NCBI GenBank assembly: GCA_021740905.1
Contig: JAIOYV010000014.1
Location: 1 to 64,000, forward strand
DNA length: 64,000 nucleotides
DNA from: Bacteroidales bacterium
GTDB lineage: Bacteria; Bacteroidota; Bacteroidia; Bacteroidales; M50B96
Direction: 5' to 3'
Positions 1 to 64,000 of the stretch are shown here, piece by piece. The notes under the pieces were generated by a model. That model saw only the letters and a list, made by a program, of their open reading frames with translations. It did not search any database and was not told the origin of the DNA. Every line of letters begins with the position of its first letter. The stretch's first letter is position 1. Made by a program: the position numbers and the translations under genes.

Positions 1-729
1 AGCATACTCGTAAACAATGCGGTAAAATTCACCGACCAGGGCCAAATTGAATATGGGTTCAATTTGAAAAATGGCAGCATCGAATTTTTTGTGAAGGATA
101 CAGGGATTGGGATACCAAAAGAAAAGCAGCAAATTATCTTCGAGAAATTCAGACAAGCCGACGATTCGCATACCCGGAAACATGGTGGCGTTGGATTAGG
201 CCTGGCTATCTGCAAAGAACTAGCACCTTTATTGGGTGGGGAACTAAGGGTTGAGTCGGAGGTAGGCATAGGAAGCACTTTCTCTTTTAGCTTGCCTTTT
301 ATAGAGGTAGATGTACCGGTTGTAAACAATCCGGAATCGAATGTCCCGACCATCCCCGATTTTTCAAAAAAAACGATTCTTATTGCCGAAGACATGGAAT
401 CGAATTTCCTTTTCCTGAAACGTTTGATTAACCTTACCAAAGCCAATATTATTTGGGTCCAAAACGGTGTCGATGCGATTAATTCAGTAAAAGACAATCC
501 CGAAATCGACCTTGTGTTAATGGATATTCGCATGCCCGGCATGAATGGACATGATGCTACCAAACAAATTAAATTGTTGCGGCCAGAACTAATCGTAGTA
601 GCCCAAACAGCTTACGCTTTGCCAAAAGACAAGGACGAGGCCCTCGATGCCGGTTGCGACGATTATCTTGCAAAACCCATCCGAAAGAACGATCTATTTG
701 CGATTATCACGAAACATTTGAAGGGGTAA
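1..729 (+). CDS. Hybrid sensor histidine kinase / response regulator, C-terminal part (5' end outside window)
   Basis: The reading frame is open back to base 1, so only the last 242 residues are visible. They contain the end of a HATPase domain (N box ILVNNAVKF, G1 box DTGIGIP, G2 box GVGLGLAIC). After a short linker comes a CheY-like receiver domain over roughly residues 120-240, with the phospho-acceptor Asp in VLMDIRMP and the conserved Lys in AKPI. In this family the kinase autophosphorylates on a His and passes the phosphate to its own receiver. The sensor and HisKA parts lie upstream of the window, so the signal and any partner cannot be inferred. A gap of about 280 bp separates it from moeA, so no operon link is implied. 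Confidence 0.93.
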   Translation, partial: SILVNNAVKFTDQGQIEYGFNLKNGSIEFFVKDTGIGIPKEKQQIIFEKFRQADDSHTRKHGGVGLGLAICKELAPLLGGELRVESEVGIGSTFSFSLPFIEVDVPVVNNPESNVPTIPDFSKKTILIAEDMESNFLFLKRLINLTKANIIWVQNGVDAINSVKDNPEIDLVLMDIRMPGMNGHDATKQIKLLRPELIVVAQTAYALPKDKDEALDAGCDDYLAKPIRKNDLFAIITKHLKG

Positions 730-843
730 GGATATACTTGACAGATTATCGTTAAAATTGAAGCAAGTTAAATAAATGCTTTCTCCATCAATAAACCTGT
801 AGCTTTAGCTCGGGTATTGATATGGCTTGCGTCACCGTCCAAT

Positions 844-928
844 TTCAGAACTCATCAGTTAAGCATATTTCCCTATAGCAATTTGTTGTGATATTTTTAT
901 GAAAAATACAAATATGATGAGTTCTGAA
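844..928. repeat. 14-bp perfect inverted repeat in the 283-bp gap before moeA
   Basis: Arms TTCAGAACTCATCA (844-857) and TGATGAGTTCTGAA (915-928) are exact reverse complements 57 bp apart. The gap from 730 to 1012 holds no other recognisable gene. The structure could be a long hairpin in the moeA leader or the termini of a small non-autonomous element; neither is proven. Confidence 0.6.
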
Positions 929-1012
929 TCTGCCCGAATTCCCCAATTCCCTAATTCTTCCTTTTTTTCGCCCGAAAATAATTTGCAATTTTGCCGCGCA
1001 AAAAGTTTAGCT

Positions 1013-2188
1013 ATGATAGAATTTCGAGATGCACTCAATATATGCCTACAATCAGCGAATGCACTGCAAACTGAAAGGATCGGGTTTATGCGGTCGCGGG
1101 GCCGCATCTTAGCCGAGAATGTGGTATCCGACATCGACATGCCTCCCTTCGATAAAACCGCTGTGGATGGTTATGCCTGCCGCCGGGCAGATCTTTCATC
1201 CCCATTGGAAGTACTTGAGCTTATCCCTGCCGGAGTTGAACCCACAAAAGTAGTTGAAGCCCGAAAATGTTCCAAAATAATGACCGGGGCAAGAGTCCCC
1301 GATGGAGCCGATTGTGTAATCATGGTCGAAGAGGTGGAGGAAATTGACGAAAAGCATATCCGTTTTATTGGCGAAAAAACAGCCAATAATATTTGCTACC
1401 TCGCCGAAGATGTAAAACTAGGCTCCCAAATCCTACCCAAGGGGACACTGATAAAACCACAGGACATTGCCATGTTTGCCTCGGTAGGCTACGTTGAACC
1501 AATGGTTTATAAACAGCCAAGAGTTGCTGTTATTTCTACGGGTAACGAATTAGTCGAACCGGACCAGAAACCCGGCCTGTCGAAAATCCGCAACAGCAAC
1601 GCTTACCAATTGTTGGCCCAGGTCGAGAACCTGGGGGCTATTGCCAACTATATGGGAATAGCTGAGGATAGCGACGAATCTTTGTTTTCTATTATCACCA
1701 GGGCAAAAGAAGAAAACGATGTTATCCTTCTAACAGGTGGCGTTTCGATGGGAGATTTCGACCTTGTGCCAAAAATGTTAAAAGAAACCGGATTTGAAAT
1801 CCAGTTTAAGAGCATAGCCATTCAGCCTGGCCGCCCTACCCTATTTGGTAAGCAAACCGACAAATATGTGTTTGGCCTACCCGGAAACCCGGTCTCCTCT
1901 TTTTCTCAATTCGAGCTATTGGTGAAACCGTTTTTATATAAATTGATGGGCTACACATACCAACCCAACAATTTGCTTTTGCCCCTGGCCGAAGACTATT
2001 CACGCAAAAGGGCCGATCGGGAAAAATGGATCCCAGCCGTGCTTACTGAAAATGGTGAATTAAAACCCACCGGTTATCATGGCTCTGCACACATCCACGC
2101 ACTGTCGTTTTCTGGATTCATGTTTCAGGTGCCCATCGGCGTAGATCAATTAAAAAAAGGAGCAAAAGTCCATGTTCGATCAATATAA
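1013..2188 (+). CDS. moeA: Molybdopterin molybdenumtransferase MoeA
   Basis: MoeA inserts molybdate into adenylylated molybdopterin in the last step of molybdenum cofactor (Moco) synthesis, in the cytoplasm. The 391-residue product has the family hallmarks: the N-terminal PPFDKTAVDGYA motif, the central MoCF domain with LLTGGVSMGDFD, and GLPGNPVSS. Length is normal. I chose the ATG at 1013 rather than the in-frame ATG at 899, because family proteins begin close to the IEFRDAL segment and the 38 extra residues look non-coding. A weak promoter-like CAATTTTG lies just upstream. It heads a Moco operon: moaA begins 17 bp before its stop codon, which indicates translational coupling. Confidence 0.95.
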   Translation: MIEFRDALNICLQSANALQTERIGFMRSRGRILAENVVSDIDMPPFDKTAVDGYACRRADLSSPLEVLELIPAGVEPTKVVEARKCSKIMTGARVPDGADCVIMVEEVEEIDEKHIRFIGEKTANNICYLAEDVKLGSQILPKGTLIKPQDIAMFASVGYVEPMVYKQPRVAVISTGNELVEPDQKPGLSKIRNSNAYQLLAQVENLGAIANYMGIAEDSDESLFSIITRAKEENDVILLTGGVSMGDFDLVPKMLKETGFEIQFKSIAIQPGRPTLFGKQTDKYVFGLPGNPVSSFSQFELLVKPFLYKLMGYTYQPNNLLLPLAEDYSRKRADREKWIPAVLTENGELKPTGYHGSAHIHALSFSGFMFQVPIGVDQLKKGAKVHVRSI

Positions 2189-2972
2189 CCGGCTCATAAA
2201 CTATCTGCGTATTTCGGTGACCGACCGTTGCAACCTACGCTGCGAATATTGCATGCCTGCTGAGGGCATTCAGTTGATGAGCCACACCGACATCCTTTCG
2301 TACGAAGAAATGTTCGATGTTGTGAAGGTCGGGGTTTCGTTAGGAATATCGAAAGTCCGCATTACAGGTGGCGAACCATTGGTACGAAAAGGCATCGTTT
2401 CCTTTGTTGAAATGCTTTCCTCTCTATCGGAAATAAGAGATTTGGGTATGACCACCAATGGGATATTGCTCAAAAAATTTGCCCATGAACTGGCCGCTGC
2501 CGGCTTGCACCGGGTAAACATCAGCCTCGACACAATGGATCCGGAAAAATTCAGGCAAATAACCAGGGGTGGCGATATCAATGCCGTTTTTCGGGGCATC
2601 GAAGCCGCCCAAAACGCCGGGCTTCATCCCATTAAAATAAATACGGTAATAAGGCAAAGCCGGGAAGAACCGGATGCCGTGGCTGTAAAGGAATTTTGTG
2701 AAAAGAACAATCTGGAAATCCGCTACATCCATGTAATGGAATTGAGCAAGGGTGAGTTTTCGGTAGTCGAAGGCGGCGAAGGGGGCGATTGCGCCAATTG
2801 CAACCGCCTGCGGCTTACTGCCAACGGGATGATAACTCCTTGCTTGTTCAGCAATAGAAAATACAATGTGCGGGAACTGGGGGCCGAAGAGGCATTCAAC
2901 CAGGCTTTGTCGAACAAACCAGCTTGCGGCACTGTTAACGAAGTAGGACAATTTTATAATATCGGGGGATAA
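2172..2972 (+). CDS. moaA: GTP 3',8-cyclase MoaA, short form
   Basis: Radical-SAM enzyme that, with MoaC, turns GTP into cyclic pyranopterin monophosphate, the first step of Moco synthesis. Seen directly: the N-terminal CNLRCEYC cluster motif, the ITGGEPLV glycine motif, the C-terminal second cluster CANCNRLRLTANGMITPC, and the conserved final Gly-Gly (FYNIGG). At 266 residues it is about 60 shorter than the usual MoaA of about 330. The missing part is the segment between the VMEL region and the second cysteine cluster, here replaced by a short Gly/Glu-rich linker. All catalytic landmarks remain, so it is probably active. It overlaps moeA by 17 bp and is followed 3 bp later by moaC. Confidence 0.9.
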   Translation: MFDQYNRLINYLRISVTDRCNLRCEYCMPAEGIQLMSHTDILSYEEMFDVVKVGVSLGISKVRITGGEPLVRKGIVSFVEMLSSLSEIRDLGMTTNGILLKKFAHELAAAGLHRVNISLDTMDPEKFRQITRGGDINAVFRGIEAAQNAGLHPIKINTVIRQSREEPDAVAVKEFCEKNNLEIRYIHVMELSKGEFSVVEGGEGGDCANCNRLRLTANGMITPCLFSNRKYNVRELGAEEAFNQALSNKPACGTVNEVGQFYNIGG

Positions 2973-2975
2973 CAA

Positions 2976-3437
2976 ATGTCGAAACTATCGCACACCGACG
3001 AGGCAGGAAAAGCCAAAATGGTTGACGTGGGAAACAAAGCCATTCAAAAACGGACAGCACGCGCTGAAGGGTTTATAAAGCTGCAACCAGAAACCGTCGG
3101 CCTTATCCGCGACAACCAAATGAAAAAAGGCGATGTGCTTACAATTGCTGAAATTGCTGGGATCCAGGGAGGCAAAAGAACAAGCGAACTAATCCCCCTT
3201 TGCCATCCCTTGCAAATCACTAAAATGGATGTAAAAGCGAACCTTGAAGAAAACGGAGTACGGGTAAAATCCGAAGCCCGTTGCATTGGGCAAACGGGCA
3301 TCGAGATGGAAGCACTGACATCTGTTTCGGTTGCCTTGCTTACGGTGTATGACATGTGCAAAGCAGTGGATAAAACAATGAAGATTGGTAATATTCACCT
3401 GATTGAAAAGACAAAAGAAGACGTAGTAAATGATTAG
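2976..3437 (+). CDS. moaC: Cyclic pyranopterin monophosphate synthase MoaC
   Basis: MoaC rearranges the MoaA product to cyclic pyranopterin monophosphate. The 153-residue protein has the expected length and the conserved blocks LIPLCHPL (active-site region) and TGIEMEALTSVSVALLTVYD followed by MCKAVDK. It starts 3 bp after the moaA stop codon and forms the third gene of the Moco operon. Nothing unusual is seen. The moaD, moaE and mobA genes that complete the pathway are not in the window. Confidence 0.95.
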   Translation: MSKLSHTDEAGKAKMVDVGNKAIQKRTARAEGFIKLQPETVGLIRDNQMKKGDVLTIAEIAGIQGGKRTSELIPLCHPLQITKMDVKANLEENGVRVKSEARCIGQTGIEMEALTSVSVALLTVYDMCKAVDKTMKIGNIHLIEKTKEDVVND

Positions 3438-3446
3438 TGATTTGGA

Positions 3447-3920
3447 ATGAAATCAGAAAAAATGGAACGAAACGAAAATATCAGCATTTTATCAGTCAAC
3501 ATATCCCTTAAAAAAGGCACTGTAAAAACACCTGTCAACAAAATCGTTGTCGATGCAATGGGAGTTGTAGATGATGCCCACGCAGGCGATTGGCACCGCC
3601 AGGTCAGCTTGCTTGGCAAAGAAAGTTTCGACAAGTTCAGTCAAACCGCAGGACGGAAAATTGAATTTGGCGAATTTGCCGAAAACATTACCACCGAAGG
3701 CATGGAGCTTTTTAAAACCACGCCCGGCGACCGCTTTATCATTGGGAACGTAGAATTGGAAGTGACCCAGATAGGCAAGAAATGCCACGGCACCAGTTGC
3801 GCTATCTTCAAAGAAGTGGGGAATTGCGTGATGCCAAAAGAAGGGATTTTTTGCAAGGTGATACGGCCTGGCGAAATAGTTGCCGGGGATAGGATGGTTT
3901 ATGAACCGCAAGTACTCTAA
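3447..3920 (+). CDS. MOSC-domain protein
   Basis: A 157-residue single-domain MOSC protein. MOSC domains handle molybdenum-cofactor sulfur or Moco carriage. The typical landmarks are present: EFGEFAENITTEGM, and a cysteine-bearing stretch KKCHGTSCAIFKEVGNC with a later IFCKV. It follows moaC by 9 bp in the same direction. A second ATG at 3462 is an equally plausible start. It is clearly paralogous to the MOSC half of the fusion gene at 6039; the two copies are separated by an inserted ATPase/HNH cassette. Its precise substrate is unknown. Confidence 0.85.
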   Translation: MKSEKMERNENISILSVNISLKKGTVKTPVNKIVVDAMGVVDDAHAGDWHRQVSLLGKESFDKFSQTAGRKIEFGEFAENITTEGMELFKTTPGDRFIIGNVELEVTQIGKKCHGTSCAIFKEVGNCVMPKEGIFCKVIRPGEIVAGDRMVYEPQVL

Positions 3921-3963
3921 GCTGAATTCTTGCATAGAATAAAGTAATCTTTCAAAATTGCAC

Positions 3964-3993
3964 TTTGAAAGTATTTGATATATACTACCTTTG
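3964..3993 (+). promoter_or_regulatory. Bacteroidota-type promoter for the ATPase/HNH cassette
   Basis: TTTG (3964-3967), 18 bp, then TACCTTTG (3986-3993), matching the Bacteroidota sigma-ABfr consensus TTTG ... TAnnTTTG exactly. The ATG at 4021 sits 27 bp downstream, which favours that start over the in-frame upstream codon at 3991. Confidence 0.65.
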
Positions 3994-4020
3994 TTATTGA
4001 ATGTCAAAACACAAACTGAA

Positions 4021-5307
4021 ATGATAATTGATGAGATATTTATTGAAAATTTTAAGTGTTTCAATAAAATAAATGTTCACTTCAATCATGGAGTAAATTT
4101 GTTTGTTGGTGCAAATGGGAGCGGTAAAACAGCTATTCTTGAAGCCATAAATGTAGCAATAGGTGGCTTTTTTGGTTCTCAAGAGCATAAAATGCAAAGA
4201 ATGATTGAATTTGACGAGATTAAAATTACAAAGGGAAAAAGGGAATCTTATGCTCGTATCAAAGCTCGTTCATCCCTACTAGATGGAGAGTGGTCTAGAA
4301 CTATTAAGAGAAATACAAGAAAAAATGACACAAAAGATTTATTGCTTGCATTAGGGTATGGAAAGAATTTTTTTTGGGAATTTGAAAATCAAAATAATAA
4401 AACAATTGCTCCTATTTTAGCCTATTATTCAACTCAACGATTATTTAAAGATGCTAGCCAGTCTGGTAAGCAGAAATATGATGCTTTGTTTGGAAGGAGA
4501 AATGGGTATCTTCAATGCCTCAAGGAAACAGCTATAAAATCCGTTCTAAATGAATGGCTGGGAAATGCTGTAACTAGAAGGGCCACTTTACAAATTAAAG
4601 AAATAAGTAACCATGATTTAATTTTAGAAAATGTTGAAAAAGCCATTCGGCAAACATTGATTCTTTTTCTAGATTTGCGTACCGATTTCCCATTAAAAAT
4701 ATATCAGGACCCAGATTTAAACAATGAGTTGTTTGTCAATTTTAACGATGAAAACAATCTACCTTTAAACTATTATTCTGATGGTTTCAGGAACCTGTTA
4801 TATTTAGTTATTGATATGGTATGGAGAGCATCCCAATTAAATCCATGGATGAATTTTGAACAGTTGTCAGAGACTGTTTTTGGGGTTGTAACTATAGATG
4901 AAATAGATTTACACCTTCATCCAAAGTGGCAATCAAAGGCCATATCTGTTGTTCAAAAATTATTTCCAAAAGTCCAGTTCTTCATTTCAACCCACAGCCC
5001 TACTGTTGTTGCAAATTTTGAAAATGGAACATTGTTCACAATTGAAAATAACCAAATCCATACACACAAATCAAACTATTTTGGAAAACAAATAAACAAT
5101 ATATTAAGAAATATACTGGGAGCCTCAGATAGACACGTGCCTACCCAAAAAAAATTGAATGAATTATTTGACCTTATAGATAAAAACGAACTCGAGAAAT
5201 CAAATCTGTTGTTAGATGAGCTAATTGACCTAGTTGGCCTTGATGATGCAGATATTAATAAGGCCAAGGCTTTGATAGAATGGCAGGAATCGATTATTAC
5301 TAATTAG
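4021..5307 (+). CDS. AAA/RecF-like ATPase, PtuA-like (Septu-type defence)
   Basis: A 428-residue SMC/RecF-class ATPase. Walker A is GANGSGKT at residues 30-37, near the N-terminus after an IFIENFKCF strand. The C-terminal half has a signature-like SDGFRNLLYL, Walker B VVTIDEIDLHLHP, and the switch-type ISTHSPTVV. It is followed 1 bp later by an HNH nuclease gene. This two-gene arrangement is that of Septu (PtuA ATPase + PtuB nuclease), also found as the effector of some retrons. No reverse transcriptase is present here, so Septu is the better match. The pair has its own promoter and is visibly more AT-rich than the Moco genes on either side, suggesting horizontal acquisition. The defence role is inferred from family and arrangement only. 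Confidence 0.75.
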   Translation: MIIDEIFIENFKCFNKINVHFNHGVNLFVGANGSGKTAILEAINVAIGGFFGSQEHKMQRMIEFDEIKITKGKRESYARIKARSSLLDGEWSRTIKRNTRKNDTKDLLLALGYGKNFFWEFENQNNKTIAPILAYYSTQRLFKDASQSGKQKYDALFGRRNGYLQCLKETAIKSVLNEWLGNAVTRRATLQIKEISNHDLILENVEKAIRQTLILFLDLRTDFPLKIYQDPDLNNELFVNFNDENNLPLNYYSDGFRNLLYLVIDMVWRASQLNPWMNFEQLSETVFGVVTIDEIDLHLHPKWQSKAISVVQKLFPKVQFFISTHSPTVVANFENGTLFTIENNQIHTHKSNYFGKQINNILRNILGASDRHVPTQKKLNELFDLIDKNELEKSNLLLDELIDLVGLDDADINKAKALIEWQESIITN

Positions 5308-5308
5308 G

Positions 5309-5995
5309 ATGCAATATATCAAAAAGCAAAATACCCCACCTAAGAAATGGGAAAGTTGGTTTACAAAAGCAACGGGGGAAAGATCATTCGATTATAGTCA
5401 GGACTATGGCTCTTTAACGGAAATCAGGTTTGCAAGACAATTCCTGATTACTGAGCAAAATGATTTGTGTGCCTATTGCCAAAAGAGGATCGATATCAAT
5501 AACTCATCCATTGAACATGTTATTCCCAAAGAACACAATAAGGAAATTTCAACGAATTATTATAATCTGGTGGCAGTCTGCAACAGTCATCCAAAAGATG
5601 TTTTTACGAATAAGCTGCATTGCGACAAAGAAAGGGGTAGCTTATTATTAAGTCATATTATCTTCTATACAAATTCTGATGTAAGTAAAAATAGAAACAA
5701 TTGTTATTTTTCAGCTTCCGCAGATGGCACAATTAGGGCAAAGGATCATTTAACTGATAACATTAAACACCAAGTTGAAGGATTTATTAATATCCTCAAT
5801 CTAAACCATTCGGCCTTAAAGGAGACCAGGGCAAAAGACTTTTTAGATGGAATGATTGAAGAATATCATTCAATTCCACCGCATCAAGGAAACACATTTT
5901 GGCAAATAAAATTTGATAGACTTCTTCTAGATAAATCACATCCTTTCAGACAATTTCTATTAATCTATATTGGAAATAAGATCGGGATAAATTAA
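5309..5995 (+). CDS. HNH endonuclease, PtuB-like (Septu-type defence)
   Basis: A 228-residue protein with an HNH core around residues 50-110: zinc-binding CAYC, SIEHVIPK with the catalytic-type Glu-His, a downstream NLVAVCNSH block, and a final Cys in LHCDKERG. This pattern fits the HNH family that accompanies PtuA-type ATPases and retron-associated ATPases. It begins 1 bp after the ATPase stop codon, so the two are almost certainly co-expressed. The ATPase would sense infection and the HNH would cut nucleic acid; that is the known family model, not shown here. The gene ends 43 bp before the second MOSC gene. Confidence 0.75.
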   Translation: MQYIKKQNTPPKKWESWFTKATGERSFDYSQDYGSLTEIRFARQFLITEQNDLCAYCQKRIDINNSSIEHVIPKEHNKEISTNYYNLVAVCNSHPKDVFTNKLHCDKERGSLLLSHIIFYTNSDVSKNRNNCYFSASADGTIRAKDHLTDNIKHQVEGFINILNLNHSALKETRAKDFLDGMIEEYHSIPPHQGNTFWQIKFDRLLLDKSHPFRQFLLIYIGNKIGIN

Positions 5996-6038
5996 TCATT
6001 TATTCAACTTATTTCGCAATATTAAATTCATACTTGAA

Positions 6039-6953
6039 ATGCACAAAATTCAAATATTATCCGTCAACCTCTCCGAAAACAAGGGACCTAAAGTGCCCAT
6101 GAAAGAAATTTACATCAGCCCCGAAGGGGTGGATGGGGATAAACACTTTGGTACGGAAAGGCCTATCAGTATTTTTGCTATCCACCATTCCGAAAGGTTT
6201 ACAGGGATTACAGGTAGTCGTAAACCAGAATTTGGCGAGTTTGCCGAGAACATCACAGTAAATGGATTAGAAGAAACCGAAGTAATGGTGTTCGACCGAT
6301 TCCGGGCTGGCGAAGTGGAACTTGAAGTAGTGAAAGTGGGCAAGCCTTTTCACGATGAGTTCAAGGAATTGGGAAACTATGTGATGCCCCGGGTAGGTAT
6401 TTTCTGCCGGGTTAAAAGCCCTGGTGCTTTAAAACCAGGCGACAAATTCGATTTTCTCCCAAAGCATTTCCGAATTCTCATCATCACCCTCAGCGACCGG
6501 GCCAGCAAAGGTATTTATGAAGATTTAAGCGGGCCGGCCATCCGTGGCCATGTCGATAAAGTGTTCAGCAAAAACAACAAGCGTTTCGAAATTGAAAGCC
6601 TTGTGATCCCCGACGATGCCGAGCAACTGGGACAATACCTCCAGTTTGGGAAAACCAAATTCGATGTCATTTTTACCACTGGCGGCACAGGGATCGGCCC
6701 GAAAGATTTCACTGTTGATGTGGTCAAGCCCATGCTCGATAAAGAAATCCCGGGCATCATGGAAATGATCCGCATGAAATACGGCATGGAAAAACCCAAT
6801 GCCTACCTTAGTCGTGGCGTGGCTGGTGTTATGGGGCAAAGCCTGATCTATACTCTACCCGGCAGCGTGAAAGCTGTGAATGAATACATGACCGAAATAG
6901 CCAAAACCTTAGACCATCTTATCTACATGAAACATGGGGTGGATGTGCATTAA
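6039..6953 (+). CDS. MOSC - MoaB/MogA fusion protein
   Basis: A 304-residue fusion. Residues 1-140 are a MOSC domain (EFGEFAENITVNGL, VMPRVGIFCRV). Residues from about 145 to the end are a MoCF domain of the MoaB/MogA type (ILIITLSDRASKGIYEDLSG, TTGGTGIGPKDFT, LPGSVKAV). MogA-type proteins adenylylate molybdopterin before MoeA acts, so the fusion links adenylylation with a MOSC function. Unlike the paralogue at 3447, the MOSC half lacks the KKCHGTSC cysteines; only IFC remains. It probably ended the original Moco operon before the nuclease cassette was inserted ahead of it. No clear promoter of its own is visible in the 43-bp gap. Confidence 0.88.
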   Translation: MHKIQILSVNLSENKGPKVPMKEIYISPEGVDGDKHFGTERPISIFAIHHSERFTGITGSRKPEFGEFAENITVNGLEETEVMVFDRFRAGEVELEVVKVGKPFHDEFKELGNYVMPRVGIFCRVKSPGALKPGDKFDFLPKHFRILIITLSDRASKGIYEDLSGPAIRGHVDKVFSKNNKRFEIESLVIPDDAEQLGQYLQFGKTKFDVIFTTGGTGIGPKDFTVDVVKPMLDKEIPGIMEMIRMKYGMEKPNAYLSRGVAGVMGQSLIYTLPGSVKAVNEYMTEIAKTLDHLIYMKHGVDVH

Positions 6954-7136
6954 ACAGTAGGCAGTAGGCATACGACAGTGGTTAATCCGAAATATAGATT
7001 CTGTATAAAACCTGTGGGATTTGTTATTCTTTACTGAAAGATATTGACATCTAGCCAAATAAATAACAATATTGATTACTCACTATCTGATATACTGAGT
7101 ACTGCCTACTGAAGACTGGCGACTGAAAACTGCCTA
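6954..7136. repeat. Low-complexity intergenic repeat (CAGTAGGCAGTAGGCA / CTGCCTACTG family)
   Basis: The gap between two convergent genes has CAGTAGGCAGTAGGCA near its left edge. Near its right edge are several complementary units of the type CTGCCTACTGAAGACTGG and CTGAAAACTGCCTACT. The two ends can pair as an imperfect long hairpin. Related units recur around 32010-32047. Function unknown. Confidence 0.5.
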
Positions 7137-9677
7137 CTAACGAACTATCGAAAACTTACCAGACTTTCTTCCCAATTCTGAATCAATAACAACAGAATAA
7201 ATTCCAGGTTTCAGGTCCTCCACATTTACAGTAACAATATCTTGTTGATTTTGAATTTTAACAGATTTAACAATTTCTCCTTGCGTGGAGACGATCATGG
7301 CCTGCCCGATATTCTCAGAAAGCCCAGAAATGTTAATCATTGAACTGGCCGGGTTTGGGTAAATGTATACTTCAGGTCCCGGTTTTGTTATTTCTGGCTC
7401 CTCAATCGAAACAATGGTAAGCAATGAATCAATCGAAAGGGAAATCATGGAGCGGGCATAACTCCCAACAATAATTTTATGGAAATAGCTATCGTATTCA
7501 ATGTCATAGACCGGGATTATAGGCATATCATCCGACAGCCGTGCCCATTTTTGTCCCCCATTATCAGTAAAATAAACTCCTCCATCTGTGGCTGCCAATA
7601 TAACCTGATCGCCATAGCCTTCAAGAATTACCAAATCGTTCACCGAAATTTGCGGCAAATCACCCGATATATCGACCCAGGTATTGCCATAATCAACCGA
7701 CTTGTGAACATGAGGGATAAACTCATTATCGCGATAGCCCGAATGGCTAACAAAAACAGAGTTGACATAGTTTGGTGATGCCTTTATGGAGGTGACATAC
7801 CTGTCGGGCAATCCGGTAAAAATGGCTTCCCAAATTGCCCCACCGTTCAAACTTCGCGAAACATTTCCATCGGAAGTACCTGCATATAAAACGGAAGCAT
7901 CAATTGATGATTCATCCAGGCAACTAATCACATGGAACTTATTGTTTATTCCGTCTGTTAAATCGGGGCTTAGGAGTGCCCAGCTTCCTGTAGGAGCGCT
8001 TGGGTTCTTATAAATCCGGTACGTGCCGGTATATAATACAGATGGACTATGCGAACTCATAATAATGGGCATATCCCAAGCCCTACGGTCGTTGCTGTAA
8101 ATACCTGTCCCAAAATACAGCCAGCCGCCTCCATTTTTATAGTACAACAAACCATCTTGCAATTCCGTGTACATAATATTCGGATTGATATAATCGAACA
8201 AGGGCTGGAAACCATCGCCCCCATTTATTCTTTGCCACGAATAATAATTGCTGATACTGCCATACAAAGTACCATTGTCTTGTGCCCCTCCTGCATAATA
8301 CCCAGGATTGTGCGGATCGATGGCCACACGATAAAATTGTGTATTGGTTATATTGTCGTTGTCTGTCCAGGTATTTCCCCCATCAACGCTCTTAAATAAC
8401 CCTCCATCGGTAGAAGAAATAAGGATAAGGCTGTCCACAAATATCAAGTCGTGCTTATCTGCATAGAACTCATTGGTGGCCCAATTGGGGCCGACAGCGG
8501 CCCAAGTAAGGCCTCCATTTGATGATTTGTACAAATCAATCCCAAGTATGAATAATTCGTTGTCATTATAAGGGCTTATCCTGATCTGTCCAAAGTACCA
8601 TCCAAAACCGCCATACGCATAACTAAGGGGAGTTCCAACAGGAAGCGAGGTCCAGCTTGCCCCAGCATCAGTGGTTTTATAAACCCCGCCAACCTGAAGG
8701 GATGTGTTGGTCATTACCGCATATAGGAGACTGGTGTCGCTGCCTGACATACACAGACCTATCCTGGACATAACATTTGTTGGAAGGCCATTGGTAAGCA
8801 CATTCCACGTGCTGCCCCCATTGGTCGACTTATAAATTTTCGATTGTTGGCCATAAAGAATACTTTGTGAATTATTCCTGATCCTGTTCCAACCTGCAGC
8901 ATAAATTGTTTGTGAATTGGGCACAACGATCAAATCAATAATCCCTGCATTATTGCTTAAATATAAAACCTTGTCCCAACTTAAGCCTCCATTTGTGCTT
9001 TTGTACAAGCCCCTGTGAATATTCTGTTCGAAGGGTAAGCCCATGGCTGCAACATAGATCAAATCCGAATTGTTGGGATCGATCGAAATCTTTGAAACAA
9101 TGCCCACTTCCGATAAGCCAAGATGCTCCCAACTTTGGCCTGCATCCAAGCTTTTATAAATTCCATTGCCAATAAAGGGATACCCTGTGATATTAGGATC
9201 GCCGGTACCCGCATAAATGATGTCCGGGTCCTGGGGATCGAAAATAAGTTCCCCAATAGCAAGATAAGCGTGATCGTCGAATATTGACTCCCAATTTTGC
9301 CCGCCATCTATAGTTTTAAAAATACCTCCCGCTGCACTCCCAGCATACATAATACTTGAATCAAAAGGATGGACAATTATTTCATTTATCCGTCCACCAA
9401 TGTTGCCAGGCCCTTCGCTAAGCCAGGATATTTGTGATGGGTACATACTGTTTTTCTTCTCTATATCGTTTCGCACCTGGTTTAACCCATCTTTATATGC
9501 CTTTATATCAATGGAGGAATCAGGGTATGCCCGTTGATGAAAAAAGAAATCGGAAGGCTTGTTTTTATGGATTAACTTTTGATTTGCTAATGAATTCGGA
9601 TAGTTTATATCGCCTTGTAGATTGCACAGCCCGGCAATCAATAAAATATAGACAAAAATATGCGTTGAATTTTTCAT
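7137..9677 (-). CDS. T9SS-exported BNR/Vps10-like beta-propeller protein
   Basis: An 846-residue secreted protein. The N-terminus has a hydrophobic export signal (FVYILLIAGLCNL). The body contains about ten BNR-type motifs of the form KSxNGGxTW (for example YKSTNGGLSWDKV, YKTTDAGASWTSL), the pattern of sialidase/Vps10/Ycf48-like propellers. The last 80 or so residues form a T9SS type A sorting domain, starting VYIYPNPASS and containing LKPGIYSVVI. It is therefore predicted to cross the outer membrane and be anchored or released at the surface. No catalytic residues are identified, so enzymatic activity should not be assumed. Its ligand is unknown. A good promoter lies about 80-115 bp upstream. 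Confidence 0.85.
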   Translation of the reverse strand: MKNSTHIFVYILLIAGLCNLQGDINYPNSLANQKLIHKNKPSDFFFHQRAYPDSSIDIKAYKDGLNQVRNDIEKKNSMYPSQISWLSEGPGNIGGRINEIIVHPFDSSIMYAGSAAGGIFKTIDGGQNWESIFDDHAYLAIGELIFDPQDPDIIYAGTGDPNITGYPFIGNGIYKSLDAGQSWEHLGLSEVGIVSKISIDPNNSDLIYVAAMGLPFEQNIHRGLYKSTNGGLSWDKVLYLSNNAGIIDLIVVPNSQTIYAAGWNRIRNNSQSILYGQQSKIYKSTNGGSTWNVLTNGLPTNVMSRIGLCMSGSDTSLLYAVMTNTSLQVGGVYKTTDAGASWTSLPVGTPLSYAYGGFGWYFGQIRISPYNDNELFILGIDLYKSSNGGLTWAAVGPNWATNEFYADKHDLIFVDSLILISSTDGGLFKSVDGGNTWTDNDNITNTQFYRVAIDPHNPGYYAGGAQDNGTLYGSISNYYSWQRINGGDGFQPLFDYINPNIMYTELQDGLLYYKNGGGWLYFGTGIYSNDRRAWDMPIIMSSHSPSVLYTGTYRIYKNPSAPTGSWALLSPDLTDGINNKFHVISCLDESSIDASVLYAGTSDGNVSRSLNGGAIWEAIFTGLPDRYVTSIKASPNYVNSVFVSHSGYRDNEFIPHVHKSVDYGNTWVDISGDLPQISVNDLVILEGYGDQVILAATDGGVYFTDNGGQKWARLSDDMPIIPVYDIEYDSYFHKIIVGSYARSMISLSIDSLLTIVSIEEPEITKPGPEVYIYPNPASSMINISGLSENIGQAMIVSTQGEIVKSVKIQNQQDIVTVNVEDLKPGIYSVVIDSELGRKSGKFSIVR

Positions 9678-9759
9678 TCTATCAAAAAATTAATTTCTTC
9701 AAAAAAACAAGGTTTTTGCTACTCTTCTTTGCTTTCTTTTGATTGCGTTATTTATGGAA

Positions 9760-9791
9760 CAAAAATATTCAAAAAAAAAACAAATGTCAAA
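9760..9791 (-). promoter_or_regulatory. Bacteroidota-type promoter for the propeller gene
   Basis: Read on the minus strand: TTTG (9791-9788), 20 bp, TATTTTTG (9767-9760). Full match to TTTG-N20-TAnnTTTG. It lies about 83 bp before the start codon at 9677, so the leader is long and A/T-rich. Confidence 0.5.
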
Positions 9792-9917
9792 TTTTTAAAT
9801 CCAAAGAAATCATTTACATACGATTTTTAACAATGTGTAGGAGCATTACTGCTTTCGCACCCTAAATATACAATTAGTTTTTCGTGATAAAGGAGATCAT
9901 TAATTTATTAGTTATCC

Positions 9918-10922
9918 CTATGGATTATATTTCGAAGCTATAAAAATCCCCTGGTGATCCTGCATTTCCATTAAGTCATTTAAGCTGATAGTAGGATTTT
10001 GATCGACATATTTTTTTACAATTTGCCAACCTATCCAATTGCCTACGCGGGCAGGCGAATTTTTAAACCCGGCCGTGAAAGGGCCATCTTTCGTAAAACG
10101 CACAATGTCCTTATACTTGGTCGAGAATAGGAATTCGTTTTCAACCATAAACGCATACATTTCTTTTTCACTTTTCACGCAATAGTCAAGCTCGTTTGTC
10201 GAATAGCGGATTATGACTGTGTCACTCTTCTCAGGCATCATGGCCTTCGCAAAGTACAATATCTTCCCATTGTAAATCATGGTATTAAGCACATTTTCGA
10301 TCGAATCTGTATTCGGAAATTCCATCATTGCCCAGGCCCTCATACAATCGCTGGCAATATTTTCTTTTTTCAATTGCTTTCGGGCAAATACGGGAAGCCC
10401 TAGTTGATAGTAAAATCTGCACTCCTCGCCCAGATATTTGTCGAGACCAATGCCGAGCAAATCTTTGTCGGTAACTATCGACTGGTTGAAGCCCCCAATA
10501 AAAGTAAACACCTTGGGAATTTCCTTTTCTGGAAAATAATAGGCGAAATGTGTAAACGAGTTGTCTAATTCTTCGATCAGGAAATTGTCGTTTTCGAATA
10601 TTTTTTGTGCCTCCTCGTACGATTCGCGAATTACCGGGTCTCCTAAAAACTGACACAAACGATCGGCAAACATTCTATCGTTTGGTCCGCCAATGTTTAA
10701 TATCTGATAGGTGTACATTTCCCAAAACTCGCCATACTTTTGATGTATATCATACACCGCATCAACAATCTTCGAAGTGTCAATGGCAAATAAATCATTA
10801 TCAAATCGGATAGGTTGGATATCGACGTCAATACCGGATACATCAACATTCAGCCTATCGCCTTTACAGGCTAGAAAGGAGACCAGGATTATCAGGAATA
10901 TCAGAATTTTAGACTTAATCAT
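9918..10922 (-). CDS. gldB: Gliding-motility lipoprotein GldB
   Basis: A 334-residue lipoprotein resembling GldB, required for gliding and T9SS function in Flavobacterium-type bacteria. The start is placed at the ATG at 10922, because the residues from there form a classic lipoprotein signal (MIKSKILIFLIILVSFLAC, lipobox Cys 19); the in-frame start at 10991 would bury it. The mature protein has the expected length and mixed alpha/beta composition, with no catalytic motif. It is divergent from a PorT-like barrel gene and close to nadE, a neighbourhood that recurs for gldB in Bacteroidota. T9SS cargo genes on both sides of the window fit its role. Confidence 0.8.
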   Translation of the reverse strand: MIKSKILIFLIILVSFLACKGDRLNVDVSGIDVDIQPIRFDNDLFAIDTSKIVDAVYDIHQKYGEFWEMYTYQILNIGGPNDRMFADRLCQFLGDPVIRESYEEAQKIFENDNFLIEELDNSFTHFAYYFPEKEIPKVFTFIGGFNQSIVTDKDLLGIGLDKYLGEECRFYYQLGLPVFARKQLKKENIASDCMRAWAMMEFPNTDSIENVLNTMIYNGKILYFAKAMMPEKSDTVIIRYSTNELDYCVKSEKEMYAFMVENEFLFSTKYKDIVRFTKDGPFTAGFKNSPARVGNWIGWQIVKKYVDQNPTISLNDLMEMQDHQGIFIASKYNP

Positions 10923-10934
10923 AAGAACTAATTT

Positions 10935-10962
10935 TTTGTTTGGATTAAAAGAAATAATTTTG
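10935..10962 (+). promoter_or_regulatory. Bacteroidota-type promoter for the PorT-like gene
   Basis: TTTG (10935-10938), 16 bp, TAATTTTG (10955-10962), ending 33 bp before the ATG at 10996. It lies in the 73-bp space between divergent gldB and the barrel gene. Confidence 0.5.
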
Positions 10963-10995
10963 CCACTTAACTGTTTTGTACAAAAGCTCAAAATT

Positions 10996-11685
10996 ATGAA
11001 AAAGACAATACTATTTGTAATGCTAGTGACCGTATGGTCCGTAATTTATTCACAGGAAGCAGGAAAAAAGGTTCGGATAGGACTTGAACTAGCCCCTTCC
11101 TTTTCGTGGTTTAAATCTGACTATGAAAAGGTTGAAAACGATGCACTCAAGCTGAGCAACAGGGTTGGGGTAGTTTTTGATTATAATTTTTTTGATAATT
11201 ATTTTGTTAGCACAGGGATTTTTATGAGTTGGCAAAAAGGTGATTTACGCTACACCGATTCAAATATCAACTTCGATATTGATCACGAAATAAAGACATT
11301 CAATACAACCGAGGAAGCAGTGGTTTTAAAATATGCCTTGAAATATATCGAAATCCCCATAGGGTTGAAACTCAAAACCAACGAAATTGGCTACATGACC
11401 TATTTTGCCAAATTTGGGTTGAACACTGCTTTCAATATCTCGGCCATGGGCGATGCCAACCAACAATCGGTCGAGAATGCTGACTTTAGCAAGGAGGTAA
11501 ATTTTATCAATGTGGGATATCATATTGGCGGAGGCATGGAATATTCCCTTTCATCGAACTTTATATTTACAGGAGGCCTAACTTTTCAACAAGGGTTTAT
11601 CGATGTCACCACAAATACCGATGGCCGCGAAAAGGACAAAACCATTATGAACCAAGTACGCCTGAATTTAGGGATTTTATTTTAG
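10996..11685 (+). CDS. PorT-family outer-membrane beta-barrel protein
   Basis: A 229-residue protein beginning with a signal peptide (MKKTILFVMLVTVWSVIYSQ). Alternating strands typical of small outer-membrane barrels follow, with glycine/aromatic turns such as VGYHIGGGMEYSLSSNF, and it ends in the terminal strand LNLGILF. This fits the PorT/OmpW-like family common in Bacteroidota. I start it at 10996 because of the signal peptide and the promoter just upstream; the longer frame from 10777 runs through gldB and is not supported. It may act in the envelope with GldB, but that is inference from position. Confidence 0.72.
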   Translation: MKKTILFVMLVTVWSVIYSQEAGKKVRIGLELAPSFSWFKSDYEKVENDALKLSNRVGVVFDYNFFDNYFVSTGIFMSWQKGDLRYTDSNINFDIDHEIKTFNTTEEAVVLKYALKYIEIPIGLKLKTNEIGYMTYFAKFGLNTAFNISAMGDANQQSVENADFSKEVNFINVGYHIGGGMEYSLSSNFIFTGGLTFQQGFIDVTTNTDGREKDKTIMNQVRLNLGILF

Positions 11686-12067
11686 GTAATTTCGAGTTCT
11701 GTCTTACAACGCTAAAACTTCATAGGATAAAAGATTAAAGCTCTAATTTCAGCACAGATACGCCGTCTGGCCTTCGTGAACTTGTCAAGCAAATCCAGCA
11801 AATTGATAATTATGCAGAATCAATCTAAAGATTGATTTAATCTGTTCAAATTGTATATTTGAGGTGTCCAAATCTGTGAATCTGTGGCTTTTTTTTCACA
11901 TGAACCTAACAGCCACAGATTCACAGATTAGTAAACCAATTTAATGGATTTAATTTGAAAGTTTCAGGAAGGCAATGAAAATGATAAAAAAATTTATGAT
12001 TGAGAATAAAGTCCTTCTTCCTGAATTTCGATCCGTTTTACAGGATTCATATAAAATGTTTGATTAG
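11686..12067. other. Non-coding gap containing a 19-bp inverted repeat
   Basis: No gene seen. AATCTGTGAATCTGTGGCT (11871-11889) and its exact complement (11911-11929) flank a 21-bp loop that begins with a T run. The arms consist of CTGTGAATCTGTGG wording also met in other gaps of this window. It could fold as a strong hairpin in RNA from either strand. Termination or attenuation is possible, but no U tract follows the second arm. Confidence 0.5.
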
Positions 12068-13717
12068 ATGAAAATTGCACTGGCACAACTAAATTACCAT
12101 ATTGCCAATTTTAAGGCAAACAGTAAAAAAATAATTGCCCATATCGACAAGGCAAAAGATAAAAATGCCGATTTGGTCATTTTTTCTGAACTGGGCCTTT
12201 GTGGTTATCCGCCACAAGATTTGTTAGAACAGGAAGATTTTATTGGCGAAACTGAAAAACATATCGAAATAATTGCCAAAGCAAGTGCCGGTATAGCTGT
12301 CATTATAGGTGCCCCGGTGATCAATAAAAGCAAACAAGGCAAGAAGCTTTTCAATGCCGCACTTTTTATCGACAATGGAAAAGTAGCCCACATCCAGGCC
12401 AAGACCCATCTGCCAACTTACGATGTGTTCGACGAATACCGCTACTTCGAGCACAATACCACCTTCGACATAATCGAATTTAAAGGAAAACGCATTGCCC
12501 TGACGATATGCGAAGATTTGTGGGACACGCAACCGGTGGGCAATTCATTTGCAAAAGATAAACTGTACACGGTTTCGCCCATGGAAAAATACAGTGCCCA
12601 AAATCCCGATTTTGTGATCAATATTGCTGCCTCGCCATTTTCGTACAACCAGGACGACAACCGAAGAAATATCCTTGTGAACAATGCCGTGGAATATGCC
12701 ATCCCGATAATCTATGTGAACCAGGTGGGGGCACAAACCGAATTGATTTTTGATGGAGGCTCTATGGTCCTGAACAAAAAGGGTAAGGTGGTAAAAAACC
12801 TGAAGCATTTCGAGGAAGATTTTTTGCTTATTGATGTAGATGAAATCGACAAGCTGACTGAAATCAATCAAGCACCTTACGAGCGGATCGCCAAGATTTA
12901 CGATGCACTGGTGTTGGGAATCAGGGATTATTTTTCGAAGATGAATTTCCGCACTGCCACACTAGGTTTATCGGGAGGCATCGATTCGGCAGTTACCTTG
13001 GCCATCGCAGCCGAGGCTTTGGGCAGTGAAAACCTGCAAGTGCTCTTGCTCCCCTCTAAATATTCATCCGACCATTCGATAAAAGATGCCATCGACCTGG
13101 CCCATAACCTGGGCGTGAAATACGAGATCATCAGCATCGAAAAAATAGTTTCGGCTTTTGATGGGAGTCTGGGCAAGTTGTTTGAAAACCTACAGCCCGA
13201 CATAGCCGAGGAGAACATCCAGGCACGGGCCAGAGGAGTCCTGTTGATGGCCTTATCGAATAAATTTGGGAACATCCTGTTGAACACCTCCAACAAGAGC
13301 GAGGCGGCTGTAGGATACAGCACTTTGTACGGCGACATGAACGGTGGCCTCTCGGTGCTGGGCGATGTCTACAAAACCGATATCTTTAAATTGGCCAGGT
13401 ACATCAACCGGGATTCTGAGATAATCCCGGAAAACACCATCACAAAACCGCCCTCGGCAGAATTGCGCCCCGACCAAAAAGACAGTGATTCGTTGCCCGA
13501 TTACGATACCCTCGACACTATTTTGTTCAACTATATCGAATTAAAGAAATCCTCAGCCGACATTGCTTCCCTGGGGTTCGACCTCGACCTGGTGATGAAA
13601 GTAATTTCGATGGTAAATAGGAATGAGTACAAACGGTTCCAGTCACCCCCCATTTTGCGGGTATCCTCAAAGGCATTTGGCTTTGGGAGGAGGATGCCCT
13701 TGGTGGCTAAGTACTGA
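12068..13717 (+). CDS. nadE: Glutamine-dependent NAD+ synthetase
   Basis: Makes NAD+ from nicotinic acid adenine dinucleotide, ATP and glutamine. The 549 residues comprise an N-terminal nitrilase-type glutaminase (about residues 1-260) with the catalytic triad in FSELGLCGYPP (Glu), KTHLPTYDVFDE (Lys) and LTICEDLWD (Cys). A C-terminal synthetase domain carries the ATP-pyrophosphatase P-loop LGLSGGIDSAV and further conserved NTSNKSEAAVGYSTLYGD. Length and domain order are normal. It stands as a single gene, about 380 bp after the barrel gene. Confidence 0.96.
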   Translation: MKIALAQLNYHIANFKANSKKIIAHIDKAKDKNADLVIFSELGLCGYPPQDLLEQEDFIGETEKHIEIIAKASAGIAVIIGAPVINKSKQGKKLFNAALFIDNGKVAHIQAKTHLPTYDVFDEYRYFEHNTTFDIIEFKGKRIALTICEDLWDTQPVGNSFAKDKLYTVSPMEKYSAQNPDFVINIAASPFSYNQDDNRRNILVNNAVEYAIPIIYVNQVGAQTELIFDGGSMVLNKKGKVVKNLKHFEEDFLLIDVDEIDKLTEINQAPYERIAKIYDALVLGIRDYFSKMNFRTATLGLSGGIDSAVTLAIAAEALGSENLQVLLLPSKYSSDHSIKDAIDLAHNLGVKYEIISIEKIVSAFDGSLGKLFENLQPDIAEENIQARARGVLLMALSNKFGNILLNTSNKSEAAVGYSTLYGDMNGGLSVLGDVYKTDIFKLARYINRDSEIIPENTITKPPSAELRPDQKDSDSLPDYDTLDTILFNYIELKKSSADIASLGFDLDLVMKVISMVNRNEYKRFQSPPILRVSSKAFGFGRRMPLVAKY

Positions 13718-13806
13718 TTCGTTATTGATGTCAAAAAAAATTATTTTAGCTGCCCTGAAATCGGCACGGGAACGTTCGACCGATGTAAATGAAAAATGAA
13801 AAAAGA

Positions 13807-15207
13807 ATGAAAAAAGTAAATTATCTAATTTTTAGTATCTTGATTATGGCAAATATCAGTTTGAATGCTCAGAATAATGGAGGCATTTCAACCCAAATGC
13901 TGCAAAGCATGAAACAAAAGCACGAGGCAAACCCATCGACTGTGGCTATCACCAACGCACTCAGCAATGGTGATGTTAAACAACTTGCATTGAATAGGGA
14001 AATTGTTGGAAAAACCGACCATAATTTTAAGTACAAAGTGAAAGTAAGCGGCATTACCGACCAAAAAAAATCGGGCCGCTGTTGGATGTTCACCGGCCTT
14101 AACATCCTTCGCTATAAGGTAATCGACAAATATAAGCTAAAGGAGTTTGAGTTCTCGACCAGCTACCTCTACTTTTACGACATCCTCGAAAAATCGAACC
14201 TCTTTCTCCAGGAAATTATCAATACCTCAAATCTGACTATGGACGACAAGCGCGTGGAATGGCTGTTCCGTTCACCTGTTGGCGATGGCGGAGTGTGGAA
14301 TTCGCTGGGCAACCTGGTCGAAAAATATGGCCTTGTGCCAAAGCTGGTGATGCCCGAATCGAAAAACAGTGAAAATACCTCGATGATGATCCACATGGTG
14401 AACCGTAAGTTGCGCGAAGACGGGCTGGAACTTCGGAAAATGATGGCTGGAAAAACCACGAATGAAAATGTGAGCAAGAAAAAAAACGAGATGTTGGCAG
14501 ACATCTACCATATCCTTGCCCTCAACCTCGGGCAACCACCCGCCGAATTTGAATATCGCTTTGTCGACAAGGAGGGCAACATAGGGGAAAACACCAAATA
14601 TACACCCCTCAGTTTTTATTCAAGTTGTTTCCCCGATAATAAGTTTGATGACTATGTAATGCTGATGAACGATCCCAGCCGCCCCTTCTATGCGCTTTAC
14701 GAAATCGACATGGATCGCAACGTTCTGGAAGGCCGCAACTGGAAATACATCAACCTGCCTTCGGATGAAATAAAACAATTTGCTATGGCTTCCATAAAAG
14801 AAAACGAGGCCATGTATTCGTCGTGCGATGTGGGCAAGCAACTGAACAAGGATGAAGGGGTGTTAGACCCCAGCAACTACGATTACGAATCGCTGTACGG
14901 TATGCCTTTTGGCATGGACAAAAAAGCCCGCATCATTACTTTCGAAAGCGGCTCCTCGCACGGCATGGCATTAGTGGCAGTAGATGTGGACCAAAACGAG
15001 AAACCTATAAAATGGCAAGTCGAGAATTCCTGGGGCACAGAGGCCGGCCACAACGGCTACCTCACCGTCACCGACGAATGGTTCAACGAATACTTTTTCC
15101 GGGTAGTGGTCCTCAAGAAATTCATCGATGCCAAAACTCTGAAAATATTAGACCAGAAAGCCACTCTTTTGCCACCATGGGACCCGATGTTTAGTGCGGA
15201 TGAGTAA
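13807..15207 (+). CDS. C1B aminopeptidase (bleomycin hydrolase-like) with signal peptide
   Basis: A papain-fold cysteine peptidase of the PepC/bleomycin hydrolase type. Catalytic Cys is in KSGRCWMFTGLNILR, catalytic His in SGSSHGMALVAVD, and the Asn in VENSWGTEAGHNGY. Unlike cytoplasmic PepC it starts with a signal peptide (MKKVNYLIFSILIMANISLN), so the enzyme is probably periplasmic or surface-exposed; this is usual for the Bacteroidota branch. The ATG at 13807 gives the cleanest signal peptide; 13789 would add six charged residues. Length (466) is typical. It would trim N-terminal residues from peptides. Confidence 0.9.
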   Translation: MKKVNYLIFSILIMANISLNAQNNGGISTQMLQSMKQKHEANPSTVAITNALSNGDVKQLALNREIVGKTDHNFKYKVKVSGITDQKKSGRCWMFTGLNILRYKVIDKYKLKEFEFSTSYLYFYDILEKSNLFLQEIINTSNLTMDDKRVEWLFRSPVGDGGVWNSLGNLVEKYGLVPKLVMPESKNSENTSMMIHMVNRKLREDGLELRKMMAGKTTNENVSKKKNEMLADIYHILALNLGQPPAEFEYRFVDKEGNIGENTKYTPLSFYSSCFPDNKFDDYVMLMNDPSRPFYALYEIDMDRNVLEGRNWKYINLPSDEIKQFAMASIKENEAMYSSCDVGKQLNKDEGVLDPSNYDYESLYGMPFGMDKKARIITFESGSSHGMALVAVDVDQNEKPIKWQVENSWGTEAGHNGYLTVTDEWFNEYFFRVVVLKKFIDAKTLKILDQKATLLPPWDPMFSADE

Positions 15208-15293
15208 TCTTTAGATAGGACTCATTGGATGAATCGGAGTCATCCGACGAGTAGTCGGAGCCTTGCGATTTACTAAAAGAGAAATAAATAACC

Positions 15294-15698
15294 ATGGAAT
15301 TCAATAATGAAAAAACAGCATGGTTTGATGCAGAAATAGTAAATGAGGTGGTAGTAATCCGTACTAATGAGAAATCATTTAGTATGGATGAACGTGCAAT
15401 GAAATCTTACTCTGAGTTTAAAAGAATCCTTTCAACATTAGCTGAAAGTGACTATAAAGGAATGGTTATAAACTGCTCTACTATTTTTTACTTACATTCA
15501 GGCACCGGACCAGATACGTTGGCCTTAATCGGTTTAAAAAGATTAAGGCCAATAAAGAAAAAACTTGCTTTATGCTGCATTTGTGAACCAATGCTTCAAA
15601 TACTCAAGTTAATGCAACTTCATAATGTCTTCTCCATCTTTGACCGGGAAGAGGATGCGATAAATTTTGTGGGGGCAAATGATTCACCCTTATTATAA
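15294..15698 (+). CDS. STAS-domain protein (anti-sigma factor antagonist-like)
   Basis: A 134-residue single-domain protein with STAS-like features. The central strand-loop GMVINCSTIFYLHSG aligns with the usual 'DxSxxxFIDSSG' region. The C-terminal LKLMQLHNVFSIFDREEDAI matches the family's helix and 'IFDSEEEA' end. The Ser in HSG is the plausible phospho-acceptor, but the usual preceding Asp is replaced by His. Such proteins bind anti-sigma kinases or act in phosphatase partner-switching. No kinase or phosphatase partner is adjacent. It ends 42 bp before the CRISPR array and reads in the array's transcription direction, so read-through into the array is conceivable. Confidence 0.55.
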   Translation: MEFNNEKTAWFDAEIVNEVVVIRTNEKSFSMDERAMKSYSEFKRILSTLAESDYKGMVINCSTIFYLHSGTGPDTLALIGLKRLRPIKKKLALCCICEPMLQILKLMQLHNVFSIFDREEDAINFVGANDSPLL

Positions 15699-15739
15699 AA
15701 CAAAAAGAGACGCACTTCCGCACGTCTTAAATAGGATTA

Positions 15740-15831
15740 GTTGTGAATTGCTTTCAACTGCGGAGCTCTCACGAACACCTTAAAAATAAAAATCTGTGAG
15801 TAAAATTAGATTATGCGATCTTTGACACAGC
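15740..15831 (+). repeat. Disrupted first CRISPR repeat
   Basis: The first 18 bases of the repeat (15740-15757) and its last 30 (15802-15831) are intact but separated by 44 bp not found elsewhere in the array. The two parts share AA at the break, as if by a 2-bp duplication. The extra segment has short complementary ends CTCAC and GTGAG. The total of 92 bp equals two repeat lengths. Confidence 0.85.
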
Positions 15832-17655
15832 TAAAAATCATCCAACCCATTTGAACCATCTGTTGTGAATTGCTTTCAAAATTAGATTATGCGATCTTTG
15901 ACACAGCTATTCCAACTTAATCCCAAGTAAGCATTTCGTTGTGAATTGCTTTCAAAATTAGATTATGCGATCTTTGACACAGCCACTTGTAAAGGGTTGG
16001 CTTGCCGTTGTTAGTTGTGAATTGCTTTCAAAATTAGATTATGCGATCTTTGACACAGCTTTTTTTGAGTTTTAAAAGTGATGGCCTCAGTTGTGAATTG
16101 CTTTCAAAATTAGATTATGCGATCTTTGACACAGCGTTTCTTTCGAAACAGATTACAATTGCCGTGTTGTGAATTGCTTTCAAAATTAGATTATGCGATC
16201 TTTGACACAGCATTACAACAGAGCCCCAATATTGTTTTAGCGTTGTGAATTGCTTTCAAAATTAGATTATGCGATCTTTGACACAGCGTTTAAGCATCTC
16301 CATGAAATGCCAGTTCTGTTGTGAATTGCTTTCAAAATTAGATTATGCGATCTTTGACACAGCATCCGGCTCTGCGTGGATTTCTTCAAACCTGTTGTGA
16401 ATTGCTTTCAAAATTAGATTATGCGATCTTTGACACAGCCATTTGTCACATCGTACACTTGCACGGCCTGTTGTGAATTGCTTTCAAAATTAGATTATGC
16501 GATCTTTGACACAGCGTGTTTCAGCTACTTTGCTTAATTGATCCCGTTGTGAATTGCTTTCAAAATTAGATTATGCGATCTTTGACACAGCTTTTATTCA
16601 CCCTTCCCATCGAAGTATTGAGTTGTGAATTGCTTTCAAAATTAGATTATGCGATCTTTGACACAGCAAAACCTGACAGCAATCAAAGCAACTTATGGTT
16701 GTGAATTGCTTTCAAAATTAGATTATGCGATCTTTGACACAGCTCTTTTATCTGGGACCTGAAAAGTTCTAAAGTTGTGAATTGCTTTCAAAATTAGATT
16801 ATGCGATCTTTGACACAGCCAGGGCTGGTAAATAATCAGAAAAAAGCTCGTTGTGAATTGCTTTCAAAATTAGATTATGCGATCTTTGACACAGCAGCCA
16901 CAAATACAACTCGCGGCTTTCTCCAGTTGTGAATTGCTTTCAAAATTAGATTATGCGATCTTTGACACAGCACCTACCGAAGCCGGTGCAGTGTTGCGAC
17001 GGTTGTGAATTGCTTTCAAAATTAGATTATGCGATCTTTGACACAGCCTTCAATCTTGGCAGGATTTGAGCGGACCAGTTGTGAATTGCTTTCAAAATTA
17101 GATTATGCGATCTTTGACACAGCTGTCCGCTCATAGCATCACATTTTCAGCGAGTTGTGAATTGCTTTCAAAATTAGATTATGCGATCTTTGACACAGCT
17201 GGGCAACAAGAAATGGCCCGTCTTTGATTGTTGTGAATTGCTTTCAAAATTAGATTATGCGATCTTTGACACAGCCCGTTTCGCGATGGGCATACACACA
17301 TGCTAGTTGTGAATTGCTTTCAAAATTAGATTATGCGATCTTTGACACAGCTGTCCGTATCGGTCGATGTAAGGTTGTCTAGTTGTGAATTGCTTTCAAA
17401 ATTAGATTATGCGATCTTTGACACAGCCAAATTAAAATCAGATAGATATGCAAGATTGTTGTGAATTGCTTTCAAAATTAGATTATGCGATCTTTGACAC
17501 AGCAAGATCACGAGGCATGGCATAGATCACTTTGTTGTGAATTGCTTTCAAAATTAGATTATGCGATCTTTGACACAGCAACCTTTGCCGTGTTGGCTGC
17601 AACTTCATTGTTGTGAATTGCTTTCAAAATTAGATTATGCGATCTTTGACACAGC
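15740..17655 (+). CRISPR. Type II-C CRISPR array, 25 repeats (first one broken), 24 spacers
   Basis: Twenty-four identical 46-bp repeats start at 15862 and recur every 76 bp to 17610, each beginning GTTGTGAATTGCTTTC and ending GATCTTTGACACAGC. All spacers are exactly 30 bp. A 25th repeat at the left end (15740-15831) is split by 44-46 extra bases. The tracrRNA anti-repeat at 25417-25434 is the exact complement of repeat positions 2-19. With the tracrRNA terminator this fixes crRNA transcription on the plus strand. Identical repeats and uniform spacers indicate a maintained, probably active array. It converges on the minus-strand cas operon, and a strong plus-strand terminator follows at 17721. 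Each repeat also contains a near-consensus promoter. Confidence 0.98.
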
Positions 17656-17720
17656 ACTACGCTTATAGTTTAATGACTGTCAAATATTTGCATTAAAAAC
17701 AGGATCGCAAAAATGAGAAG

Positions 17721-17757
17721 AAACCGTTCTTTGTTGCATACAAAGGACGGTTTTTTT
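17721..17757 (+). terminator. Intrinsic terminator after the CRISPR array
   Basis: Arms AAACCGTTCTTTG and CAAAGGACGGTTT (one G-T pair) around TTGCATA, followed by a T tract. The orientation fits transcripts leaving the array on the plus strand, 65 bp after the last repeat. Confidence 0.85.
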
Positions 17758-17882
17758 ATTTCTAGCAATCATTTGAAAGGCTGCCCCGATTATTACATGA
17801 AGATTGATAATCGTTGCTAAGCAATTGTGATCAAATCAAATAGCTGGATTTTCAAAAAACAGTAATCACAAACCTTATTTAT

Positions 17883-18698
17883 TTACCGAGAAACAAAACT
17901 ATCAAACTGGTCGAAAGCTGCTGCCTTTTCTAGGAGTTGGCCCCAAACAACAGGTGCTACTTGCGGTGCAACTATGGTATATTCGTCAGCTAAAACCCAG
18001 CCGGGTGGCAACATCGTGTTCAGGATATCATTTGTTATCATTATTGGATTTTCGTATCCGGTGTTTAGCATAATGAAATCGTATTTGCCCACGATAGTGC
18101 CTGCTTCATTGGTCAAAAGTTTCAATAACTTTTTGCCATCCTCATTGGCTACTTGCATAACACTTCCACTTGCAATAAATGGGAGGCCATATTGTACATT
18201 CATGACAATATCAAAAATCCTGGTTTTCAGTTCTTCTCCTTCAAACCTGTAAAATTCATCATAAAGGCGTTTGCCGAAATGGACTTCCCTTACTGGGCCT
18301 AAAATGGCTATTTGCTTACCCCCTTTTAATACTGCTTTTAATAAACTAGAGTCATTTTTTTCAAGTTTATTTATTTTTTTTGCAGGGTATAATTCTTGCC
18401 CAAATACAGATTTTCCATCTTCGTCTACTACTTTCCCTCGGGTAAAATCAATAATTGAACTTACAATAGTATTGGTCAACTGATAGTCGAACTCATTCGA
18501 CAAAACCGTGTTTCGCACTTCAATAAAACCTTCTTCAAAGGCAACTTCAACCCCTCGGGCCGATTTTCCATCGACCCAACAGTACATTGTCCCTTCATCT
18601 CTTTCAGTCAACTGAGCATTATCAATCTCAGCAATTCGTTGTTTGAACATTGAAATGTCGAGTGGGTGTTGAACAATAATTTTGTGTGCTACGCTCAT
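17883..18698 (-). CDS. Unrecognised protein, fourth gene of the cas operon
   Basis: A 271-residue soluble protein starting 18 bp after the cas2 stop codon on the same strand, so very probably co-transcribed with cas1-cas2. No signal peptide, membrane segment or nuclease motif is evident. It has one Cys (in MYCWVDGKS). The N-terminal 90 residues (CWVDGKSARGVEVAFEEG, IEVRNTVLSNEFDYQL) and the C-terminal third (FIMLNTGYENPIMI, LPPGWVLADEYTIVAPQVAP) look like two globular alpha/beta domains joined by a Lys-rich stretch. It is not Csn2 or Cas4: Cas4 needs a four-Cys cluster. Type II-C loci normally have only cas9, cas1 and cas2. It may be a new accessory factor or a passenger; no function is assigned. 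Confidence 0.75.
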   Translation of the reverse strand: MSVAHKIIVQHPLDISMFKQRIAEIDNAQLTERDEGTMYCWVDGKSARGVEVAFEEGFIEVRNTVLSNEFDYQLTNTIVSSIIDFTRGKVVDEDGKSVFGQELYPAKKINKLEKNDSSLLKAVLKGGKQIAILGPVREVHFGKRLYDEFYRFEGEELKTRIFDIVMNVQYGLPFIASGSVMQVANEDGKKLLKLLTNEAGTIVGKYDFIMLNTGYENPIMITNDILNTMLPPGWVLADEYTIVAPQVAPVVWGQLLEKAAAFDQFDSFVSR

Positions 18699-18716
18699 TT
18701 TCTTTTCTTTATTTAA

Positions 18717-19058
18717 TTAAAATAGTTCTAATTGTTGCGGGGTGTCCGGGCGTTTGCTTTCTTTTGGCCCACGGAAAAACTCCATCTGCCCAAACTGTTT
18801 GTCGGTGAGGGTGAAAATAATGACTTCGCCTTTGGGGGGCAAAACCGATTTCACCCTCCGTATGTGAACATCGGCATTTTCGCGGCTGTTGCAATGCCGT
18901 ACATAAATCGAAAATTGCATCATGGTAAAACCATCCTGCATCATGCCCTTCCTGAAACGGGTATAATCCTTCTTGTCCTTTTTAGTTTCAGTCGGCAAAT
19001 CGAAAAATACAAAGACCCACAAAATACGATATTGGTTTAGGCGATTATAAAATGTCAT
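18717..19058 (-). CDS. cas2: CRISPR-associated endonuclease Cas2
   Basis: Cas2 dimers hold two Cas1 dimers together in the spacer-integration complex. The 113-residue protein has the ferredoxin-like first strand VFVFFDLPTET with the conserved Asp, the FRKGMMQDGFTMMQFSIYVR block, and the C-terminal QLELF tail found in many type II-C Cas2 proteins. Its ATG overlaps the cas1 TGA stop (ATGA), so the two are translationally coupled. It is followed 18 bp later by an unknown gene. Confidence 0.95.
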   Translation of the reverse strand: MTFYNRLNQYRILWVFVFFDLPTETKKDKKDYTRFRKGMMQDGFTMMQFSIYVRHCNSRENADVHIRRVKSVLPPKGEVIIFTLTDKQFGQMEFFRGPKESKRPDTPQQLELF

Positions 19059-19960
19059 GTGTGCAATAAGTCAGGGTAAGCAATTTTCCGGGCACTGCCC
19101 TCGAAACATTGCGACAAGGAGGCACTGGTGCGGGTACAGGCCACCATCAAGGGGCTTTTTTCGTTGGCTATCAGCACATCGATCACAGGAACGGCCAATA
19201 TTTTCTGCTTCAGTTCTGTTGTCAGTTCTTCTATTTCGCCTGCCTCTTCCGACATTTCCAATACCAATTTATCGACCATGGGCCGATAAGGTTCCATTAT
19301 ATCGTCCGCCAGGCAATAGGGGTTGTATTTGTTTCTATGAAAAATACCGGATACCGGCAACAGCCCACTTGAAACCAACGAGCGGGCCATGATGGAGCGG
19401 AGCACGGCATAACCATAATTCAACAGATTATTGGGGGCATCGCCAAAACGATGGCGTTTAAGCCCGGGGGTGTCCTGAAACAAGGCATCCCAATAAAAAC
19501 GGGCCGCCCGGCCTTCCACATTGTCGGGGTCGCCGCTGTTTACCTGCTTTGCCAACTGGAAAAGCCTTTTTGCAGGTCCTCCAGCCCAGGCCAGCACTTC
19601 TGCCTGGTTCTGTATTTTAGCCGAAACGGTTTGCTGCCACAGGTTCTTTTTCAACGATGCACTAGCATTTAACTGGTGTTTCACCTTTTCGGTATAGGCA
19701 TGGTGGCTGTGCATGGGCAACATAAGGGCGTGGGGCAAATGCTTTTGGTCGCAATTCAGCACGGCTGCATTGTTTTCGAGCAAGGCTGTCAGCAAGCCCT
19801 GGGTAATGGTGATCTGGTAATGGTCGAGCACCACGATGCCAATATCCTCGATGGGCACCGACCGGCTTTCTTTATCCTCCCCGGGATAATCAATCAACAA
19901 TTGGTTTTGCTTCTTTTTCAAGTAGCAGGGATTTCCGAAATAAAGGGTACGTTTTATCAT
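19055..19960 (-). CDS. cas1: CRISPR-associated integrase Cas1 (type II)
   Basis: Cas1 catalyses spacer integration at the repeat. The 301-residue protein has the type II form: N-terminal beta domain starting MIKRTLYFGNPCYL, then the metal-binding site formed by Glu in NVEGRAARFYW, His in SGIFHRNKYNPY and the acidic CLADDIMEPYRP. It is complete and of standard length. It overlaps cas2 by 4 bp. Upstream, instead of lying directly after cas9 as is usual, it is separated from it by about 1.25 kb holding a RAYT gene and palindromic repeats. Confidence 0.96.
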   Translation of the reverse strand: MIKRTLYFGNPCYLKKKQNQLLIDYPGEDKESRSVPIEDIGIVVLDHYQITITQGLLTALLENNAAVLNCDQKHLPHALMLPMHSHHAYTEKVKHQLNASASLKKNLWQQTVSAKIQNQAEVLAWAGGPAKRLFQLAKQVNSGDPDNVEGRAARFYWDALFQDTPGLKRHRFGDAPNNLLNYGYAVLRSIMARSLVSSGLLPVSGIFHRNKYNPYCLADDIMEPYRPMVDKLVLEMSEEAGEIEELTTELKQKILAVPVIDVLIANEKSPLMVACTRTSASLSQCFEGSARKIAYPDLLHT

Positions 19961-20001
19961 AGTTGGTAGTTTTTTTTATATCGTCAGTGTCGTCTTCCAT
20001 A

Positions 20002-20035
20002 ACCGTCGGTGTCGCTCGGAGCAACGCCAACGGTA
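20002..20035. repeat. REP palindrome copy 1
   Basis: Imperfect palindrome with ends ACCGTCGGTGTCGCT and AGCAACGCCAACGGT. It lies between the RAYT gene and cas1. Confidence 0.8.
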
Positions 20036-20073
20036 GTTCCATTGCCAACGCTGGGGTATCTTTTGCGTTCGAT

Positions 20074-20108
20074 TACCGTCGGTGTCGCTTGAAGCGACGC
20101 CGACGGTA
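20074..20108. repeat. REP palindrome copy 2
   Basis: Arms TACCGTCGGTGTCGCT and AGCGACGCCGACGGTA with a 3-base loop and one mismatch. Same family as copy 1, just downstream of the RAYT stop codon. Confidence 0.85.
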
Positions 20109-20152
20109 GTGCCAACAGTCACCGACAGTACTTTTATCACTGCCGTATCAAT

Positions 20153-20782
20153 TCAAAATTCGACATATTCATTTGCCACCAGTTTGTTGATTAGTTTGCC
20201 GTCGCGCAACCCAGCATAATCCATTGCCGATGAAAACTCCCAATCGGTAACTTTCTTGACCAAACCCGCAACCATTGGGTTGTCATGTATGTAATCGAAA
20301 CATATTTGCGGGTATTGAAATTCGGGGTGTTCGATATGGATTTGTGTACCTGACTTTGTGTTGTAAAAAGATGGGGTTATACAGTCCTGGCAAGTAAGGC
20401 ACTCGGCTTTGGTTTTTTCCCTGAATAGTTTTCCTGATCTATTTTCTTGTTTGTTTATAGCATTCGTGTAAGAACGAAGCATGATTCCAATGGAATCGTT
20501 TAATGATCTCTGCCGGCAATTACCGTCGGTGTCGTTTGAAGCCAGTTGTTTGCGACTACCGTCAGCGTCGCTCGAAGCGACACCGACGGTTGTGTCCCTA
20601 ACTAAAACCATAAAATGAAAATGATTCGGCATCAAACACCAGGCAATTATGTCTGTGTAAGGCAGAATATGTATCCGAACCTTCCGCAAAAAGAAAAGAT
20701 AGTTTTCGTGGTTGAAGAATAACTTTTGCCGATTATTTCCCTGGTTGTAAATGTGAAACAAATGCCCTCTCTCAAATTCCAT
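20153..20782 (-). CDS. RAYT (REP-associated Y1 transposase, IS200-like) inside the cas operon
   Basis: A 209-residue HUH/Y1 protein. The HUH motif is PNHFHFMV. The catalytic Tyr is in IGIMLRSYTNAINK, followed by the usual RSGKLFREKTK and the C-terminal FDYIHDNPMVAGLV and WEFSSAMDYAG. RAYTs are domesticated relatives of IS200/IS605 transposases that act on flanking REP palindromes, and such palindromes surround this gene. The residues VGVASSDADGSRKQLASNDT between the HUH motif and the Tyr helix are encoded by REP sequence (about 20515-20592) inserted in frame. The gene sits on the same strand between cas9 and cas1, so the cas transcript must cross it or cas1 needs its own promoter. Confidence 0.85.
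   Translation of the reverse strand: MEFERGHLFHIYNQGNNRQKLFFNHENYLFFLRKVRIHILPYTDIIAWCLMPNHFHFMVLVRDTTVGVASSDADGSRKQLASNDTDGNCRQRSLNDSIGIMLRSYTNAINKQENRSGKLFREKTKAECLTCQDCITPSFYNTKSGTQIHIEHPEFQYPQICFDYIHDNPMVAGLVKKVTDWEFSSAMDYAGLRDGKLINKLVANEYVEF
20521..20556. repeat. Degenerate REP copy 3, inside the RAYT gene
   Basis: TACCGTCGGTGTCGTTTGAA with a decayed right arm. It is adjacent to copy 4 and within the coding sequence. Confidence 0.65.
20557..20590. repeat. REP palindrome copy 4, inside the RAYT gene
   Basis: TACCGTCAGCGTCGCT and AGCGACACCGACGGT arms. Read in frame on the minus strand it encodes part of the extra loop of the RAYT protein. Confidence 0.8.
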
Positions 20783-20824
20783 GGTTTCTCCTTTTTATTG
20801 TTTCTTACCTCTATCGCCTGCCGA

Positions 20825-20859
20825 TACCGTCGGTGTCGCTTTGAGCGACACCGACGGTA
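20825..20859. repeat. REP palindrome copy 5 (perfect arms)
   Basis: Perfect 16-bp arms TACCGTCGGTGTCGCT / AGCGACACCGACGGTA around TTG. Located 43 bp upstream of the RAYT start codon, the typical REP position. A half-copy GCCAACGGTA follows. Confidence 0.88.
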
Positions 20860-20925
20860 ATATCCCCGCCAACGGTAGTCTTCCAAACATTTCTTTGTCT
20901 ATCAATTTCCGCTTCCAAAATGCAA

Positions 20926-20958
20926 ATCGAAGGTTTCGCTCCGAGCAGAGCCTTCGAT
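20926..20958. repeat. Second-type palindrome (ATCGAAGG ... CCTTCGAT)
   Basis: Ends ATCGAAGG and CCTTCGAT with an inner GCTC/GAGC pair. Different sequence from the REP family but similar size, in the gap between cas9 and the RAYT gene. Confidence 0.6.
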
Positions 20959-21032
20959 ATTGCCACCTTCCTTACACCTCATCTGATGACCCGAGATTCC
21001 CATAAAAGTAGCTCGAATCTCAGCATATATTA

Positions 21033-21058
21033 GGGGCGCGACTCGAAGTCGCACTCCC
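21033..21058. repeat. Third-type palindrome (GCGACT CGA AGTCGC)
   Basis: GGGGCGCGACT and AGTCGCACTCCC arms with a CGA loop and two mismatches. Part of the palindrome cluster downstream of cas9. Confidence 0.55.
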
Positions 21059-21092
21059 AATGTAGTACCACACTAATTTTCTTGAGGGTTAC

Positions 21093-21125
21093 ACTCATCG
21101 GGTGACTTAAAGTCACCCGATGAGT
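21093..21125. repeat. Perfect 16-bp palindrome downstream of cas9
   Basis: Arms ACTCATCGGGTGACTT and AAGTCACCCGATGAGT with a single-base centre, about 85 bp after the cas9 stop codon. It could stabilise or end the cas9 transcript, but there is no U tract on the minus strand. Confidence 0.75.
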
Positions 21126-21209
21126 TGCGGCTCGTTTTTAATTGCCCATACTTTGCAAATTATCCAGAGAGGACATCGCTCGGAGTGAAACTCTCGCTTG
21201 TCCAAACCG

Positions 21210-24200
21210 CTAATACTCCCCAACCTTTACGATTCTTCCCAAATGATTTATCCTAACTTTGACAAGTTTCTCTAAAGTTGCCGTTTTCTGAATTTGTTTG
21301 TAGGAAACACCTTTTAAAACTTTATTATTTTCCACATTTGTTTCTAAATGATGACGAAAAACATATTCTCTAATGAAGGAATTTCCATATTTTAACTTTG
21401 AAAACTTTTGGACCCGATATAAATTGGGACTTATTAGTTTTGAATTATTAATATCCTGCAAGTCAATCTCTAAAGGATCAAAATTATGAGAAGGAAAAAC
21501 GAAATATTCATTTTGTTTCATAGAAAATAAAAACTTCCAATTTCGATTCTCATTTTTTACTTTATCAATAATTGGCAGACTTTGTCTTACTCTTTCTACT
21601 GCTTCATAAAATGAAACGACTTCATCCTCAATATTTCCATTTTCATCTTTATATATTGCCACATGATGATTATTTCCTGTACTTACAAAATCGACTGGCA
21701 GAGGATTCCCCTCAAAGTCTAAAACCCGTTCCCCTTTATTGTTTTTTTTATAGTGAAGTGGCTCAGCGTTACTGACTCCTGTAATAGTGACCCTTTTAAT
21801 ACTTATCCCTTTTTCTTTATTTAACCAAATCGGGTTTTCGTCGAGATTCGAAAATGCTTCCTTTGTATTATTACCAAATTCGTTAAGCCGAGCTTTCAAA
21901 ATCTTTTTAATTCCATTATCAATTATCTTGTCAATTTTCAAATCGGGTGTTATGTCCTTACGTATTGTATAACAGTCCTCCATGTATTGAACTTCAACTC
22001 TTTCGGGCAATTCAATGGTTTTGTCCTGGTCAATAAAAATAGGGTTTTTGGTGGGTGAGTTTTTCCCTCCAAAAGCCTTCTTTGGGTTTCCTTCATTTTG
22101 AATCAGTCTTGAAAGCAAAGCTTCACGGTACACTTTTTTCACAACATGATTGATTTTTTCTAAATCGAACTTTGTCCCCACTTTTTCATCTGTAATTACT
22201 GGCTGTTTTATTTTGCCATAAACAGTTTCTTTGTGCAACTGTCCACGGGGAGTCAGCTCAATCCTTTCTTTGAAGTTTTCTTTTCCGGCCACCTTTATCT
22301 TATTCTTGTTTCGGGTCACTACTTTGTTTTTGGCTTTGAAAGAAATCAAAATGGATTCGATATGCTTTTTGGCCTCAGCTCTAAATTCGGTTAATGGAAT
22401 CGGTGGCTTAAACAGTAGTTTTCCATTTTCATCTCTGTACAAATATTTTTGTTCGATGCCATAAACCGTATGATACTTTTTGTGGGACTCATCTTTCCGT
22501 GCACTCATGTTATTTAGATATTGCACATGGCTGTACGAAGTAAATGCAACCGTCAAAGCGTCCATTGCATGATGCCTGTGATCATTCCGTTTGGTCCAAT
22601 CTTTAATTTTAGGAATATCTTTTCCATCCTTGCTTTTCTCATAATAAGTAAGTCCCAACGCATTGTATTTATCCCAGTTAAGTTCTTGCATAACATTTAT
22701 CAATTGCCAATCTTCGCGTAAGCGGTCGGTAATACTTCCTGTTGTTGTATTTACAACCCTGACTACCTCAAGCAACATTTGCTTTGCCTTTTTGGCTATG
22801 TACTGGCTATTTCGCAAATCACGCTCAATAAATCCGTCAGGCAAATCCGTACCCTTCATCAACAGCTTATTGTATTTCGCTTTACTAATAATACCTTTCC
22901 CTTTATCGAACAACTTCTCTATATTGTTGACATAGCGTTGGTACTCTTTTGTACCTTCTCCATACTTTTCGACAATCGCATCAATACCTGTTTTATTGCT
23001 TTTTTCTCGGCTGTTAAAATCGCGTGTAGCGAGAGTTTTATTTGAGAATGAATCATCAAACAAAGTGGCTTGTGGAATAATATGCTCTATGTCGAATTCT
23101 TTTGTAAATAATTTCTCTAAAGGAATGTATGTGTTTGTATAAAGGGTTTTATATCCAAGTGGGGCAAGCTCCTCATATAGTTTGTACTTAATAATATCAT
23201 TTTTGGAAATCCTGACACCATTATTAAAAGGATGTATATCTTTTAATATGTTCCTTATCCTCTCGTGGTTTAGGTTTGCTTTGTTTATACCTTTTGTCAT
23301 TTCCTCTCGCTCGTTTGCGCTTTTTTTCAACTCTCTTGCAAGCTCAACCCTTATCTCATCAGGTTTCCCCAGGCTTTCGTCGGCGATTATTGCATTAACA
23401 ACATTCACTAATTGATTCAGTATCTTTTCTACAATAGGATTCCGCAAAGAGTTTTTGGGCAATAGGTCCAATCTGTCTTTCAATTCCCTATTCTCATTTT
23501 CCAGTTTGGTAAACGACGATGAATGATTGTACCCAGCCAATTCACAAGCACCTTCACTTTGGCTATCAGATTCTTTTCTTGCATAAGGATGGCCAGCTTT
23601 CATGTATGGTAATATTTTCCGTATTGCACGGGAACTCAGGCTTCCATAGTCTGTTTGAAATTCTACTTTGGCAATTATCTTGGCATATTCCTTTGAAAAC
23701 CCAAAATCGGATTTAAGTTTTGCGATTAGACTTTCATCACCTGACCTCGAATTATCCCCTTCGTATGAGTAAAGCAAATGCCATAATTGCATAATAGCTT
23801 GTTTGTCGAATAGGTTGCCATCAAGCTCGCAATTAAAAGACAAGATATCTGTGGTGATCCCAATTTCAAGGAATTTTGTACTCACAGGATCGTTGATATC
23901 AGCTGCCGCCATATTTGCAAAATCATACTTTTCTCCTTCCAATTCTAATATCTGTTGATAAGCCTTATACAATGAGGCATTTGTCCTATTCCCTTCAATG
24001 TTTTTGAAATTGAGTTGAAAATCTTTCGGGTTTTCAAATAATATATCCAATATCTGAAGGTTGCTTAAGCTATCGTTTATATTTAACTCATTAAAAAGCT
24101 GTTCCTTCTCCTCTTGGGTTAAACAGAATTTTTCCTTAGTAAGGACATTCCTGTATTCGAGATTATGTAAAATCTGCCATATTTTGAATTCTTGAAATAG

Positions 24201-25376
24201 GGGAGATGATTTTGGGATTGTCTTATGGTGTTTTTCAAATTCACAATGTGCTATCAGGTGCTTTTGCGATTTTAGCCTTCGTTGATAGAAAATAATAATA
24301 TCACGAATTTCTTTCTTCAACTCAGTGGTCAATTCTGGATGGTGCTTTTGTTGGATTTCCCAGATGGTCTCAAACTCATCCAGATAGTCCTGTCGATAAA
24401 AAACCTGGTTTCTTAACCTGGCATGTGGGTTCTCTTCAAGTTGGTTAAATTGATATTCTCCAACTGTTTGTTTTGTAAAGTAAAGTTCTTTGCTGCGGTC
24501 GCTAATGGCTCCCAAATAACCGGATGATTGATTCTTTTGGTTGTTAATTTCTTGAAGTACAATTGCCAGTAATTCTAAATCTATCTTCTCTGATAAAGCT
24601 GCAACTCTCAATCGGTATTTTTCAATGCGTTGTTCATTTATTTTACCGTTTAACTTAATGCCAACAATATTAAATGGGTCTTTACAAATAGCCCAGGTCT
24701 GGGTTTTATTTTTATCTAATAAGTCATCTTTAAGTTTTTTACTTAAAATTTCGAGATAGTATTTCTTTTGAGTTCCCCAAACTTTGTCAAACTCATTTTG
24801 GAGGTCGGAACGATAAAAATCAGGTACATGTTTCTTGCCTGATTTTAACAACTCGAATACATATTGTCCTGGGGTAATGTCCTTATCATACAATATCTTT
24901 GCTACATCCATCCCTTCAATCGCAGTTCCCTCATCTTCCGATTTTGCTTTCCTACTACTTTTGTATCCCCTCTTTTTATTAATCATTAGAAGGACTTTGG
25001 CAAATTCTTCTTTCGATATTTTATCCCTTGCCGCATTTGCTCTTAGCCTGTGAGTAGTGAAAGTGGATCCTTTTCCTTCTTCAGCCAAGACACATCCATC
25101 CTTGATAAAACCTGATGATTTTAGGATTTCTACCAAGGCATCCCGCCTTTGTTGATATCGGTCAAGGTTTCGTCTTGCTCCCCGCTTTAAAGTTCTATCA
25201 GCATTTACAGATGTTGCCTTTCCTTTCAGGAAATCGCCTTCCTCATCAGTTGTGAGCGGAATTACACGAACCCCTAATTTAATAATCTCCGACTTCTCTG
25301 TATCGTTCTCTGCTTCTTTAACAAAGCCCCAACCAATACTTGTGGTCCCCAAATCCAGTCCTAATATTTTTTTCAT
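21210..25376 (-). CDS. cas9: CRISPR-associated endonuclease Cas9 (type II-C, large form)
   Basis: RNA-guided DNA nuclease, 1388 residues. RuvC-I is at the N-terminus (KKILGLDLGTTSIGWGF, Asp 8). RuvC-II is near residue 675 (DEIRVELAREL). The HNH domain is near residue 765 (FDIEHIIPQATLFDDSFSNK). RuvC-III is near residue 935 (DHRHHAMDALTVAF). All catalytic residues are present, so the protein should be active. The length is at the large end for type II-C but usual for Bacteroidota members. The tracrRNA is divergent just upstream and the gene heads the minus-strand operon towards cas1-cas2. Its probable promoter overlaps the anti-repeat. The PAM cannot be deduced here. Confidence 0.98.
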   Translation of the reverse strand: MKKILGLDLGTTSIGWGFVKEAENDTEKSEIIKLGVRVIPLTTDEEGDFLKGKATSVNADRTLKRGARRNLDRYQQRRDALVEILKSSGFIKDGCVLAEEGKGSTFTTHRLRANAARDKISKEEFAKVLLMINKKRGYKSSRKAKSEDEGTAIEGMDVAKILYDKDITPGQYVFELLKSGKKHVPDFYRSDLQNEFDKVWGTQKKYYLEILSKKLKDDLLDKNKTQTWAICKDPFNIVGIKLNGKINEQRIEKYRLRVAALSEKIDLELLAIVLQEINNQKNQSSGYLGAISDRSKELYFTKQTVGEYQFNQLEENPHARLRNQVFYRQDYLDEFETIWEIQQKHHPELTTELKKEIRDIIIFYQRRLKSQKHLIAHCEFEKHHKTIPKSSPLFQEFKIWQILHNLEYRNVLTKEKFCLTQEEKEQLFNELNINDSLSNLQILDILFENPKDFQLNFKNIEGNRTNASLYKAYQQILELEGEKYDFANMAAADINDPVSTKFLEIGITTDILSFNCELDGNLFDKQAIMQLWHLLYSYEGDNSRSGDESLIAKLKSDFGFSKEYAKIIAKVEFQTDYGSLSSRAIRKILPYMKAGHPYARKESDSQSEGACELAGYNHSSSFTKLENENRELKDRLDLLPKNSLRNPIVEKILNQLVNVVNAIIADESLGKPDEIRVELARELKKSANEREEMTKGINKANLNHERIRNILKDIHPFNNGVRISKNDIIKYKLYEELAPLGYKTLYTNTYIPLEKLFTKEFDIEHIIPQATLFDDSFSNKTLATRDFNSREKSNKTGIDAIVEKYGEGTKEYQRYVNNIEKLFDKGKGIISKAKYNKLLMKGTDLPDGFIERDLRNSQYIAKKAKQMLLEVVRVVNTTTGSITDRLREDWQLINVMQELNWDKYNALGLTYYEKSKDGKDIPKIKDWTKRNDHRHHAMDALTVAFTSYSHVQYLNNMSARKDESHKKYHTVYGIEQKYLYRDENGKLLFKPPIPLTEFRAEAKKHIESILISFKAKNKVVTRNKNKIKVAGKENFKERIELTPRGQLHKETVYGKIKQPVITDEKVGTKFDLEKINHVVKKVYREALLSRLIQNEGNPKKAFGGKNSPTKNPIFIDQDKTIELPERVEVQYMEDCYTIRKDITPDLKIDKIIDNGIKKILKARLNEFGNNTKEAFSNLDENPIWLNKEKGISIKRVTITGVSNAEPLHYKKNNKGERVLDFEGNPLPVDFVSTGNNHHVAIYKDENGNIEDEVVSFYEAVERVRQSLPIIDKVKNENRNWKFLFSMKQNEYFVFPSHNFDPLEIDLQDINNSKLISPNLYRVQKFSKLKYGNSFIREYVFRHHLETNVENNKVLKGVSYKQIQKTATLEKLVKVRINHLGRIVKVGEY

Positions 25377-25395
25377 CTGTTCCTGTTTTATATTG

Positions 25396-25427
25396 CAATT
25401 TTATTTATCTTCGTGCTTTGAAAGCAA
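25396..25427 (-). promoter_or_regulatory. Candidate cas9 promoter overlapping the tracrRNA anti-repeat
   Basis: On the minus strand: TTG (25427-25425, inside the anti-repeat), 21 bp, TAAAATTG (25403-25396), 7 of 8 matches to TAnnTTTG. It ends about 20 bp before the cas9 ATG. Confidence 0.4.
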
Positions 25428-25495
25428 TTCACAATAAGGATTATTCCGTTGTGAAAACATTTAAAGCGGCCACTTCGGTGGTCGCTTTCTTTTTG
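25417..25495 (+). ncRNA. tracrRNA
   Basis: Begins with the anti-repeat TTTGAAAGCAATTCACAA (25417-25434), the exact complement of repeat positions 2-19. A nexus-like hairpin follows, AAGGATTATTCCGTTGT, closely similar in layout to the nexus of known tracrRNAs. It ends with a terminator stem AAAGCGGCCAC/GTGGTCGCTTT closed by TTCG (25464-25489) and a T tract. A promoter-like TATCTTCG at 25406-25413 would start the RNA almost exactly at the anti-repeat. The function is to pair with crRNA and load Cas9. Confidence 0.92.
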
Positions 25496-25863
25496 GTGTT
25501 TTATTTTTCAAATGTAGCGATAATCTTAATCCGTGATACCCATTAATAAATCAATCCTATCATTTATTCTCGTTCCTATTTATTAACAAGGTATAGTGTA
25601 CTGGGCAATGTTGCTTGCTTTATAGATTTGCAGGATTTTATAGTAGTGGTTGAAGTTTGCAGACAACGCTATTCCGTCAGGATAATTGTCAGAGAATTTA
25701 CTCGCTTAGGATACCAAACAAACCAACTTGTTGATTATATTTCGGAAGCCGTTTATATGTCCGGTCCTTAACTTCTCCTACGCCTGCGAGGTTTAAAATA
25801 ATCAATTGTCAATAATCAATAATCATTTATTTAGGTACTTTCGCGAAATTTTTCAAACAAAGC
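25496..25863. other. Non-coding gap between the tracrRNA and the SulP gene
   Basis: About 370 bp without a supportable gene. A TACTTTCG about 25 bp before the SulP start codon resembles the TAnnTTTG element (one mismatch) and may be its promoter, though no TTTG at the right distance is seen. Confidence 0.4.
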
Positions 25864-27525
25864 ATGAGCATAATATTTAAACCCAAGCTTTTCAGTATTT
25901 TGAAGGCAGGTATTGGCCGCAAGCAAATTTCGTCGGATATTTTGGCTGGTGTGGTAGTTGGCATTGTAGCACTTCCGTTGGCCATTGCCTTTGCTGTGGC
26001 ATCGGGGGTTTCGCCCGAAAAGGGATTGATCACAGCCATTGTAGCCGGGTTTCTGATCTCCTTATTGGGAGGAAGCCGTGTGCAGATTGGTGGGCCAACC
26101 GGGGCCTTTGTGGTTATAGTGTATGGAATAGTAGAACAATACGGAATTGATGGGCTTATTATTTCGACCATCCTGGCGGGGATCATCCTTATCCTGTTTG
26201 GGGTTTTGCGGTTAGGGGCATTGTTGAAATATTTCCCACAACCCCTGATCGTAGGTTTTACCAGTGGCATTGCGGTGGTGATTTTTTCCACCCAGATAAA
26301 AGATGCTTTTGGGCTTGACATCCAAAAGGTGCCTGCCGATTTTATCGACAAATGGAGGCTCTACTTCGAGAATTTCAGCCATATTAATTTCTACGCACTT
26401 GGCATTACTTTGATCACAATATTGATTACCATTTATTTCAGAAAGATAACTAAGAAGATACCAGGTTCTTTTGTAGCTATTCTTGCTATAACGGCCCTTG
26501 TACCTATTTTCGACATTCCGGTTACTACAATCGAATCGTTTTTTGGAGGCATCCCAAATTCCTTCTCCTTTACGATCCCTGATTTTGAGATTACCAACCT
26601 GCATTACTATTTGGCACCTGCCCTGACCATCGCCTTGTTGGGGGGCATCGAATCCTTGCTTTCGGCAGTGGTTTCCGATGGGATGATCAGCGGTAAACAC
26701 CGTTCGAATACCGAACTGATTGCGCAGGGCATTGCCAATATCGTTACGCCTCTTTTTGGCGGGATACCAGCCACTGGTGCCATTGCACGGACGGCAACCA
26801 ATGTGAAGAATGGGGGACGGACACCCATTGCCGGGATTGCCCATGCCATCACCCTTTTGTTGATAATGCTCTTTTTTGGGAAATGGGCAAAGCTGATCCC
26901 AATGTCGTGCCTGGCCGGTATTTTAATCGTTGTCGCTTACAATATGAGCGAGTTGCGCTCCTTCGGCTCCATTCTTCGGGGGTCGTTCTTCGATATTATT
27001 GTGCTTGTCACCACCTTCCTATTGACCATATTGGTCGACCTTACCATAGCCATCGAAATTGGGGTAGTTTTATCGGCCCTCTTGTTTATGAAACGCATGT
27101 CGGATTTGGCTGAAAAAAGGGTAAACAACATTATTGATTCCGACATTATTGAAGATTACTCCGATTTGCCTGCCGGGATTTCGATTTACGAAATAAGCGG
27201 CCCCCTTTTCTTTGCTTCAGCCCGGACATATACCGAGGTGATAAAAGAAGTTGGATTCGAAAGCCAGATACTGATCATCCGTATGAGGCATGTTTCATTC
27301 ATCGACCAAACCGGGCTGCACAACTTGAAGGATACCATCAGGATTTTACAGGATCAGGGCGTATTGGTTATTCTGTCGGGGGTAAATAGAGACGTGATGA
27401 AAGATATTGCGAAAAACAATATTGCAAGCATGGTCAATAGTTCAAACATCTTCGACTCCTTCAACAGTGCTATAAATTATGCAAAAGCCAGGATCGATCA
27501 GGATGAAATAATCCCGGTAGCTTAA
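25864..27525 (+). CDS. SulP-family anion transporter with STAS domain
   Basis: A 553-residue inner-membrane transporter of the SulP/SLC26 family. Ten or more hydrophobic segments fill residues 20-420, including the signature LPLAIAFAVASGVSPEKGL and GPTGAFVV. A cytoplasmic STAS domain follows at about residues 435-550 (SIYEISGPLFFASA, VSFIDQTGLHNL). Substrates in this family include sulfate, bicarbonate and dicarboxylates; the sequence alone does not decide. It is a single gene with no obvious partner. Confidence 0.93.
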   Translation: MSIIFKPKLFSILKAGIGRKQISSDILAGVVVGIVALPLAIAFAVASGVSPEKGLITAIVAGFLISLLGGSRVQIGGPTGAFVVIVYGIVEQYGIDGLIISTILAGIILILFGVLRLGALLKYFPQPLIVGFTSGIAVVIFSTQIKDAFGLDIQKVPADFIDKWRLYFENFSHINFYALGITLITILITIYFRKITKKIPGSFVAILAITALVPIFDIPVTTIESFFGGIPNSFSFTIPDFEITNLHYYLAPALTIALLGGIESLLSAVVSDGMISGKHRSNTELIAQGIANIVTPLFGGIPATGAIARTATNVKNGGRTPIAGIAHAITLLLIMLFFGKWAKLIPMSCLAGILIVVAYNMSELRSFGSILRGSFFDIIVLVTTFLLTILVDLTIAIEIGVVLSALLFMKRMSDLAEKRVNNIIDSDIIEDYSDLPAGISIYEISGPLFFASARTYTEVIKEVGFESQILIIRMRHVSFIDQTGLHNLKDTIRILQDQGVLVILSGVNRDVMKDIAKNNIASMVNSSNIFDSFNSAINYAKARIDQDEIIPVA

Positions 27526-27569
27526 CATACAAAACCTACCACAGCTAAAGCTGCAAACAAAAATTTGAA

Positions 27570-27605
27570 CGCGGATGACACGGATGATACGGATGATACG
27601 GATTT
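27570..27605. repeat. Short tandem repeat (ACGGATGAT units)
   Basis: GCGGATGACACGGATGATAC followed by a further GGATGATACGGATT unit: about four near-identical 9-10-bp units in the gap after the SulP gene. Confidence 0.6.
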
Positions 27606-27781
27606 GCGCATATTTATCAAAAACGTGGAATGCCCTTTTACGATACTTTGCTTGTAAAAAACTTTGCTAAAGAAACAAAGTTTTAGGGGGTAACAACATA
27701 TTTCTATTTTTGTCAAAGTAATCTAATACGACTACTTCCAAAACAAGCATATAACCAATTTTCAGGCTTTCTGAATAATTC

Positions 27782-28240
27782 TTACTGATGCTCGCCTTTT
27801 TCAGCTTCTGTATCCAACCATTCCATTAAAAGTGTTTTCATATCTTTCGACAATTTTGCATCCCCATGCATCAAAGTATACGACCACATAGGCATTTCAC
27901 CTTCTTCAATCATTTCGGAACATTCGTTTAGGATTTTCCTTTTTTTCTTTGCAGAATAGTCTGCCCAGGTTGAAAAATTGACGTGTTCGCGGCCTTCGTC
28001 TATATGGTTTTTCAACATCCACGAAACGGGTGCAATATTGGAATACCAGGGATAAACAGTTTCGTTGGAATGGCAGTCGTAGCATGAAGTTTTGAATACT
28101 TTGCCGATTTCCATAGGAACTTGCGCGACAGTCAGATAATCTTTTTGAATATCCACTTTGGGGTTTGCTTTGTCAATCCTGAAAAATTGGATTATAATCA
28201 ATACTCCAATCACAATAAGTACAATCAATTTTGCTTTCAT
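27782..28240 (-). CDS. Haem-binding domain protein (CxxCH, membrane-anchored)
   Basis: A 152-residue protein with an N-terminal membrane anchor (AKLIVLIVIGVLIIIQFF) and a single c-type haem site SCYDCHSNETVYPWYS. This matches the small haem-binding domain family of Bacteroidota, in which the CxxCH is followed by the conserved YPWYSNIAP and NHIDEGREHVNFS. It is probably exported and attached to the membrane facing the periplasm. Redox or sensing roles are possible; none can be assigned. It is divergent from the desaturase gene. Confidence 0.88.
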   Translation of the reverse strand: MKAKLIVLIVIGVLIIIQFFRIDKANPKVDIQKDYLTVAQVPMEIGKVFKTSCYDCHSNETVYPWYSNIAPVSWMLKNHIDEGREHVNFSTWADYSAKKKRKILNECSEMIEEGEMPMWSYTLMHGDAKLSKDMKTLLMEWLDTEAEKGEHQ

Positions 28241-28506
28241 AGTTTTATTTTTATTGATCTTTACTGAATTTTAAAACATAATAATCGAATTTGACGGTTC
28301 ATTTAATTTCATCCAAATATAGAAATAGTTCTGGGATGGAGGGTCGTATCCATTTTTTTTCTTTTGAAATGAACAAACTAGAAAGCGGCTTGTTGTTACC
28401 CTCTGATTAACTATAAGAGGTTTGTTCTATTTTTGGGAATGGGAAGTATCCCGTATCATCTTTCCCTTAGACGGTCATAAATCACTTGCTATAATATGTT
28501 GTTTGA

Positions 28507-29613
28507 ATGAGTGTTGGTGCAGTAAAGTTTTTGAATACAAAAGATCCTGAATTTATCAATGAGTTGAGGAAGAGGGTAAATGCCTATTTTAAAGAGAAGG
28601 GGATATCGAGGTATGGTAACTGGAAAATGGTTTTGAAATCCATTGTCATGATGAGTTTGTTTCTTGTGCCTTATTTCCTTGTCCTTTTTTCGGGATGGAC
28701 AAGTGATTGGCTGATGTTTGCTTTGTGGATAATGATGGGTATTGGCCTGGCCGGTATCGGTATGTCGGTAATGCATGATGCAAACCACGGCTCCTATTCT
28801 AAAAATCAAAAGCTGAATGCCATTATTGGCCATGTCATATTTTTTATCGGTGGCAGCTCGCTGACCTGGAAAATCCAGCACAATCATTTACACCACGCCT
28901 ATACCAACGTGTATGGAGCCGATGAGGATATCGAGTCGATTAAAATACTACGGTTTTCGCCCCACCAAAAACGGAGTAGCATCCATCGCTTTCAATTTAT
29001 CTATGCCTGGTTTTTTTATGGCCTGATGACCTTATCACGCTATTTGATAAAAGACTACGACCAGTTGATCCATTTTAAGAAATTGGGATTGATAGAAAAT
29101 GAACGCAAAAGTTTTGGCACTTTGTTTAGCCGCCTCGTAATTTCAAAAATGGTATATACATTTTTGATGCTGATACTGCCCATCATTTTTTCACCTATTG
29201 TATGGTGGCAGACCGTGCTTTTTTTCCTTGCCATGCAATTTGTCACCGGTTTTATTTTCAGTATTGTATTTCAACCGGCACACGTAATGCCCGACTCAAA
29301 ATACCCTCTCCCCAACAAGGAAGGACAAATTGAAAACAACTGGGGCATCCACCAATTGATGACCACCACCAATTTTGCCCCTAAAAGCCGTATTTTTAGT
29401 TGGTTTGTGGGAGGCTTGAATTTTCAGATCGAACACCATTTGTTCCCAGCCATATCACACGTACATTACAAGAAGTTATCGGTGCTGGTAAAAAGCACAG
29501 CCCAGGAATATGGCCTCCCCTATAACCTTCAACCCAATTTTGCCATGGCCTTATGGAATCATGGAAAGATGTTGTATATGCTGGGAAGGCCGGGGTATAC
29601 TGCAAATATTTAG
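28507..29613 (+). CDS. Membrane fatty-acid desaturase
   Basis: A 368-residue di-iron desaturase. The three histidine boxes are HDANHGS, HNHLHHAYTN and QIEHHLFP, the last with the Gln of the front-end/acyl-CoA desaturase branch. Four or more hydrophobic segments surround them (for example MMSLFLVPYFLVLFSG and MFALWIMMGIGLAGIG). It introduces a double bond into membrane acyl chains using oxygen, so the organism meets oxygen at least at times. It is monocistronic. Confidence 0.93.
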   Translation: MSVGAVKFLNTKDPEFINELRKRVNAYFKEKGISRYGNWKMVLKSIVMMSLFLVPYFLVLFSGWTSDWLMFALWIMMGIGLAGIGMSVMHDANHGSYSKNQKLNAIIGHVIFFIGGSSLTWKIQHNHLHHAYTNVYGADEDIESIKILRFSPHQKRSSIHRFQFIYAWFFYGLMTLSRYLIKDYDQLIHFKKLGLIENERKSFGTLFSRLVISKMVYTFLMLILPIIFSPIVWWQTVLFFLAMQFVTGFIFSIVFQPAHVMPDSKYPLPNKEGQIENNWGIHQLMTTTNFAPKSRIFSWFVGGLNFQIEHHLFPAISHVHYKKLSVLVKSTAQEYGLPYNLQPNFAMALWNHGKMLYMLGRPGYTANI

Positions 29614-29790
29614 TTCTCGTTTGGTGGATGTTGCCCCCTCGACGAAATCTGTGAAAATATGTGTTATCCGTGCTTGCCGCGCTTTTTCGGCGGTGGTCAT
29701 CCGTGCTCAGATTTTTTTTTTGCTGCTTTAGCTGCTTTTAAACATTTTTTAAATCCGACTCAAGTTCATCATCATCAAGATCATTCCTAT

Positions 29791-31791
29791 TTACCCCAAG
29801 CCATTCATATAATTCGCCGGCACAGCATACCCGGCTTTTGCTGCCTGCTGGGCATATTCTCTGGCTTTCGCGTTGTCTTTCATCATAAAATAACACACCG
29901 AAATATTGTATAGTAGGCTGCCTTTGTCCTGTGTTAATTTCAGGGCCGCCTCGAAATCTTTAATGGCTTCGGGGTAGTTTGCCATATTGTATTTTGCCAG
30001 TCCTCGGTTTTGGAACAGGGAGGATTCAAATGGGTTTTCCTGGATCAAAAAATCATAATCGGCAATAGATTCTACGTATTTGCCTGAATACAGATAGGTA
30101 TAAGCCCTGTTGATGGCCACGGCCTGTAAAGGGGCCCCAACCTCAATTGCCTTCTGAAAATCGGCCAATGCTTCGGCGTACTTCTTTTGGATGCTGAAAG
30201 TGATGCCCCGGTTCACATAGCCTTTGTATTCGGTGGGACCCATCTCAACCTGCTTGCTGTAGGCTTCGTGTGCTTTGTCTATGTCGTTCCTCATTCGGTG
30301 AATGTTGCCAATATTTCCCCACACCTGCGAATCGACCCCATTGTTGGCCACCAGCACATCGTAATCGCGCATGGCCTTATCGGGCTGGCCGTTTTGTCCA
30401 TAGAAGTTTCCACGGTTTTTGTACGCCACATCCGCTGCGTGGTAGTTCTCTATGGTTTGAGTCCAAAGAGTGCCGGAGTTTTCCCACACTTTGGTTTGCT
30501 CGTGGCCACGATAGCCAAGCCATATAGTCCAGACAGCCAACACAGCGGCTGCTCCATATTTCAGAAATTTCAGCTTTTGATCTTTGTTTTCCCAGAGGTA
30601 ATTGAAACCATAAGCCAGGATAAAAAAGAGGCCAATGTAGGGCACGTAGGTATAGCGGTCGGCCATTACGGCACGGCCCACGGTTATAAATTGCAGCACC
30701 AGGGCAACTGTTATCAGGTAAAAGATCATCCCAAAGAAGAACACTTTCGTCTTGCGCAGGCTAATAATCGCGGCAGCTCCCAGAACCACGGCAATGCCAA
30801 GCATGGCATAAAAATTCCAGGGAAGGCTTCCGCCATCGGTGAGGAAAGGGTAAGGATAAAAGGTTGCAAGGTTCACCGGAACAAATAAACGGGAGATGTA
30901 CATCACAAAACCATAGCCTGCAAACACAAACTTGTTCCCGTAGCTTATCACGCCCTCTTTGGCTATGGCCCCCCCCGATTGTATTTCGATGGCCAATAAC
31001 CCAAAATATATAGACAAGGCCAGAAAGGGTATTTTTTCAATGATAGCCCGCTTATCGAACTTCCGCCCCTTAAAAAAGTCGACGGCAAAAAGCACCACAG
31101 GAAAAACCACTGCCACTCCTTTCGACAAACAAGAAAGCACAAAAAACACAAAAGCGAGGAGGATAAATTGCAGCTTGTACTTGTCGAGATATTTCACATA
31201 AAAAATCAGTGCCGACAGGAAAAAGAAGGTATATAGTACATCTTTTCGTTCCGATATCCAGGCTACAGATTCAACGTGCATGGGATGGATTCCGAACAAA
31301 ACGGCCACCATGATGGCCGGAAGTATTTTCCGATAATTCAGAAAATAAATAAAAAGGAACACCAGCAAGCTGTTCAATAGGTGGAGGATAAGATTGGTGG
31401 TGTGATAGGTTTTGGCGTTGTAGCCAGGATATAGATTATCCTTCGTTTTTTTTCCTTTTGAGTCAGCTATTGAATAATCCATGGCCAGCGATAGCATGGT
31501 CAAAGGGTGATAGTTCAGCGAAACAGGGTTGTCGGTATTGAAAAAGTATTTGGCTGTTTCCAAATCAAAATTTCTCACCATTGGATTTTCGGTTACATAC
31601 GTGGGGTCGTCCCAATTGGTCCAGTCGTTTTTAAGCGAGGGTTGATACACAATAAAGACGATGATGACAATAGCAGCCATGCTGGCCAAAAACTGCCAAC
31701 TTGTTTTGTTCGCGACAATCTGCTTTTTTTGTTTTGTCTCCTGCACAGTTTGCTTTGCCTGTGTTTTCCTTTCAAATTTCTTTTTTGCCAT
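29791..31791 (-). CDS. TMTC-like membrane glycosyltransferase-fold protein with TPR repeats
   Basis: A 666-residue protein. After a Lys-rich N-terminus there are about ten membrane segments up to residue 450, with the early loop motif NWDDPTYVTENP (Asp pair) and HPMHVESVAWISERKDVLY. Both are typical of the TMTC/PMT-like GT-C family. The C-terminal 200 residues form about five TPR units (for example AYSKQVEMGP, ALADFQKAIEVG, AIKDFEAALKL). In animals such proteins are O-mannosyltransferases; in Bacteroidota the acceptor is unknown. Surface-protein O-glycosylation would fit the T9SS cargo here, but that is inference. Confidence 0.82.
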   Translation of the reverse strand: MAKKKFERKTQAKQTVQETKQKKQIVANKTSWQFLASMAAIVIIVFIVYQPSLKNDWTNWDDPTYVTENPMVRNFDLETAKYFFNTDNPVSLNYHPLTMLSLAMDYSIADSKGKKTKDNLYPGYNAKTYHTTNLILHLLNSLLVFLFIYFLNYRKILPAIMVAVLFGIHPMHVESVAWISERKDVLYTFFFLSALIFYVKYLDKYKLQFILLAFVFFVLSCLSKGVAVVFPVVLFAVDFFKGRKFDKRAIIEKIPFLALSIYFGLLAIEIQSGGAIAKEGVISYGNKFVFAGYGFVMYISRLFVPVNLATFYPYPFLTDGGSLPWNFYAMLGIAVVLGAAAIISLRKTKVFFFGMIFYLITVALVLQFITVGRAVMADRYTYVPYIGLFFILAYGFNYLWENKDQKLKFLKYGAAAVLAVWTIWLGYRGHEQTKVWENSGTLWTQTIENYHAADVAYKNRGNFYGQNGQPDKAMRDYDVLVANNGVDSQVWGNIGNIHRMRNDIDKAHEAYSKQVEMGPTEYKGYVNRGITFSIQKKYAEALADFQKAIEVGAPLQAVAINRAYTYLYSGKYVESIADYDFLIQENPFESSLFQNRGLAKYNMANYPEAIKDFEAALKLTQDKGSLLYNISVCYFMMKDNAKAREYAQQAAKAGYAVPANYMNGLG

Positions 31792-32475
31792 ACTATTATC
31801 CCTTGGTGGTTTGCTTCAAAATCAATTTCAAAAGTATAAAAAAAATGGATGTAAGTTCGGAGTTCAAAGTTAAGAAGTTCGGAGTTGAAAACGCATGAAG
31901 TTCGGGGTTGAAAAGTCCTGAATTATCAGGTTGAAAATTTAAAGATGCGTGGGTGCCGGTTGCTGGTTTCGGATATCGGGTTTCGATTAATTGTTGATTG
32001 TGATAAGCGTCTGGGGACAGCCGACTGAGGACTGAAAACTGCCTACTCAGAATTGTCCGTATACGTACAGTCAAATCATTGTTTCGGACACATTCTGAAG
32101 AGTGAAAAATAACTAAAACCTTATTTACAAATTGGTTAAACCTACTGGCATAATTACTGTAAAATTTATGATCATTAAAAAGAAAGCTTAGACAAAAAAA
32201 ATATTACCTTAATTTTAGGTAAGTATGGTTAGTTAATAGACAGAATCCCGCTTTAGAAGTGGGATTCTATTTTTTGTGCCACGGACGCAATTCTGAAATC
32301 ACAAATTCCTAATCCTTTCCCTGAAATCTAATTTCCCTAATTTCCCAATTTTCATCCACCGAAGCTTTAGCGAAGATGGACCTCAATCACCTAATTTCCT
32401 ATTTCCTCAATCAACACATCCACATATTCCCAAAATCTCTTGTACCTTTGTTCCTGACATAATGAGATATAAAAC
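31792..32475. other. 684-bp non-coding gap with low-complexity repeats and an orphan terminator
   Basis: No supportable protein gene. 31851-31915 has AGTTCGGAGTTCAAAGTT-type units. 32010-32047 has GACTGAGGACTGAAAACTGC-type units. 32300-32420 has CCCTAATTTCCC-type units with a CCGAAGCTTTAGCG element. An intrinsic terminator lies at 32242-32275. TACCTTTG at 32443-32450 is a plausible -7 element for the M20 gene. Confidence 0.6.
32242..32275 (+). terminator. Orphan intrinsic terminator
   Basis: AGAATCCCGCTT, loop TAG, AAGTGGGATTCT (one G-T pair) then ATTTTTT on the plus strand. No plus-strand gene lies upstream for several kilobases, so it may end a small RNA. Confidence 0.75.
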
Positions 32476-33678
32476 ATGGACGATATACTAGCACTTATTA
32501 AAGGAAAATCTATCGAAATTTTCAATGAACTGAAGTTTATCCGTCAGCACCTGCACAAACACCCCGAGCTATCATTCGAGGAACACGAAACGGCAGCCTT
32601 TGTGGCTCAGAGACTTGATGCAATGGGCATCTCATATAAAAGTGGCCTTGCAGGGACGGGTATTATCGGGAGCATAATCGGAACTAAAGAGAACTGTGAA
32701 AAAAAACGGATTGTTGCTCTTCGGGCTGATATGGATGCCTTGCCCATAGTTGAAGAAAATCAAATAGACTATAAATCTCTCAATGCGGGAAAAATGCACG
32801 CCTGTGGCCACGATGTGCACACTGCATCGCTATTGGGTGCTGCTAAAATCCTTGCTTCGATAAAAGATCAGTTTTCCGGGACTGTACTGTTGGTTTTTCA
32901 ACCCGGGGAAGAACGGATACCAGGGGGTGCAAAACTCTTGCTGGAAGCTGGAGCCCTGGACAATCCAAAGCCAGACCTTGTTATTGGGCAACATGTAATG
33001 CCTTCGATGGAAGTAGGGACCATCGGCTTTAGAGAAGGCCTATACATGGCCTCGTCCGACGAGGTTTTTCTTACAATTCGCGGAAAAGGGGGCCATGCGG
33101 CCATGCCCCACGACATAACCGACACGGTGTTGATCGCCTCCCATATTATCGTGGCCCTGCAGCAGATCGTAAGCAGAAACGCTAATGCCTCAACCCCCAC
33201 AGTATTGTCGTTTGGAAAAATAATTTCCAACGGGGCTGTTAATGTGATCCCTTCGGAAGTAAGGATTGAAGGCACTTTCCGCACAATGGACGAGGAATGG
33301 CGGGCCAAAGCCAAGCTGAAAATAGCCAACATTGCGCAATCCATTGCCCACGGAATGGGTGCAGAGTGTGAGGTGGAGATCAGACACGGTTATCCTTTCC
33401 TCGTAAATAATGAAACCATTACCCAACAAGCCAAGGATTTTGCCAAGACCTACCTGCCTCCTGAAAATGTTGAAGATATGAGCATCCGAATGACCGCCGA
33501 AGATTTTGCCTATTATTCGCAAAAGTTTCCGGCTTGTTTTTTCCGGCTTGGTACCGGCAATAAATCCAAAGGGATTACTTCCCAACTCCACACCTCCACA
33601 TTCGACATTGACGAAGAAGCCCTTAAAATAGGTGCAGGTATGATGGCTTGGCTGGCGTATTCATTTTTGAATGACTAA
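32476..33678 (+). CDS. M20-family metallo-amidohydrolase (N-acyl amino acid hydrolase-like)
   Basis: A 400-residue M20D peptidase/amidohydrolase. The binuclear metal site is marked by RADMDALP, HACGHDVHTASLLG and QPGEER. The dimerisation domain follows (GKGGHAAMPH), and the C-terminal RMTAEDFAYYSQ closes the catalytic domain. Family members hydrolyse N-acyl amino acids, hippurate or indole-acetyl amino acids; the exact substrate is not determinable. The protein has no signal peptide and is predicted cytoplasmic. Length and motifs are normal. Confidence 0.93.
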   Translation: MDDILALIKGKSIEIFNELKFIRQHLHKHPELSFEEHETAAFVAQRLDAMGISYKSGLAGTGIIGSIIGTKENCEKKRIVALRADMDALPIVEENQIDYKSLNAGKMHACGHDVHTASLLGAAKILASIKDQFSGTVLLVFQPGEERIPGGAKLLLEAGALDNPKPDLVIGQHVMPSMEVGTIGFREGLYMASSDEVFLTIRGKGGHAAMPHDITDTVLIASHIIVALQQIVSRNANASTPTVLSFGKIISNGAVNVIPSEVRIEGTFRTMDEEWRAKAKLKIANIAQSIAHGMGAECEVEIRHGYPFLVNNETITQQAKDFAKTYLPPENVEDMSIRMTAEDFAYYSQKFPACFFRLGTGNKSKGITSQLHTSTFDIDEEALKIGAGMMAWLAYSFLND

Positions 33679-33693
33679 ATTTTTGTAAATTTG
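33666..33693 (+). promoter_or_regulatory. Bacteroidota-type promoter for the PD-(D/E)XK gene
   Basis: TTTG (33666-33669), 16 bp, TAAATTTG (33686-33693), ending 19 bp before the ATG at 33713. The -33 element lies inside the end of the M20 coding sequence. Confidence 0.5.
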
Positions 33694-33712
33694 GGGGATA
33701 AATCCCAGAGAA

Positions 33713-34312
33713 ATGGAAAGTGAAAAGAAACAGGTAAACGAACCAATTGCTGAATACGGAAGGCCAGTGACTTTTGATGATGTTTGGAAAATGTTTCAGG
33801 TAACTGATAAACAGTTTAAGGAGACTGACAAGCAAATGAAGGAGACCGATGAAAGAATGAAGGAGACCGATAAAAGGATGAAAGACCTACAGAATCTTTT
33901 TATTGGTCAGTGGGGGAAACTTATCGAATCGTTGGTGAAAGGAGACTTAGTACGTGTTCTCAATGAATGGGGTATTGCTGTTCAAGATACTTCGGAACGA
34001 AGAAAAGGAAATTATAAAGGCACCAGCTATGAGTTCGACATTATTGCCCGAAATGGCAAGGAAGTAGTATTTGTAGAAGTAAAAACTACCCTGCGGCCAA
34101 ATGATGTCAAGGATTTTATTGATAAATTACACCATGTAAAAGAATGGTTGCAGGAATATAAAGACAACATTATTTATGGTGCAATGGCATTCCTCACCGA
34201 CGAAGGCGCCAGTGCGCGCATGGCCGAGAAAAAAGGTTTATTTGTGATCAGGGCAACGGGCGACAGTGCGGCCATAGTAAATGAAAAGGATTTTAGGCCA
34301 CAAGGCTTTTAA
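33713..34312 (+). CDS. PD-(D/E)XK nuclease-fold protein with coiled-coil repeats (DUF3782-like)
   Basis: A 199-residue protein. Residues 30-60 hold tandem heptads (KETDKQM, KETDERM, KETDKRM) that should form a coiled coil; the DNA repeats there in near-identical 21-bp units. The C-terminal domain has the nuclease-fold core: Asp in YEFDIIARNG and the E-x-K in VFVEVKTTL. This arrangement is common in bacterial DUF3782-type proteins of unknown role, often linked to mobile DNA. Repeat number probably varies by slippage. Activity is unproven. Confidence 0.75.
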   Translation: MESEKKQVNEPIAEYGRPVTFDDVWKMFQVTDKQFKETDKQMKETDERMKETDKRMKDLQNLFIGQWGKLIESLVKGDLVRVLNEWGIAVQDTSERRKGNYKGTSYEFDIIARNGKEVVFVEVKTTLRPNDVKDFIDKLHHVKEWLQEYKDNIIYGAMAFLTDEGASARMAEKKGLFVIRATGDSAAIVNEKDFRPQGF

Positions 34313-34389
34313 TAAATCATCCTTCATTTTTCTTGAACATTCTATCATTTCCTTTGTCTTGGTGACTACATATTACAAGATTGAAATCA

Positions 34390-34767
34390 ATGTTAAAAAA
34401 CACAAGGGCTGTATTGCGTATCATACTCGGAGGAATAGTCCTGATCTTTGGATTGAACAACTTCCTTCATTTTATCCCGATGGAGATTCCTTCCGGAAAT
34501 GCTCAAGTATTATGGTCAGCCTTCGATCAAAGTGCCTATTTTTTCCCAATGCTTGGAGGCATTGAAATCCTCCTTGGCCTGGTGTTGATTTCTGGGTTTT
34601 GGACAAAGCTTGCCTTATTAATACTTTTTCCAATCAGTATCAATGCCCTGCTGTTCCACCTTTTTTTATTTCCTGAAAAAGTGGGCGCCGCCGCTGCATT
34701 GTTTACGTTGAACATTTACTTTATTATTTTGAATTTCAAGGAATACAAACATTTGATTAATAAATAA
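34390..34767 (+). CDS. DoxX-like small membrane protein
   Basis: A 125-residue protein with four hydrophobic segments (LRIILGGIVLIFGLNNFL, FFPMLGGIEILLGLVLI, LALLILFPISINALLF, AALFTLNIYFIILNF), the pattern of the DoxX-like family. The ATG at 34390 is preferred over the TTG-initiated frame at 34381. It lies 20 bp before a nitroreductase gene on the same strand, so the two may form an operon. Function unknown; some DoxX relatives act in redox balance at the membrane. Confidence 0.72.
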   Translation: MLKNTRAVLRIILGGIVLIFGLNNFLHFIPMEIPSGNAQVLWSAFDQSAYFFPMLGGIEILLGLVLISGFWTKLALLILFPISINALLFHLFLFPEKVGAAAALFTLNIYFIILNFKEYKHLINK

Positions 34768-34787
34768 TTACTAATATTATAAACAAA

Positions 34788-35369
34788 ATGAAAGCACAAG
34801 CCAAAAAAGATTTCCGGGTTCACGAATTTATAGAGAAACGTTGGAGCCCGCGGGCCTATTCCGACAAACCAGTATCGCAGGGTAAAATAAATTCGTTGTT
34901 TGAGGCCGCCCGGTGGGCAGCATCGAGCCGGAACGGGCAACCTTGGCGGTTTATCTATGCTACAAAAGAAAACAAAGAAACCTACGACAAGATATTTAAA
35001 GTAATGGTAGAATGGAACCAGTCGTGGGCAAAAACGGCCCCGCTCCTGATCCTCACCATAGCCAAAACCAAAGACGAAAAAGGAAGGCCATTGGGACACT
35101 CTATGTACGATTTGGGCTTGGCACTTGGCAACCTAACCACTCAAGCAACTTCGGAGGGTATCTTCCTTCACCACATGGGAGGTATCGATCCTCAGATTGC
35201 AAGGGAATTGTTTGACATACCCGAAAATTATGAAGCCATCACCATGATCGCTGCTGGCTATCCGGGTGATATTGCAAATATCCCAGCCGATATTGCTGCC
35301 GGTGAATATGCCATACAGGAACGTAACCCACAAAGCGAGTTCGTTTTCAGCAATAAGTTTGGGGAGTAA
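34788..35369 (+). CDS. Nitroreductase-family flavoprotein
   Basis: A 193-residue FMN-binding nitroreductase fold. It has the N-terminal EKRWSPRAYSD block with FMN-phosphate-contacting Arg, AARWAASSRNGQPWRF, and the C-terminal IAAGYPGDIANIP. Enzymes of this family reduce nitro groups, quinones or flavins using NAD(P)H; the real substrate is unknown. It follows the DoxX-like gene by 20 bp and is followed by the RNase P RNA gene. A second, different nitroreductase is encoded at 55803. Confidence 0.9.
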   Translation: MKAQAKKDFRVHEFIEKRWSPRAYSDKPVSQGKINSLFEAARWAASSRNGQPWRFIYATKENKETYDKIFKVMVEWNQSWAKTAPLLILTIAKTKDEKGRPLGHSMYDLGLALGNLTTQATSEGIFLHHMGGIDPQIARELFDIPENYEAITMIAAGYPGDIANIPADIAAGEYAIQERNPQSEFVFSNKFGE

Positions 35370-35422
35370 GAATATTTTACCCGATAAACAAGATATATAG
35401 TGGTTAGCCATTAAATAGTCAG

Positions 35423-35430
35423 TACTTTTG
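35423..35430 (+). promoter_or_regulatory. -7 element of the rnpB promoter
   Basis: TACTTTTG, a full TAnnTTTG match, ends 5 bp before the first base of the RNase P RNA P1 helix. No good TTTG is seen at the upstream distance. Confidence 0.55.
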
Positions 35431-35435
35431 TCGGG

Positions 35436-35792
35436 AAAGCAGGCCGTTCTATCGCTGCTCCACCTAAGGTGGGGGAGAGGAAAGTCCGGGCAACGCAGGG
35501 CACCATTCTTCCAAGCGGAAGATATCCGTGAGGGTATTGAAGTGTAATAGAAAATAACCGTCACGACTTAAGTCGGGATAAGGGTGGAAAGGTAGGGTAA
35601 GAGCCTACCAGGGCTGTGGGCGACCATAGCTGCTGTGCACCAAATGGGTTGTAAGACCATGTATACCGGCAAACGAGGACGGCCCGTCCGATGCCGGGGG
35701 GTAGGTCGCTTGATCCCGTATTATGCGGGACTAGATAAATGATAGGAGTCCCGATTTATCGGGAAACAGAATCCGGCTTACAGGCCTGCTTT
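35436..35792 (+). ncRNA. rnpB: RNase P RNA (bacterial type A)
   Basis: About 357 nt. The universally conserved 5' block GAGGAAAGTCCGGGCA and the 3' block ACAGAATCCGGCTTACAGGC are both present. The P1 helix is formed by AAAGCAGGCC at 35436 and GGCCTGCTTT ending at 35792. The RNA is the catalytic part of the enzyme that trims the 5' leader of tRNA precursors. The P1 stem followed by TCTTTTGTTTTT can serve as the terminator. Its last 15 bp overlap the end of the convergent methyltransferase gene. Confidence 0.96.
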
Positions 35793-36929
35793 CTTTTGTT
35801 TTTGACTTCCTTCGTATAGCGAATAGTTTATAAATCGACATTCCAATGCGCCATTATATAATACTGTCTTACTGGTGCTCTTTAAACCTACAGCTTTGCT
35901 GGCTTCCACGTTAGCCGTCAGGATCCAGGCATCGTAGCCCATCCATTCGTGCTTTAACCGGCTCCCGATGTTTCCATACAAAGAAAGCAGGTCGGGGATG
36001 TCGAGCCTTTCCCCATAAGGAGGGTTCATCATTATCACTCCATCACTGGGAATTGCCTGCAATTTTTCAAAATCTTTCGTGAAACATTTTACAGTATCCC
36101 CAATGCCCAACCGCTTTAGACTTGCCTTTGCCATACGTGAAAAAACAGGGCTAATATCGGAGCAAATAATATCAGGCCCTTGCTGTAGAACAGGCAAGCC
36201 GGCTTTCAGTTTTAGGTATAGTGCCTCGTCGTAATCGTGCCAATTCATAAAACCATATTCGGTACGGATGACCCCCGGAGCGACATTATGAGCGATCATG
36301 GCCGCTTCGATGCCCAGAGTGCCCGAGCCGCACATAGGGTCGACGAAAGGGCTTTTCTTGTCCCAACCCGACAATAATACCATGCCCGCGGCCAACACTT
36401 CGTTCAATGGGGCAATATGATGCCCGCTGCGGTAGCCCCGCATAAAAAGGGGGTCGCCCGAACTGTCCAACGAAATATCGCATTTGTTTTCGCTGATGTG
36501 CACGTGGATACGCAAATCGGGATGCAGGACATTCACCGAAGGCCGTTGTCCATATTGGTCCCTAAAATAGTCGACCACTGCATCTTTTGTACGCAAAGCC
36601 ACATATTTGGAATGAGTAAATATTTTTGAGTTGACAACGGAATCGATGGCCAATTCGCCAGTGTAGGCCATGTAATTGTCCCATTTCATTTTTTTGACCT
36701 GCCGATAAAAATCGTCCTGATCACGAAATGTAAACTGATGGATGGGGCTTAAAATCCGCAGGGCGGTGCGTAGCCTGATATTTGCTTTGTACATCAGTTC
36801 TTTATCGCCCACAAATGACACGGCGCGGTTTAGGATTTTCACATCCGTACCACCTATTTCGCGGATTTCCTGTGCCAAAACCTCTTCCAGACCGAAAAAT
36901 GTCTTGGCTATAAATGTCTTATTTTGCAT
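35778..36929 (-). CDS. THUMP-domain 23S rRNA (guanine-N2) methyltransferase, RlmL-like
   Basis: A 383-residue RNA methyltransferase of the RlmL N-terminal-half type. An N-terminal THUMP/ferredoxin-like RNA-binding part (ETRUE pattern around VSFVGDKELMYKANIRLRTA) is followed by a Rossmann SAM domain with VDPMCGSGTLGIEAAMIA and the catalytic MMNPPYGERL motif. E. coli RlmL makes m2G2445 in 23S rRNA, but there it is fused to a second methyltransferase absent here. The last codons (K-A-G-L-stop) are read from the opposite strand of the rnpB P1 helix. Confidence 0.9.
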   Translation of the reverse strand: MQNKTFIAKTFFGLEEVLAQEIREIGGTDVKILNRAVSFVGDKELMYKANIRLRTALRILSPIHQFTFRDQDDFYRQVKKMKWDNYMAYTGELAIDSVVNSKIFTHSKYVALRTKDAVVDYFRDQYGQRPSVNVLHPDLRIHVHISENKCDISLDSSGDPLFMRGYRSGHHIAPLNEVLAAGMVLLSGWDKKSPFVDPMCGSGTLGIEAAMIAHNVAPGVIRTEYGFMNWHDYDEALYLKLKAGLPVLQQGPDIICSDISPVFSRMAKASLKRLGIGDTVKCFTKDFEKLQAIPSDGVIMMNPPYGERLDIPDLLSLYGNIGSRLKHEWMGYDAWILTANVEASKAVGLKSTSKTVLYNGALECRFINYSLYEGSQKQKKAGL

Positions 36930-37697
36930 GAACTTATTTTGAGTTTATCTGGCAAAAATACGATTCCTTGACATCATTAAGAAATAGATTGCATATCTAC
37001 TGGTATTGAGCCTCGTGTTTCGTGTTTCGAGTTTCGGGCAAATGCTCGCCAGACTATAGGATTGACGCGATGGATTGTAAAGACGCGATTTATCGTGTCT
37101 CAAGAAAACCGATAGGCGATTTGCCGACCTGTGACTGGTAATTGTTGGAAATTCTTTGAACATGAAACCCGAAAAGAGAAGTACCAAATCCGAAAAAGGA
37201 AACATCTAACAGCACTCAAAATTTCAATAAAAGCGAACTAAATCAAATCGAATCGATTTATTCAATAATTATCAAAATTTCGCTTCCTCTTCAATTTTTG
37301 AAAGTAAAAAACAAGGTCAAAGCAATAAAATATCAGTAGATTTTACTCATCCGACAAAGAATCAACGAGAAAATTTGCTTTTTTTTAGACCCAATAATTT
37401 GCCAGCCTGGCACTGGTATATTGATCGATCATCCAACTTAATCAATTTTATATCAATAATCTAAAAATAAAACTATTTTAAAGATTTGCATAACTTTCAA
37501 GTGAAATTTTCGTAGTGATCCATTAATTTTGTATTAAGGATGAATCAAAGTTTTAAAATTCTGAAATTATTTCTAATTTTGATTGTTATGAAGCAATTCT
37601 GTGATTCAGAATCAACATATAGTTCAACAACGAACATGATAGTATGGTAATGAGAACTTTACATAATAAATAATTTTAATAACTAACATTTAAATCT
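36930..37697. other. 768-bp non-coding gap upstream of the SprB-repeat gene
   Basis: No gene supportable. It contains a TTTCGTGTTTCGAGTTTCGG-like low-complexity stretch near 37020 and a palindrome AGACGCGATTTATCGTGTCT at 37081-37100. Two TAATTTTG elements at 37524-37531 and 37574-37581 could be -7 sites for the adhesin gene. The right half is strongly A/T-rich. Confidence 0.5.
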
Positions 37698-40600
37698 ATG
37701 AAGAAAAAGTATTTTACATTTCTCGGATTGATGCTGGGTTGCCTGTTTATTTTCACCCAGGCCAATTCCCAGATTACGGTAAATCCAGTAATTACCGATA
37801 TTACTTGTAATGGATATTCTGATGGTGCCATCAACATATCACCTTTGGGTGGTTCAGGCACCTACATTTTTGATTGGTCGAACGGAGCTACAACACAGAA
37901 CGTGTCCGGGTTAGCTGCCGGAGCTTATACTGTGACAGTTACGGAAGACCTAAGTGCCCCATTTTCGTGGAGCTATACCAACACTGGAAACAATCATACT
38001 ATTATGGTCCCTAGCACGATTGTTATTTCAATTGATGGAATAGCACCTGCCTCTGGCGATTATATTGGAGCATTTTATAATGTTTCCGGTGGAGGCCTTG
38101 CATGTGGTGGATATATTCCTTATTCCGGTTCTTCTACTGCTCTTGCGGCATGGGGGACACAGGCTGGGATGAACGATGGTTTTGCCACAAGCGAAGTGTT
38201 AAAATTCAAGTATTATAGAGCTTCGACAGGGGTGGTAATCGATCTTACCGCAACCTTTGCAGCAGGCTGGCCGAATACGGATACCTATGCGACCGGCGGT
38301 ATGAGCGTTTTAGAATCATTGACGGGTACCTCACCTGTTGCTCAATTTGCAGTTCAATCGGCAACAGTTGGCGACCCAGGTGCAATAAACCCAAATGGGA
38401 CTGTTACCAATGTATCGGCAAGTGGCGGCAGCAATGGGGCCATCGACTTGAATGTGCTTGGTGGTACAGCCCCTTACACCTTTGACTGGGGTGGTGGCGT
38501 TACCGTTGAAGACAGGACAGGGCTTACTGCTGCAACCTATACGGTTACGGTTACCGATGCCAACTTATGTACTGGATCGGCCCCTTACACTGTAACAGAA
38601 CCAACAGCTGTTACCCTTAGCCCCAATGTTACCAATGTAACCTGCTATGGAGGAAGCGATGGCGCCATTGACCTAACTGTAAGTGGTGGAACTTTACCTT
38701 ATACAATAGTATGGGATGCAAGTATCACTGCCGAAGACCTTTCAGGCCTGACCGCCGGATCGCACAATGTGGTAGTTACCGATGCAGGTGGTTTTGTAGC
38801 TTCTGGAAGCTATACCGTGAATCAACCATTAGAGATTTCTATTGCCGCCACCACCACCGATGTTACTTGCAATGGCGGTACAAATGGGGCAATTGAGGTT
38901 ACGGTTACAAACGGTGTTGCAACGATAGCTTACGCATGGAGCAATTCCGCAACTACCGAAGACCTGAGCAATGTGGGTGCTGGCACGTATATCCTAAACA
39001 TAACTGATGGCAGTGGCTGTACTGCTTCAGGAAGCTGGACTGTGAACGAACCTGCTGCTGCATTAAACCTAGCTTATGCTGTCAACAATGTAAGCACCTT
39101 TGGAGCTTCCGATGGTTCAATCATTCTCACAGTTAGCGGTGGAACAAGCCCTTACTCTTTTTCATGGTCGAATTCTGCAACAACCAAAGATATTTCAGGG
39201 TTAGCTGCCGGTTTTTATCAGATTACAGTAACTGATGATAATGCTTGTTCAATTACAGGTCAAGCCGAAGTTTCTGATGCACCTCCCGCTTCGTTTTTAG
39301 TAACCGGTGTCAAAACCGATGTAAGCTGCAATGGTTTGTGCGATGGAAGTATTGATGTTTCTGTGTCAGGAGGCATCTTGCCATACTCATATATTTGGTC
39401 ACAGGGTGGCAATACTCAAGATGTATCAGGACTTTGCGCCGGCACTTATACAGTTACTGTTTCCGATGCAACAGGTAGTTCGGTACCTACCTTTAATTGG
39501 ACTTTTTCAACAACCGACTTTAACCACTCCATAATAATTCCTGCAACAGGCATAACTATTGATGGTCAGCCTCCCGTTGCCGGAGATTATTTCGGAGTTT
39601 TTTATAATACTCCAAGTGGCCTAGCTTGTGGTGGATACCAAATGTATCCTGCAACAGGGGTAACCTCGGTAGCTGCATGGGGAACCGAATCGGGCATGAA
39701 CAATGGGTTTGCCCCTGGCGAAGTTTTCAAATGGAAATATTTCAGGGTAGCCGATGGAGCAGAAATCACTTTGGGCAATGCGACTTATAGCCCGCCTATC
39801 CCATTTGCCGGAATCGTAAATGACAGCACGTATGCACCTAATGGAGGAAGTATGATCCTCACTTTATCAGGAATTTCTTCACCACCGGCTTCAGCTCAAA
39901 CCGAAGTCTTAACTTTTACCATTACCGAACCAAGTGCTATTGCAATCTCAGGAACTCCAAGTCATGTAATGTGCAATGGAGGTTCCGATGGTACTGTTGA
40001 TATTACCGTTAGTGGTGGAAGCGCACCTTATTCATATTTATGGTCAAGCGGTCAGATAGTGGATGATATTAGTGGGTTAACAGCTGGTGATTATACAGTT
40101 ACAGTAACCGATGCTTCGTTCTGTACTGCACAGATGACATTTACCGTGACCGAACCCGATGCACTTATTATAACAGGGGATGTTACATTCGTTTCTTGCA
40201 ATGGCATGTCTGATGGGGCAGTGGACGCAACGATAACTGGCGGGACTTCTCCATTTACTTTTGCGTGGTCGAATTTAGCAGCCACTGAAGATATTTCGGG
40301 CCTTTCTGCCGATACATATATATTAACTGTAACCGACAGTCAGGGATGTGTTGCAACAAACTCTTTTGTAGTTGAAGAACCCATTATGTTAGCTGCTTCA
40401 GGAACACCAACAAACCTTCTTTGTTACAATGATAATAGTGGTGCAATTGACCTGACTGTAACAGGGGGAACACTTCCTTATGGCTACTTATGGTCCAATT
40501 CAAGCATGAACGAAGATTTAAGCGGAATTGCAGCTGGCACTTATGATGTTACTGTTACCGATGCCAATGGATGTATTGCCTATGCGTCGACTACAGTGAC

Positions 40601-43493
40601 TGAACCTGCCGAGTTTTCAGCAAGTGGTGTTGCTACCGATGTAGATTGTTATGGCGCAGCCACCGGTTCTGTTGATCTAACAGTGGTAGGTGGTACAGCT
40701 CCTGTAGTTTTTGCCTGGTCGAATTCTTTTATGGGCGAAGATCTTATGACAGTTGTTGCAGGTGCTTATAGTGTTGTTGTAACAGATGACAATAATTGTT
40801 CACTAAACCTTTCATTCACCATAAACGAACCTGCCGAACTTGTAATTGCAGCAACGATTAGCAATGTTTCATGTAATGGATTAAGCAACGGAGCAATTGA
40901 TGTGGCTGTAAGCGGAGGTACTGCACCTTATACTTATAGTTGGATGGGTGGTTCTGCCTTAGAAGATATGGACAATCTGGCTGCAGGTACCTATATGTTA
41001 ACTGTAATGGATGATAATGGCTGTATGAAAGATGCTTCGTTTACTGTTACAGAACCACTAGAATTAACTTCTACCGGATCGGCCACTGACTTACTTTGCA
41101 ATGGCGATGGAAATGGTACAGTGGACTTGATGGTTGATGGTGGTACAATGCCATATTTTTACAATTGGTCAAATTCATCAACCGATGAAGACCTTGCGGG
41201 ATTGTCGGGAGGTACATTCGATGTAACAATTACTGATAACAATGGCTGTATCACTACCAACTCATTCTCCGTTTTTGAACCTACGGTCCTTGTGGTTTCA
41301 GGGACTACCAGCGATGTATTATGCTATGGTGGATCAGAAGGTGCAGTAGACCTTTCCGTATCAGGCGGTACACCTACTTATTCATTCCTTTGGTCGAATG
41401 GAGCCATGACAGAAGATGTTTCTGGCTTAACTGCCGGCAACTACTCGGTTACTGTTGTTGATGGCAACGCTTGCCAGGTGATTATGCCATTCACCATCAA
41501 CGAGCCAGGAGCACTGACAATCAACAGTTCCGTAGTTAATCTTTTATGCAACGGCGATAGCGATGGAAGCATCAACCTTACCATATCAGGAGGAACTGCT
41601 CCTTTTGTCTATTCCTGGAGCAATTCGGCAGTAACCGAAGATTTATCTGGACTGAGTGCCGGGGTTTACAATGTTACTGTAGTTGATGCCCATTCCTGCA
41701 CAACATCAGCATCGATTACCATATCACAGCCCGCTGCGTTGACATTGACTTCAGTAATCACCAACGTGAGCATCCTTTGGGGTTCTGATGGTGCCATTAA
41801 TATTACTGTAGGCGGGGGTATCTTGCCTTACTCCTTTGCTTGGAGCAATTTAGCGGTAAGCGAAGATTTGAATTTCATTAATGCCGATACCTATACCGTA
41901 ACGATAAGCGACGACAACAATTGTACACTTATTCAATCTTTTACAATAAACCAGCCACCCGACAATCCTGGTTGGAGTTTTACAAACACAGGGATCAACC
42001 ATACAATTATTGTCCCTGATTTTGCTACACTCGTAGTTGAGGGTAGCCCATTGATCCCAGGTGATTTTATTGGCGTTTTCTACGATTCGCTTGGTACACC
42101 TGCATGTGGTGGTTTCATTCAATATACCGGGATTACCCAGGCTCTTTCTGCTTGGGGTGCTCAATCTTCGATGAACGATGGTTTTGCCGATGGCGAAGAA
42201 TTTACCTGGCGTGTGTGGAAGGCTCTTCAAAATACCGAATATGCCGTAAACGCTATCTATATGCCCATTGGGCCTATGCAAATAACTCACCAGGAATTCT
42301 TTGCTTCTCAGGGAATGAGTGGTATTACTGCACTGGAAGATGTAGAAGCAAGACAGTATATTGAGTTGACCCCAGGCTGGAGTTTAATATCGAGCTATGT
42401 AGTGGCCCCACAAATGGATTTGGATAGTATCTTCTTTGATATTGTTGGAAATGTTGGATTAATGAAAGACGATATGGGTAGTTCCTATTGGCCATTTTTC
42501 GGTGTAAACCAAATTGGAAATTGGGTATCAGAAGAAGGTTATAAATTGTATATGACTGGAATCGACACACTGGTTATTGCCGGCGATAACGTAGATCCTC
42601 TCCTTACTCCTATAAATCTTCCTTATGGTTGGAGCATGATGGGCTACTTGTTAAGTACTCCTGCAAATCCAATTGACATTTTCAGCCCGATAAACGGTTT
42701 ATTTGATATGGTGAAAGATGGCAATGGACAAGTTTACTGGCCGATGTTCGGATTTAATAGCATGGGTAACATGATGCCAGATAAGGGCTATGCTATCTAT
42801 ACAAATACGGCCACATCACTTTATTTCCCAGTTGGTCCAACTAATGTCACTAAAACCTACAATAAGGAGATTGAATCGAAATACTATGGAAAACCTGCCA
42901 ATACCGGAGCCAATATGACTGTTGGTATTCCTTTACAGGCTTGGGAAACACTTCCTGAGTATGGCGATGAAGTAGCTGTTTTCAATGCCAATGGACAATT
43001 GGTCGGTAGCGGCGTATTTGCCAACACTGTTATGGCCATTGCTGTTTGGGGCGATAATGATCAAACAAGCACCAAAGATGGATTATTGGAAAATGAAACA
43101 TTCCAATTGAGGATTTTCAACAATGTTGATAAATCAGAACAATCACTATTTGTAAACTGGTCGCAAGGTTCGGCGAACTATGTTACCGATGAGATTGCCA
43201 TAGCAAGCAAAGTCTCAATGAATGAGTCATTCTCCAATTATCTTGGACAAAACATGCCAAACCCTGTAAGCTCATTAACAGAAATTGAATATAGTCTGGG
43301 TAACGATGCCAATGTTGAGATTTCGATTTTCAACATACTTGGTTCGAAACTTGACGTACTTGTTTCCAAAAGCCAATCGGCAGGTACCTACAAAGTACAG
43401 TTCGATGCTCGTAACCTTCCTGCCGGAACTTATTTCTATAAGCTCCGCACCGATGACTTCGAAGCTGTTAAGAAAATGAATGTAGTGCGATAA
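37698..43493 (+). CDS. Giant SprB-repeat surface protein with T9SS sorting domain
   Basis: A 1931-residue secreted protein. After a signal peptide (MKKKYFTFLGLMLGCLFIFT) come about 15 SprB-type repeats of roughly 76 residues. The pattern is 'VTDVTCNGxSDGAIDLTVSGG', 'PYxYxWSNxATTEDLSGL', then 'AGTYxVTVTDxNxC ... TVTEP'. Three copies of a different module of about 95 residues (NTGNNHTIMVPS, GDYIGAFYN, CGGY, AAWGTQAGMNDGFA) interrupt the series near residues 88, 598 and 1424. A C-terminal region and a T9SS type A sorting domain (QNMPNPVSS, LPAGTYFYKL) end the protein. SprB proteins are mobile gliding adhesins in Flavobacterium. With gldB in the window an adhesive or gliding role is likely but unproven. 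Confidence 0.92.
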   Translation: MKKKYFTFLGLMLGCLFIFTQANSQITVNPVITDITCNGYSDGAINISPLGGSGTYIFDWSNGATTQNVSGLAAGAYTVTVTEDLSAPFSWSYTNTGNNHTIMVPSTIVISIDGIAPASGDYIGAFYNVSGGGLACGGYIPYSGSSTALAAWGTQAGMNDGFATSEVLKFKYYRASTGVVIDLTATFAAGWPNTDTYATGGMSVLESLTGTSPVAQFAVQSATVGDPGAINPNGTVTNVSASGGSNGAIDLNVLGGTAPYTFDWGGGVTVEDRTGLTAATYTVTVTDANLCTGSAPYTVTEPTAVTLSPNVTNVTCYGGSDGAIDLTVSGGTLPYTIVWDASITAEDLSGLTAGSHNVVVTDAGGFVASGSYTVNQPLEISIAATTTDVTCNGGTNGAIEVTVTNGVATIAYAWSNSATTEDLSNVGAGTYILNITDGSGCTASGSWTVNEPAAALNLAYAVNNVSTFGASDGSIILTVSGGTSPYSFSWSNSATTKDISGLAAGFYQITVTDDNACSITGQAEVSDAPPASFLVTGVKTDVSCNGLCDGSIDVSVSGGILPYSYIWSQGGNTQDVSGLCAGTYTVTVSDATGSSVPTFNWTFSTTDFNHSIIIPATGITIDGQPPVAGDYFGVFYNTPSGLACGGYQMYPATGVTSVAAWGTESGMNNGFAPGEVFKWKYFRVADGAEITLGNATYSPPIPFAGIVNDSTYAPNGGSMILTLSGISSPPASAQTEVLTFTITEPSAIAISGTPSHVMCNGGSDGTVDITVSGGSAPYSYLWSSGQIVDDISGLTAGDYTVTVTDASFCTAQMTFTVTEPDALIITGDVTFVSCNGMSDGAVDATITGGTSPFTFAWSNLAATEDISGLSADTYILTVTDSQGCVATNSFVVEEPIMLAASGTPTNLLCYNDNSGAIDLTVTGGTLPYGYLWSNSSMNEDLSGIAAGTYDVTVTDANGCIAYASTTVTEPAEFSASGVATDVDCYGAATGSVDLTVVGGTAPVVFAWSNSFMGEDLMTVVAGAYSVVVTDDNNCSLNLSFTINEPAELVIAATISNVSCNGLSNGAIDVAVSGGTAPYTYSWMGGSALEDMDNLAAGTYMLTVMDDNGCMKDASFTVTEPLELTSTGSATDLLCNGDGNGTVDLMVDGGTMPYFYNWSNSSTDEDLAGLSGGTFDVTITDNNGCITTNSFSVFEPTVLVVSGTTSDVLCYGGSEGAVDLSVSGGTPTYSFLWSNGAMTEDVSGLTAGNYSVTVVDGNACQVIMPFTINEPGALTINSSVVNLLCNGDSDGSINLTISGGTAPFVYSWSNSAVTEDLSGLSAGVYNVTVVDAHSCTTSASITISQPAALTLTSVITNVSILWGSDGAINITVGGGILPYSFAWSNLAVSEDLNFINADTYTVTISDDNNCTLIQSFTINQPPDNPGWSFTNTGINHTIIVPDFATLVVEGSPLIPGDFIGVFYDSLGTPACGGFIQYTGITQALSAWGAQSSMNDGFADGEEFTWRVWKALQNTEYAVNAIYMPIGPMQITHQEFFASQGMSGITALEDVEARQYIELTPGWSLISSYVVAPQMDLDSIFFDIVGNVGLMKDDMGSSYWPFFGVNQIGNWVSEEGYKLYMTGIDTLVIAGDNVDPLLTPINLPYGWSMMGYLLSTPANPIDIFSPINGLFDMVKDGNGQVYWPMFGFNSMGNMMPDKGYAIYTNTATSLYFPVGPTNVTKTYNKEIESKYYGKPANTGANMTVGIPLQAWETLPEYGDEVAVFNANGQLVGSGVFANTVMAIAVWGDNDQTSTKDGLLENETFQLRIFNNVDKSEQSLFVNWSQGSANYVTDEIAIASKVSMNESFSNYLGQNMPNPVSSLTEIEYSLGNDANVEISIFNILGSKLDVLVSKSQSAGTYKVQFDARNLPAGTYFYKLRTDDFEAVKKMNVVR

Positions 43494-43511
43494 ATTGCGT
43501 TCAGAAGAAAT

Positions 43512-43548
43512 AAAAAAAGCCTCTCCGTTTTGGAGGGGCTTTTTTTTG
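43512..43548 (+). terminator. Terminator of the SprB-repeat gene
   Basis: AAAAAAGCCTCTCC, loop GTTTT, GGAGGGGCTTTTTTTT, 20 bp after the stop codon. Classic intrinsic terminator, usable in both directions. Confidence 0.88.
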
Positions 43549-43622
43549 TAAATTGCCGAACCTTAAATATTGTGGCATGTAATTTGAAAAGTGCCGCCTT
43601 TGAAATTTTAAAAATATCGAAC

Positions 43623-44216
43623 ATGAAAAAAACAACTTTATTTACTTGTGTAATCATTGGATTACTCTCCTTTTCCGCCTGTACAACCACCCGTACTGTC
43701 GACCGTGTTTCTCCCGATCAGCAAATCGACCTGAGTGGGCGCTGGAACGATTCCGATTCGAAATTAACAGCCGAGGCATTGGTAGAACAATTGCTGCAAC
43801 AAACCTGGATCGACAAGTTTAAACAAGCCCATAACGGCGAAGCTCCGGTTGTGGTAGTTGGTCTGGTGAAAAACAAAAGCCATGAGCACATTTCTGCCGA
43901 AACTTTCATTAAAGACCTTGAAAAAGCCATCGTTAAATCGGGCCGTGCCAGATTGGTACAAGCCGGCGACAAGCGCGAAGAATTGCGTGGCGAGCGAGCC
44001 GATCAACAGGAATTTGCATCAGCCTCCACCACAAAAAAATGGGGTCAGGAACTGGGTGCCGACTTTATGCTCCAGGGAACCATCAACTCCATTGTCGATT
44101 CGTACAAAAACGAGAAGGTTGTTTACTACCAGATCGACCTCGAACTATCCAATCTCGAAACCAACGAAATGGTTTGGATGGGCGACAAGAAAATTAAGAA
44201 AGTGGTTACAAATTAG
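43623..44216 (+). CDS. LpoB-like lipoprotein (penicillin-binding protein activator family)
   Basis: A 197-residue outer-membrane-type lipoprotein. The signal is MKKTTLFTCVIIGLLSFSAC with the lipobox Cys; the in-frame upstream start at 43530 is not used. The mature part (VVVVGLVKNKSHEHI, ASTTKKWGQELGADFMLQG, LELSNLETNEMVWMG) matches the LpoB family, whose E. coli member activates the peptidoglycan synthase PBP1B. The family is broad in Bacteroidota and the target enzyme here is unknown. It is followed by a strong terminator, then by a COG3014-type lipoprotein, a frequent neighbour. Confidence 0.85.
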   Translation: MKKTTLFTCVIIGLLSFSACTTTRTVDRVSPDQQIDLSGRWNDSDSKLTAEALVEQLLQQTWIDKFKQAHNGEAPVVVVGLVKNKSHEHISAETFIKDLEKAIVKSGRARLVQAGDKREELRGERADQQEFASASTTKKWGQELGADFMLQGTINSIVDSYKNEKVVYYQIDLELSNLETNEMVWMGDKKIKKVVTN

Positions 44217-44234
44217 AAATCATTGCAAGAAATT

Positions 44235-44285
44235 ACAGACTTCATTTTTATTCAACTCATAAAATGAAGTCTGTTTCTTTTCCCT
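44235..44285 (+). terminator. Terminator after the lpoB-like gene
   Basis: Perfect 14-bp arms ACAGACTTCATTTT and AAAATGAAGTCTGT around a 12-base loop, followed by a T-rich tract. Confidence 0.85.
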
Positions 44286-44317
44286 TACTTTAATTCACAA
44301 AACTGAAATTATCCATT

Positions 44318-45721
44318 ATGACAAATCGGATATTGCCCGTACTATTCATATTTTCGTTGTTTGTATTTTCATCCTGTGCCACCTATTATAAAAAAACTTC
44401 CAAATTCCAGGAGTTGGTGACAAGCGGCAAACTTGAGAAAGCCCGGTCGCTCCTCGAAGACGACAAGAAAGATCTTGAAAACCGCAACAGGATGCTTCAA
44501 CTCATGAACCTGGGCTGGGTAAATTTCATGCTCCAGGAACACGAGAAAAGCAACGAGTATTTCAACCTTGTCGACCAGATGATCGAAGACCTGTCGAAAA
44601 ACTATGGGAAGGAAGCCCTGGCGCTGATCTCCAACCCATCGATAAAACCATACCTGCCCGAAGATTTCGAGCGGATCATGCCCAACTTTTACAAGGCCAT
44701 CAATTACATCCAGTTGCAGCAATTCGAAAACGCCTTGGTCGAATGTCGGAAAATCAACATTAAGCTAAATCAACTAAACGACAAATTCCCCGACCATAAA
44801 AACAAATACCAGCGCGATGCCTTTGCCCACCTACTGATGGGCTTGGTTTACGATGCCCAAAAAGAGTACAACAACGCCTTTATTGCCTACCGGAATGCGT
44901 ACGAAATTTACACTAGCGACTATGTTGAAAATTTTGGCATCGGTGCACCCGCACAGCTAAAGCAAGACTTGATGCGAACGGCTTACCTCACAGGTTTCAA
45001 TGAGGAATTGAGCCAGTACGAAAAGGATTTCAAAACAAAATACACACATCAGCCCAACGAAAATGGCGATTTAATTTTTCTTTGGATGAACGGCTTTGGC
45101 CCGGTTAAATCGGAATGGAGCATCAACTTTACCAAAGTGGATGGGCAAGGTGGTTTTGTTACCCTGGTGAACGATGAGTATGGCATTAACTTTCCGTTCT
45201 ATATTGGAGATAAACCAGATAACGAAAAAAGTGCCTTTGCCCAATTGAGCTTCCTCAGGGTAGCCTTTCCAAAATATGCCGAACGGGCCACTGTTTTCAA
45301 TCAGGCCGAAATAAAAATCCAGAATCAGGTTTATCCTCTCGAAACAGCCGAGAACCTAAACGACATAGCTTTTAAATGCCTGCACGACCGGATGCTCCGC
45401 GAAATGGGCACATCGTTGCTCCGCCTAGCTACTAAAAAAGCACTTGAAGCGGCTGTGCGAAAGGAAGACCAGAACGCAGGAGCGGCCCTTGGCATAATCA
45501 ACGCCCTCACCGAAAAAGCCGATACCCGGAATTGGCAAACCCTCCCCTATTCCATCTCATATTCACGGATACCGCTAAAGGATGGCACAAACCAAATCGA
45601 CCTAAACATGAAAGGGCAACGCGACAAACAAACCATCAATTTAAGCTTTGAATCGAAAAAAGGCGTGACCCAATTTTTCACCTACCATAGCCTGGAGAGT
45701 TTTCCTCCAATGATGGAGTAG
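44318..45721 (+). CDS. COG3014-like TPR-containing lipoprotein
   Basis: A 467-residue lipoprotein. The signal MTNRILPVLFIFSLFVFSSC ends in a lipobox Cys. Residues 30-220 are helical and TPR-like (for example KARSLLEDDKKDLENRN, AFAHLLMGLVYDAQKEYNNA). The C-terminal half is mostly beta and of no known activity (LIFLWMNGFGPVKSEW, LPYSISYSRIPLKDG). This two-part layout is that of the COG3014 family, usually encoded next to LpoB-like lipoproteins as here. A joint role in envelope or peptidoglycan maintenance is inferred from this pairing. Confidence 0.8.
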   Translation: MTNRILPVLFIFSLFVFSSCATYYKKTSKFQELVTSGKLEKARSLLEDDKKDLENRNRMLQLMNLGWVNFMLQEHEKSNEYFNLVDQMIEDLSKNYGKEALALISNPSIKPYLPEDFERIMPNFYKAINYIQLQQFENALVECRKINIKLNQLNDKFPDHKNKYQRDAFAHLLMGLVYDAQKEYNNAFIAYRNAYEIYTSDYVENFGIGAPAQLKQDLMRTAYLTGFNEELSQYEKDFKTKYTHQPNENGDLIFLWMNGFGPVKSEWSINFTKVDGQGGFVTLVNDEYGINFPFYIGDKPDNEKSAFAQLSFLRVAFPKYAERATVFNQAEIKIQNQVYPLETAENLNDIAFKCLHDRMLREMGTSLLRLATKKALEAAVRKEDQNAGAALGIINALTEKADTRNWQTLPYSISYSRIPLKDGTNQIDLNMKGQRDKQTINLSFESKKGVTQFFTYHSLESFPPMME

Positions 45722-45810
45722 ATGGAAGGAGATTGGTGAAGATTTTGTTTGAGGGTCGGAGATTTTCGTATTTTTGAATACATTGATTTTAATCGTACCA
45801 AACAATTATA

Positions 45811-46044
45811 ATGAACATACAAGCACAAAAGGCGATTATCATAGAGCAAATTAAGCAGGTTAATGACGTAAACCTCATTAATGCAATAAAAAACATGCTT
45901 GACTATGCTTTTAAAAAAGAACAGGAAAGCTTTGATATTCCTGAAGCGCATCAAAGATTAGTTTTGGAACGGTTTGACAAAGTAAGAAAAAGCCCTTCCC
46001 GACTTTTAGATTGGGACGATGCGAAAAAGACACTGAAGTGTTAG
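45811..46044 (+). CDS. Antitoxin-like protein of an incomplete toxin-antitoxin pair
   Basis: A 77-residue helical, charged protein (AQKAIIIEQIKQVNDVNLINAI at the start, then FDIPEAHQRLVLERFDKVRK, ending LLDWDDAKKTLKC). Its length, two-part helix plan and LDWDDAKK tail match Bacteroidota addiction-module antitoxins that precede RelE/ParE-type toxins. No complete toxin follows. The next frame, starting within its last codons, gives only 21 residues that resemble the end of a ParE/RelE toxin. It is therefore probably an orphan antitoxin left after a deletion. Confidence 0.6.
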   Translation: MNIQAQKAIIIEQIKQVNDVNLINAIKNMLDYAFKKEQESFDIPEAHQRLVLERFDKVRKSPSRLLDWDDAKKTLKC

Positions 46045-46103
46045 CAGTAATAAGCACCAGCAGAAATCCGAAGATTTGGAAGGAAAAAACAAGTGATCAT
46101 TAA
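46038..46103 (+). pseudogene. Remnant of a RelE/ParE-type toxin C-terminus
   Basis: Reads VLAVISTSRNPKIWKEK and four further residues before a stop. This resembles the C-terminal 'ILxIFHTSRNPKKWK' end of Bacteroidota toxins of this type. About 80 preceding residues are missing. The match is by eye only. Confidence 0.4.
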
Positions 46104-46314
46104 TATGCGTCATTTGCATAAGCGAGTGCAGCAAAAATATCATCCTTTTCTAAATTGGGATATAAACTCAATAATGTTTCAAAACTTTCGCCTGATGCTA
46201 ATAGGCCTGTTATTGTGCCAACAGTAATCCTGATCCCACGTGCGAGGTTTTCCGTACACTACTTTTAGGTCGATTGTAATTCGATCAATATTTGGTATGT
46301 TCAAATTGTGACAT
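46100..46314 (-). pseudogene. DUF433 antitoxin pseudogene, two frameshifts
   Basis: Read on the minus strand, three frames join into one DUF433 protein: MSQFEHTKY, then IDRITIDLKVVYGKP, then RGIRITVGTITGLLASGESF and LLSLYPNLEKDDIFAALAYA. The first break looks like loss of two bases from an AT run; the second is a small indel after GKP. DUF433 proteins are antitoxins paired with DUF5615 PIN-like toxins. An intact pair exists at 54057-54640. No toxin partner is visible here. It abuts the stop codon of the next gene. Confidence 0.7.
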
Positions 46315-49079
46315 TATTTGATCAAAGTAAGCTTGATAATCTCAATATTTTGATGATAATAAACCCTCAGATAATATACACCTGATTTTAAATGTGATAA
46401 ATCAGATTTGATGATTCGCTGGGAAAGTGCAAAGATTAATGACTCCACAAATTTGCCTTCAATTGAGAAAATATCAATCTTTTCAATTAGACCATCCGAT
46501 TCAAGAAAAATATAACCATTCGAGGGATTAGGATATACATTGGTGACTTTCTGCGTGTGATTTGAAATCTCGTTTCCGGCAAGAACGACAATTGAAGTAG
46601 AATCTTGGCTCGTACAAATTACAGGGTTAAAATTGGAAACCTGTGCATATATCCAATGTGTGCCCGGACCTGCATTTGAAGGATAAAAATATCCCCCACT
46701 CACAAAATTTCCGGAAATTTGAGCGTAAGTAGGATCAACGTTTGGAAGTACCACCGGGTCATCATTTTCATAAACAGTATCATTTGGAAATTCATCCAAT
46801 TGCAAATAGGGGTATGGATATACATTAATGATATATGTAATTGTACTATCAAATCCTTGAATATTGGTTAGGTTCTCAGTAAAACTGTACGAATTCGCAT
46901 ACCATAGTCCGCTAATTAAGACACTATCTCCCTGACAAATATGATATTCAAGAAGATAACTAGTCTTTGGAATAATTAAATAAAGATTTTTTGGATGTTT
47001 ACTAATGAAACTTCTGTGGTTATTCGAATCCAATTCAAAAGGTACTATTTTGCCTGCTTGCTCAGTCACAAATATTGGGGCTGAGAATTGAGCTGTCCCA
47101 TCATTTAAAAGTGCACCAATGCCATATCCTAATGCGATAAATAAAAGATCAAGATTCTGGTCATTGTCAATATCAAAAGAATTGATTCCACTGCCAATTG
47201 CCGAACAAACAAGGATACCATTACTAAATATCCCATTACCATTATTTTTAAAGAAGTAAAAACCGTTTAACCCATTTGATATTATATCAACTAATGAGTC
47301 GTTATCGAAATCCCCCGCTAAAATACCATGTGGCTGATCAATTTGAGAATTTAAAAAGTGTTCCGAAGAAAAAGTCCCATTTCCAAAATTCTCATACCAT
47401 GCTACTTTATCATCATTCCAAGAGGCTATTAAAATATCTATATCATTATCATTATCTATATCGTTTGTAGATAATTTTCTATAGTCCTGTACCTGGATTG
47501 ATAAATAGTTTGCGACACCAAAATTACCATATCCATCATTAGGATGCCAATAAGTTGTACCTAAAAGGTTTATTAAAAGGTCATCAAAACCATCTCCATT
47601 GAGATCTTCTGAAAATAATTCATAGGGCATACCTACATTAGTTGATATTAAGTTTTTAATTGGGAAGTACCCTAATCCATCATTAGGATACCAAACAATT
47701 GAAGAATCATCAATGGAGTATGCAATTATATCCAGAAAACTATCATTGTTTACCTCTGCGAAAATAAAAACATTGCAAAAATCAGTAATAGGAAGTTTTC
47801 TCTTCTCAAGAAAAATATTATTACCACTCTGTTCTAATATGCTTATGCAACTGTCTGCTAAATAACAAATAGCTATGTCTAAGTCAGAATCTCCATCAAT
47901 ATCACCAACGATACAATCCTGCAAAACAGTATTGGTAGTACTTATTACCTCTGGTTCATTGAATTGATAAGAGTTCAATTTATTAATTACGCATAATGTT
48001 GAGGATGTACCACATATAATGTCATTCAATGTATCATTATTCATTTTTGAGACTAATGTATAAGCACCATAACCATAGGGTAAGGAACATATATTATGTG
48101 GATAAAACTGCCCACCCGAATTAACATTCTCAAACCATACAAATACTGAATCAAAATGATTTGCTGCAATTATGTCTAAATCTCCATCATAATCAACATC
48201 ATCAGCGAGGTGGATCCCAATATACATATTACTTGTATCCATAATCTGTTGGGACCCAAAACTTCCATTTCCCAAATTCTGATACCAGGATAAGGGATTA
48301 TTGGAAGAAGAAGTAATTATATCTGGGAATCCGTCACCCGAAATATCATCTGCATTTACCCAAAATAAATCATTCCAAATGCTTATGAGTAACTGCTTAG
48401 TGGAGAATGTGTTTCCACCCAAATTTTTATACCAATATACCTTATCGCTGATGTTGGGTATTACTGAACCAACAAGTATATCTTTTAAATTATCACCATC
48501 CAAATCAGTGATTTTTATAATAGTTGGAAAACTAATATTACTATCAATTGAAATAACCGAAAATCCAATTCCATTATTTATAAATAATTTCACATAGTCA
48601 TCTAATCTTGAAGCTAATAATATATCCACATCATTATCATTATCAATATCTGCCACACTTATCCTACAGGAGGACGAAACATCTGAAGTATATATATCGA
48701 GAGTCGTAAATTCAGCAATTCCATTATTATAGAAAATTCGCAATAAATCATACGAAGTTGTAACCAGGTCCAAATCCCCATCATTATCGAAATCGGCAAT
48801 GGCAACACAGCTGATATACGAAAGTGAATCAGCAATTCTTTTAGGGGTTGAAAAGGTTAAGTTCCCCAAATTTTTAAACCAAAAAAGGTCATCTTCACCA
48901 TCTGAGCCACAAACAATATCGATAAAACCATCCCCATTAATGTCTCCTGTGTCAAACGGATACATTGTCTGTGGCATTTCGCCAATTAATATTGTGTCGG
49001 TAAAGCTCAAAATTTTTTGCTGTGCATAACCACAATAGTAGCCTGTAAGTAGCAATAATAAAAGGATGTATCGTTTCAT
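46314..49079 (-). CDS. T9SS-exported FG-GAP/VCBS-repeat protein
   Basis: A 921-residue secreted protein. The start is set at 49079, where the signal peptide MKRYILLLLLLTGYYCGYAQ begins; the frame opens 39 bp earlier. About 13 FG-GAP/VCBS motifs of the form DxDxDGDxDI (for example DINGDGFIDIV, DFDNDGDLDLV, DIDNDNDIDIL) suggest a calcium-binding beta-propeller, probably two blades sets. A linker domain follows, and a T9SS type A sorting domain (VYPNPSNGYIFLES, LKSGVYYLRVYY) ends the protein. It is predicted at the cell surface or released; the ligand is unknown. The coding region is rather A/T-rich. Confidence 0.88.
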   Translation of the reverse strand: MKRYILLLLLLTGYYCGYAQQKILSFTDTILIGEMPQTMYPFDTGDINGDGFIDIVCGSDGEDDLFWFKNLGNLTFSTPKRIADSLSYISCVAIADFDNDGDLDLVTTSYDLLRIFYNNGIAEFTTLDIYTSDVSSSCRISVADIDNDNDVDILLASRLDDYVKLFINNGIGFSVISIDSNISFPTIIKITDLDGDNLKDILVGSVIPNISDKVYWYKNLGGNTFSTKQLLISIWNDLFWVNADDISGDGFPDIITSSSNNPLSWYQNLGNGSFGSQQIMDTSNMYIGIHLADDVDYDGDLDIIAANHFDSVFVWFENVNSGGQFYPHNICSLPYGYGAYTLVSKMNNDTLNDIICGTSSTLCVINKLNSYQFNEPEVISTTNTVLQDCIVGDIDGDSDLDIAICYLADSCISILEQSGNNIFLEKRKLPITDFCNVFIFAEVNNDSFLDIIAYSIDDSSIVWYPNDGLGYFPIKNLISTNVGMPYELFSEDLNGDGFDDLLINLLGTTYWHPNDGYGNFGVANYLSIQVQDYRKLSTNDIDNDNDIDILIASWNDDKVAWYENFGNGTFSSEHFLNSQIDQPHGILAGDFDNDSLVDIISNGLNGFYFFKNNGNGIFSNGILVCSAIGSGINSFDIDNDQNLDLLFIALGYGIGALLNDGTAQFSAPIFVTEQAGKIVPFELDSNNHRSFISKHPKNLYLIIPKTSYLLEYHICQGDSVLISGLWYANSYSFTENLTNIQGFDSTITYIINVYPYPYLQLDEFPNDTVYENDDPVVLPNVDPTYAQISGNFVSGGYFYPSNAGPGTHWIYAQVSNFNPVICTSQDSTSIVVLAGNEISNHTQKVTNVYPNPSNGYIFLESDGLIEKIDIFSIEGKFVESLIFALSQRIIKSDLSHLKSGVYYLRVYYHQNIEIIKLTLIK

Positions 49080-49191
49080 ATCTTTAGGTATGGGTTTGTT
49101 TAGTGGCCGAAAATACAAATTAATATTGAGTCGTAATTTGAATTTGAGTTAATCCACTCTACATTTTTTACAGAATAGAAATTCAAATGAA

Positions 49192-49199
49192 TACTATTA
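49192..49199. repeat. Target-site duplication, left copy (TACTATTA)
   Basis: Eight-base direct repeat bordering the IS1595-type element; the identical copy is at 50201-50208. Confidence 0.85.
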
Positions 49200-50200
49200 A
49201 TTGCTTATCTGCTTAAATCAAGTTGCCTTGTTCAAAATATTCAGTGGGGTAGGCGGTGTAGCAACAGCCTGTTGTATCAAACGATAGAACAATTTGCCCC
49301 TGTATGTAGATAGTTTCCTATTGAAACGAAAGGCAAACTCATCCAGATAATAAGATAGATGTTTAGTTGACACTTTTCCCTGATGTGTCCCATTAAGCCA
49401 TCTCTTCAAGAGGGAATCTACCATATGAACGTGAGGTAGTAGTTCATGAGCTTCTTGTCCACTTCCAGAAATAGTTTTCATTGTATGTACGTATTTTTTG
49501 GACTGGGACAATGGACTGTAACCACTCCAGCCATCAGTAATTATGGTGCTTCCTGTTTCAATATTGTCTTCAACAAATGCCATAAGCTCCTTGCCTGATG
49601 CTTCGGATATTATCTTGAATCGAACACGCCCAATTTGCTTCCCTTTACATTCTGCAGCAACTACAACTAAAGCTTTGGTATCAGCTCCCCTACCTTGTTT
49701 TCCAGTACCAATTTCTTTTCCTCCAATATAGGTTTCATCAACCTCAATTTCCCCTATGAGTTTCTCTCTATTGGGGCGCACCATTGCTCTTCGAAGTTTA
49801 TGAAGCCATACCCAGGCTGTCTCATAACTTCCAAAACCCATAAAATCTTTTAGATTATAAGCACTTGCACCCGTCTTTTGGGCAACAACCCACCATATTA
49901 TATGAAACCACAGCATAAGAGGTTTTCTCGTACCTTGAAATATTGTGCCTGAAGTAATAGATGTTTGATGATCACATTCAATACAATGAATCAATTTCTT
50001 TTAAGTAATCCAGTATTTATCTCCATTGCACTTGGGACACCGAAAACCATCTGTCCATCGCATATCAAAGAGATAATCCCAACAGTCGCTTTCTGTCTTA
50101 AAATAATAGAGAAACTCTTGGAAGTTCTTTGGGTATCGTTCAGGATTAGCCATTGACAAATCTACAAAAAAAATTTACTTGACCGAAGCAGATAAGCAAT
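49200..50200 (-). mobile_element. IS1595-family insertion sequence (1001 bp)
   Basis: Terminal inverted repeats begin ATTGCTTATCTGCTT at both ends (left from 49200; right is the complement ending at 50200), with TCAAG shared further in. An 8-bp duplication TACTATTA flanks it, the size known for IS1595 elements. It carries one DDE transposase gene with an in-frame stop. It sits in an intergenic gap and breaks no visible gene. Confidence 0.92.
49218..50153 (-). pseudogene. IS1595-family transposase with in-frame stop codon
   Basis: Read from the ATG at 50153, the frame gives MANPERYPKNFQEFLYYFKT and CPKCNGDKYWIT, then TAA at codon 51 (50001-50003), then continues in the same frame with KKLIHCIECDHQTSITSGTIF to the end. 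The stop falls between the two Cys pairs of the N-terminal zinc ribbon. The DDE/N catalytic part is intact (IGEIEVDETYIGGKE, TIITDGWSGYSPLS, HLSYYLDEFAFRFNRK). Without readthrough only a 258-residue C-terminal piece from a TTG could be made. The element is therefore probably inactive by itself. Confidence 0.88.
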
Positions 50201-50208
50201 TACTATTA
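50201..50208. repeat. Target-site duplication, right copy (TACTATTA)
   Basis: Matches 49192-49199 exactly. Confidence 0.85.
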
Positions 50209-50318
50209 TTCAAAACATTGAATGACTAATCTGATTTATCCTTTTTAGAATTAACCTTCCTGGTTTCATAATTCTCAAGTTTTTCTTGAAGCATTTGCTT
50301 TTCAAAATCTGATTGTCC

Positions 50319-50621
50319 TTATCTTTTATCTTTCTGTTGGCTCATCTCAAATAATATATGCGGGTCGATATCAAGGGGCCCTCTTCTTTCGGTGCCATCA
50401 TAATCTATCATTTTTACACTATCTTCCCAATAGATAGTTGTCACATCACATTTGGCCTCCAAAAAACGTTCTTTGTCTTTAAGCTGAGAATAAGAGTTTT
50501 TCGGATTTTTTGCCTTTTCATGTATGAAATTGCATAAATCGACAATACGGGTTTCATTGTCATTCCATAAACAAGTAATCATATAAGGCTCAATATCAAA
50601 TATTTTAACAATCCATTTCAT
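50319..50621 (-). CDS. Small DUF2442-like protein
   Basis: A 100-residue protein whose layout resembles DUF2442: a beta-rich start (MKWIVKIFDIEPYMITCLWND), a central helix, a short strand with TIYWEDSVKMI, and the ending DIDPHILFEM. Such small proteins often sit beside DUF4160 partners in toxin-antitoxin-like pairs, but none is adjacent. After the TAA stop the same frame stays open for 30 more codons with charged, coiled-coil-like wording (SDFEKQMLQEKLENYETRKV) to a TAG at 50226. The present stop may therefore be a recent nonsense mutation. Function unknown. Confidence 0.55.
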   Translation of the reverse strand: MKWIVKIFDIEPYMITCLWNDNETRIVDLCNFIHEKAKNPKNSYSQLKDKERFLEAKCDVTTIYWEDSVKMIDYDGTERRGPLDIDPHILFEMSQQKDKR

Positions 50622-50664
50622 CGATATCCATTATTAGTATAGAGGCTTATTTTATTATAGCTCT

Positions 50665-51474
50665 TTAATTCTTTGATCCTTCCATTATCTCTTTTCCAAA
50701 ATCGCTGAAAGAATCCTTGAATATTTCATAATCTACTTCAAAAATATAATCGCCAATCATATCCCAGTAATCAAGAGGAGAATAGTTCCTCTCAATACAA
50801 GTCAATGTTCCATTACATAGAATGAATTCGAAATACTCAAAGTCTGCTTTGATTGTCGATTCCAACATTTCCTGGTAATACTCCAGATTTTTGTCATACT
50901 CATATTTGAAGTTTTTGTCCACTTCTCCATTTTCGATCTCTTTCTTTGTTTTAACAACAAAATCTTCAATCTCTTTCTTTTTCCATGCGGATAATTGCTC
51001 TGAAATTATTCGATAACCATCGGTAGAAAACAATGCTTCAAAACAGATTTGTTTACCTGTTAATAAATCAAAATTATAATATTCTATGCCCATCGTGCTT
51101 CCAGCACCGTTAATGCTCGATATCATTATCACAGAGTATATGCGACTTGTTAGGCATTTGAACTCAAAATCTACATGCGAAATCCATGGCATGGTTGTTT
51201 CTTCATTATCAAAAAATTCAAATAGTACAGTAAAAATATACGTGGAATCTCCTCCTGCATATCCGGCTCCAATGAAGGAATTAAAAATTGTTTGATTAAT
51301 CGTCCTGGCAATTGGTTCAGATTTCCCGAACAAGTAAGGAAATTTATAAATCCAAGTGACATACTCAGAATCTTTATCGTTCCATTCCGCGACTATTTCT
51401 TTTACCTGATAATCCTGTGCAAATAAATTTGATGCAAGCAATACAAATATGATAGTTTTGATTTTCTTTTTCAT
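50665..51474 (-). CDS. Secreted protein of unknown function (DUF3298/DUF4163-like)
   Basis: A 269-residue protein with a signal peptide (MKKKIKTIIFVLLASNLFAQ). The mature part begins with YVTWIYKFPYLFGKSEPIA and NQTIFNSFIG. It later has YYNFDLLTGKQICFEALFS followed by an acidic helical region, an order reminiscent of the DUF4163 + DUF3298 (RsiV/PdaC-type) architecture. In those proteins the region binds cell-wall material. Key residues of that family cannot be confirmed by eye. It lies alone between a small DUF2442-like gene and aconitase. Confidence 0.5.
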   Translation of the reverse strand: MKKKIKTIIFVLLASNLFAQDYQVKEIVAEWNDKDSEYVTWIYKFPYLFGKSEPIARTINQTIFNSFIGAGYAGGDSTYIFTVLFEFFDNEETTMPWISHVDFEFKCLTSRIYSVIMISSINGAGSTMGIEYYNFDLLTGKQICFEALFSTDGYRIISEQLSAWKKKEIEDFVVKTKKEIENGEVDKNFKYEYDKNLEYYQEMLESTIKADFEYFEFILCNGTLTCIERNYSPLDYWDMIGDYIFEVDYEIFKDSFSDFGKEIMEGSKN

Positions 51475-51639
51475 TTTTGCCAGATTTTAAAATAAATGTA
51501 AAGATATTCAAACATTTTCAGATATTCAGAACCGTATCCCATTTTATACAGGATTCCACCAATCACAAATTTTTACTACTTTTACATCTACATATTTAGA
51601 ACATTAAATAACTGATAATAAACATAAAACTGATTAACA

Positions 51640-53904
51640 ATGGCATTTGATATCCAGATGATTAAAAAGGTTTACGCCGAAATACCCGGTCGCGTTGACC
51701 AAGCCCGGAAAGTAACAGGAAAAGCTCTTACCCTTGCTGAAAAAATTCTTTATTCGCACCTGTCGGAAGGAAAAGCTACACAAGCTTATACCCGAGGAGT
51801 ATCTTATGTGGACTTCAACCCCGACCGGGTGGCTATGCAGGATGCAACCGCACAAATGGCCCTTTTGCAATTTATGCAAGCCGGAAAAAGTACAGTGGCT
51901 GTGCCTTCAACGGTGCATTGCGATCACCTGATACAGGCAAAAATAGGCGCAAGCGAAGACCTCGAAACAGCCAATGTAACCAACAAAGAAGTATATGATT
52001 TTCTGGCCTCCGTGTCGAATAAATACGGCATTGGTTTCTGGAAAGCCGGTGCCGGGATTATCCATCAGGTAGTATTGGAAAATTATGCTTTCCCCGGTGG
52101 AATGATGATCGGGACCGATTCGCACACACCCAATGCCGGAGGCCTCGGAATGGTGGCCATTGGTGTCGGAGGAGCCGATGCTGTCGATGTAATGGCCGGA
52201 ATGCCTTGGGAGTTGAAATTCCCCAAACTGATTGGCGTAAAACTGACAGGTCGTTTGAATGGCTGGACAGCTGCCAAAGATGTGATTCTGAAAGTGGCCG
52301 GAATCCTTACCGTAAAAGGAGGAACCGGAGCTATAGTTGAATATTTTGGCGAAGGGGCCAACAATCTTTCCTGCACAGGAAAAGGCACTATTTGCAACAT
52401 GGGAGCTGAGATCGGTGCAACCACATCGCTTTTTGGTTACGATGAAAAAATGGCTGCCTACCTTAAAATGACAGATCGTGAAGAAATTGCCAACGAAGCC
52501 AACAAAGTGGCATCTTACCTAACAGGCGACCCAGAAGTATATGCCAACCCTGAAAAATATTTCGATCAGGTAATCGAGATCAATCTTTCGGAACTGGAGC
52601 CTCACATCAACGGACCTTTTACACCCGATTTAGCCACACCGGTTTCGGAATTTGCAAAGGCAGTGAAGGACAACAACTGGCCTGAAAAAATGGAAGTCGG
52701 TTTGATTGGTTCTTGCACCAATTCGTCGTACGAAGATATTAGCCGGGCAGCATCGCTGGCTCAACAAGCCATTGATAAAAATCTGAAAGTAAAATCTGAA
52801 TACACAGTAACTCCAGGATCAGAGTTGGTACGCTATACGGTTGAGCGCGATGGTTTTCTGGATACCTTTGAGAAAATCGGCGGGGTTGTTTTGGCCAATG
52901 CCTGTGGCCCTTGTATCGGTCAATGGGCGAGACACGATGCGGATAAGCAAAAAAGGAATTCCATAATGACCTCCTTCAACCGGAACTTTGCCAAGCGCAA
53001 CGACGGCAACCCCAACACCCACGGCTTTGTGGCATCGCCTGAAATGGTAACAGCTTTTGCCATTGCCGGTGATCTTACTTTCAACCCTATGACAGATTTC
53101 CTGACCAACGAAAAGGGTGAAAAAGTTAAGCTCGACGAACCAGCAGGATTGGAACTTCCAACCAAAGGTTTTGCTGTGGAAGATGCCGGATATATTGCCC
53201 CTGCAGAGGATGGCAGCAAAGTAGAAGTACTTGTCGATCCCGAATCGAAGCGTTTGCAATTGCTCGCCCCATTTGCCGAATGGGATGGAAAAGATATCAA
53301 AGGTCTAAAGTTGCTGATCAAAGCAAAGGGAAAATGTACGACAGACCATATTTCGATGGCCGGTCCCTGGTTGCGTTTCCGGGGTCATTTGGACAATATT
53401 TCAAACAACATGTTGATTGGGGCAGTGAATTTCTTCAACGAGAAGACCAACGAAATCAAGAACTTGATAACAGGAGAATATGGCGAAGTTCCTGCCACTG
53501 CCCGTGATTATAAAGTAAAAGGATTTGGATCGATCGTGGTGGGTGATGAAAACTATGGGGAAGGTTCATCACGCGAACATGCAGCCATGGAACCACGCTT
53601 TTTAGGTGTCAGGGTTGTGCTGGTAAAATCGTTTGCCCGCATCCACGAAACCAACCTGAAAAAGCAGGGAATGTTGGGCCTTACCTTTGCCGATAAGTCC
53701 GACTATGATAAAATCAAGGAAGATGATACTTTTGATATTATCGGACTGACTGAGTTCACTCCCGGTAAACCATTGAAAGTTGTTGCGCACCATATAAATG
53801 GCAGCAAGCATGAAATCATGGCAAACCACACCTACAACGAAGGCCAGATTGAATGGTTTAAAAATGGTAGTGCACTGAATTTGATCAAGAAAGAAAATCA
53901 GTAA
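51640..53904 (+). CDS. acn: Aconitate hydratase (mitochondrial-type)
   Basis: TCA-cycle enzyme converting citrate to isocitrate. The 754-residue protein has the three Cys ligands of the [4Fe-4S] cluster: one in [18 protein letters not shown] and two in [11 protein letters not shown]. Substrate-site blocks follow ([31 protein letters not shown]). The swivelling domain 4 is at the C-terminal end. Length matches the mitochondrial-type enzyme rather than the ~890-residue AcnA/IRP type. It is a single gene with its own terminator. Confidence 0.96.
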
Positions 53905-53929
53905 AACAATTTCAACATCTAGTTGTATC

Positions 53930-53965
53930 AATGAAGGGTAGAATGAAATCTACCCTTCATTTGGT
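53930..53965 (+). terminator. Terminator of the aconitase gene
   Basis: Perfect 13-bp arms AATGAAGGGTAGA and TCTACCCTTCATT around ATGAAA, followed by TGGTTT. It lies 25 bp after the stop codon. Confidence 0.8.
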
Positions 53966-54000
53966 TTAACATGAATATAATTTCTTGACTACCCACAAAA

Positions 54001-54031
54001 TTGACAATTGCTGTGCTAAATATTAATTTTG
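54001..54031 (+). promoter_or_regulatory. Bacteroidota-type promoter for the DUF433/DUF5615 pair
   Basis: TTG (54001-54003), 20 bp, TAATTTTG (54024-54031). It ends 25 bp before the preferred ATG at 54057. Confidence 0.5.
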
Positions 54032-54056
54032 AGTATATTTGATGAAAAATACAGAC

Positions 54057-54287
54057 ATGAACTTGATTGAGAGAATAACAATAAATCCTGAGATTTGTAA
54101 TGGAAGACCAACCATACGTAATACTCGATATACGGTTGATTTAATTCTTGATTTATTATCAGCAGGGATGAGCAATGCGGAGATTATGGATGATTATCCG
54201 GCACTTGAGATAAATGATATAAAAGCTTGTTTGTCGTTTGCTTCACAATTATCAAAAGTTAAAACAATCCATAGGATAGTCGCATGA
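54057..54287 (+). CDS. DUF433 antitoxin
   Basis: A 76-residue helical DNA-binding-type protein of the DUF433 family: LIERITINPEICNGRPTIRN, YTVDLILDLLSAGMSNAEIM and DDYPALEINDIKACLSFA give the standard motif order. The ATG at 54057 fits the family start; 54042 would add five residues. It overlaps the following DUF5615 gene by 4 bp (ATGA), the usual coupling for this antitoxin-toxin pair. A decayed relative lies at 46100. Confidence 0.88.
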   Translation: MNLIERITINPEICNGRPTIRNTRYTVDLILDLLSAGMSNAEIMDDYPALEINDIKACLSFASQLSKVKTIHRIVA

Positions 54288-54640
54288 GATTTCTGATTGA
54301 TGCAAATCTACCTTATAAATTAGCTAAGTTATTAATAGAGAAAGGTTATGATATCATCCATACAGATAATTTGCCTGATAAAGAAAGAACTAAAGATAAC
54401 GAGATTAGAAAGATTTCGATAGATCAAAATCGAATCGTAATAACAAAGGATTTTGATTTTCTTGATTCTCATGTAATCAAAGGAATACCCTCCAAATTAT
54501 TATTTGTTACTACAGGAAATATTATTAACATAAGTCTGATTCAATTGTTTGACAATCAATTTGAGATAATTGTTGGCTTATTTAATTCTTATGATATAAT
54601 TGAGTTGAACAATGAAAATATTATAGGACATGAAAAATAG
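54284..54640 (+). CDS. DUF5615 PIN-like toxin
   Basis: A 118-residue PIN-like protein. It starts MRFLIDANLPYKLAKLL with the first catalytic-type Asp, has KERTKDNEIRKISIDQNRIV, and then TKDFDFLD with further acidic residues. This is the DUF5615/Mut7-C-type fold, the predicted ribonuclease partner of DUF433. It is complete and overlaps the antitoxin by 4 bp. The start of the PAS gene lies within its last codons (11-bp overlap), so the three may be read from one mRNA. Confidence 0.88.
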   Translation: MRFLIDANLPYKLAKLLIEKGYDIIHTDNLPDKERTKDNEIRKISIDQNRIVITKDFDFLDSHVIKGIPSKLLFVTTGNIINISLIQLFDNQFEIIVGLFNSYDIIELNNENIIGHEK

Positions 54641-55030
54641 CAATAAGTCTGACATACATATACCGAATTTGAACAATTCCGATTTTATGGATCATATCCC
54701 GACCTTTGCCAAGGAGCTTCCATTTGCCCTTACGGTTTGCGATACCAAGGGCATAATCCTTTTCATGAACGACAGGTCGATCAAAACCTTCGAGAAGTAC
54801 GGCGGGGCTGATCTTATTGGGCAAAGTTTGTTTGATTATCACCCTGAGGCGGCTGCGAAAAAACTTTGTGAACTACTCGACACAGCCACATCGAATGCCT
54901 ACACCATCGAAAAAAATGGAATGAAAAAATGATTTATCAATCACCCTGGTACAAGGATGGAAAATTTGCAGGTTTGGTGGAACTTTCCATAGAAATCCCT
55001 ACGGAGATGGCTCATTTTGTTAGGCCGTAG
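54630..55030 (+). pseudogene. PAS-domain protein with a frameshift in an A6 run
   Basis: The first 100 residues form most of a PAS domain (ELPFALTVCDTKGIILFMND, DLIGQSLFDYHPEAAAKKL) but stop at 54932. Adding one A to the six-A run at 54924-54929 joins this to the second frame MIYQSPWYKDGKFAGLVELSI, the missing last strands of a PAS fold, ending at 55030. The break could be a real mutation, a slippery-site frameshift or a sequencing error. If intact it would be a stand-alone PAS sensor of about 132 residues. Function unknown. Confidence 0.7.
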
Positions 55031-55120
55031 TCCTCCTTCCTTACACGCTTTTTACACAAAACACTGATAGAGGTGGAATAAGTGTATCGAATTACCAGTC
55101 ATTGCATGTAGCCCTTACTT

Positions 55121-55705
55121 CTAAAAAGGCAATCCGAATATGTCAGTTACTTTGATATTGAACCCTAATTGCTGGAATTCGATGAATTCATCTGGATTTT
55201 CGTAGAAACTGTATTCTATCCTGTTTTCAATCTTCTCGAACATTTCAACCTTGGTTTCGTTTTGCGATACAAGGAGATAGTACTTCAATGAGGGCAATTT
55301 CAGGTAGTAGTGTTTTTTTATGTTACGGTCGTAGAGTTCAGTGCAATCAGAAAGGACTTCAACAATAATGGAAGGATTTTGAATGAAAACACTTTCCTTA
55401 TTTGATAAATCATTCTTATCGCAGGTCACGAGGACATCAGGATATACATAGAACTCATTTGCTTTAAGTTCCAATCGAACTTCATTAGCATAAGTTTTAC
55501 ATTTTATATGCGATAACGAATTGTAAAAAGCCCTGGCTAGGGCTAAAATAATTTCATTATGGTCAAGAGTCCCTCCAGCCATATTATAAACTTCACCAAA
55601 AAAGAAATCATGTTTCTCCTGACTTTGTTCTTCCAGTTTTAAATAATCCTGAAAACTATATATCTTTTGTTCTTCTTTTATTGCATTCATGGCTGTATAT
55701 TTCAT
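55121..55705 (-). CDS. Uma2-family (DUF820) endonuclease-like protein
   Basis: A 194-residue protein of the Uma2/DUF820 family. It has the N-terminal SFQDYLKLEEQSQEKHDFFFGEVY block, then GGTLDHNEIILALARAF, and a PD-(D/E)XK-type core with Asp in YVYPDVLVTCD and Glu in PSIIVEVLS. The family is widespread in cyanobacteria and Bacteroidota and is often found near mobile elements; its biological role is unknown. A second in-frame ATG (MNAIKEEQ) lies five codons in. It is convergent with the PAS remnant. Confidence 0.85.
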   Translation of the reverse strand: MKYTAMNAIKEEQKIYSFQDYLKLEEQSQEKHDFFFGEVYNMAGGTLDHNEIILALARAFYNSLSHIKCKTYANEVRLELKANEFYVYPDVLVTCDKNDLSNKESVFIQNPSIIVEVLSDCTELYDRNIKKHYYLKLPSLKYYLLVSQNETKVEMFEKIENRIEYSFYENPDEFIEFQQLGFNIKVTDIFGLPF

Positions 55706-55802
55706 TTCTTATTCATCACAAATATACAATAACTTTTATCTGAGGGCAAGTCATACCTTCTCTTCAAATGTTTTGATTCAACTGATTTAGAAAAGGGTTT
55801 CC

Positions 55803-56318
55803 CTATCTCCATTCCACCACCTCCTCCAAAGCCTTTCTCTTTTTTTCTCCTTTTTGATACCCATCAACAGAATAGCCCAAAGGAGTAATAGAAAACACCA
55901 TTTCATTTTCATCAAGGTCGAGGGCTTTCCTTAGTTTTGCTGGATCATAAGCTTCGATCCAGCAAGTGCCAACCCCTTCGAATTCGGCAGCCAATATTAA
56001 ATGGTCCATGGCAATAGTAAGGTCAGTTTCGATAGAATTGTAACCATCATAAGCCCGTGTCCAGGCTTTGGTTTTATCGCCCATGACGATCAAGATATGA
56101 GGAGCATCTTTCAACCAATCGCGGCCATAGCAGGACTTGACCTCGGCCAAAAGCTTTTCTTCTGATACCACGATAAATTTCCAGGGTTGAAAATTGGCTG
56201 CCGACGGCGCTAGCCTTCCCGCATCGAGGATGCGCAAAAGTTTTTCCTTCTCTACTTTTTTGTCTGGGTTGAAGTGTCGAACACTTTCTCTTGATTTGAT
56301 CAATGTGTAAAAATCCAT
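55803..56318 (-). CDS. Nitroreductase-family protein
   Basis: A 171-residue nitroreductase. The start is placed at the ATG at 56318, because MDFYTLIKSRESVRHFNPDK is the family's normal beginning; the frame open to 56375 adds 19 unsupported residues. FMN-binding blocks are SRESVRHF, LAPSAANFQPWKF and AAEFEGVGTCWIEAYDP, with the dimer-type ITPLGYSVDGY near the end. The substrate is unknown. It differs clearly from the nitroreductase at 34788. Confidence 0.88.
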   Translation of the reverse strand: MDFYTLIKSRESVRHFNPDKKVEKEKLLRILDAGRLAPSAANFQPWKFIVVSEEKLLAEVKSCYGRDWLKDAPHILIVMGDKTKAWTRAYDGYNSIETDLTIAMDHLILAAEFEGVGTCWIEAYDPAKLRKALDLDENEMVFSITPLGYSVDGYQKGEKKRKALEEVVEWR

Positions 56319-56466
56319 TCCTGTTTTGCTTTTGTTTTGAAGCTCTGAAAATAAACAAAGTTTTTTGATAGGCAAGGGGAAATGAGGCTGGAAAATTGAA
56401 GTTGGATACTGGATGCCTAGAAGACAATGTCTGAAAAAGGTTGATCAACCAGAACTTATAATCAAG

Positions 56467-58086
56467 CTAATGACTTAAACCAATTTGCAATTCTTTATCA
56501 ACTTCACACGAACCCAGCATCTCGCAAACATCGTCGGCAAAACCGATCCCTGCCTCGCGGTAAAGGTTGTAAGCAGAATGGACCCCCAGTTTTTTAAGCT
56601 GTTTTACCTCATCTTCGAAAGTGGCAGTGGCTGCCAGCATTCCTTTATAATCGATCGCTTTTAGCCGTTCTATGGCCAACAGGTTCGATTTATGGTCCTC
56701 CATGCAGAGCAGAACAAGTTTAATCTGACCACCTGGTTTTGTTTTTGCGTATTCCCAAAAATCGACATCGGTGGCATCGTCGGAAACCACATTACGACCT
56801 TCCGCTTTGTGTTTCAATACAGTTTCCTGGTTGTAATCTAAGGCCAACACTTTTTGTCCATAGCGTTTGTTCAGTTGATCATAAGCAGCAGTGCCCACAT
56901 AGCCCATCCCGAAAATCAGGATCTCCGCATCGCGGATGTCGATGGTGCGGTCGTAAATCAACCGCTTGTCGGACTCAAATCTGGACAAATATGTTTTTAG
57001 GCTATCATAAATCTTATGTGAATATAAATTTAGTGGCGACGATACCACAAAACTAATAGCGAGGGAAACAGCAATGGTAACAAGCCAGTCGCCTGGCAAC
57101 CACATTTTCTCGACAGCCACGGCGGCTACAATCAACCCAAACTCGCTGTAATTGGCCAGGGCAAGGGAGGCATGAAGAGATGTCCTTACGCGGAGTTGAA
57201 ACCGTGTAAAAACAATAAAATAGAGTAGGGTTTTTATGTTGATGAGAAGTGCAAAGAGAAATGCCACCATTATGATTTGCATGGTTGGGATACCCGACAA
57301 GCCAATCGACAAGAAAAATCCGATTAAAAATAAGTCTTTAAAACTTAGAAGATTATTGGCCAACTCGTTGCTTTTCGGATGTGATGAGATTAATATCCCT
57401 GCAACCAAGGCACCCAGATCGGCTTTTAACCCGGCAAATTTGAATACTTCGGCACCCACGATAAGGGCAGCGAAAAACCCAAATAATATGAGCAATTCCC
57501 CATGCCCAATTTTTTCGAGTACCTTAAACAATATCGGCCGTAGGGCCAACAACAAAAACGGAACACCCAAGGCATACCAGTTGGGCGATTTGCCCGCAGC
57601 CAATGCAATAAATACCACAGCAAAAAGGTCCTGGATAATCAACACCCCAATCGAAACATTTCCATGCAGGGAGTTTACCTCGCTTTTTTCTTCAAGCACC
57701 TTTACGGCAAACACAGTACTCGAAAAGCTAAATGCAAAGGCGATCAAAAAAGAAATTTTCCAGTCGAAATCGTAAAATAAACTAAGCCCTGAAAAACTTA
57801 ACGCCCAAATTGCAACACCATAAATTATGCTTATAAGAAAGAGGTGTGTGGTTGCCCCAGCCCAGACCTCACGCTTCAAGATGTTTTTAATCTTTAGTTT
57901 TAGGCCGATGGTAAATAGCAACAAGGTAATCCCCAATTCAGAAGTAACTTGCAGGAATTCACCTTGAGTTGCACCTAAACCATTCAGCACAAAACCAGCC
58001 ACCAAATAGCCAACCAAGGGGGGGAGGCCAATTGCCCTCACAGCAAAACCAAACACAAACGCTATTGTTAGCCAAACTGGATCCAT
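56467..58086 (-). CDS. Kef/CPA2-type cation:proton antiporter with TrkA-N domain
   Basis: A membrane antiporter of about 539 residues. The first 370 residues form about 12 membrane segments with the CPA2 patterns LPPLVGYLVAGFVLNGLGA, AFAFSFSSTVFAVKVLEEK and FKFAGLKADLGALVAGI. A cytoplasmic Rossmann TrkA-N domain follows (AEILIFGMGYVGTAAYDQL, VVSDDATDVDFWEYA). I chose the ATG at 58086 (MDPVWLTIAFVFGFAV), the typical start of YbaL/Kef-like proteins, over 58113. Probable role: K+/H+ or Na+/H+ exchange controlled by nucleotide binding. It is 33 bp downstream of truA and probably co-transcribed. Confidence 0.88.
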   Translation of the reverse strand: MDPVWLTIAFVFGFAVRAIGLPPLVGYLVAGFVLNGLGATQGEFLQVTSELGITLLLFTIGLKLKIKNILKREVWAGATTHLFLISIIYGVAIWALSFSGLSLFYDFDWKISFLIAFAFSFSSTVFAVKVLEEKSEVNSLHGNVSIGVLIIQDLFAVVFIALAAGKSPNWYALGVPFLLLALRPILFKVLEKIGHGELLILFGFFAALIVGAEVFKFAGLKADLGALVAGILISSHPKSNELANNLLSFKDLFLIGFFLSIGLSGIPTMQIIMVAFLFALLINIKTLLYFIVFTRFQLRVRTSLHASLALANYSEFGLIVAAVAVEKMWLPGDWLVTIAVSLAISFVVSSPLNLYSHKIYDSLKTYLSRFESDKRLIYDRTIDIRDAEILIFGMGYVGTAAYDQLNKRYGQKVLALDYNQETVLKHKAEGRNVVSDDATDVDFWEYAKTKPGGQIKLVLLCMEDHKSNLLAIERLKAIDYKGMLAATATFEDEVKQLKKLGVHSAYNLYREAGIGFADDVCEMLGSCEVDKELQIGLSH

Positions 58087-58119
58087 GCCCGTAAAGATAC
58101 AATTTATAAGCAAAGGCGA

Positions 58120-58884
58120 CTATACCACAATAATATCCTTGGGATATTCAATATGGGTTAGGTAGAGACCTTGAGCGGGAACCGAGAACCCGGCCAGTGA
58201 ACGATCCTTTTTTTCAATGATGTCGCAAAAAGCATCCATATCGATCTTGCCAACACCCACATCCAATAAAGTACCTACAATGGCCCGCACCATGTTCCGC
58301 AGGAAACGGTTGGCCGTAATGGTAAACACTAGCACATTTTCCCGCTGGGTCCATTCCGCAGAAGATACCGTGCAGTCGTTTGTCTTCACATCGGTGTGCA
58401 ACTTGCTGAAACTGGTAAAATCGGTATAATTCATCAAAAGGCTGGCTGCCTGGTTCATCTTTTCAACATCCAGGTGTCGCGGAAATTTGTAGGCAAAATC
58501 TTGAAGAAAGGGATCTTTGTGCTGAACAATCCAATACTCGTAAGTTCGCGATATAGCGTCGAAACGGGCATGGGCATCTTCCTTTACCGGAAAGACATCT
58601 TGCACAGCAATATCAAAAGGCAAAAAACTATTGAGCGAGTAAGCCAGTTTTTTTTCATCGCTATAAGGCCATGCCGTGTCAAAATGAGCCATGAAATAGC
58701 GGGCATGGACTCCGGCATCAGTACGGCCTGCCCCGGTCACTTGAATTTCTTCCGATAGAATCGTAGACAGTGCCTTTTCCAGGCTTTCCTGAATGGACAA
58801 TCCATTGGGCTGTATCTGCCAACCCACATAGTTTTTCCCATTATAAGAAAGCTGTATAAAATATCTGTATTTCAATTGGTTCAT
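58120..58884 (-). CDS. truA: tRNA pseudouridine(38-40) synthase TruA
   Basis: Makes pseudouridine at positions 38-40 of tRNA anticodon arms. The 254-residue protein has the catalytic Asp in GAGRTDAGVHAR, the N-terminal LSYNGKNYVGWQIQPNG and the C-terminal ANRFLRNMVRAIVGTLLDVG. Length and motifs are normal. It precedes the antiporter gene on the same strand. Confidence 0.96.
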   Translation of the reverse strand: MNQLKYRYFIQLSYNGKNYVGWQIQPNGLSIQESLEKALSTILSEEIQVTGAGRTDAGVHARYFMAHFDTAWPYSDEKKLAYSLNSFLPFDIAVQDVFPVKEDAHARFDAISRTYEYWIVQHKDPFLQDFAYKFPRHLDVEKMNQAASLLMNYTDFTSFSKLHTDVKTNDCTVSSAEWTQRENVLVFTITANRFLRNMVRAIVGTLLDVGVGKIDMDAFCDIIEKKDRSLAGFSVPAQGLYLTHIEYPKDIIVV

Positions 58885-59232
58885 TTTCTCTTATTTTCAA
58901 TTCACATTCAACATCTTGTCCACCCTAATTCACCTTTGGTTTTTTCAGACGCAATGTTTACCAGCCGAAGCTTTAGCGCAGGTTGGCCTTGCGTCTCTTC
59001 ACGTCCTCCAAATTCCACATTTCCTTACTCAACTACTCACCCTAATTCCCTAATTCACTACTCACCTTATTACTTCCCTCACAGGCATTAACTTTTTTTA
59101 ACAAAAATAAGAATTTATTATCATAACTATGATCTTATTTTGTAAGAAGTTAGCGTTTGCAGAGAGTGCTTTTTTAAAGGCAATTAATCAATGAAATAAA
59201 CGATTATTTAAGATAAGAAAAACAACTAATTT
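58885..59232. other. 348-bp non-coding gap with dispersed repeats
   Basis: Contains AGACGCAA (58947-58954) and its complement TTGCGTCT (58989-58996) enclosing a CCGAAGCTTTAGCG element (58965-58978), then CCTAATTCCCTAATTCAC-type low-complexity sequence. No gene seen; the leader of the moxR gene is in the A/T-rich right part. Confidence 0.5.
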
Positions 59233-60228
59233 ATGAATCAAGCAGTTGATATTAAAGAATTGAACGAGCGCATCCAAAACGAGAGCGCGTTTGTGGAGAT
59301 GATAAACATGGAGATGAACAAGGTGATTGTTGGCCAAAAGCACCTGACTGAAAGTCTCTTGATTGGCCTGTTGTCGAATGGGCATATTTTGCTGGAAGGG
59401 GTTCCGGGTTTGGCAAAAACCCTTGCCATTAACACCCTTGCCGACACTGTTGATGCAAAGTTTCACAGGGTACAGTTTACGCCCGACCTTTTGCCTGCCG
59501 ACTTGCTCGGTACGATGATCTACAGTCAGAAGCGTGAAGAGTTTATCGTGAAGAAGGGGCCAATTTTTGCCAACTTCATTCTTGCGGACGAGATTAACCG
59601 TGCTCCTGCAAAGGTGCAATCCGCCTTGCTCGAAGCCATGCAGGAACGCCAGGTGACCATCGGGTCGGAAACATACAAACTGGAAGAACCTTTCCTGGTA
59701 TTGGCGACCCAAAACCCTATTGAGCAGGAAGGGACCTATCCATTGCCCGAAGCACAGGTCGACCGGTTTATGTTGAAAGCAGTAATCACTTATCCAACAA
59801 AGGATGAAGAAAGAATGATTATTCGTCAGAACATTGCCAAGGATTTCCCTAAAGCGACTACCGTAATTAGCCCTTCACAGATAGCCAAAGCCCGCAATGT
59901 GGTGAAGGAGGTTTACATGGACGAAAAAATCGAGAAGTACATCATCGACATTGTGTTTGCTACCCGCAATCCCGCCGATTACAAACTCGATAAATTCACC
60001 AACATGATCTCTTTTGGCGGTTCGCCCCGTGCAAGCATCAACCTGGCAATGGCTGCCAAAGCGTTTGCTTTCATCAAGCGCAGGGGCTATGTGATTCCCG
60101 AAGATGTGCGTGCAATTTGCCACGATGTAATGCGCCACAGGGTAGGGCTTACCTACGAAGCCGAAGCCGAAAACATCACCTCGGAAGAAATCATTACCGA
60201 AATTCTGAACACCGTAGAGGTACCTTAA
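59233..60228 (+). CDS. MoxR-family AAA+ ATPase
   Basis: A 331-residue MoxR-type AAA+ chaperone. Walker A is EGVPGLAKT, Walker B ILADEINRAPAK, sensor 1 LATQNPIEQEG, with the usual C-terminal lid helices. It heads the moxR-DUF58-bat operon common in Bacteroidota. MoxR proteins work with VWA-domain partners encoded downstream (BatA, BatB) in envelope-stress or metal-insertion tasks. A 206-bp repeat-containing gap follows before the DUF58 gene. Confidence 0.94.
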   Translation: MNQAVDIKELNERIQNESAFVEMINMEMNKVIVGQKHLTESLLIGLLSNGHILLEGVPGLAKTLAINTLADTVDAKFHRVQFTPDLLPADLLGTMIYSQKREEFIVKKGPIFANFILADEINRAPAKVQSALLEAMQERQVTIGSETYKLEEPFLVLATQNPIEQEGTYPLPEAQVDRFMLKAVITYPTKDEERMIIRQNIAKDFPKATTVISPSQIAKARNVVKEVYMDEKIEKYIIDIVFATRNPADYKLDKFTNMISFGGSPRASINLAMAAKAFAFIKRRGYVIPEDVRAICHDVMRHRVGLTYEAEAENITSEEIITEILNTVEVP

Positions 60229-60434
60229 TTTAGGTGAGTAGGGAATTGGGTAATTAAGGTGAGTAAGGAATCGTGGAATCGAAGTAGGACAGTAGAGACG
60301 CAAGGCTTGCGTCTCGAAATACCACCAGGAAAAAGATGGTTTGAAGAAATGATACATCGAGGTTTTGGAGAATTGCACACTCAACATAATTCCCTAATTC
60401 CCCAATTACTCACTCAACTAATAAACAAAAAAGA
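60229..60434. repeat. Repeat-filled gap between moxR and the DUF58 gene
   Basis: GGTGAGTAGGGAATTGGGTA wording at the left is matched by complementary CCCTAATTCCCCAATTACTC wording at 60389-60415. Between them is a perfect palindrome with arms GAGACGCAAG and CTTGCGTCTC (60295-60315). The whole can form a branched hairpin within the operon mRNA. Confidence 0.6.
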
Positions 60435-61298
60435 ATGGAAGCCAGTGAACTTATAAAGAAAGTCAGGAAGATAGAAATCAAGACCCGGCGCTTGTCCAAG
60501 CACTTGTTTGCGGGTGAGTACCACTCGGCATTCAAGGGCAAGGGGATGACCTTTAGCGAGGTGCGCGAGTATCAATACGGCGATGCCATCCGCGATATCG
60601 ACTGGAATGTGACAGCCCGTTTTAATCATCCTTATGTGAAGATTTACGAGGAAGAGCGCGAGCTTACCGTCATGTTGATTATTGATATGAGTGCCTCGAA
60701 AATTTTTGGGACCACCGAACAACTCAAACAAGATCTGATCACCGAGATTGCGGCAGTGCTTTCGTTTTCGGCCATGCTGAACAACGATAAGATTGGGGTG
60801 ATCTTTTTTAGCGATACCATCGAGAAATTCATCCCCCCACAAAAAGGCAGGACCCATATTTTACGTATCATCAGGGAATTGATCGAGTTTACTCCCGAGC
60901 ACAAAGAAACCAACATTGCCGAGGCTTTGCGCTATTTCACCAATGTGATAAAGAAAAAGTGCACGGCATTCATCATCTCCGACTTCATCGATTCGGGTTA
61001 CGACGAAGCCATCAAGATTGCCAATAAAAAGCACGACCTAATTGCCCTAAAGATTTATGATGAACGCGAAACCATCCTACCTCCAATAGGTCTCCTTAAC
61101 ATGAGAGATGCCGAGACTGGCGAGATGGTTTGGGTGGACACATCGAGCAAAAAAGTAAGGGCAAACTATGAGAAATGGTGGATCGAAATGAATGCCAAAC
61201 AAAAGGAAATATTCTCGAAAGCCGGGGTCGATTCGGCAGCTGTCCGGACCGATGAAGATTACGTGCAACCTTTGATGAAACTGTTTAAAAAGCGATAA
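60435..61298 (+). CDS. DUF58 protein
   Basis: A 287-residue DUF58 protein, the standard partner of MoxR. The signature is EVREYQYGDAIRDIDWNVTA. A VWA-like fold follows with VMLIIDMSASKIFG and later FIISDFIDSG. It is predicted cytoplasmic. It is 17 bp ahead of the next gene, in the same direction. Role within the Bat system is not established. Confidence 0.93.
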   Translation: MEASELIKKVRKIEIKTRRLSKHLFAGEYHSAFKGKGMTFSEVREYQYGDAIRDIDWNVTARFNHPYVKIYEEERELTVMLIIDMSASKIFGTTEQLKQDLITEIAAVLSFSAMLNNDKIGVIFFSDTIEKFIPPQKGRTHILRIIRELIEFTPEHKETNIAEALRYFTNVIKKKCTAFIISDFIDSGYDEAIKIANKKHDLIALKIYDERETILPPIGLLNMRDAETGEMVWVDTSSKKVRANYEKWWIEMNAKQKEIFSKAGVDSAAVRTDEDYVQPLMKLFKKR

Positions 61299-61315
61299 AA
61301 TACGACGTTTTCAAA

Positions 61316-62410
61316 ATGAAGAATCTCAAATATAAAACAGGTTTGCTTTTGCTGGTCTTTGCCTTTGCCGGACAATTTGTTCGGGCGCAGCAAATTACCG
61401 TGGAAGCCAAACTCGACACCAACCTGATAATGATTGGTGACCAGATTAAATTTCATCTTTCGGTAGACCAGGATCGGGGCTTTATGGTCGATTTCCCCTT
61501 GTTCCCCGATACCATCGTAAAGGATGTGGAGATCATCGAGCGCAGCCAGGTCGACACAACTTTTCTTTCCGACAAGCTTATGCGCCTTAGTCAGGAATAC
61601 ACCATTACTTCTTTCGACAGTGGCTTTCATGTAATTCCGGCAATCCCTTTTCCCTTTCGGGGGAATAATATTTCCGATACCATCGAAAGCCGTCCCGTAG
61701 TATTGATGGTGTACACTTTTCAGATCGATTCCGTGCAAGGTATTGCTGATATCAAACCGCCTATTGATGCACCTTTCACCTTTGCCGAGGCCGTGCCATA
61801 TATCGAAATTGGCCTGGGGATAGTCGCCATTTTAGTTTTGATTTTTTGGTTGATCAAAAGGTTTGGCAAAAAGGAAACCCAAACTTTCAGACGGGAAATC
61901 CCCAAAGAACCGGCCCATGTTATCGCTTTGCGCGAACTGGATGCTTTGGAGAAAAAGAAACTCTGGCAGCAGAGCAAGTTCAAGGAATACCACAGCGAGC
62001 TTACCGAAATTATCCGGGTTTATATTGAATATAGGTATAGCATCATGGCAATGGAGCAAACCAGCCCTGAAATTATCCAACAATTTGAACGAAATGGCAT
62101 GTTAAGCCCCGAACAGTTCGAACATTTAAAACAGATGCTCACCCTGGCCGATTATGTAAAATTCGCCAAGCTGGTCCCATTACCCGATGAAAACGAACTG
62201 AGCCTGAAACATGCCTACGATTTTGTGCTGAAAACAAAGATGAAGGTGGACCTGACTAGCAGTAAAGAGTCGGCAGATGGCAGTTCACAGCCGGCAGGTG
62301 GCAGTACTCAGTCTTCAGTCAACAGTCCCCAGCCTGCAGAATCCAATTCACGGGAGGTTATGGATGATATGCGCGATGAAAGTGGGAGCAATTTTAAAAG
62401 TGATTTTTAA
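61316..62410 (+). CDS. BatD-like membrane protein of the bat operon
   Basis: A 364-residue protein with a signal peptide (LLLLVFAFAGQFVRAQQ), a beta-rich periplasmic part (ITVEAKLDTNLIMIGDQIKF), one membrane segment near residue 170 (IGLGIVAILVLIFWLIKRF) and a cytoplasmic helical domain. This is the organisation of the BatD/'oxygen tolerance'-like gene usually found between DUF58 and batA. The C-terminal tail (ESADGSSQPAGGSTQSSVNS) is low-complexity. Its DNA (62262-62350) resembles the CAGTAGGCAG-type intergenic repeat, suggesting the repeat was captured in frame. Confidence 0.7.
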   Translation: MKNLKYKTGLLLLVFAFAGQFVRAQQITVEAKLDTNLIMIGDQIKFHLSVDQDRGFMVDFPLFPDTIVKDVEIIERSQVDTTFLSDKLMRLSQEYTITSFDSGFHVIPAIPFPFRGNNISDTIESRPVVLMVYTFQIDSVQGIADIKPPIDAPFTFAEAVPYIEIGLGIVAILVLIFWLIKRFGKKETQTFRREIPKEPAHVIALRELDALEKKKLWQQSKFKEYHSELTEIIRVYIEYRYSIMAMEQTSPEIIQQFERNGMLSPEQFEHLKQMLTLADYVKFAKLVPLPDENELSLKHAYDFVLKTKMKVDLTSSKESADGSSQPAGGSTQSSVNSPQPAESNSREVMDDMRDESGSNFKSDF

Positions 62411-62431
62411 AGTAATTATGCAAGACTTATA

Positions 62432-63427
62432 ATGGACAACTTAGTATTTTTAAATAAAGATTTTTTCTACCTTTTTATTCTGGTGGCTGCCATGATTGTC
62501 TGGTATGTCTTCAAACAAAAGAAAGCCAATGCCAGCATACAAACATCCACCTTATCGGCATTTAAAGGGAGCGGAACCGGATTGCGGGTATATTTCAGGC
62601 ATCTGATTTTTATCTTCCGAGTACTTGTGGTATCCTTGCTGATAATCGTTTTGGCACGCCCACAATCATCGCTCGATTGGACAAACACAACCACCGAAGG
62701 GATCGACATTGTGATTGCCCTCGATATTTCGGGCAGTATGCTTGCCGAAGATTTCAAGCCAAACCGGCTGGAAGCATCGAAGGATGTAGCTATCAAATTT
62801 ATCAATGGCCGGCCCAACGACAAAATTGGTTTGGTTGTTTATTCCGGCGAAAGCTTTACCCAATGCCCGCTTACGACCGACCATGCGGTTTTGATCAACC
62901 TTTTTAAGGATATTAAAAATGGCATGATTGAAGACGGAACAGCCGTTGGTAGCGGACTTGCAACTGCCGTCACCCGCCTTAAAGAAAGCACAGCAATCAG
63001 CAAAGTTGTTATTTTACTGACTGATGGGGTAAACAATGCCGGGGACATTTCACCCATGACCGCCGCCGAAATTGCCAAAACTTTTGGGGTTAGGGTTTAC
63101 ACGGTCGGAGTTGGGACGATGGGAATGGCCCCCTACCCTGCCACCGATTTCTTTGGCCGGAAAGTATACCAGCAGATGGAAGTGGAAATTGATGAGGCCA
63201 CTTTGCAAGATATTGCCCGCATGACCGACGGGCGGTATTTCAGAGCCACAAACAATACTAAATTGGCAGAGATTTACGAAGAGATCGACAAGCTGGAAAA
63301 ATCAAAAATCGAGGTAAAAGAGTATAGCAAGAAACAGGAGGAATTTCTTCCCTTTGCCCTTGCTGCCGCCCTTTTGCTAATAATGGAGGTGTTGATGAGG
63401 CAGACTTTTTTGAGGAATATTCCGTAG
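62432..63427 (+). CDS. batA: BatA, VWA-domain membrane protein
   Basis: A 331-residue protein with two N-terminal membrane segments (FYLFILVAAMIVWYVF and LIFIFRVLVVSLLIIVLA), a VWA domain with a complete MIDAS (IALDISGSMLAED; LLTDGVNNAGD), and a C-terminal membrane segment (LPFALAAALLLIMEVLM). This is the BatA layout; the metal-binding VWA domain faces the periplasm. BatA and BatB form part of the Bacteroides aerotolerance operon first named in B. fragilis, with a disputed role in oxygen tolerance. Confidence 0.92.
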   Translation: MDNLVFLNKDFFYLFILVAAMIVWYVFKQKKANASIQTSTLSAFKGSGTGLRVYFRHLIFIFRVLVVSLLIIVLARPQSSLDWTNTTTEGIDIVIALDISGSMLAEDFKPNRLEASKDVAIKFINGRPNDKIGLVVYSGESFTQCPLTTDHAVLINLFKDIKNGMIEDGTAVGSGLATAVTRLKESTAISKVVILLTDGVNNAGDISPMTAAEIAKTFGVRVYTVGVGTMGMAPYPATDFFGRKVYQQMEVEIDEATLQDIARMTDGRYFRATNNTKLAEIYEEIDKLEKSKIEVKEYSKKQEEFLPFALAAALLLIMEVLMRQTFLRNIP

Positions 63428-63681
63428 GGAGTTCTGAGTTCAAAGTTCTTAGTTCAAAGTTCTTAGTTCAAAGTTCTGAGTTCTGAGTTCTGAGTTTGGA
63501 ATCGCAGAATATTAAAGTACTGTAAGAAAGAGATTGAATGAAAATGATTGAGGAGAGAGTGAGGAAAAAGATTGAAGGAATTAGATAAATGAAAATTTGA
63601 AATTTACACGAATAGAAGTTCGAGTCCCTCCTGTTTCACAACTTAGAACTTGGAAACTTAGAACTTATAAACTTAAAACAA
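63428..63681. repeat. AGTTCTGAGTTCAAAGTTC low-complexity repeat between batA and batB
   Basis: 63428-63500 consists of units such as GTTCTGAGTTCAAAGTTCTT repeated with small changes. At 63640-63680 complementary ACTTAGAACTTGGAAACTTA units occur. The two blocks can pair within the operon transcript. Related units occur at 31851-31915. Confidence 0.65.
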
Positions 63682-64000
63682 ATGTTTCAATTTGCAAATA
63701 GAGAATATTTATACGCCTTGCTGATCATCCCGGCACTCGTGATGATCTTCATAATAGCATGGCAAATGCGCAAGCGGGCAATCAAAAACTTTGGCGACAT
63801 GAAAATCATCAAGGTGTTGATGGAGGATGTCAGTTTGCTCCGGCCAATCTGGAAATTTGGCATTGCCATGCTGGCAATGGGATTCCTGATTTTAGGGATT
63901 GCCGGGCCCCAACGCGGCTCAAAATTAAAAGAGGTGAAACGCAAAGGGGTGGAATTGGTGATTTGCCTCGATGTGTCCAACAGTATGCTCGCCGAAGACA
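63682..64000 (+). CDS. batB: BatB, VWA-domain membrane protein (5' part; runs off the window)
   Basis: The first 106 residues are visible: a start MFQFANREYLYALLIIPALV with a membrane segment, a second segment (WKFGIAMLAMGFLILGIAG), and the beginning of a VWA domain, LVICLDVSNSMLAED, cut at the window edge just after the MIDAS DxSxS motif. Position after batA and the similar layout identify it as BatB. It starts about 255 bp after batA, across a repeat block. Confidence 0.9.
   Translation, partial: MFQFANREYLYALLIIPALVMIFIIAWQMRKRAIKNFGDMKIIKVLMEDVSLLRPIWKFGIAMLAMGFLILGIAGPQRGSKLKEVKRKGVELVICLDVSNSMLAED

Follow-up and report, generated by a model that had tools for sequence, protein, structure and literature searches.

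Does the gene found between cas2 and the terminator of the CRISPR array in a type II-C CRISPR-Cas locus belong to the CRISPR-Cas system, or is it a passenger? The question is raised by a 64,000-nucleotide stretch of a Bacteroidales contig (hereafter, the window), whose first-pass annotation had described the gene as unrecognised and had allowed for either a new factor in adaptation or regulation or a passenger. We propose, with a probability of about 0.8, that it is a passenger, a DUF4299-like accessory gene in an otherwise ordinary type II-C locus, because a gene at this place is missing from almost every comparable locus and the known homologues lie elsewhere.

The open reading frame is intact, starts with ATG, encodes 271 residues and begins 18 bp after the cas2 stop (18717) on the same strand. 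These features, like the convergent terminator-like hairpin (17717-17757) beyond its end, were as first described, and the neighbours previously named as cas9, cas1 and cas2 of type II-C each matched the expected profile (TIGR01865, TIGR03639 and TIGR01573, respectively). When the 954-bp gap was shuffled 2000 times by single bases, the longest ATG-initiated frame had 154 codons, compared with the 271 observed. The closest homologue is 41% identical over 268 aligned codons, and the two genes differ by 0.474, 0.284 and 0.631 at codon positions 1, 2 and 3, the pattern expected of coding sequence. The frame at 17883-18698 is a real coding gene, beyond what chance would produce. Its product is probably soluble, since long hydrophobic stretches are absent (the Kyte-Doolittle mean over 19 residues peaks at 1.01), and probably cytosolic. 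Cas4 proteins are marked by a cluster of four cysteines; this protein has a single cysteine, at position 40. The earlier statement that it is not Cas4 stands. At E values up to 1 it matched no cas model of Pfam, NCBIfam or PADLOC, which presumably include Csn2 models; a Cas4 match would have pointed to a II-B-like locus and a Csn2 match to II-A.

Table 1 Features of the type II-C locus in the window
Feature	Coordinates	Strand	Basis
CRISPR array, 24 full 46-bp repeats, 76-bp spacing	15862..17655 (end approximate)	+	repeat pattern; direction inferred from terminator hairpin
Terminator-like hairpin, 18-bp stem, convergent to cas operon	17717..17757	+	fold -22.7 kcal/mol, 3' arm ends in T run
Stretch without counterpart, by length, in most relatives' cas2-array gaps	17763..18716		gap-length comparison
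DUF4299-like gene of 271 aa, by position the last in the cas operon	17883..18698	-	ORF; DUF4299 E 1.3e-5, 25.4 bits; homologues
cas2	18717..19058	-	TIGR01573 5.8e-20; Cas2_II 4.3e-47
cas1, type II	19055..19960	-	TIGR03639 9.4e-87
REP-associated tyrosine transposase-like gene, between cas9 and cas1	20153..20782	-	NF047646 9.6e-11, 41.8 bits, under its cut-off of 80
cas9	21210..25376	-	TIGR01865 1.4e-149

Several further features of the locus are recorded here for completeness. The cas operon contains another extra gene, the transposase-like one (20153-20782), and REP-like inverted repeats lie around it at 19998-20115, 20519-20594 and 20825-20861. One repeat, at the end of the array away from the cas genes, is seemingly split: about 45 bp separate an initial part (15740-15757) from a final part (about 15803-15832). 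The hairpin beyond the array was absent from the list given by a simple terminator scan. A tracrRNA (anti-repeat plus terminator) considered at 17657-17766 was rejected, because 130 of 500 single-base shuffles reached the -19.0 kcal/mol of its pairing with the repeat. The best anti-repeat-like duplex of the scan, at -33.1 kcal/mol and without a shuffle control of its own, is formed by the 60 bases from 25377 on the plus strand, just before cas9, and these bases are a tracrRNA candidate.

We compared the DNA downstream of cas2 among related genomes. A cas2 gene was found in 67 of 198 genomes, giving 70 rows, of which 63, the window's own among them, were examined downstream and seven partial or weak rows were left out. 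A CRISPR array was visible behind cas2 in 51 of the 63 loci, and 48 of these had no open reading frame of at least 60 residues between cas2 and the array, with gaps of 55-296 bp (median 123.5 bp) versus 1060 bp in the window. The excess corresponds to about 120 bp after the terminator, the DUF4299-like gene and the 18-bp spacer. By parsimony, the window locus would have gained roughly 0.9 kb, with the gene, into its cas2-array gap rather than 48 loci having lost it. The 12 loci lacking an array comprise nine that end within 600 bp and three (L048, L057 and L069) that run on for 2.7-3.0 kb with open reading frames behind cas2 and no array in that distance; these three stand outside the 51-locus gap count. 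In most of the 15 locus files read by eye, the cas2 stop is closely preceded by a terminator-like hairpin.

Besides the window, only two array-bearing loci have genes in the gap. One of them (L075, from genome G067) has a gap of 1955 bp with two ParE_toxin matches and small partners, one of them ParD-like (L075:1038-2288), and on these matches it is read as a toxin-antitoxin insertion; we found no literature on type II-C loci with toxin-antitoxin genes downstream of cas2. The other (L022, the same place as L083, from genome G029) has a gap of 829 bp with a pair of genes encoding 77 and 129 residues (L083:1328-1950), which matched no Pfam, NCBIfam or PADLOC model and which we take to resemble HicAB. 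The genes in these two gaps indicate that other genes occasionally enter the cas2-array gap. A tblastn search of the 70 cas2 locus files with the window protein matched only the window's own file (L017). Recurrence next to cas2, which the first-pass annotation had proposed to tabulate, came to 1 of 51 array-bearing loci, the window itself. Judged from these sequences, the DUF4299-like gene is not a general or conserved component of type II-C loci.

The gene is not an orphan, although its family assignment falls short of a formal one. The window protein matched DUF4299 (PF14132), the one family that it approached, over positions 56-222 of the 301 in the model, and two homologues matched it independently: that of G759, whose gene is cut by a contig end (E 1.6e-6, 28.4 bits, model positions 52-172), and that of G967 (E 6.2e-7, 29.8 bits, model positions 51-300, nearly the whole model). 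All three scores (25.4, 28.4 and 29.8 bits) are below the curated cut-off of 31 bits, and the model did not match the proteins of L002, L003/L005 and L006 (L005 and L006 being partial translations) or the two pieces of the G288 member. We therefore use the name DUF4299-like, not DUF4299, for what these profile matches indicate is a distant relative of that family. Family alignments contain the conserved stretches KSxRGVEV, GPxRxxHFGKR and LPxxWxLxDEYTIVAP, the first of which reads KSLRELEV in the G967 protein. Searches with the window protein gave no match in NCBIfam, a best E of 0.12 in PHROGs and nothing better than E 0.14 with phmmer against the PDB, and no PADLOC model matched the window protein or the two homologues that were scanned.

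Structure prediction, which the earlier annotation had put forward alongside profile searches, gave weak models. AlphaFold2 models from three-row alignments had a pLDDT of 49.2 with the window protein first and 59.9 with the Flavobacteriia homologue first, and Foldseek searches of the models against the PDB and BFVD returned nothing at E <= 0.001. The best VIA-align hits of the homologue model (pLDDT 59.9) were a SAD kinase (4yom, Z 8.3, 82 residues, 2.7 A) and RnlA (6y2s, Z 8.0, 81 residues, 2.3 A), with rows that cover model residues 1-90; a best Z of 7 to 8 is typical background for this tool. At this model quality, the matches to an RnlA/LsoA-like or KA1-like N-terminal fold are about at background.

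Eight family members were found, all in Bacteroidota, and only the window's lies beside cas genes. The family is rare and its distribution patchy: it occurs, with the window's own genome counted each time, in 3 of 198 relatives (single-protein search), 6 of 393 genomes of the order (three-row profile) and 3 of 395 genomes of the phylum (four-row profile). Rows from G700 (order) and G587 (phylum) were dismissed, with scores of 19.5 and 20.1 bits and two in-frame stops each. The DUF4299 model itself matched 1 of 395 genomes of the phylum, the window's own, and none of 14 control genomes. A profile search in the order of G288 recovered that genome alone (1 of 188), and family-level searches around G117 (1 of 6), G131 (1 of 6), G759 (2 of 20) and G631 (1 of 3) recovered the known genome each time and, in addition, G967. 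No relative was found in a wider search of genome contigs with the window protein alone, in searches of viral contigs, in a phage search with the window protein, or in plasmid searches with the window protein, the L006 protein and the window DNA; a plasmid search with the L002 protein gave one weak match (E 0.3), annotated as a hydantoinase.

The settings of the other seven members differ from one another and from that of the window; neighbours were named by eye from translations except for RhuM and hsdR, which were matched by profiles. In G117 the gene is near miaA and is followed after 35 bp by a RhuM gene, a match to the PADLOC candidate PDC-S05 at 3e-71; the cas2 of this genome, with a 107-bp gap of ordinary size, lies on the same contig at a distance of 82 kb. 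The member of a Marinifilum MAG (G131 and L005, which length and translations show to be probably one contig) stands among glycosyltransferase-like and DedA-like genes. That of a Flavobacteriia MAG (L006) follows, at 677 bp, the hsdR gene of a type I restriction system, with one open reading frame between and gaps of 7 and 13 bp; it is the middle one of three tightly spaced genes behind hsdR (L006:1535-4064), flanked by a 218-residue gene with only a weak DUF1031 match and a 334-residue gene of no clear family. The G759 and G967 members share one site beside an inositol-monophosphatase-like gene, which is occupied in 2 of 11 searched genomes of that genus. The G288 member is frameshifted and lies between dprA-like and NhaD-like genes, and the G631 member is a fragment on a 3.2-kb contig. 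In the 3-20 kb of DNA fetched around each of the seven, there was no repeat array and no tblastn match to the window Cas1, Cas2 or Cas9 at E 0.01, while the positive control, the window locus itself (L017), gave both cas matches and the array; in G759 and G631, whose loci are cut by contig ends, this absence holds for the sequenced part. Homologues are accordingly found mostly away from cas genes (7 of 8), the outcome that the first-pass annotation had named as speaking against a new factor. Scattered occurrence and a frameshifted copy in G288 are consistent with an accessory gene.

Expression of the gene may depend on the operon in front of it. The Bacteroidetes promoter consensus TAnnTTTG, as given in PMC10309648, is absent from the 350 bp before the DUF4299-like gene and occurs once 140 bp before cas9. 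This placement of the motif points faintly to transcription with the cas genes by read-through. A sigma-70 scan of 17600-19000 gave four promoter-like sites with 3.6 expected by chance, which is uninformative. A terminator-like site inside cas2 on the minus strand (18846-18822) would work against such read-through, though sites of this kind occur at chance number (two found, 1.4 expected). The GC3 of the gene is 0.346, compared with 0.343 in cas9, 0.596 in cas1 and a mean of 0.460 (sd 0.097) over 31 window ORFs, and base composition does not mark the gene as foreign.

The evidence must be weighed against three other accounts of the gene. That it is a genuine, lineage-specific fourth cas gene with a role in adaptation or regulation is what its intact frame, strand and 18-bp spacing would lead one to expect, but we consider this very improbable given its absence from the other cas2 loci in both the tblastn search and the gap survey, the distance of the other seven members from cas genes and the lack of any cas model match. 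Of the pair of options first offered, the passenger is supported (one of eight members at a cas locus; 48 of 51 gaps free of an open reading frame of at least 60 residues) and the adaptation factor is not. It is possible, but in our view unlikely, that the gene encodes an immunity or adaptor protein belonging to an interbacterial secretion system and persists here as an orphan. The hint comes from Campylobacter jejuni, in which the DUF4299 protein CJ488_0996 tracks the type VI secretion system (T6SS): according to PMC8285248, it is present in 127 of 512 genomes, 122 of them T6SS-positive, and the authors speculate that it is an adaptor or chaperone. In our searches of the literature on DUF4299/PF14132, this link is the only published functional hint we found. 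The patchy distribution and the decay of the G288 gene would also suit an orphan immunity gene. Against this, TssC (PF17541), the one T6SS model used, was present in one of the seven host genomes searched (G631) and not in the window's own genome, which is 97% complete; the host of L006 was outside that search.

In the third account, DUF4299-like proteins are carried at the ends of defence operons, where they would act against phage themselves or would guard or modulate the neighbouring system. Defence operons (cas, hsdR and RhuM/PDC-S05) contain or adjoin three of the eight members, but the other five have no defence neighbours recognised by eye, and the PADLOC models were silent on the window protein and two homologues; the sample is small, and we judge the account improbable. 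Its fuller version, in which these proteins are a mobile, unrecognised anti-phage accessory attached to the ends of CRISPR, type I restriction and RhuM/PDC-S05 operons and expressed with them, seems slightly less probable again. If it were true, a barely studied family would gain its first function. The passenger reading has difficulties of its own. An intact frame on the cas strand, close behind cas2, is what one would see in a functional cas-linked gene; the GC3 of the gene carries no foreign mark; the same three defence settings count against the passenger reading, as does the site in cas2 that would oppose read-through; and the cut contigs of G759 and G631 and the array-less loci with open reading frames behind cas2 soften the survey on which it draws.

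We nevertheless favour the passenger reading, under which the product would take no part in spacer acquisition or interference. By its likeness to sporadic, easily lost accessory genes, it may bind a partner protein, in an immunity- or adaptor-like manner, rather than act as an enzyme. One candidate fourth cas gene can thereby be taken off the type II-C list, and the case illustrates that spacing and strand alone are weak evidence for membership of a cas operon, the cas2-array gap holding unrelated genes in a few genomes.

Comparison with known systems places the gene as follows. With DUF4299 it shares the independent matches of three family members to PF14132 over an overlapping region of the model, and it differs in that the family scores stay under 31 bits and several members have no match. 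CJ488_0996 of the C. jejuni T6SS island was assigned to DUF4299 by its authors and is likened to the window protein by family description only; as described in PMC8285248, it differs in length (116 residues, compared with 271 here) and in its T6SS context. The locus itself agrees with the Bacteroidota type II-C arrangement in its cas9, cas1 and cas2 genes and its convergent array with a terminator-like hairpin, and departs from it in the extra gene after cas2 and the transposase-like gene between cas9 and cas1.
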